Of a stretch of 20,694 nt of DNA, positions 1 through 20,694 are shown piece by piece. Position numbers and translations under genes: made by a program. The notes under the pieces were generated by a model, which worked only from the letters and a program-made list of their open reading frames with translations, searched no databases and had not been told where the DNA came from. Each line of letters begins with the position of its first letter. Position 1 is the first letter of the stretch. The DNA is from a virus. The stretch spans positions 1 to 20,694 of the IMG/VR virus record IMGVR_UViG_3300025301_000156; one strand, written 5' to 3'.

Positions 1-107
1 GCTATCTGCCACCTCAACAGTAGGTCTTGCCTTCTCCGTAGATCTCGGACCCTTGGCAGGATACCTGTCACTACGGTCTGTGAGAGGTTCTCTATTTTGG
101 TGTCCAT
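1..107 (-). CDS. Start of a gene running off the left edge (partial)
   Basis: ATG at 105-107, 6 nt after the previous stop, opens a frame with no stop to the window edge. About 35 residues are visible: MDTKIENLSQTVVTGILPRV, then a basic RDLRRRQDLLLRW stretch. No clear Shine-Dalgarno is seen. An in-frame TAG lies 6 nt upstream, which limits the choice of start. Gene spacing and direction fit the operon, but the visible part is too short to name. Confidence 0.45.
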   Translation of the reverse strand, partial: MDTKIENLSQTVVTGILPRVRDLRRRQDLLLRWQI

Positions 108-113
108 ACACAG

Positions 114-368
114 CTAGCTAGCAGCCGAGAACGTCTTGGCTGATATACTCACTTCGTCTTTCAGCCTCTTGTTAGCTTCCCCGACTAGCGTACTAGCCCA
201 CTGGTTAACCTGGTAGACCAGCCACTCAATATCTGTCATAGCGTCATCGTCCGTTGGGAGCGAAGCCAGATAAAGTATGCTCTTGTCTTTGGTAGCCTTA
301 TCTATGGTAACCGTCTTGCTGCTGCCGCCAGCGATAGCCATACTGAGAGTGACATCTCCGTTAGCCAT
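114..368 (-). CDS. Hypothetical small protein downstream of the fibre (84 aa)
   Basis: Strong AGGAGG, 6 nt before ATG (366-368). It begins 9 nt after the fibre stop. The N-terminus is strand-like (GDVTLSMAIAGGSSKTVTIDKATK), then helical (DIEWLVYQVNQWASTLVGEANKRLKDEV). It has no signal peptide and no clear transmembrane helix, so a holin is unlikely. Its position after the fibre suggests a small tail accessory protein or fibre partner. I do not recognise the family. Confidence 0.65.
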   Translation of the reverse strand: MANGDVTLSMAIAGGSSKTVTIDKATKDKSILYLASLPTDDDAMTDIEWLVYQVNQWASTLVGEANKRLKDEVSISAKTFSAAS

Positions 369-377
369 ATAATCCTC

Positions 378-680
378 CTACACTTTCAAAGTATCTACTT
401 CTGACCGTAACGTGGTGACTGTTGAAGACAGATCTTTAATAGCTTCTATTAGTATACCTGTTAAATACTGGTACTCAACAGCTTTAGTAGCCTGATCATT
501 ATTCTGTGTGTGTACTACTTCAGGAATCACCCGCTCAACTTCTTGAGCAATCAAACCCATCCTCAAATCCGAGCCCTTATTTTCCGTGTCTTTCCAGGTG
601 AAGTTAACCCCTCGAAGAGCGTTCACTTTATCTAAAGCGTCTGGGATAGTCGTGATATTCTCTTTTAATCGGGCATCAGA
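378..680 (-). other. Peptidase_S74 (intramolecular chaperone) domain of the fibre
   Basis: The segment runs from S777 (codon 678-680) to the stop. The SDARLK hexapeptide puts Ser and Lys five residues apart, as in the catalytic dyad of self-cleaving S74 chaperones (endosialidase and Myrf types). The expected product is a mature fibre of 776 residues and a released chaperone of 100 residues. Confidence 0.82.
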
Positions 681-3008
681 CGACTCGTGATAAGTTCCAT
701 GCGTCCCTGAAACATCCCCAGAGTTATTTACAGTCAGTCTGGTAGCGCTGTTAGTGTTGTCGTAAAACCTCAGACCAGCGCCCCCAGAAAAGGTTATGGC
801 AGGGCTATTGGAGTTATCCCCCGCGTACATACCCATTCCTTCACCAAGCCCGGAATCCAAAAATATCTGCGAACTAGCCCCAGAAATCTCTATGGCGTAA
901 CCTGGGCTGGTAGTCCCAACACCAAGTTGTCCTATAACCACTAGCTCATCACCAGACTCATCCCAAAGTAGATACTTACCACTCGTAGCCCCAAAAAACT
1001 TGACATCATGCCCGGTATCATCAACACCTACCGTCAGGGTTCCCCTCTGCACAACACCATCAGCCGAGGTATCCCAATGCCAGTACCTACTGGCAGTGTC
1101 TCCGTACAATTTAAGATCGTAACCCTGATCATCTACCCCCACCAGAATCGAACCGTCAATCTGCATATTACCGTCTATATCAACAGCGTCTAGGTTAGAT
1201 GTACCGTCAATATCCATGTTTCCTGAGATATCCAGCTCCGTAGCGATCACCTTATCATTGAAAGTGGCGGCCCCAGCCGCGCTCATGTCCAGCGTAAGGG
1301 CGGTTATGGTACTCCCGCCGTCATTACCATTGATAATCAGGTCCTTGTCCTGTACGGCAGTCGCGATTACAAAGTCTGAGTTGCCATTCTTTGTCATCGT
1401 ACATATAGTTGTAGCGTCAACATTGAAGTGGAAATCAGCGCCCCCAGAGTCGAACACTATGTCTGAGGAGGCGTCGAGAGTTATGCCAGTACCGTCAACT
1501 TCAAAAGTCCCATCGGCTGTGATCTGTATGTTCGCATCCGTACCAGCAGCATCTACCGTAACAAGAGAAAAAGCCCCGTTAGTGGCGGCGGTCATGGTCA
1601 CGGTATCGCTGGAACTTGGCGTCATTACTATTGAATCATCAGTAATAACCGTGGATCCTACGGTAAAGTCAGTGGTAGCGTCTACAGTCCCGGCAAACGT
1701 TACGTTAGCACCACTAAAGGTAGCTGCCGTAGTCCCCGATGAACTGGATTTGATTAGCAGTTCACCACTATTGTTATTCAGTGTCCCAAAGAGTGTCCCA
1801 TCGTCCTTGAGGAATATATCAGCCCCACCAGCATCTAGAATAATATCCGTTCCCGCGTCTAGCTCTATGCCTCCAGCATCGGATAGAAGCTCGATAGAGC
1901 CCGTACCAGTACCTTGATCTGCGTGGAGTACGATAGTCTCGGACGTACCCCCGTCAGCCGTCAGGAGAAGAGCGTTTGCCCCATTAAGCCCAGACTTTAT
2001 GTTAATCCCGCCTACGTCAGAGAGTAGCTGTATTGATGACGCACCCTCTGTGGCCGCTGTACCCTGATCATTGAACAAGGTCATGGTAGAACTAGTGCCG
2101 CCGTCTACCGTCAGGTTAACGGCGTTAGCCAGGTTGGCAGTAGACCTTATCCCTATCCCACCCGCGTCAGACAGCAGAGATATAGACTCGGCTCCTTCTG
2201 TGACTGAAGTACCTTGGTCATTAAATATGGCAATAGAGCCTGTCGTGCCGCCGTCACTAGTGATATTCACCGCCTTGGCTAAGTTAGCTGTAGACCGAAT
2301 CCCAACACCACCAGCATCTGAGAGTATATTTATAGACTCGGCACCCTCGGTAACTGACGTACCTTGGTCAGCATGAATCTTGATCGTGCCACTTGTACCT
2401 GCGTTCTCTCGTAGATAGATAGCAGCGGCAGCGTCGTAGGTAGATAGAAGGTCTATATCTCCTGATGACGCGATATCAAAATCAGTTACATCGAAGTCAG
2501 CCGTTCCGTTTACATCTAATGTAGTAGTAACCGTCAGGATTCCTCCGACAGTTACAGTGGATGCCGCCGCGTTCGCACCGTTGGTTATGGTCAAGTAGTC
2601 AATAATAGTGCCCGCAGAAGCCTTATCTGAGCCTATGGCAAGGGTGTCTGAGGCAGAAGCCTGCATCCTCCACCCATCACCCGCATCATCCGCCTGATCC
2701 GCAAAGAAGTAGATAGGCGCAGCCGCACCTTCCACACCACGCACCTTTAGACTTGCGGTATCCACCCCCTTGGTGGTGATCTCGTCAGACCAGAGTATGT
2801 ACCTAACACTGGTGCCTGACGTTATCTTTATATCGTAGGTAGTATCAAGACTTGTCTCTGTAAATGACCAGGCACCGTTGCTATCCGTAGTGGTAGAGGT
2901 TTCCTGTGAAGTTGTTCCTGTTTCCAAAAGCGCAACGGTTGCCCCGTTAACAGGGTCTCCGTCATCCTGAAATAGCTTCCCGCTTAAATCAATATCAGTT
3001 ATAGCCAT
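378..3008 (-). CDS. Tail fibre/spike protein with C-terminal S74 intramolecular chaperone (876 aa)
   Basis: This is the receptor-binding fibre. Residues 1-75 form a Cna-B/carboxypeptidase-regulatory-like beta domain (GKLFQDDGDPVNGATVALLETG, GAWSFTET). A linker and a 50-residue repeat array follow (207-356 plus a shortened copy), with SDAGG and DGGT turns, then more Asp/Gly/Thr-rich triple-helix-like sequence. Two VGVDD-x-G-x-D units occur near 630-695. From S777 the sequence is SDARLKENI...MGLIAQEVE...YLTGILIEAIKDL, the Peptidase_S74 chaperone. It trims itself off by a Ser-Lys dyad (S777, K782) once the trimer folds. The ATG has a GGGAG site overlapping the upstream stop. A terminal coiled coil (IKDLSSTVTTLRSEVDTL) closes it. 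The array shows no enzyme domain. Confidence 0.88.
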   Translation of the reverse strand: MAITDIDLSGKLFQDDGDPVNGATVALLETGTTSQETSTTTDSNGAWSFTETSLDTTYDIKITSGTSVRYILWSDEITTKGVDTASLKVRGVEGAAAPIYFFADQADDAGDGWRMQASASDTLAIGSDKASAGTIIDYLTITNGANAAASTVTVGGILTVTTTLDVNGTADFDVTDFDIASSGDIDLLSTYDAAAAIYLRENAGTSGTIKIHADQGTSVTEGAESINILSDAGGVGIRSTANLAKAVNITSDGGTTGSIAIFNDQGTSVTEGAESISLLSDAGGIGIRSTANLANAVNLTVDGGTSSTMTLFNDQGTAATEGASSIQLLSDVGGINIKSGLNGANALLLTADGGTSETIVLHADQGTGTGSIELLSDAGGIELDAGTDIILDAGGADIFLKDDGTLFGTLNNNSGELLIKSSSSGTTAATFSGANVTFAGTVDATTDFTVGSTVITDDSIVMTPSSSDTVTMTAATNGAFSLVTVDAAGTDANIQITADGTFEVDGTGITLDASSDIVFDSGGADFHFNVDATTICTMTKNGNSDFVIATAVQDKDLIINGNDGGSTITALTLDMSAAGAATFNDKVIATELDISGNMDIDGTSNLDAVDIDGNMQIDGSILVGVDDQGYDLKLYGDTASRYWHWDTSADGVVQRGTLTVGVDDTGHDVKFFGATSGKYLLWDESGDELVVIGQLGVGTTSPGYAIEISGASSQIFLDSGLGEGMGMYAGDNSNSPAITFSGGAGLRFYDNTNSATRLTVNNSGDVSGTHGTYHESSDARLKENITTIPDALDKVNALRGVNFTWKDTENKGSDLRMGLIAQEVERVIPEVVHTQNNDQATKAVEYQYLTGILIEAIKDLSSTVTTLRSEVDTLKV
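1850..2390 (-). repeat. 150-bp repeats encoding fibre 50-residue units
   Basis: Three full units of exactly 50 codons (2390-2241, 2240-2091, 2090-1941) and a shortened fourth unit (from 1940) encode a common pattern: H/F-x-D-Q-G-T, then S-I-x-L-L-S-D-A-G-G, then A-x-x-L-T-x-D-G-G-T. Units 1 and 2 are closest. The DNA has diverged more than in the 436-aa gene, so these are older duplications. Confidence 0.85.
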
Positions 3009-3011
3009 AAT

Positions 3012-3392
3012 CTACTCCCAGCTATGATCACGGTACTGGAGAGCCTCTGAAATCACCCAGTCCGGGTCCTGTACCAACTTATCATGCTCTAACATTATCA
3101 GCGTTACGCCCTGACCAGCAAGTTGAGCCTTCGATAACACATCCATTCCTCGTGTCTCAATACCGCTATGATGACTGTAAAACGACTCCTGTACCTGCAT
3201 CGCTAGATCGGGAGGATCAGTGAACGTAAAGTCTGTCTCTATACTACTCTCTAAGCGCCTTCCCTGAGTACGAGGCTGGTAATTAAAGTCCTTTCCAGGT
3301 TCCTTCCCAGCACGAACTAATGCCTCGAATGCCACATATGCCGCTTCACTACCCCGCCATCCTTCTGGCACCGTGCCACTTTGTGTAGTCAC
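3012..3392 (-). CDS. VSR-like (PD-(D/E)XK) nuclease-fold protein in the tail module (126 aa, GTG start)
   Basis: The layout matches a very short patch repair-like fold: a helix with E16; KDFNYQP (35-40); the strand ETDFTFTDPPDLAMQVQESFYSH, with D54 and Q66/Q68 where the D...(D/E)xK motif belongs; a helix with R81 and D84; and a strand GVTLIMLEHDKLVQDP, then EALQYRDHS. The Glu and Lys of the usual motif are replaced by Gln, so catalysis is doubtful, and the domain may be structural or a DNA/glycan binder. GTG (3390-3392) is chosen because AAGGA precedes it and the next ATG would remove half the protein. It sits between a beta-sandwich gene and the fibre. Confidence 0.6.
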   Translation of the reverse strand: MTTQSGTVPEGWRGSEAAYVAFEALVRAGKEPGKDFNYQPRTQGRRLESSIETDFTFTDPPDLAMQVQESFYSHHSGIETRGMDVLSKAQLAGQGVTLIMLEHDKLVQDPDWVISEALQYRDHSWE

Positions 3393-3409
3393 TGCTTTTC
3401 CTTACGCAT

Positions 3410-3703
3410 CTACCCATCCAATATCACGGCCCAACAGACTTTATCTCCGTTGGTAGCCGCGTCTACGTATATAGTAGAAAATGCGATAGTGCCGCCTGCG
3501 GCCTTAAAGTCTATCTCTATCTCATTCCCAGCGGATAGCTCATACCCATTGGTCGCGGTAACATCACTGACCCCTAGATATGTAATGCCAGAGTTAGCCG
3601 CAAGAGCCTTAGCTTTGATCCATAATACTCTGTTAGTGGTATTAGATATCCGCTGCTCTGTACCTGCCGTACTGATAGTTGTGGTACCCGCGTCGAAAAT
3701 CAT
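3410..3703 (-). CDS. Small beta-sandwich virion protein (97 aa)
   Basis: The whole protein reads as alternating strands: EQRISNTTNRVLWIKAKAL, GITYLGVSDVTATNGYEL, NEIEIDFKA and TIAFSTIYVDAA. The pattern of V-x-I-x-A, then YLG-S, then NG-x-L-x-AG is shared by small structural proteins of many environmental phages. It overlaps the end of the propeller gene by 4 nt (ATGA) and shows a GGTGG site. It may decorate the tail or head. No enzymatic motif is seen. Confidence 0.68.
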   Translation of the reverse strand: MIFDAGTTTISTAGTEQRISNTTNRVLWIKAKALAANSGITYLGVSDVTATNGYELSAGNEIEIDFKAAGGTIAFSTIYVDAATNGDKVCWAVILDG

Positions 3704-5784
3704 GGTTCCACCAGATTTATAGTAGATACTCCGCGCTCATCGTACCCACTGTATTCCAGGCCCGTGGCGCTAGCAACGTCTACATAGAAATTACGTGTAC
3801 CTCCGCTATCGTCACGGAAGGTGAACTCTACTAACGTGGTACTCTCTACCGCAGCTAGAAGTGCCGCACGTAGATCCTTAGAACTCTTACTTTTATACTC
3901 TTTATTGAGATCCACCTGTACTTGGTGTCCCCACTTAGCAGGTAGTTTCTTTCTCCACTCCAAGGTTAAGGAGACCATATCAGGAGTTTTCTTTTTGTAG
4001 TTAGCCGTTGTCGTAACATTTGTACGTATCAACGCTACTTTGAACTTGATGGCACGGAAGGCAGTACCAGCAGAAGAACCGAATGTGAATGTTGTTATAC
4101 CCGAGGTCGCCCCAAGAGTAGTGCTAGTAATCTCACTGACATCATTCCCATCCGCATCTCTGAAAACCGAATAACTTTCCGAATAGTCGGTAGCGTAGGT
4201 CACCGTTATCTTCTCTGTTGTAGATAAATCCTGTGCTTCTACCCTAAGCTTGAGAGCTAGTTTATCTACCTCACTCTGCCCCGCGTTAAACCAGGGGGTC
4301 TCATGGGTACCACTTACGGCATATTCAAACTCACTCACTCTAGACGGATTAATGATATCAACAGGGAGTTTCATGTAGTATACGTGATCATCAAACCCGA
4401 ACCAAAGACGATAGTTCTCATTCACATCTGAATAGGCGTTCGATACGTGCATAGCGTCGATTCTTCTGCCTTCCTTATCTGCTACCCACTTAGCTTCCCA
4501 TCCAAGCTCGTTGTACCCAAGGATGCTACTAGAACCAGTCCCCTCATTTATTACCGGGGAGCCACGCCCACCGTGTGTAGGGCTCCACTGGAACGGTACA
4601 CTGTCGGAGTCTGTTATGGTCGGAGAAGTGGTAGCATCCACGCCCACGAGCAGCTCGTTATGAGTACCCTCGGTCAGCATGATGGTGCCTCTGTTGGACT
4701 CGGGAAGCCCGTCATCCCTGTCAGGACCAACGACGGATAAAACCGCGGCATTAGTCCCGTTAACGTACCGATACAACCCCAACCCAGAAGGGAAATATAT
4801 AGAGTCTCTCCATCTATCCGCTCCTTTGCCCGCATGGGGATGGAACGGGAACTCTACCTCTGTCTTAACAAACCTGGCATTAGCCGCATCGTGCGCCCAC
4901 AGGCCCTTTTTGGTAGACGCATAGAGGATAGGTTCTCCTCCTGCGTCACGGGCTACGAATAAGCCGGTGCAGTACCCAGCAGGTAAAGGCAATCGGGCAT
5001 CGTCTACAGCAGTACCGTCATCATCCGATACAGTGAGCGCATACCATAACTGCCCCTCGTTAGATATTCCCCATAACCTATTATCCCAACTTTCTAAATA
5101 CTTAGTAGCCTTGGCAGTATCGGGTTTATCCCATACCCCATTATTAGTGCCGTCATAACTAGGATATCTAGCAAAAGACCATGTGCTACCTGAAGAATCA
5201 TAGTGCGCCAATATCAGCCAGCTAACATTAGAACTGTCCGTGTAATTCAGCGAGTCAGTGACTTGTATCTCTATTCCCTCAAGCCCAGTATCACTGGCGT
5301 GAGCCCCGATAACATTCTCGTCACCCGCAGTCCTGCCGTCATACCATACGTCGGACGCATTGCTGTACACATATATCTTTGAATTATTGCCTACCGCATC
5401 GTTCCATACCGCGTATATCTTGTCATTATGCTCGTTAATAGTCGCTATGCCGGTACCCGAACCAGCCGTAGCAAGACCATGCGCGACAGTATCTGTCTTA
5501 TTGGCTAGGTTACCAAGTACGAGATGGTTCTTGTAACGTAGCTGGCAGTCAGACCACCAGGCACGGTTAACGTCCCCACCGTGTTCCATACGGTCTATGC
5601 CGATACCCCCACGCCAGTCTGACCAGGCAACTATAGAAGTACGAGCTTGAGAATCTTTGCTGGTATCCCCTATAACAACCTTAGAAGGATATATAGAGGC
5701 TAAGACACTCTGCACAGGCCTCATTATAGGGTAATAAACCCCATTGAGACTTATCTCGTTTGGGCTCTCTACCTTTGCGACCAT
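3700..5784 (-). CDS. Probable tail nozzle/hub protein with beta-propeller (694 aa)
   Basis: The first 400 residues contain blade-like strands with Trp and Gly turns: SIVAWSDWRGG, KIYAVWNDAVG, WDNRLWGISNEGQLWYA, PILYASTKKGLWAHD and RDSIYFPSGLGLYRY. They suggest a beta-propeller. The C-terminal 250 residues are beta-sandwich-like and end GLEYSGYDERGVSTINLVEP. In T7-like phages the tail nozzle (gp12) is built on a propeller and is encoded right after the adaptor gene, as here. No sheath, tube or tape-measure gene lies nearby. The start is coupled (TAATG) with no obvious Shine-Dalgarno. The end overlaps the next start (ATGA). The fold is moderately clear. The nozzle role rests on gene order. Confidence 0.6.
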   Translation of the reverse strand: MVAKVESPNEISLNGVYYPIMRPVQSVLASIYPSKVVIGDTSKDSQARTSIVAWSDWRGGIGIDRMEHGGDVNRAWWSDCQLRYKNHLVLGNLANKTDTVAHGLATAGSGTGIATINEHNDKIYAVWNDAVGNNSKIYVYSNASDVWYDGRTAGDENVIGAHASDTGLEGIEIQVTDSLNYTDSSNVSWLILAHYDSSGSTWSFARYPSYDGTNNGVWDKPDTAKATKYLESWDNRLWGISNEGQLWYALTVSDDDGTAVDDARLPLPAGYCTGLFVARDAGGEPILYASTKKGLWAHDAANARFVKTEVEFPFHPHAGKGADRWRDSIYFPSGLGLYRYVNGTNAAVLSVVGPDRDDGLPESNRGTIMLTEGTHNELLVGVDATTSPTITDSDSVPFQWSPTHGGRGSPVINEGTGSSSILGYNELGWEAKWVADKEGRRIDAMHVSNAYSDVNENYRLWFGFDDHVYYMKLPVDIINPSRVSEFEYAVSGTHETPWFNAGQSEVDKLALKLRVEAQDLSTTEKITVTYATDYSESYSVFRDADGNDVSEITSTTLGATSGITTFTFGSSAGTAFRAIKFKVALIRTNVTTTANYKKKTPDMVSLTLEWRKKLPAKWGHQVQVDLNKEYKSKSSKDLRAALLAAVESTTLVEFTFRDDSGGTRNFYVDVASATGLEYSGYDERGVSTINLVEP

Positions 5785-7058
5785 TATTCAACCAGCCGTA
5801 CATTAGTTAGAAGTGGTAGCGACCTCTTGGCACGATTAGCCATACCGAACCAGAAACCTGCCTGAGAGCGGCGTTGGTCAGGATCTGTGCCGCTACCACC
5901 AGAAGTAGCCGCGAAGGCCCTTGCTGTGGCAGCAGCTATTAGATACTCCTCGTTGATCTCGGAGGTGTCGGAGTCTGAGGTTAGTAGGGCAGGCTTATCA
6001 CCACCCACTATCTTGAGTAGATTATACCGGGCTACCCCGTGAGCGTAGCTATCTAATACCACATCCTTGGCCTCTTTATCGATCTTCCAGAGGTTACGAG
6101 GTATTTTGACCCACTCTGCGGTGTCGTTCTTTACCGCACTGATATCGTCCAGCCATATGGTACAGGCCCCAAGATCCGAATCGTACTCAAGTCCCACTGA
6201 AATAATAGCAGTGTCGGTCTCAGGATTGGAAAGTGCCATCCGTACAAAAGTCCATGTGTCTGCCGAGAGAGCAGGAACATTGAGTGTTTCTATAGGACTA
6301 GCACATGACGCAGTATTGTCTAGTAAGAGTTTAAGATTACCCGCGCTAGTAGCTACCGTACTCTTTACCCACATTTCTATATAGTCGTATCCGCTGATAT
6401 TCTTACTAGAAATTGAGTCAGTAGCAATATCCCCGGCAGATGCCCCGGCAGCTATTACGAATTTACAGCTCTGAGTTCCCTGCTTTTTATCCTTCGTATC
6501 AAGAGATACCGTTATATCACTATCAACCGTCTCGTCAAACGCCTCGGCACACGCATGGAGACGTGTAAAGTCCACGCTGTTGCGATAGTAGATATCTTGA
6601 ATCATGGATATACCAGACGGAACATCGAATCTCTGCTGATGACCGTCTGTATGAAAAGAGAGATTCTCTATAGGATCCCAAGCCCTACCTGTAGCTTCAA
6701 GGATAGCCTGGTTAATGAAGTCGTTTAGTACTGTGGGATTATACTCGTCATCCCATAGTTCATATGAGTCTGAAGTAGTCGAAGCCGCAGCAGCACTTAG
6801 AACAGGCGACACTGTAAGCGTCGTAGAACTAGATGTGTAATCAGATGCCCGAGTAGTTTCTACGGTACTGGCAGAATCGTCAACGAAAACAACCCACCTA
6901 CCGTTATGGTTGTCATCTGCACCGATAAGCGTGTTATCTACAATGGTTGACCCGTCACTTGCGCCGTTACCACTAGGCGACGATACATATACCGCACCTA
7001 AATTATACCCAATGCTTTGACGAAGCTGGGCGCGGGTTCGTCCGTGAATAACTGCCAT
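5784..7058 (-). CDS. Probable tail adaptor/connector protein with inserted carbohydrate-binding-like domain (424 aa)
   Basis: The outer parts resemble phage adaptor proteins: TRAQLRQSIGYNLG at the start, DDEYNPTVLNDFINQAILEATG near 110-130, and a C-terminal helical part with EEYLIAAATARAFAA near 375. Between them (about 168-312) lies a self-contained beta-sandwich. It has KKQGTQSCKFVI, GYDYIEMWVKS, LKLLLDN, TWTFVRMALSNP and CTIWLDDI, typical of jelly-roll carbohydrate-binding modules. An adaptor sits below the portal, so the extra domain may be exposed at the neck and help attach to glycans. The start is ATG after a GGGGTG site. The TAA overlaps the next ATG (TAATG). The beta-sandwich is more certain than the adaptor role. 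Confidence 0.62.
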   Translation of the reverse strand: MAVIHGRTRAQLRQSIGYNLGAVYVSSPSGNGASDGSTIVDNTLIGADDNHNGRWVVFVDDSASTVETTRASDYTSSSTTLTVSPVLSAAAASTTSDSYELWDDEYNPTVLNDFINQAILEATGRAWDPIENLSFHTDGHQQRFDVPSGISMIQDIYYRNSVDFTRLHACAEAFDETVDSDITVSLDTKDKKQGTQSCKFVIAAGASAGDIATDSISSKNISGYDYIEMWVKSTVATSAGNLKLLLDNTASCASPIETLNVPALSADTWTFVRMALSNPETDTAIISVGLEYDSDLGACTIWLDDISAVKNDTAEWVKIPRNLWKIDKEAKDVVLDSYAHGVARYNLLKIVGGDKPALLTSDSDTSEINEEYLIAAATARAFAATSGGSGTDPDQRRSQAGFWFGMANRAKRSLPLLTNVRLVE

Positions 7059-7076
7059 ACCTGCACCCCACGATGT

Positions 7077-7184
7077 TTAATATTTAACTTTACGGACCTT
7101 CTTTTTAGTCCGCTTACCATAGGCCTTAGCGGCCTTCTTACCCTTGGTTGTGTACGGGAACTTTTTCTTCCCCACCCTTGGCAT
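7077..7184 (-). CDS. 35-aa very basic protein (MPRVGKKKFPY type)
   Basis: This is a short frame with an excellent GGAGG ribosome binding site 7 nt before ATG (7182-7184) and TAA at 7077-7079. About 18 of 35 residues are Lys or Arg. The order MPxVGKKKFPYT, then KGKKAAKAYGK, is a pattern seen repeatedly in small phage proteins encoded among structural genes. It is highly positively charged with no hydrophobic core, so it probably binds nucleic acid or an acidic partner. Its first 47 nt overlap the 3' end of the 76-aa gene, and it ends 18 nt before the next ATG. The minimum lengths used by gene finders would easily miss it. Confidence 0.72.
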   Translation of the reverse strand: MPRVGKKKFPYTTKGKKAAKAYGKRTKKKVRKVKY

Positions 7185-7368
7185 TTGATGCCTCCTTACC
7201 GTTTAGGTTGGCGAGCTTACTTTCAAGTTCCTCAATCTGATTGGCTTTTTCTGTGACTGTACGGGTTAATGCGGCAACCTGTACCTGCAAGGTCACCGTC
7301 TCGTTAACCTTACCTCGCAAAACCTCTGAAAGGTCCTGTTCATTTACCGTTACGTCTGTGTTTGCCAT
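7138..7368 (-). CDS. Small coiled-coil protein (76 aa)
   Basis: Residues about 22-55 read as a heptad-patterned helix (VTLQVQVAALTRTVTEKANQIEELESKLANL), a likely oligomerising coiled coil. A short, charged, flexible tail follows. The ATG has an AGGGGGAG site at normal spacing. The start overlaps the previous gene by 29 nt and the end overlaps the next by 47 nt, in different frames. Overlap on both sides with its own ribosome binding site supports a real gene. Function is unknown. Confidence 0.65.
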   Translation of the reverse strand: MANTDVTVNEQDLSEVLRGKVNETVTLQVQVAALTRTVTEKANQIEELESKLANLNGKEASNAKGGEEKVPVHNQG

Positions 7369-7735
7369 TGACTCCCCCTAATCCAGTAAAGTGGATGACT
7401 CCTGTAGAACTCTGCTTACGCCTTATCCTACTTTTCCTTATATCGTCTAGGATCTTTCCTATTTCCTTGCGCTGCTCTGGCGTTGGAGCTGGCTTGTGAT
7501 CCTTCTGTCGAACCTCTTTTAACCAGCTATCTACCGCATTGGATACCATATCCTCTAAATGCGCCTGGGAAGTATCCCCATCCGCAAGGATACAGAACTT
7601 GTGCCTCTTATCCGTGACGGGGTCATGTACCTGGAATACGTGTTGCTGAATACCCCCGCCTGTCTCAGCATTGTACCCCACCGAGGATACAGAGTGATCC
7701 GTAACCCCCGGTGGAGTCCAAAGTTCTGAAATCAT
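7340..7735 (-). CDS. Hypothetical head-module protein (131 aa)
   Basis: I do not recognise the family. The N-terminal half is strand-rich and polar (QQHVFQVHDPVTDKRHKFCILADGD). It is followed by an amphipathic helix (about 56-75), then a basic helical stretch (EQRKEIGKILDDIRKSRIRRKQ) and a Gly/basic tail. The ATG overlaps the previous TAA by 1 nt and only a weak purine site is present, so translation is likely coupled. It overlaps the next gene by 29 nt. Position suggests a small head-joining or accessory role, but no motif shows this. Confidence 0.65.
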   Translation of the reverse strand: MISELWTPPGVTDHSVSSVGYNAETGGGIQQHVFQVHDPVTDKRHKFCILADGDTSQAHLEDMVSNAVDSWLKEVRQKDHKPAPTPEQRKEIGKILDDIRKSRIRRKQSSTGVIHFTGLGGVNGKHRRNGK

Positions 7736-8466
7736 TACTCTATGTTTGCTTTAATAAGCCCGTATTCGCCAGCCACGCCAGCTATCGGCCCCATGTAACC
7801 AACGGGAGAAAGATTAACTGTACCATCTTCATCATAGACTTCTACTGCCCCATCTACGCCATTGGATGCTACTAAAGGAACACCTAAGCCAGGAGTTCCA
7901 TCAATTAAAGCTGTTGTAAACCCTTTGACACAAAGCCATCCGAAATCAGTATCTGCAATATCTACACAAGTCCAACCTAGAGGAGCATGGTCTACGTCAT
8001 TAGCATCATGTGCCTCTACTTCCGTGTATGGATTTTCGTATAGCCCAACTTGCTGTGAAGTTGTTATCGCAGTTGCAAGCCCGTCTTCTTCGTCAAGTGT
8101 TACTACACACCCTGTTGCACTTGATACCACAGTATTACCTTTGACTCTGTACATATGACCTTCTTCTGCAACATCGTTGAAGATAAGCCATCCATCTTTG
8201 TATAGATCCTTTGCAATAGTTAAAGACCCCGTAAGAGTTACAGTAGTAGCTCCAGCAGAGGCGGCAGATACTGCTAGGTCAACCTGATGGGCAGCAGTTC
8301 CATCAATACCCATTACTAATTTACCTGCCGTTATATCTTCACCTGCTTCGCAATACACGAATTCTCTATCAAAAATCTGCATCCGAGTACCTAGTTTGTG
8401 TTTCTGGGCAGAAGTGGTTACTTTCTCCCACCCATATTTACCCATTATCGTTTGTGGAAACGACAT
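7735..8466 (-). CDS. Beta-rich virion protein, probable capsid decoration protein (243 aa)
   Basis: The sequence is almost entirely short strands and turns with Gly, Thr, Val and Asp. After residue 30 comes FDREFVYCEAGEDITAGKLVM, then long strand-rich stretches (GATTVTLTGSLTI, GCVVTLDEEDG) and a hydrophobic closing region. Repeated Y/G-x-AG-x-I-x-AG-type segments are common in capsid decoration or head-surface proteins of environmental phages. It is separated from the upstream gene by 108 bp and has a strong AGGAGG in a possible hairpin. Its TAA overlaps the next ATG (TAATG). Low charge and lack of a signal peptide suit a virion surface component. A tail component is an alternative. Confidence 0.6.
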   Translation of the reverse strand: MSFPQTIMGKYGWEKVTTSAQKHKLGTRMQIFDREFVYCEAGEDITAGKLVMGIDGTAAHQVDLAVSAASAGATTVTLTGSLTIAKDLYKDGWLIFNDVAEEGHMYRVKGNTVVSSATGCVVTLDEEDGLATAITTSQQVGLYENPYTEVEAHDANDVDHAPLGWTCVDIADTDFGWLCVKGFTTALIDGTPGLGVPLVASNGVDGAVEVYDEDGTVNLSPVGYMGPIAGVAGEYGLIKANIE

Positions 8467-8468
8467 AA

Positions 8469-8488
8469 TAAACCTCCTTTAAGGTTTA
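8469..8488 (-). promoter_or_regulatory. Hairpin over the ribosome binding site of the 243-aa gene
   Basis: On the minus strand TAAACCT pairs perfectly with AGGTTTA (7 bp) around a 6-nt loop (TAAAGG). The Shine-Dalgarno AAAGGAGG spans the loop and the 3' arm, and the ATG follows 2 nt later. Folding would partly hide the ribosome binding site. The stem is AU-rich and probably weak, so any effect would be modest tuning. Confidence 0.4.
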
Positions 8489-8574
8489 GTTTACAGGTTC
8501 TAAGTCCTGCGATAGTCCGATATTTATTTTATCTGGGACGGCCTCGGTCTATCTTTACAGCCATCACAAATCTA

Positions 8575-8982
8575 TTATGAGTGTTTATCTTGCTCATGCT
8601 TTCGTAGAGAAGCCGTAGCGTTTGTGAGGCGAACGTGTTCCGCTACGTAGTCGCATTCCTTACAGGAAGCCTTTGCCATAGCATTAGGATTACTCGACTC
8701 TACGTTTGAAGTCCTAGATTCTACACACCACCGACATTCACAACTATCCGAAGGGGCTACCGGCAGCATACCTAACTTAGCCTTTTTAGTCACATAGTCA
8801 GGATTGCCCGGTACTCCTTTTATAGCCGTACCGATAGGAAATACTATGTCCCCTACGTTGTTACGACCTGGAGCATGACGATATAGAGTGGTCTTGGGTT
8901 GCCACGTATCTATATATTCCCATGAATAACCCTGTGAGACCAATTCTCGTCTAAGTTCCTGTCGCTCGGTGGTGGTTACCAT
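8575..8982 (-). CDS. Small zinc-binding-like head-module protein (135 aa)
   Basis: The first 75 residues are helical then extended (GYSWEYIDTWQPKTTLYRH). The C-terminal half carries a C-x-C-x2-C cluster (CECRWC), then C-x2-C (CKEC), and H-x4-H near the end (HEQDKH). Together these look like a zinc finger or ribbon, although the 18-residue gap between the second Cys of CKEC and the first His is longer than in a classic C2H2 finger. It follows the capsid gene by 10 nt, with a GAGGTAGGA purine-rich site before the ATG. A role in head completion or as a small DNA- or protein-binding factor is possible. I do not recognise the family. Confidence 0.72.
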   Translation of the reverse strand: MVTTTERQELRRELVSQGYSWEYIDTWQPKTTLYRHAPGRNNVGDIVFPIGTAIKGVPGNPDYVTKKAKLGMLPVAPSDSCECRWCVESRTSNVESSNPNAMAKASCKECDYVAEHVRLTNATASLRKHEQDKHS

Positions 8983-8992
8983 TCCTACCTCA

Positions 8993-9862
8993 CTATGTAC
9001 TTGTAGACGGTGCAGCAGCGTCGTAGGTCATTGCTGCGCCACGGCTATCATCAAGCTCAAATACTCCGTAGTCGGCAGTCATTACTACTTCCGTAGCCCT
9101 AAGAGACGCATCACGTTGACGTTCTGTATTAGTCTCGACCGACTTGAGAACCGCGAGTGCTGATTTATCGGCGATTACGCCAATCGCATCATCACTACTA
9201 TCTACAGACAGATTGCCGTCCTCAAATATTGGTACGCCGTTAAGAGGTCTGAGTCCACTGAAGAACTCACCGAGTAGATCCTCACTCCATCCCTTGGGAA
9301 CAGGATATGTTTGAGACGCAGTTACTGCCGTATTGGCAATGTCAAATACTGCGTTAGGATGTTGGAGAATATAAAGCTGAGTTCCGAACTTGTTAGCCTT
9401 AGCATAAGCAATTGCCGCTGCTACGTTAGCAAGTTTGAGTGTAGTACCGGCTGCACCAAGAGTATCACCGCCGTTAAGACCAGAGTACAGCGCGTGTACA
9501 TCGGTATCTTTCTTACGAGCCATACCGTCACCAAGTTGCCTGCCGACTATAGAGAATACATTGTCAGCAGCTTGTCTGACCAACTTGTCGGTCAGAATGA
9601 CCTTGGCCCCGACTTCCGCAGCCGTAAGGTCAACCGTGGTCATCCCGATATCTTCCTCGTCAACGATATCCTGTCCATCGGTCAGGTCAGATATAGTCAT
9701 CTGTCCGACCTTTGGTACCGTAACCTGCTTACTTCCTTTAGGAAGGTTAAAACTCTCTATCAGCGCCATAGCAGGAGCGTTATGCTCCTCTGTATATCTA
9801 CTCGCCGCAAGAATAATCTTCTGGGCATTTTCCAGATTGCCCGTAGTCGCTGCCTGAGCCAT
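8993..9862 (-). CDS. Major capsid protein, HK97-fold (289 aa)
   Basis: This protein forms the icosahedral shell. The sequence fits the HK97-fold phage capsid pattern: an N-terminal helix; the strand VTVPKVGQMTISDLTDGQDI, typical of the E-loop/P-domain start; a long spine helix about 92-125 (LTDKLVRQAADNVFSIVGRQLGDGMARKKDTDVHALYSGL); an A-domain region with YILQHPNAVFDIA; GVPIFEDGNL; and a closing strand TADYGVFELDDSRGAAM. Its length is close to that of compact phage capsid proteins, and no long delta or protease-cleaved domain is evident. The ribosome binding site is strong (AGGAGG, 7 nt before ATG), as expected for an abundant protein. It lies directly after a scaffold-like gene. The product call is fairly secure. 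The exact subfamily is not determined. Confidence 0.87.
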   Translation of the reverse strand: MAQAATTGNLENAQKIILAASRYTEEHNAPAMALIESFNLPKGSKQVTVPKVGQMTISDLTDGQDIVDEEDIGMTTVDLTAAEVGAKVILTDKLVRQAADNVFSIVGRQLGDGMARKKDTDVHALYSGLNGGDTLGAAGTTLKLANVAAAIAYAKANKFGTQLYILQHPNAVFDIANTAVTASQTYPVPKGWSEDLLGEFFSGLRPLNGVPIFEDGNLSVDSSDDAIGVIADKSALAVLKSVETNTERQRDASLRATEVVMTADYGVFELDDSRGAAMTYDAAAPSTST

Positions 9863-9882
9863 TATGAGTCCTCCTGACTAGA

Positions 9883-10650
9883 TTATGATAAACCCGCCGC
9901 TTTTCTCGCCGCAGCTTGTGCGCTCGACGATCTATCTCCAGCATTGTACCTATCCAGCCAGCCACCCTCATCAGCAGCCACCTCCGGGCTGCCCTGACTG
10001 TTATCAAGTGCCTGAGACGGAACCCTTGCCTGCTTGAATGATGCAAGCTCTGAGTCCCGTTTCCTATCCTCGGCCAGCTTCTTAGCTGCGCCTTCCATTG
10101 ATTGAGGATCATTGTAAGTCCTCAGAGTCGATAAATCGTCCATATCCAAATTAAACTTCTTGGCTAAATGTACTGCCGCCGCCATCTGACCCTGAAGGTG
10201 TTGTCCATACTGCTCGGCCTGCTGCATCAAGTCCTGATGTTGCTTCTGACTCTGCATATAGACATTAGCAGCCTGTTCGGCTTGCTCGGGTAAGTACCCG
10301 CTAGCCTCTAACTGCTGCTTATACGAATCCGCTTGGTTTTGTAACGCCGCCTGCTGTTGTACCTGAGCGTACTGAGCAGCGTCCTGCTGCATCTTAGTTA
10401 TCTGCTGAGGAGTATACGCGGGCGGTGTCTGTGGAGGAGGTTGATCTGGAAGAGCCGTAGGCACCGTAGGTGGAACTCCAGATGTAAGAGGCTGATTCCC
10501 AGATGGCTGCTCCTCAGTAGGAGTAGTATCTGTTTCCGCGTTAGGAACCTCAGTGAGATTATCCTGCGTAGTATCAGCGACAGGTTGTGTGTCCTCTGTA
10601 GTAGCAGGACTATCTGTTGCCGGTGCTTGGTCTAAGTTTTCAGTTACCAT
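9883..10650 (-). CDS. Probable capsid scaffolding protein (255 aa)
   Basis: The position directly before the major capsid gene and the composition are those of a phage scaffold. The N-terminus is acidic and Thr/Pro-rich (about 1-80, ending in a PPPQTPP stretch). A Gln-rich helical or coiled-coil middle follows (about 80-165; QQITKMQQDAAQYAQVQQQ and QSQKQHQDLMQQAEQYGQ). The C-terminal part ends GGWLDRYNAGD...AARKAAGL, a small charged helix of the kind scaffolds use to grip the shell. No protease domain is visible, so removal or retention after assembly cannot be judged. The ATG has AGGAGGG about 10 nt upstream, slightly long spacing. It stops 20 nt before the capsid ATG. Scaffold sequences diverge quickly, so the call rests on position and composition. 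Confidence 0.72.
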   Translation of the reverse strand: MVTENLDQAPATDSPATTEDTQPVADTTQDNLTEVPNAETDTTPTEEQPSGNQPLTSGVPPTVPTALPDQPPPQTPPAYTPQQITKMQQDAAQYAQVQQQAALQNQADSYKQQLEASGYLPEQAEQAANVYMQSQKQHQDLMQQAEQYGQHLQGQMAAAVHLAKKFNLDMDDLSTLRTYNDPQSMEGAAKKLAEDRKRDSELASFKQARVPSQALDNSQGSPEVAADEGGWLDRYNAGDRSSSAQAAARKAAGLS

Positions 10651-10685
10651 AAGTATATATCCCTCCTAAGTACCCAAGGCTACAT

Positions 10686-10706
10686 ACTATATATAGTGGT
10701 TGTCAA
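10686..10706 (-). promoter_or_regulatory. Candidate promoter/operator upstream of the scaffold and capsid genes
   Basis: The 86-bp gap between the giant gene and the scaffold gene holds a perfect TTGACA on the minus strand (10706-10701). Three bases later comes a perfect 12-bp palindrome, ACTATATATAGT (10697-10686). TATAGT within it matches a -10 box in 5 of 6 positions but is only 9 nt from TTGACA, and no good -10 lies at the usual 17-nt spacing. A separate AGTACC/GGTACT inverted repeat (10669-10674 and 10726-10731) flanks the whole region. A dedicated capsid promoter or a regulator site are both possible. Confidence 0.35.
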
Positions 10707-10736
10707 GAACCCTACCTCTATATAAGGTACTCAGAT

Positions 10737-13700
10737 CTAATAGTATCCGTATTTTTCAATAAGCCCTTTTAGATATGGATCCTTATTTCGCATTCCTTTT
10801 TGGGCTCTACTTCTTCCTCCTACCACATAAATTAGGTCGCTAGGTCCCTTTGTCCGAATATAATCTTTGGCCTCTGCCGGTTTATTTTGTCTGAGTAGCG
10901 ATTTATATGTGTCATACGCGTCTTCGACACCTAAATCTTCCGCTAGTATTCTTTCTACATTCCAATAGCCTGTAGCTTCTATATACTCCCTGTCCCGCCT
11001 AAGTTGCAGTTCATAGTCAGGAAGTGGCTTATCAGGACTCGCTTCATGCAAAGCCTTTATATCTTCTACGAATTGTGGACTGTACTGCTTTTTAAGGTAT
11101 TCCCTCCTATATTCACGTTCGTCCCAGTTAATCCCATATTCATCTTCAAGCGGGGTATATACATATGTATCATCGTAAGACCCCAATAAGGCCGTTGCCC
11201 ATTCCGAGTACCCTGACGATCCATCATCGGCAAACAATAGCCTGTTATATACATCACTAGCTTCATCATAAGGTCCATCTGGGTCCATATCACGAAAAGC
11301 CTTATTCTCTGCCGCTATCTTTTTAGCTTGTTCCTTTAGTAGATAGAACTCGGCGAATATAGCTGTTCGTTTCTCTCTGTAATGTCTGCCTGGTTCCTCC
11401 TTATCATTGTTAGACGCCTTCCAAGCTTCCTCTAACTTTTTGAGAAGGGTATTCCAATACTCATCTACCTGAGCATAATACCTACCTAACGCGGGGTTGA
11501 ATTTTATAGTGTCTTCTCGTTTCTTTCGAGAAGCTTCTGCGTATCCTGGAGCGCCTTTTACCAAGGCTTGTGTCTTTGGGTCCTTTGACCAAGATTCTTC
11601 AGGGGTATAGTCAAGATCTTTCTCACTCCATATACCAGACTCGTAACCGCGTATCCTATTTATCTCTTCTACCGTCTTACCCTCGAACATCTCAGGAACT
11701 TCTTCTCTACCAAGCCTTTCCATTCTCTCGCCTTCGGTCATCACGCTAGTGCGGAATCCAGCCTGAGAAGCAGCTTGCGCTATCGCGCCCTCGCCGTCTA
11801 GCTTACCTTGCACGACAAAAGGAAGGAGCGAGGTCCCCAGATGTTTGGCGATATCCGGCACAGAATCTATATGGTCATAAGGAAGTATGTTTATCTTACC
11901 TTTGGACAACCCCTCCCCTATAGCCCCTAGCACATTCACCCCAACCGCGCCACGGCTCATATATAGTTGTAGTATCGGATTGTCCATCATATTTGGAGTA
12001 AGGAATTTGTTTATGTCCCCTTTATATGTAGCTGCTATAGCATAAGATAGGAATTGTAATAGGGCTCGTTGTTGTCCTCCTGCCCCAATCCAATCATTAT
12101 TTATTAAGTACGCCATATGTTTCTTGCCACTCAGAGGATTAAGTCCCTTCTCTATGTCTTTCCAGGGCTTTCCAAGCGCTATTCCTGCTAGGGTATAAAC
12201 CATGCCCGCCCCAATGAGAAGTCGTGTTATATTCCTTAAAGACGCGGCCTGACGAGCCGTAATAGCACGTCCTGGCACCATATTAACTAACCCTCGTAGC
12301 GCGTCTGCCGTAACCGCCACAGTAGATCTAAGTAGACGGGGAGAAAACGCCAGCATGACAGACTCGACGCTCTGCTGTGCGGGACCGACTCCTAATGCTC
12401 TTGTGTCCAGTCCGCCAGTTAGATTCCTTATATAAGCAGCCAGCTCGGCATCAGATCCGTCCCAACTATCCTTATTTGCTTTCCATAGCATATTCCTACT
12501 AACACCTAGCATAGCGGAATACGACGCCTGGAATCTTCCTAGAGACTGCTTTTCTAATACCTTCGCCGCCCTTCGTGCCCCTTCACCACCAGGAACCTTA
12601 CCCAGTAGGGCTAAAGGAGATGCCCCACGCCCAGCTTGCATGGCGATAAACATTTCGTTAGACATCCCGGTAGGAATCCCTGCTGCGCTCATCTCGGCAA
12701 ACGAATCCAGATTATCCCTGACATATCGGCTGTAAACAGTGGGATCCAGGAAAGCCCTATAATGATACCCAGTGGCTTTCGCCCAAATAACGGGGTTTTC
12801 TGTCAACACGAAAAGCCCATGTATAAGAGGCGCGGCATAGTCAAGAGTAGCCGACATCATACGTGTTATGTTAACGAAGTTCACAAAGCCCCGACCTAAC
12901 CACCTAGCTACGTCCCCACCAGATCTAACTCCTCGTCTAGGGGTACTCTGTAAAGCCTCTTTTAGGAGATCCGCGTCCTCTTTGGGCATAAACCGCTTGT
13001 TCCATTCTCCTATAACTATCGCTTTATCGGCTTTACCGAATAACTCCCCAGGAGCATACTGCTTTGCTTTCGCATCATCCAACGCATTATTGTACCTATT
13101 TTTAGACAAGGTATAGGCCGATTCAGCCTTGTTTTTACGAGCAGTCGCGTTACGACGCTGCGTCGTAAGTTCTTTCCTCAACGTCCTTTCCGCCTCAGTA
13201 CTCGGCATCCCCTTACGCAGCCTTCCTCGTGGTACCCGTAAGCGATTAACTTCTCTTCTAGCTTTTGTTAGCTCTCGTGTTTTCTCAATCGCGTCATTAG
13301 TAATATCAGTCGATATTAACCTTGAAGGCTTTATAGATAGAGGCGCTAACGCGTCAGATAGCTGCTTATCTAGTATCTCTTTATACGACGCCCTGAGATG
13401 TAGTTCGAGAGTCCTATACGGACTGTTAGAGTAACGAATACCCATATCGAAGTAACCCACAGTAGCCTCTTCAAATACCCTGCGTAATTTAGGATTAGTC
13501 TTACCAAGAAGCTCTAGATTATCTATACTCTCGACCTGTCTAGGTACATAGAACCAACCATCTTTTGATCGCGTTCCTCTTGGAGCCAGCCCCCTTCTAA
13601 TACGTATCGCCTCCGCCTCATCCACCAATGTTAGGTAGTCTTTTATATACGCCTTTTCTTCTGGTAGCAGTTCAGACGCCCATCTAGGATCATCTGGACG

Positions 13701-16700
13701 AGAGAACACATCATTCCAAAGGTACTTAGTATTAGCGAAGAATCCTTGCGAGTTTATCCTAACCGGTTCCCAAGCAATGGTTTTAGATAGCGCGCCAAGC
13801 ATTTTAGGTACTACTCTTCCAGTAGCCTCACGACCACGCATAAATGGTCTCATGCCCCTTACATGACCCCCTAAGCCTCCGGCTAAACCCACCTCAACAG
13901 CCGAGTCTATAGCTATCTGTTGCCTATAATAGGCAACTAGTATTTTCCCTGTTTCAGTATCCATTGCCGCAGATGGGTTCACAAAAAACTGGGCGATCTG
14001 ACGTATGACCGGGGTAGTAATAGATCTTACCTCACGAGCAACATCCGTAATCTCCCTGAGATCGGCTAAGAATCGGGATCCTTCAGGTATATCGGCAAGC
14101 GGTTTATAACCCCCTGTAGGCCTCGTAGGGGGACTAGTGGGAGGAATTCCAGCACCCCCCGTAGTAGGTATTACTTTAGGAAGCTCCTTTGGTATCGCAG
14201 CGGGAGTATCAATAACCTCCCGTACAGTAGGCCGTGTGGCGATGGGAGGATCAGTAGCCGGTACTACCCGTTCGGCGGTAGGTGTGGTTGGAGTATAAAC
14301 CCTAGCTACTCGTGGGTTTAAGACTATAACCTGGTCTCCTCCTACAGCCCTAAAAAACTTATTATCAGTCGCTTTTACGATCTCGTCGCTATTGCGTATA
14401 GCCACAACATCGTAGTCTCTGGCGATTCTATCCCAAACGGATAGTTCTCCAGTAGTAATAACCTCTTCTAACAAATAACCATACTTATCCTTTACTCGGT
14501 CGTAATCCGACATAGAACCTAGCTCAAGTACCCTTGATATAGGGGATATCTCAAACTCAACTGGCGAAAGAGTCGTTACGACGTCCTCGTCCATAGACTT
14601 CATCCATTGTTGTTTATCGTAGTCAAAGAAGGACGTTCCTCCCATCCCCTCGTTTTCAGGAGTAGACGGAACAACCTTGCCCTTTATACTTTCCTCGTGT
14701 ATCTTGCTCCATCTTTCATCATCCAGAGAAAGATAAAGCCTATTCCCGGCAAACTTACCTACTTTAGGCCCTCTCCCCAAATCTCCTGTCCCATGTTTAG
14801 GTACTCTAGTCGGGTCAAAAGTCTCCCCTGCCTCCAGTCGAGCCTTTACTTCTGGAGTAGTAAAGTGCTTGAATCTACCGCCTGCTATTGTCGCTCCGGC
14901 TCGAGTAGGAGGGATTACCTCCTGCACTACCCGTTCGGTGGGAGGATCAGGCACATCATCCCAAGCTGACGCTCTAGCGCGGGCATTGAGAGCCTCAAAA
15001 TATTCGTCCTCACCATATTTTCGTATAAGCTCTGTTTCATAATCATCAACAATATTTTGAGATTGCTGATATGACGCAGATACGCGTTCTGTACTGGGCG
15101 TTTCTTCCATGATATCTTGGAATATGGCTCGGGTCTGTCTAGCAAGTGGATGATTATTAGGCACCTCTGAAATACTTAATTCATCTACCAGTCTATGTCT
15201 CTCAACGGAACTCTTTGCTCGGTTGTACCGCTTCCAAGCCAAGTTGTTATATATGTCACCTATTATTTTCTCAGCTTCTTTACTCCCTAATCTCATATCT
15301 GGATAATAAGCAGCAGTACGACTCCATGATTCTGAGACCTTTTTTATTACCTCCCTAATGTCTTCCTTTGTAGCAGGCCCCTTTAACGCGGACGGTTTTA
15401 GTCTCCCGATTGCCGCTTTAAGATGTGTGGCGGCGTCTGCCTCCCCAATAGCGTCACGATCTTTATATAAGCCCTCTAATTTCTGGAACTCCTGATCTGT
15501 AAGTACCCCTAGGGACTTGGGTGCGCTAGGTGCGGGCGTGGTGGGTACAACATCAGTAGCCGGTACTACCCGTGCGGTGGGCACATCAGCCAATCTTACC
15601 GCCTCTGCCGGTTTTCTAACGGCCTCTCCAGTAGCGGTACGTATGTTGAAGTAGGGCTTACGTACTTCATTTATCTCTATCGTCCCTTTGCCTGTTACCT
15701 TACCGGCACCCATAGTGCCATCCGCTGCTTCAAAAACAACGTCGTCACCAATCCGTACAGCCTGCCTGAGGGATAAAGATCCGTAATTAGGTCCTGTCTG
15801 GAGATTATACCCAGTTATATCCGTCCCCACTTCTCCCAAAAGGGGCTGCTGTTGTGCCTGTCTGGTAGGTCGTGCGGTAGGTCCTTTCCCAATTCCAGGT
15901 CCCTGTTCTTCTAGTTTCCCAGATACTCCCAGCCATTCATTCACTTCCCTTGGAGACTCTACATCTTTTGGCTCAGGTAAAGATTCTTCTACTTGTTTCA
16001 GGGCATTACTAATTCTTCTGTTCTCTACCGTACCTAATCTAAACAGAACATCTTCTCTACCTTCTCCTACATATGCGGCCTTGTTAACCCAGCCTTTTTT
16101 GTACACCCCTGGAATGGGACTCTCATCTACTACCCCATCAAAAGGCGCCCACTGTTCTGGCCCTAGGTGTTTAGCTTCCCCACCTCTACCTGTGCGACGG
16201 TAGAAGGGCTGGAACTTCCCATCAGGAAGTCTAACAACAACCATATCTCTGCCACGATACTTTATGACATCATCTACATAGATAGAAAAACCACTCATTC
16301 CCGGTAATTCACTAAAGCCTTCTTCCCGCATAGCGGTGGGAGGAGGGGGTTTAGGTGCGACGGGTCGTGTGCCTATTGGGACTAGCCCTTTTGGCGTTGG
16401 AGGTAGTCCTAAAACATTTCGGCCCGCGGATCCTAGTGTCTTAGCTATTCCCTGTTCATATACCTCAAGAGGGGTTAGAGCCTCTCTAGTGGCACCCATT
16501 AGGTATCGCTGGAAGGAAGGGGTCTTTGTTGCGGCCTTTCGTGCTTGAAGACCCCCCCTAATCGCCTTTGCAGGTGGTATAAGAAACCAAGGAAGCTCTT
16601 CAAGCATCCCCCTTACATATGGAGGCATCTTATATTGTTCTTCTCTTATTTTCCTACGTTCCCGTTCGTTTAGAAGCTTTCCTGTAGCCGCTTCTCTACG

Positions 16701-17321
16701 TTCCGCTTCCTCCCGTACATTTTTAGCCATTATGGTTCTCTGACCTAACGCGGGCCAATTAAAAGCTTCTGTTACAGGATCAGCCCCAGCAAAAGCGCCA
16801 AGGACGGCCATCGGGTCAATTCCTCCTTCTGGCTTTAAATAAGCATCGAAGGTGGGCTTCCACTTGTCATCTTCATACTTCATAGGAAAGTATTTAGTTC
16901 GCCCGCTAACGGTTGGCTTCACTGCGTATTCATGTATAGCTTCTAGTGGCTTAAACGCTAGAGGAGCTATTTTAGGAGCTAGTCGAGCCCACGGGGGACC
17001 GGCCTCTAACACTTCTCCTATACTACCTAACACCCCTGGTCCCTGTTCGGGACTCACAGAGGGAGGCACCATAGTAGGGGTGAAGGTACTACTAATATCT
17101 CCAACTATAGGATCAAATGGGGTAGTAGCTTGGGGCATGAAAGGAGCCGCCTGAGTAGGGGCCGCGGGAGGGGTAGTAGATCTGTTACGCCAAGCCTCTT
17201 TAGCCTCGTCAGTAAATCCGCCTGTAGCCTCATCTATAGGATTAGGCACATTTCGTAGGCTAGGATAATACTTATTAGCTATCTGCCAATGTTCGAGAAG
17301 AGTTTTCTCTCCGTTAGGCAT
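10737..17321 (-). CDS. Giant phage polyvalent-type protein (2194 aa) with ART-like and LPD38-like regions
   Basis: One uninterrupted 6.6-kb frame. Visible regions: a Pro/Ala-rich N-terminus (45-110); a beta-rich segment about 335-445 (QPFYRRTGR, GWVNKAAYV); an SH3-like strand-rich segment 515-577; a Pro linker with RVVPATD near 580; a helical region 600-790; an ADP-ribosyltransferase-like domain 815-1010 (H819, Y863, Q997); a long Pro/Thr linker to 1080; a basic coiled coil 1337-1418; a region 1476-1760 resembling LPD38 of large polyvalent proteins, with one hydrophobic helix at 1697-1717; and a charged helical C-terminus of about 400 residues. Polyvalent proteins combine many domains and are thought to enter the host with phage or plasmid DNA. 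No tape-measure-like heptad pattern dominates. Start coupling is by TAATG. The name rests on architecture and motif reading without a profile search; packaging and ejection are inferred. Confidence 0.8.
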   Translation of the reverse strand: MPNGEKTLLEHWQIANKYYPSLRNVPNPIDEATGGFTDEAKEAWRNRSTTPPAAPTQAAPFMPQATTPFDPIVGDISSTFTPTMVPPSVSPEQGPGVLGSIGEVLEAGPPWARLAPKIAPLAFKPLEAIHEYAVKPTVSGRTKYFPMKYEDDKWKPTFDAYLKPEGGIDPMAVLGAFAGADPVTEAFNWPALGQRTIMAKNVREEAERREAATGKLLNERERRKIREEQYKMPPYVRGMLEELPWFLIPPAKAIRGGLQARKAATKTPSFQRYLMGATREALTPLEVYEQGIAKTLGSAGRNVLGLPPTPKGLVPIGTRPVAPKPPPPTAMREEGFSELPGMSGFSIYVDDVIKYRGRDMVVVRLPDGKFQPFYRRTGRGGEAKHLGPEQWAPFDGVVDESPIPGVYKKGWVNKAAYVGEGREDVLFRLGTVENRRISNALKQVEESLPEPKDVESPREVNEWLGVSGKLEEQGPGIGKGPTARPTRQAQQQPLLGEVGTDITGYNLQTGPNYGSLSLRQAVRIGDDVVFEAADGTMGAGKVTGKGTIEINEVRKPYFNIRTATGEAVRKPAEAVRLADVPTARVVPATDVVPTTPAPSAPKSLGVLTDQEFQKLEGLYKDRDAIGEADAATHLKAAIGRLKPSALKGPATKEDIREVIKKVSESWSRTAAYYPDMRLGSKEAEKIIGDIYNNLAWKRYNRAKSSVERHRLVDELSISEVPNNHPLARQTRAIFQDIMEETPSTERVSASYQQSQNIVDDYETELIRKYGEDEYFEALNARARASAWDDVPDPPTERVVQEVIPPTRAGATIAGGRFKHFTTPEVKARLEAGETFDPTRVPKHGTGDLGRGPKVGKFAGNRLYLSLDDERWSKIHEESIKGKVVPSTPENEGMGGTSFFDYDKQQWMKSMDEDVVTTLSPVEFEISPISRVLELGSMSDYDRVKDKYGYLLEEVITTGELSVWDRIARDYDVVAIRNSDEIVKATDNKFFRAVGGDQVIVLNPRVARVYTPTTPTAERVVPATDPPIATRPTVREVIDTPAAIPKELPKVIPTTGGAGIPPTSPPTRPTGGYKPLADIPEGSRFLADLREITDVAREVRSITTPVIRQIAQFFVNPSAAMDTETGKILVAYYRQQIAIDSAVEVGLAGGLGGHVRGMRPFMRGREATGRVVPKMLGALSKTIAWEPVRINSQGFFANTKYLWNDVFSRPDDPRWASELLPEEKAYIKDYLTLVDEAEAIRIRRGLAPRGTRSKDGWFYVPRQVESIDNLELLGKTNPKLRRVFEEATVGYFDMGIRYSNSPYRTLELHLRASYKEILDKQLSDALAPLSIKPSRLISTDITNDAIEKTRELTKARREVNRLRVPRGRLRKGMPSTEAERTLRKELTTQRRNATARKNKAESAYTLSKNRYNNALDDAKAKQYAPGELFGKADKAIVIGEWNKRFMPKEDADLLKEALQSTPRRGVRSGGDVARWLGRGFVNFVNITRMMSATLDYAAPLIHGLFVLTENPVIWAKATGYHYRAFLDPTVYSRYVRDNLDSFAEMSAAGIPTGMSNEMFIAMQAGRGASPLALLGKVPGGEGARRAAKVLEKQSLGRFQASYSAMLGVSRNMLWKANKDSWDGSDAELAAYIRNLTGGLDTRALGVGPAQQSVESVMLAFSPRLLRSTVAVTADALRGLVNMVPGRAITARQAASLRNITRLLIGAGMVYTLAGIALGKPWKDIEKGLNPLSGKKHMAYLINNDWIGAGGQQRALLQFLSYAIAATYKGDINKFLTPNMMDNPILQLYMSRGAVGVNVLGAIGEGLSKGKINILPYDHIDSVPDIAKHLGTSLLPFVVQGKLDGEGAIAQAASQAGFRTSVMTEGERMERLGREEVPEMFEGKTVEEINRIRGYESGIWSEKDLDYTPEESWSKDPKTQALVKGAPGYAEASRKKREDTIKFNPALGRYYAQVDEYWNTLLKKLEEAWKASNNDKEEPGRHYREKRTAIFAEFYLLKEQAKKIAAENKAFRDMDPDGPYDEASDVYNRLLFADDGSSGYSEWATALLGSYDDTYVYTPLEDEYGINWDEREYRREYLKKQYSPQFVEDIKALHEASPDKPLPDYELQLRRDREYIEATGYWNVERILAEDLGVEDAYDTYKSLLRQNKPAEAKDYIRTKGPSDLIYVVGGRSRAQKGMRNKDPYLKGLIEKYGYY
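12042..12896 (-). other. LPD38-like region of the giant protein (residues ~1476-1760)
   Basis: The region is mostly helical, beginning NFVNITRMMSATLDYAAPL. It includes RFQASYSAMLGVSRNMLW, a Gly-rich AYIRNLTGGLDTRALG, the segment ESVMLAFSPRLLRSTV, and a hydrophobic helix (LLIGAGMVYTLAGIALG, near 1701-1717). This order, with an FSPR-like motif and one hydrophobic segment near the end, is what I associate with the large polyvalent protein-associated domain LPD38. The biochemical role of LPD38 is not known. The assignment is from memory of the family pattern and needs a profile search. Confidence 0.4.
14241..14280 (-). repeat. Inter-domain linker repeat, copy 3 (ERVVPATD)
   Basis: This copy follows the ART-like domain (residue about 1015) and encodes TAERVVPATDPP. 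Its 20 bp at 14251-14270 are identical to 15553-15572. With copy 2 it brackets the ART-like domain, as expected if domains are exchanged through shared linker DNA. Confidence 0.7.
14292..14879 (-). other. Putative ADP-ribosyltransferase-like domain (residues ~815-1010 of the giant protein)
   Basis: The segment opens with KHFTT (H819), followed by a helix and a Gly, as in ART folds that begin with an H(F/Y)TS-type strand. RLYLSLDDERW (Y863) matches the second conserved strand with its Tyr and a trailing Trp. Next comes V.FEI....VLEL, then WDRIARDYDVVAI. The final strand is GGDQVIVLNPRVARV, where Q997 sits at the usual Glu/Gln position before an NP/DP strand. This H-Y-[E/Q] order is the signature of ART-fold enzymes of the KptA/polyvalent types. 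With Gln instead of Glu, mono-ADP-ribosylation, 2'-phosphotransferase-like activity or an inactive domain are all possible. Confidence 0.5.
14922..14950 (-). repeat. Inter-domain linker repeat, copy 2 (ERVVQE)
   Basis: This copy encodes PPTERVVQEVIPPT just before the ART-like domain (residue about 795). It shares the actacccgttcgg core and the adjacent gggaggatcag with the copy near 14241-14280, although the order of these parts differs. Confidence 0.6.
15550..15590 (-). repeat. Inter-domain linker repeat, copy 1 (RVVPATD)
   Basis: The linker between the SH3-like segment and the helical region (residue about 580) is encoded by DNA sharing a 20-bp identical stretch (15553-15572) with 14251-14270. 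A related shorter copy lies near 14922-14950. The three copies are about 215-220 codons apart. Confidence 0.7.
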
Positions 17322-17662
17322 TAGTAAAATCGTCTCACTGAGGGAGCTAACCTAGACGTTGTGCCTCCTGGTCTGAGACGAGGACTTAGAGAAGAGTACC
17401 TCTCAGTCCAAGGGTACTTACCTAGATAGTCGTGAAAGGACATTGGTGGTTCCTGCCCCAAGCGCATAGCCCTACCCAACTCCCCCTCATACTGGTTCAT
17501 TACGTTGCCGTACTGACCTGACCAGTATTGCTGGGCGGCTGGAGAATATCCTCCGCCAAAGGGAGACGCAGCAGAAGGACCCGCTCCGAACGGTTCCGAG
17601 CTATAGTACGCGGCCCTGGGCTCATGTGGTAACCACTGTGAAAAATCGTTTTCTTGCGGCAT
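17321..17662 (-). CDS. Hypothetical small virion-region protein (113 aa)
   Basis: The protein is short and rich in Gly, Ser, Pro and Tyr. A helical stretch from about residue 43 (AAQQYWSGQYGNVMNQYEGELG) is followed by FHDYLGKYPW and YSSLSPRLRPG. It has a basic C-terminus. The order helix, then F..YL, then a short Pro/Arg tail loosely resembles the C-terminal helical parts of the two preceding proteins. The start has a modest AAGGTGAT ribosome binding site. Its TAA overlaps the ATG of the giant gene (TAATG), and the giant gene has no clear Shine-Dalgarno of its own. Translation of the giant protein therefore probably depends on ribosomes finishing here. Function is unknown. Confidence 0.7.
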   Translation of the reverse strand: MPQENDFSQWLPHEPRAAYYSSEPFGAGPSAASPFGGGYSPAAQQYWSGQYGNVMNQYEGELGRAMRLGQEPPMSFHDYLGKYPWTERYSSLSPRLRPGGTTSRLAPSVRRFY

Positions 17663-17683
17663 ATATCACCTTACCTATTATAC

Positions 17684-18994
17684 TTAGTACCAAGTACCTT
17701 CAAGACTAGGGTCGAGGTACTCCCAATCTGCTGGCTCGTTAAAAGTAGGATTAGGAATAAATGGTTCGGGTATGGGATCATACCCAGTACCCCAGCCAGG
17801 TGGTAGGGGTACATCGTCTACTGGTGGTTGATACGTTGGTGGTGTGGACGGTGGTGTGAGCTTACCCCAGCCAGGTGGTAGGGGTACATCGTCTACTGGT
17901 GGTTGATACGTTGGTGGTGTGGACGGTGGTGTGAGCTTACCCCAGCCAGGTGGTAGGGGTACATCGTCAACTGGTGGTTGATACGTTGGTGGTGTGGACG
18001 GTGGTGTGAGCTTACCCCAGCCAGGTGGTAGGGGTACATCGTCTACTGGTGGTTGATACGTTGGTGGTGTGGACGGTGGTATGAAAGGCACGTTTGCTCT
18101 ACCGCCCGTACCCCAGCCAGGTGGTAGGGGTACATCGTCCACTGGTGGTTGATACGTTGGTGGTGTTATTGCCTCATGGCCCACGAAGCCAGGTGGTAGG
18201 GGCACGTCATCGACGTTTGCTGCTATACCATTGACCGCACCAACCCCCGTAGGAGCCCCGTTAGCTGCTACTTCTGATGGTATAGTGGGCGTACTACCTA
18301 CATAGTAATCTGGATTCACTAACGCTTCCTGCCCAGTAAGATGTCCTAGCCAATCAACGTTAGTAGCAAATGGATTTTCCGCAAAGAACCTGTTTTGGGC
18401 ACGTTGTAATCCCGCCTGACGCATCCTCCCGTAAATAGACCCCGCCCTAGGATCGAATGTAGCCAGCCCGAGTATATTTCTAACGGACTCGTCCACTCCT
18501 AACGGGCCGGTTTCGTACCACCTATCATACGCGGCCTGAGCGTCCCTTGGATCGATCCCTATAGATTCTAGGGCTTCGGGTCTACCCTGACCGTATGTTC
18601 TAGCGACATTTATCATTTGCTCCCACTCAGGCCGGGCTACCCCAGGCACCCCCTGCTGACCATAAAACCTGCTGCCGCCCTCGACTCCATCTTCTCCCAT
18701 GAGCCACTTTTGGAACCCCTCCTCCGATCTACCCGCAGCAGGAAAGGACATTTGATACTGGCCCATAAGCGGATCTTGTAACCTAGATACCAGACGTTGG
18801 TGTAAGTCACTGCTCTCTAACGATGGGAACGCCGCCCTAGCGGCCATACCGTATAGGCGTTCGAGTCCCACATCCTGCCAAGGATCTATTCCATGAGCTA
18901 ACGTGGGTTCAGTAGCACCCCGCCCAAGTCCGTAATTAGGTCCTGTGTCGGTCCATTCCCACTCGCCTGATTGTTGATTCCACTGATAAGGCAC
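17684..18994 (-). CDS. Proline-rich tandem-repeat virion-region protein (436 aa, GTG start)
   Basis: The family is not recognised. The N-terminal 230 residues form an aromatic, helical domain that resembles the preceding 391-aa protein (M191 begins MRQAGLQRAQNRFFAE). Residues about 260-402 are a low-complexity tail of repeats built on DDVPLPPGW, spaced by KLTPPSTPPTYQPP. A 30-residue acidic/aromatic tail follows. The start is GTG (18992-18994), overlapping the upstream TAG, with a clear GGAGG 6 nt before it. No ATG start fits better. Such a Pro-rich array is likely extended and may bind other proteins or span the virion wall. That is inference. There is no signal peptide or membrane segment. 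Confidence 0.75.
   Translation of the reverse strand: MPYQWNQQSGEWEWTDTGPNYGLGRGATEPTLAHGIDPWQDVGLERLYGMAARAAFPSLESSDLHQRLVSRLQDPLMGQYQMSFPAAGRSEEGFQKWLMGEDGVEGGSRFYGQQGVPGVARPEWEQMINVARTYGQGRPEALESIGIDPRDAQAAYDRWYETGPLGVDESVRNILGLATFDPRAGSIYGRMRQAGLQRAQNRFFAENPFATNVDWLGHLTGQEALVNPDYYVGSTPTIPSEVAANGAPTGVGAVNGIAANVDDVPLPPGFVGHEAITPPTYQPPVDDVPLPPGWGTGGRANVPFIPPSTPPTYQPPVDDVPLPPGWGKLTPPSTPPTYQPPVDDVPLPPGWGKLTPPSTPPTYQPPVDDVPLPPGWGKLTPPSTPPTYQPPVDDVPLPPGWGTGYDPIPEPFIPNPTFNEPADWEYLDPSLEGTWY
17790..18216 (-). repeat. 75-bp tandem repeat array inside the 436-aa gene
   Basis: Units begin on the plus strand at 17790, 17865, 17940 and 18015, each 75 bp (25 codons). The next copy begins at 18111, after a 21-bp insertion and a diverged end. 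A shortened sixth copy of the core lies near 18186-18216. The first three units are nearly identical. The main difference is the third base of one valine codon before the DD pair, seen as GTA, GTT and GTG in different copies. All copies stay in frame and encode the DDVPLPPGW-type motif. Confidence 0.95.
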
Positions 18995-20169
18995 TATAAG
19001 CCTCCTTTTGTTGGGTCCGTAGCGCTAGGCGTAGCTGCCCACTTCCCGCCTACATTCTCACTAAGCCAAGCGGCAAATCCTCTCCTATCCTCGTCTTCTG
19101 CCCATAGCTGCTCTTTATAAAATCTATCATATAGTCTATCTAGACCGCTCGTCCTCATCTGATTATACGATCCTTTAGGATCCGAGGCCCCCGGCTTTCC
19201 GCCTGTTATATTGCCCACAGCCATCGCCGCGTAGTATTCGTTACTTCTTCCCTGGCCTAAAGGACTAGGATCATATATATCCAAAATAATCCTATTCCTA
19301 AATGGTCGGGAAAGAGGATCGTACTCCAGAGAGTTTGCCGCCGTGGTAAACACTCTTTTATTACCCTCTGTTAGTCCTTCGGAACCCAGCTTTACCAGAT
19401 ACTCCCAGTTATCCTTCTGAGAATCCTGATCGTAAAACTCCTCGGGCGATTTTTGATACGACTCCATAAGCCATCCAGGCCATTCGTATCTGTTATCTTC
19501 GGGGCTGCCGCGTTGGCCGTATCCAGTAGATGCTTCTCCTGCCTCGGTATTAAACTCTTTCGGTCTATTAAGATACCTTTGTAAATACCATCTACCACGA
19601 GACGGTCCATAACTCAGTTCCAGCCTAGATCTCATCATAGGCGCGTTAGCATTAGCGCCTAAGTACTTCTGGGCTATAGCATCATACGCGTTAGGGGCGG
19701 TAGCCCCATAAACACCCTCTGGTACATTCTCTATTAACTTTTTAATACCCTGTGCTGTGATTGTCGTAGGTGTAAGCGGACTTTCGGCTTCTTCTCCTTC
19801 CCCCATAGGTGCTGCCAGAGCCGCTTCTACTTGGGATTTTTCTGCTTCAGCGGCTCTTCTAGCCGCGCTAGGAATAGGTATTGCCCTGGGGTCCATGAAC
19901 TCGTGGGGTAAAGGTACCTCTCCCTCTTGGGTGACGTCCCACATACTAGTCCCTTGTCCTATCTGCTTATAAGAAACGGGAGGAAGAACTTCCTGTTGCA
20001 GGTTAGGCATAGTAGGAGCAAGGCTATCTTCAGCCTTATTTAGGAGCCGTAACTCTGCCCATATTTCTCCTGTACTAACACCAAAAGCCTTAGATAGCTC
20101 TAATACTTGTTTATCTAGATGGGTACTAAAGTCAGCTACTTTGAAGCTTTCCGAAGGACGTACCGGCAT
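18994..20169 (-). CDS. Hypothetical virion-associated protein, likely paralogue of the next gene product (391 aa)
   Basis: No known domain is recognised. Residues 1-40 form a predicted helix (DKQVLELSKAFGVSTGEIWAELRLL). A Pro-rich stretch (about 50-150) follows, including GEVPLPHEF, which recalls the VPLPPG repeats of the next protein. The C-terminal half is aromatic and helical. From about residue 308 it reads PLG...S, then MRTSGLDRLYDRFYKE (from M338), ending in an FAAWL segment. The 436-aa neighbour has the same order (PLG...S, MRQAGLQRAQNRFFAE, then WL), which suggests duplication and divergence. The ATG is preceded by AGGGGA at good spacing. The TAG stop overlaps the next GTG start by 1 nt (TAGTG), implying coupled translation. 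A packaged virion protein is a positional inference. Confidence 0.75.
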   Translation of the reverse strand: MPVRPSESFKVADFSTHLDKQVLELSKAFGVSTGEIWAELRLLNKAEDSLAPTMPNLQQEVLPPVSYKQIGQGTSMWDVTQEGEVPLPHEFMDPRAIPIPSAARRAAEAEKSQVEAALAAPMGEGEEAESPLTPTTITAQGIKKLIENVPEGVYGATAPNAYDAIAQKYLGANANAPMMRSRLELSYGPSRGRWYLQRYLNRPKEFNTEAGEASTGYGQRGSPEDNRYEWPGWLMESYQKSPEEFYDQDSQKDNWEYLVKLGSEGLTEGNKRVFTTAANSLEYDPLSRPFRNRIILDIYDPSPLGQGRSNEYYAAMAVGNITGGKPGASDPKGSYNQMRTSGLDRLYDRFYKEQLWAEDEDRRGFAAWLSENVGGKWAATPSATDPTKGGL

Positions 20170-20174
20170 TTTAC

Positions 20175-20585
20175 TTATCCCCTAAACGAGGCTTCTGGGA
20201 ACGAGGCCATAAGAGCCCGAGCCGCTTGTTTAGCCCTGTTCTTTCTGCTGGATTGTTCTACTCTTACCATGCCCTCCAAATCAGTGTTTACTTTCTGGTT
20301 AGCCGCCTTCGACGCCATCATGGCTGCTACTGGCGGAGGCGCTCCTGCCTTCATGGCCTGTAGGTATTCGGGATCAGGGCCTTTAGGTCCTGGTGTATTG
20401 GGGAGTTTCCCCTGTTTCGCCAGCTCTGCCAGTTCGATCAGCTTGGGGTCTATATTACCAGGCCTTCCCGGCGCGCCCTGCCCCATCATCTGCTGTACGA
20501 ACGGAGGAGTAACCCCAGTCATAATATCCTGTGGCATAGATCCAAAGGCTTTAATAAGATCTTGTTCCTGCTTTTTAGTAGGCAT
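20175..20585 (-). CDS. Hypothetical small virion-region protein (136 aa)
   Basis: I do not recognise this family. The protein has a short charged N-terminus and a Gly/Pro/Met-rich middle (QQMMGQGAPGRPG, then PNTPGPKGPDPEY). The C-terminal third is basic and helical, rich in Arg, Lys and Ala. There is no signal peptide or membrane segment. Its ATG follows the upstream stop by 2 nt, with a GAGAGGG purine run as ribosome binding site. It ends 5 nt before the next gene, whose Shine-Dalgarno (AGGGGA) lies in this gene's last codons. It sits first in a run of Pro/Gly-rich genes leading to the giant protein gene, so a virion-associated role is likely but inferred from position only. Confidence 0.7.
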   Translation of the reverse strand: MPTKKQEQDLIKAFGSMPQDIMTGVTPPFVQQMMGQGAPGRPGNIDPKLIELAELAKQGKLPNTPGPKGPDPEYLQAMKAGAPPPVAAMMASKAANQKVNTDLEGMVRVEQSSRKNRAKQAARALMASFPEASFRG

Positions 20586-20587
20586 TA

Positions 20588-20694
20588 TTACCCTCTCGGC
20601 CCGACTAGGCCTATTCTACGTAACCGTTCTCCTTCTGACAACGCCCCAGGCCTTGGTTGCCCAGGCGGTCCTACCGGCCCTGTCGGGGGAGTAG
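20588..20694 (-). CDS. C-terminal end of an upstream phage gene, product unknown (partial)
   Basis: An open frame enters from the right edge and ends at TAA (20588-20590). The visible tail of about 34 residues is Pro/Gly-rich, with a GPVGPPGQP collagen-like run, then a charged stretch (LSEGERLRRIGLVG). The stop lies 2 nt before the ATG of the next gene, so the two are co-transcribed and probably translationally coupled. The start is outside the window. In tailed phages the portal or a portal-adjacent gene often lies here, but nothing visible proves that. The tight spacing and the absence of internal stops support a real gene end. Confidence 0.6.
   Translation of the reverse strand, partial: TPPTGPVGPPGQPRPGALSEGERLRRIGLVGPRG

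What the first reader, a model, noticed from the sequence alone, without database searches (positions are those of the whole stretch)
10737..17321. 2194-aa polyvalent-type protein encoded just before the capsid genes
A single 6.6-kb frame sits between a set of small unknown genes and the scaffold/capsid pair. It combines Pro-rich linkers, an SH3-like segment, an ART-like domain, a coiled coil and an LPD38-like region. Polyvalent proteins (established family concept) are proposed to enter the host with the genome. If this one is packaged in the head, it is a multi-effector delivered at infection. Several segments (335-445, 600-790 and the 400-residue C-terminus) match nothing I can name.
Basis: partly seen in the sequence, partly recalled or inferred. 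Interest (0 to 1): 0.78.

Follow-up and report, generated by a model that had tools for sequence, protein, structure and literature searches.

The report
Giant cysteine-free phage ejection-cargo protein
A virus of uncultured marine bacteria carries a 2194-residue protein beside its shell genes that looks like a swappable cargo shot into the host with the viral DNA; the cell-delivery idea fits, the named effector domains are mostly unproven, and the striking clue is that the protein contains not one cysteine.

Summary
The 2194-aa frame is real (minus strand, 10737-17321), between portal and scaffold/capsid. It matches no Pfam, PHROG or PDB profile. In 60 of 60 related loci the same slot holds a large frame (1439-2935 aa when complete). 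The C-terminal ~715 residues are a shared core; the N-terminal part is a mosaic. One relative carries a C5 DNA methyltransferase there, four carry HExxH motifs, and one has a true LPD38 core. Cysteine is excluded: 0 of 2195 codons in frame against 43-79 in the other five frames. The 60 relatives hold three cysteines in 73,800 residues, one of them the methyltransferase's catalytic Cys. Large T7, N4 and P22 ejection proteins and 13 LPD38 giants of known phages (one shown in virions by mass spectrometry) are also Cys-free; P1 DarB and T4 Alt are not. Two near-identical phages have swapped the whole cassette, ending 13 bases after its stop codon. Best reading: a podovirus ejection protein of polyvalent type, with exchangeable cargo and a C-terminal packaging/translocation core. 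The ART call rests on an H-Y-D motif only; LPD38 membership of this protein was tested and not met; packaging itself is inferred, not shown.

The parts
10737..17321 (-). 2194-aa ejection/polyvalent-type protein (Q)
17097..17321 (-). N-terminal ~75 residues, shared with the LPP of the near-identical phage L003/G001 (46% over the first 48)
16290..16433 (-). proline-rich linker, residues 297-344
15882..16379 (-). module of residues 315-480, relative only in L029 (31%)
14922..15644 (-). module of residues 560-800, about 70% identical to L018/L021 LPP
14127..14939 (-). candidate ART domain, residues 795-1065, H819/Y863/D996 motif; no homologue found
14079..14216 (-). proline-rich linker, residues 1036-1081
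13176..13760 (-). middle domain, residues about 1188-1382, found in 11 LPP frames; lies about 250 residues after the HExxH module in L050, L052, L070
13068..13196 (-). long helix / probable coiled coil, residues 1376-1418
10740..12884 (-). conserved C-terminal core, residues 1480-2194, mostly helical
10740..11054 (-). C-terminal ~105 residues, retained even where the core is replaced by LPD38 (L011): candidate head-docking signal
17321..17662 (-). 113-aa Cys-free protein; a gene of this size (108-115 aa) lies directly upstream of the LPP in the relatives' genomes inspected
17684..18994 (-). 436-aa Cys-free protein with DDVPLPPGW repeats, part of the swapped cassette
18994..20169 (-). 391-aa Cys-free protein, part of the swapped cassette
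10725..20190 (-). exchangeable cassette: block replaced between this phage and G001/L003 (only short patches at 70-78% remain), flanks 98.6% and 99.5% identical
9883..10650 (-). 255-aa scaffold-like protein (by position and composition)
8993..9862 (-). 289-aa major capsid protein

Best explanation
The gene encodes a podovirus ejection protein of the polyvalent kind. Inferred working: the last ~105 residues dock the protein into the growing head through the scaffold, portal or capsid; the helical C-terminal core (1480-2194) does the job that LPD38 does in other podoviruses, being held inside the head and passing out through the tail ahead of or with the DNA, perhaps forming part of the channel into the cell; the N-terminal two thirds, joined by proline-rich linkers, is replaceable cargo that acts in the host at once (in relatives a DNA methyltransferase or a metallopeptidase-like domain; here possibly an ADP-ribosyltransferase). 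Cysteine is excluded because the protein must cross a narrow channel and an oxidising extracytoplasmic space without forming disulfides. Shown here: slot, core/cargo structure, cassette exchange, cysteine exclusion, core replacement by LPD38 in L011. Inferred: packaging, ejection order, docking role, enzyme activity.
For: Slot filled in 60/60 loci. Core homologous across separately aligned groups, hhalign 98.9-100%, core profile in 53/60 loci. Cargo differs: C5 DNA methylase 5.9e-21 in L006; HExxH in L029, L050, L052, L070, with L050/L052/L070 sharing one module; lethal-factor-type match in L050 only E=0.0086, below cut-off. L011, MCP 90% identical, has a true LPD38 (3.9e-17) in the same gene and keeps the family's C-terminal ~105 residues (profile built without it, 6e-14), which 12 LPD38 proteins of other phages, JC1 gp69 and T7 gp15/gp16 lack. 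Cys codons 0/2195 in frame, 43-79 in other frames; family 3 Cys in 73,800 residues, the L006 one sitting in the methylase PC motif. Controls: T7 gp15/16, N4 vRNAP/gp51/gp52, P22 gp7/16/20 have 0 Cys; 25 other large T7/N4/P22 proteins average 0.94%, 2 lack Cys. 12 LPD38 giants of known phages 0 Cys in 28,274 aa; JC1 gp69 (LPD38, 4515 aa) 0 Cys and in virions by MS with 51 peptides (PMC9144972). HTVC034P and ct8d5349 encode their LPD38 protein after internal virion protein B, as T7 gp16. No tape-measure-like gene seen in six relatives' contigs. Foldseek of the core model lists large polyvalent/LPD38 proteins at probability 0.85-0.96.
Against: No virion proteomics for this family. No enzyme domain proved in this protein. 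Scaffold (0%) and capsid (0.10%) of the family are also nearly Cys-free, and N4 gp56/gp57 and the HTVC026P tape measure lack Cys, so cysteine exclusion alone does not prove ejection. Structure matches have low global TM-scores (0.15-0.25). Profile-profile tests do not link the core to LPD38. The only host lead is Chloroflexota, many of which lack an outer membrane, so the periplasm argument may need restating; Gram-positive Bacillus phage Palmer's LPD38 protein is nevertheless Cys-free.
Confidence: 0.72

Rival explanations
1. A purely structural ejection protein, like T7 gp16: it builds the DNA channel, and the long variable N-terminal part is structural or tuned to host envelopes, not enzymatic cargo.
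For: No enzyme profile matches in this protein; long helices in the core model; LPD38 proteins lie in the gp16 position in HTVC034P and ct8d5349; T7 gp16 and P22 gp16 are also Cys-free.
Against: Relatives carry a DNA methyltransferase and metallopeptidase-like modules in the same gene; H-Y-D motif in 795-1065; size varies twofold and N-terminal parts are often unrelated while capsids stay about 80-93% identical.
Confidence: 0.2
2. A minor head protein that stays in the particle (head morphogenesis or MuF-like minor capsid protein), cysteine-poor only because virion proteins of this family are.
For: Slot lies between portal and scaffold, where Microcystis phage Mae-JY09 has a head-morphogenesis protein; scaffold and capsid are also Cys-poor.
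Against: Other structural genes of the same phages do hold cysteine: portal about 0.3-0.65%, adaptor slot 0.85%, +1 gene 3.4%; no MuF match; core replaced by LPD38 in L011, and an LPD38 giant is a DarB-like, virion-borne protein in JC1.
Confidence: 0.05
3. A tail tape-measure protein.
For: Large, helical and Cys-free; the HTVC026P tape measure is also Cys-free.
Against: Wrong place (between portal and scaffold); no tape-measure profile; structure matches to tape measures have probability 0.33 or less against 0.85-0.96 for polyvalent proteins; length varies twofold among phages with nearly the same capsid and tail genes, and the cassette is swapped alone.
Confidence: 0.02

Closest known systems
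Phage-type polyvalent proteins with LPD38 (PF18857), e.g. Burkholderia phage JC1 gp69, Vibrio phage 1.232.O, Bacillus phage Palmer gp20
   Same: Very large, late-gene context, several in short-tailed phages, C-terminal core plus variable N-terminal parts (enzymes in several), no cysteine; one member of the present family has a true LPD38 in the same slot.
   Different: This protein's core is not detectable as LPD38 by Pfam or profile-profile comparison, no enzyme is proven in it, and it sits upstream of scaffold and capsid instead of among or after the tail genes.
T7 gp16 / P22 gp16 ejection proteins
   Same: Cys-free, large, mosaic, in a short-tailed-phage-like gene set without a recognised tape measure.
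   Different: No sequence similarity found; position upstream of scaffold; size up to 2935 aa; swappable enzymatic cargo in relatives.
N4 virion RNA polymerase
   Same: Giant Cys-free protein delivered with the genome; Cys absence already linked to entry in the literature (PMC2784036, PMC3715699, PMC3915230).
   Different: No polymerase domain found; different core.
P1 DarB and T4 Alt
   Same: Head-borne injected proteins acting on restriction or host RNA polymerase.
   Different: Delivered through contractile tails and not Cys-free (9 and 3 cysteines); T4 Alt belongs to the R-S-E class of ARTs (PMC5512222).

Membership tests
Phage-type polyvalent protein | large multidomain protein, often over 2000 aa | tested here: met
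   2194 aa; distinct modules with different distributions along the chain
Phage-type polyvalent protein | encoded with late genes of a portal-terminase packaging phage | tested here: met
   terminase and portal upstream on identical contig L002 (by position and synteny), scaffold and capsid downstream
Phage-type polyvalent protein | recognised polyvalent domains (ART, MPTase, LPD, methylase) in this protein | tested here: inconclusive
   none by Pfam, NCBIfam or PHROGs; ART triad motif only; relatives have C5 methylase and LPD38
Phage-type polyvalent protein | packaged in the virion and injected | not testable with these tools
   needs virion proteomics; indirect support from cysteine exclusion
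LPD38 (PF18857) | profile match over the curated cut-off | tested here: not met
   profile-profile probability 0.1-0.9%; structure search lists an LPD38 protein at probability 0.89
Tox-ART-HYD2 ADP-ribosyltransferase | H in strand 1, Y in strand 2, D in strand 5 (PMC5512222) | tested here: inconclusive
   H819, Y863, D996 in fitting local motifs; no homologue or fold support
Podovirus ejection protein (gp16-like) | short-tailed-type gene set without tape measure | tested here: inconclusive
   no tape-measure-like gene among the frames of six relatives' contigs, by inspection only; virion form unknown
Podovirus ejection protein (gp16-like) | leaves the head on infection | not testable with these tools
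   no isolate
Podovirus ejection protein (gp16-like) | cysteine-free, as all large ejection proteins checked here (an observed correlate, not an established criterion) | tested here: met
Tape-measure protein | location among tail genes, tape-measure profile or fold | tested here: not met

The most novel reading that the evidence does not exclude
Exclusion of cysteine is a general sequence signature of proteins ejected by short-tailed phages, so that virion-delivered effectors can be recognised from sequence alone; and this phage family keeps a cargo cassette between portal and scaffold that is exchanged whole, with a ~105-residue C-terminal tag that loads either of two different core types (its own, or LPD38) into the head.
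Probability: 0.4. Interest if true: 0.72.

Novelty: new variant of a known kind. Interest (0 to 1): 0.55.

Why it matters
Which phage proteins enter the host with the genome is usually known only from proteomics of cultured phages. A frame-specific absence of cysteine, with a residual one kept in a catalytic motif, would let injected proteins be picked out in uncultured phages. The exchangeable cassette beside the scaffold gene is a natural library of early effectors against host defences, and the conserved C-terminal segment is a testable candidate for the signal that loads them into the head.

Tried and rejected
Pfam, PHROGs and PDB on the whole protein, and NCBIfam, Pfam and PHROGs on family members or slices: nothing significant for this protein. 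ART: tblastn against phages and plasmids gave only E=3-9 matches, IMG/VR only the same phage, phmmer against PDB nothing, single-sequence AlphaFold pLDDT 38. LPD38 membership: hhalign with a 4-member and then a 13-member LPD38 alignment, both negative. PDB fold search of the core: nothing. Regex search for the methylase missed it because the motif reads PVCKNF; found by its single cysteine and confirmed by Pfam. Tape measure and MuF-like minor capsid protein considered and rejected. Sulphur saving or base composition as the cause of missing cysteine rejected: methionine is normal (2.1%), neighbouring genes hold up to 3.7% Cys, and the other five frames of the same DNA have 43-79 Cys codons. 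E-values of the iterated local profile are inflated because members train it; the claim of a common core rests on comparison of separately aligned groups.

Full report
What is there. The window is a 20,694-bp virus record with its main genes all on the minus strand. An identical, separately assembled contig (L002) extends it upstream and shows terminase and portal, named by position and synteny (100% over 10,378 bp). In reading order the genes are terminase, portal (621 aa), 136 aa, 391 aa, 436 aa, 113 aa, the 2194-aa protein, a 255-aa scaffold-like protein, the 289-aa capsid protein (PF25209, 3.5e-9), several small proteins, 424-aa and 694-aa proteins that look like adaptor and nozzle by position, and an 876-aa fibre with an S74 chaperone. 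The 2194-aa frame has no significant match to Pfam, PHROGs, NCBIfam or PDB sequences (whole; slices against Pfam and PHROGs).

The slot is conserved, the protein is not. The capsid protein has 544 relatives in IMG/VR, the best 80 fetched being 79-100% identical. In all 60 loci with usable sequence upstream, the gene before the scaffold is a frame of this kind; those complete or nearly so run from 1439 to 2935 aa. Searching with pieces shows a conserved C-terminal core, residues about 1480-2194. Separately aligned groups of relatives match the window's group in this region at 98.9-100% hhalign probability, and the core profile is found in 53 of the 60 loci; four of the seven without it are short fragments of 244-324 aa. 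The rest is patchy: 1-75 in L003, 315-480 in L029, 560-800 in L018/L021 at about 70% identity, 1188-1382 in 11 frames, and 800-1060 in no other phage.

Cargo in relatives. The LPP (large protein in this slot) of L006 contains a C5 DNA methyltransferase at 475-785 (PF00145, 5.9e-21, over the curated cut-off). L050, L052 and L070 share an HExxH module just before the middle domain (43-61% identity over about 1500 residues; L050 matches the lethal-factor-type peptidase family only at E=0.0086, below cut-off), and L029 has another HExxH. L011, whose capsid is 90% identical to the window's, has a genuine LPD38 domain (3.9e-17) in this gene. A profile of the last ~110 residues built without L011 and its relatives still finds L011 (6e-14) but none of 12 LPD38 proteins from other phages, JC1 gp69, T7 gp15 or gp16, or 50 shuffled controls. 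So within this family the core type has been exchanged while the C-terminal tail was kept, which suggests that the tail is what the head-assembly machinery recognises (inference).

Cassette exchange. The window phage and G001/L003 are 99.5% identical over 9.8 kb from scaffold to fibre and 98.6% over 2.9 kb of terminase, portal and the 136-aa gene, but the block between is replaced, apart from a 369-bp patch at 78% around the 113-aa gene and the start of the LPP and a few further short patches. The right-hand breakpoint lies 13 bases after the LPP stop codon; the left lies near the end of the 136-aa gene. L055 and L061 show the same thing: 96.4% identity from the last bases of the LPP onward, and only scattered weak matches before it. 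L002 spans both junctions of the window phage, so they are not an artefact of one assembly.

No cysteine. The gene has no TGT or TGC codon among 2195, while the other five frames of the same DNA hold 43-79 each. At the 0.94% rate of large non-ejected T7, N4 and P22 proteins about 20 would be expected. Across the 60 loci the LPP slot has 3 cysteines in 73,800 residues: two lie in a probably over-extended start of L056 and one, C531 of L006, lies in the PVCKNF motif of the methyltransferase, where the catalytic cysteine belongs. The 113-, 436- and 391-aa neighbours have none either, while portal, adaptor and the gene after the capsid do. In controls, T7 gp15 and gp16, P22 gp7, gp16 and gp20, and N4 vRNAP, gp51 and gp52 have none; small T7 gp6.7 and gp14 have one each. 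Twelve LPD38 proteins of known phages have none in 28,274 residues. JC1 gp69, an LPD38 protein of 4515 aa, has none and was found in CsCl-purified virions with 51 unique peptides (PMC9144972). P1 DarB has 9 and T4 Alt 3, so the rule seems to follow short-tail delivery and not merely packaging in a head. The literature notes the absence of cysteine for N4-type vRNAPs and links it to entry (PMC2784036, PMC3715699, PMC3915230); I found no statement of it for polyvalent proteins in PMC5512222 ('cysteine' has 0 occurrences there) or for ejection proteins in PMC8954989 (0 occurrences). Limits: the family's scaffold (0%) and capsid (0.10%) are also Cys-poor, and two large non-ejected N4 proteins lack Cys.

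Structure. AlphaFold2 on residues 1100-2194 with 40 aligned sequences gives mean pLDDT 70, with the last ~280 residues mostly at 80-96 and nearly all helical. Against predicted viral structures the named matches with probability above 0.8 include an LPD38 protein, two other large polyvalent proteins and one helicase-domain protein, but global TM-scores are low. Nothing in PDB matches. Sequence profiles do not connect the core with LPD38. I therefore say it works like an LPD38 protein, in the sense that it fills the same place, and not that it is one.

The ART claim. Residues 795-1065 contain H819, Y863 and D996 in local motifs (KHFTT, LYLSLDD, GGDQVIVLNP) that fit the H-Y-D triad described for polyvalent ARTs (PMC5512222; positions). 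No homologue was found and the single-sequence model is uninformative. I put the ART at about even odds.

Mechanism. The relatives' contigs show no tape-measure-like gene among their frames, and in HTVC034P and ct8d5349 LPD38 proteins occupy the T7 gp16 position after internal virion protein B. The best reading is a short-tailed phage whose ejection proteins are encoded between portal and scaffold: the C-terminal tail docks the protein in the head, the core holds and threads it, and the N-terminal cargo acts in the cell. Only the first-level facts (slot, modules, exchange, cysteine exclusion) are shown; packaging, ejection and enzyme function are inferred.

Host. The capsid protein has three relatives in 84,980 genomes, all in Chloroflexota MAGs at 61-62% identity. 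All three contigs have a portal-like frame before the capsid gene; L130 also has the +1, adaptor-like and nozzle-like genes and, downstream, a frame that looks like a cellular ECF sigma factor, so the element seems to be a degraded or domesticated provirus there; no LPP core was found. This points to Chloroflexota as hosts, with the caveat that binning can err.

Noticed in passing
L130, L131, L132 (Chloroflexota MAG contigs): A remnant of this phage family, with portal and capsid genes (and in L130 also adaptor- and nozzle-like genes) but no LPP, sits in three Chloroflexota genomes with the same reverse-strand NHL-repeat-like gene between portal and capsid; looks like a domesticated or degraded provirus and hints at the host.
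   Followed up: partly
window 17684-18994: The 436-aa protein has tandem DDVPLPPGW...TPPTYQPP repeats, a Pro-rich array of five or more copies inside the exchangeable cassette.
   Followed up: no
window 8575-8982 and homologues: The 135-152-aa protein directly after the capsid gene is unusually cysteine-rich (about 3.4% across 60 loci), the opposite of its neighbours; possibly metal-binding.
   Followed up: no
L081 4857-9176: The LPP of L081 has a weak P-loop kinase (AAA_17, E=0.0014, below cut-off) match at 1304-1399.
   Followed up: no
G004 contig, locus L095 13213-15360: A further 715-aa cysteine-free protein is encoded upstream of the terminase genes, possibly another ejected protein.
   Followed up: no
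window 378-3008: The fibre gene carries an S74 intramolecular chaperone (PF13884) and a carboxypeptidase-regulatory-like N-terminal domain; internal repeats show up as offset matches between the window and G001.
   Followed up: no

Follow-up and report, generated by a model that had tools for sequence, protein, structure and literature searches.

The comparison of related phage contigs indicates that, in some lineages, the tail of a small protein, here called T, is built and rebuilt from in-frame repeat units much faster than its surroundings. The stretch analysed, called the window throughout, is a 20,694-bp virus record (IMG/VR IMGVR_UViG_3300025301_000156) from which the rest of the genome is absent, and its T gene ends in a Pro-rich tail that carries a 75-bp tandem array. 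Tail fibres are the usual place to look for variation in phages. In the present set, L021 and L028, two relatives that are otherwise about 99.9% identical over about 12 kb, differ almost only in the T repeat tail. The reading that we favour, at about even chances, is that T is a virion protein whose disordered repeat tail would serve as a flexible multivalent tether.

The features to which the text refers all lie on the minus strand of the window:

10725..20190, minus strand: cassette of U, T, V and the large gene, apparently replaced as a block in contig G005 (contig comparison)
10737..17321, minus strand: large gene (2,194 aa), a candidate ejection protein by position only (ORF list; no family match)
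17321..17662, minus strand: gene V (113 aa), conserved downstream neighbour of T and the query for finding relatives (protein scans)
17684..18994, minus strand: gene T (436 aa, GTG start), which carries the repeat tail (ORF list; homologous ORF at the same place in related contigs)
17687..18298, minus strand: Pro-rich tail of T (residues 233-436, 28% Pro), hypervariable and predicted to be disordered (composition; pLDDT; unrelated tail in the relative L004)
17693..17752, minus strand: C-terminal peptide NPTFNEPADWEYLDPSLEGT, kept in L004 while the rest of the tail is replaced (sequence comparison)
17788..18084, minus strand: strict 75-bp tandem array, about 4 units (TRF; unit comparison)
17792..17821, minus strand: copy 6, VDDVPLPPGW, GTA valine (unit comparison)
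17867..17896, minus strand: copy 5, VDDVPLPPGW, GTA valine (unit comparison)
17942..17971, minus strand: copy 4, VDDVPLPPGW, GTT valine, third base at 17969 (unit comparison)
18017..18046, minus strand: copy 3, VDDVPLPPGW, GTA valine (unit comparison)
18113..18142, minus strand: copy 2, VDDVPLPPGW, GTG valine, 96 bp from copy 3 (unit comparison)
18185..18214, minus strand: copy 1, VDDVPLPPGF, the most diverged, GTC valine (motif and codon listing)
18299..18994, minus strand: residues 1-232 of T, a conserved helical domain (end point of the aligned short-form homologues; AlphaFold helices)
18994..20169, minus strand: gene U (391 aa), upstream neighbour of T, with a C-terminal part that is a T-domain paralogue by profile comparison (hhalign)

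The repeat array

The earlier note had described 17790-18216 as a recent tandem expansion of a 75-bp unit in which only the wobble base of a valine codon varied. The 75-bp repeat itself is confirmed: at 17788-18084 TRF reports period 75 with 4.0 copies, 98% matches and a score of 580; exact self-matches in the tail reach 111 nt, whereas none of 300 codon-shuffled tails has one longer than 15 nt; and DDVPLPPG occurs six times in T at successive spacings of 24, 32, 25, 25 and 25 codons. The units of the array lie head-to-tail, in frame and near-identical, as in a VNTR-like coding locus. The strict tandem, however, covers only about 297 bp of the described interval. Older copies, spaced 96 and 72 bp apart, occupy 18085-18216, and the oldest of them (copy 1) ends in F instead of W and carries the GTC valine. 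In coding order, the valine codons before DDVPLPPG are GTC, GTG, GTA, GTT, GTA and GTA. Specifically, the wobble-only description fits the 19-codon block TPPTYQPPVDDVPLPPGWG of copies 2-6 but not the spacers between the blocks, which vary in amino acids (VGHEAI, PFIPPS, KLTPPS; unit comparison). The three KLTPPS units differ from one another at 0-1 of 75 bases, about the level that separates the window lineage from L004 in the T domain (5/696), and this agreement supports the recent amplification that had been proposed.

The proposed selection on the DDVPLPPGW peptide fared less well, as the array alone gives no significant signal: within the 19-codon block, copies 2-6 differ by 2 synonymous changes and no non-synonymous one (neutral P about 0.09-0.11). 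Over all six copies, the nine codons of VDDVPLPPG have 6 synonymous and 0 non-synonymous changes (P about 0.0007-0.0014), in a biased test whose P is optimistic because copy 1 was recognised through its conserved peptide. Judged from these codon changes, selection on the repeat peptide in the T tail is possible. The DDVPLPPG motif is nevertheless dispensable within the group, since it is absent from L004, whose T domain is 99.3% identical, and the same absence leaves a conserved partner of DDVPLPPGW unsupported.

Tail turnover between close relatives

The clearest case of turnover is provided by L021 and L028, which are about 99.9% identical outside the T tail and have rebuilt tails. Their alignment of 12,270 bases contains 53 substitutions. 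T accounts for 47, of which 44 lie from residue 228 onward, and also for 79 of the 106 gap bases; no P value is given for this excess because the changes are clustered and may be one or few events. A unit of about 98 bp has been gained or lost in the T tail between the two, and L028 carries, farther upstream, a second copy (96%) of a 98-bp distal-tail unit. Where the two tails are homologous, 2 of 38 codons differ, both non-synonymously, a sample too small for a test. Between the window lineage and L004, 691 of 696 T-domain bases are identical (99.3%), followed by about 600 bp of unrelated sequence and then again by 97-100% identity. The L004 tail, without the DDVPLPPG motif, has a duplicated 94-bp unit of its own (97%), and the two contigs also diverge in U over about 200 bp.

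Other near-identical pairs place these cases in context. Substitutions in T number 2 of 15 for L026/L027, 1 of 4 for L017/L018, 0 of 7 for L024/L025, 0 of 112 for L029/L030, 0 of 99 for L029/L031, 0 of 4 for L040/L041 and 0 of 1 for L040/L042, and near-identical pairs with a short T or the same tail have no clear excess of change in T; for the long-tailed L044/L045 the count is 5 of 10. Repeat units have also been gained or lost elsewhere, namely an 18-bp unit in U between L029 and L031 (near 3978-3996) and a 27-bp unit in the large gene between L028 and L021 (near 8287). T is thus not unique as a repeat carrier, since the linkers of U and of the large gene also contain repeats.

A larger replacement is seen in contig G005 (IMGVR_UViG_3300025286_000126), which matches the window at 99.5% identity over 9,788 bp, from the large-gene end into the fibre, and matches G001, the contig of L002, at 98.6% across 2,903 bp that span terminase, portal and the 136-aa gene. 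Against window 10725-20190, V aligns at 78% and, apart from a 36-bp match, U, T and the large gene give no DNA alignment. The fibre differs as well in its C-terminal part (window about 378-940), with most of the fibre 99.5% identical, which on the alignment is likely a module exchange at the chaperone end. A search for a second contig with a G005-type cassette found none, and G005 may represent either an exchanged cassette close to the putative portal gene or a chimeric assembly.

Tailed and short homologues

Scans of IMG/VR with the V protein returned 19 and then 30 loci. T was assigned in 29 of the 30 (all except L048), and grouping identical or near-identical proteins left 21 distinct homologues; in the divergent L019, L044, L046, L047, L049 and L050, T was assigned by its position upstream of V. 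Fourteen of these 21 position-matched homologues are short (200-320 aa), and the nine short forms that were aligned end at or near the end of the window T domain. The seven tailed forms measure 436 (window type), 486 (L004), 446 (L021), 451 (L028), 418 (L026), 550 (L043) and 790 aa (L044). Exact repeats of at least 15 nt occur in five of the seven tailed T genes, the exceptions being L043 and L044, and in none of the 14 short ones. The same count was made for neighbouring genes at 14 of the 21 loci, with portal and terminase rows missing where they were uncovered or missed by the search strings: such repeats were present in 0/14 V, 0/12 portal and 0/11 terminase rows, and also in 6/14 U and 6/7 large genes, those of the large gene mostly near the shuffled maximum. 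On a T-domain tree of 14 of the 21 homologues, in which L019 is the only divergent member aligned and forms a long branch, the tail label changes three times, at least twice as forced by well-supported branches, with gains and losses indistinguishable. L026 and L027, which bear different sample numbers, encode the same tailed protein.

The T protein

Structure prediction is consistent with a folded domain followed by a disordered tail. Modelled alone with AlphaFold, the T domain is mostly helical in a moderate model (mean pLDDT 66.7), with block pLDDT of 70-89 from residue 121 on and lower values before. From about residue 241 on, the tail has pLDDT of 35-48, values typical of disordered regions, although a shallow alignment also lowers pLDDT, and it is predicted to be disordered. 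The five tails measured have a low-charge, net acidic and Pro-rich composition in common; DP[ST][LVM] occurs in four and D[VI]P in three of the seven tails, strings that are too short for a claim.

Searches for known counterparts, including any family or fold that would mark an internal or ejection protein of short-tailed phages, gave little. Neither the full-length nor the domain model matched BFVD at E <= 0.001, and VIA-align found no confident match among PDB structures, where a fold may have been missed (best matches: Z 3.5 over 61 residues at rmsd 4.0, and Z 2.4 over 98 residues at rmsd 7.0). A profile search of PDB sequences with T returned only E values of 0.34 and above. For T, U, V and the large protein, nothing exceeded the cut-off in PHROGs, Pfam or NCBIfam, and a tblastn search of 50,697 phage records with T, the large protein and the putative portal returned no hit; the 44-aa repeat unit, searched in the same records at E up to 10, gave no match in a search weakened by low-complexity filtering. 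Literature searches for the peptide as a known binding motif (PLPPGF, LPPGF, PLPPGW and DIPPLPPGF forms) gave unrelated subjects among the matches listed, and a published description of the T family was not found, which is not proof of absence.

Three candidate identities for T found no support. An MBD domain, suggested by the shared LPPGW string, scores 18.5 bits against a cut-off of 21, with a best stretch of only 14 residues (341-354). For a BACON repeat protein there is no BACON Pfam match at E up to 0.1. Finally, the target of a diversity-generating retroelement would vary by substitution at fixed codons without duplication, whereas the differences between sister tails include unit copying, gaps and wholesale replacement.

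Gene neighbourhood

In coding order, the window has the 136-aa gene, U, T, V, the 2,194-aa gene, a 255-aa gene called scaffold-like by position only, the major head protein and, further on, the fibre. The head protein of the window matches phrog_267 (E 4.5e-10) and Phage_capsid_4 (E 3.5e-9), and a domain search finds a Peptidase_S74 chaperone in its fibre. The putative portal is a 621-aa protein upstream of the 136-aa gene in relatives, so named by position and size, for which a profile search gave no confident family match. The C-terminal part of U and the T domain are paralogous on profile alignment (hhalign probability 96.7%, E 4e-10, 169 columns); V was rejected as a paralogue of T (probability only 10%) and of U (0.1%). 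Six named phages come nearest by head protein, at 26-33% identity, and four of them are pelagiphages. A search for relatives in bacterial genomes confirmed none, and no host is therefore proposed.

Three further observations concern this region and the rest of the window. The putative portal (L011 640-2505 and the same gene at other loci) has a long Pro-rich C-terminal stretch in the rows read. The fibre gene contains an imperfect 150-bp repeat (74% matches, TRF) at window 2095-2370. At window 8575-8982, a 135-aa ORF has paired Cys and His residues that recall a zinc finger, for which the Pfam match is sub-threshold.

Discussion

The available data are compatible with a model in which T belongs with U and V to a set of small proteins whose genes lie in the structural cluster of an uncultured tailed phage, with the putative portal gene on one side and a very large gene on the other. 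In some lineages only, its helical domain continues into a long disordered tail past the point where T ends in other relatives, and in this model short units of the tail (75, 96 and 72 bp in the window, others elsewhere) are copied, lost and replaced in frame through slippage or unequal recombination. As such, the array of the window is read as one recent step of a wider tail-rebuilding process. The resulting tether would present several copies of a short aromatic and Pro-containing motif, which is DDVPLPPGW in the window and varies among its sisters, along a spacer of low complexity, and could dock onto other parts of the virion or onto something in the host. The repeat, the presence or absence of the tail, its turnover beside near-identical flanks and its disorder-like prediction are observed; we infer that T is in the virion, that the motif binds something and that the change is driven by selection and not by drift. 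A more far-reaching version, which we regard as doubtful, is that a probably internal or ejected protein whose gene lies near that of the portal, not a receptor-binding fibre, with the fastest-changing coding segment seen in these sister genomes, constitutes a recombination-driven diversification locus that adapts DNA delivery or head assembly to the host.

The strongest rival is neutral turnover of an unconstrained tail, which we hold to be possible though less probable than the tether. Here, T would carry a weakly constrained disordered extension in which repeats come and go by slippage, recombination and drift, with no motif-specific function and with only an open frame and a soluble composition kept. 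That the tail is missing in 14 of 21 homologues, that the motif is lost in L004, that the linkers of U and the large gene also gain and lose units and that the array alone shows no significant selection are all as this account would have it. It fits less easily with the absence of non-synonymous changes beside 6 synonymous ones in the VDDVPLPPG core of six copies, biased as that test is, with the retention of the C-terminal peptide while the rest of the tail was replaced, and with the like composition of the five measured tails. Display of the T tail outside the particle, where it would bind hosts or host polymers and be replaced in an arms race as fibre tips are, could explain why replacement islands are flanked by near identity and why, in G005, the T cassette and the S74 fibre C-terminal part both differ with about 9.8 kb at 99.5% identity. 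We nevertheless consider it distinctly unlikely, as the T gene lies apart from the fibre genes and near the putative portal, profile searches found no adhesion domain, and G005 is a single contig that may be a chimeric assembly.

The array could also be partly an artefact of assembly, its true copy number differing because copies were collapsed or expanded, and the contigs of the window, L002 and L003 bear on this question. The copy-number variation that the earlier note had considered possible was not seen at the window array: the window equals L002 in number, and L003, which ends inside the array as assemblers do at repeats, has the same array as far as its sequence goes. L002 differs from the window at a single position in 9,008 bp, base 17969, where the wobble of copy 4 changes from GTT (window) to GTA (L002); L003 retains GTT. 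This one difference, which falls within the array, may be a polymorphism, a homogenised copy or the assembler's choice, so that part of the wobble variation first noted is the sole difference between two assemblies. A 297-bp array would exceed a typical short read. The artefact that the earlier note had named as a danger is nonetheless highly improbable, at the level at which contigs can address it: copy number agrees between the window and L002 with one base different, the 96-bp and 72-bp copies are distinct in sequence, tails of other lineages hold comparable repeats, and the same tailed protein recurs in L026 and L027.

If change in the T tail is under selection, host adaptation would also act on a protein of the head or the delivery machinery. 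In addition, the tail-less homologues and tail-swapped pairs provide a natural comparison set for the role of disordered repeat tails in virions.

Comparison with known systems

Pelagiphages of the HTVC111P type (MN698245 and kin) have a major head protein related to that of the window at 28-30% identity, and share with it the order of portal, scaffold and head genes. Between portal and scaffold, HTVC111P has a single hypothetical gene annotated on the same strand, and its annotation also includes a tape measure gene; tblastn with T, the large protein and the putative portal found no matches in HTVC111P.

De Jonge et al. (2019, PMC6949934) describe tandem repeats of BACON domains in tail-associated proteins of crAss-like phages. 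As in T, which is probably structural by gene context, the repeats multiplied by one duplication after another within a structural protein and are present in some lineages only (PMC6949934); the BACON repeats are domains, whereas the unit of T comprises 25 Pro-rich residues that are predicted to be disordered. The tolA gene of E. coli (Zhou et al. 2012, PMC3477136) has variable intragenic tandem repeats that are in frame, as in T, and change in copy number by recombination. tolA is bacterial and the effects of its repeat number were tested, whereas T is known from sequence alone; furthermore, whole tails of T are replaced and not only lengthened. Finally, hypervariable regions are known from marine phage genomes, for instance in long-read viromes of the Sargasso Sea (PMC11094077), and compared with these the T island is confined to the tail of a single gene close to that of the putative portal, with repeat units as its visible substrate.
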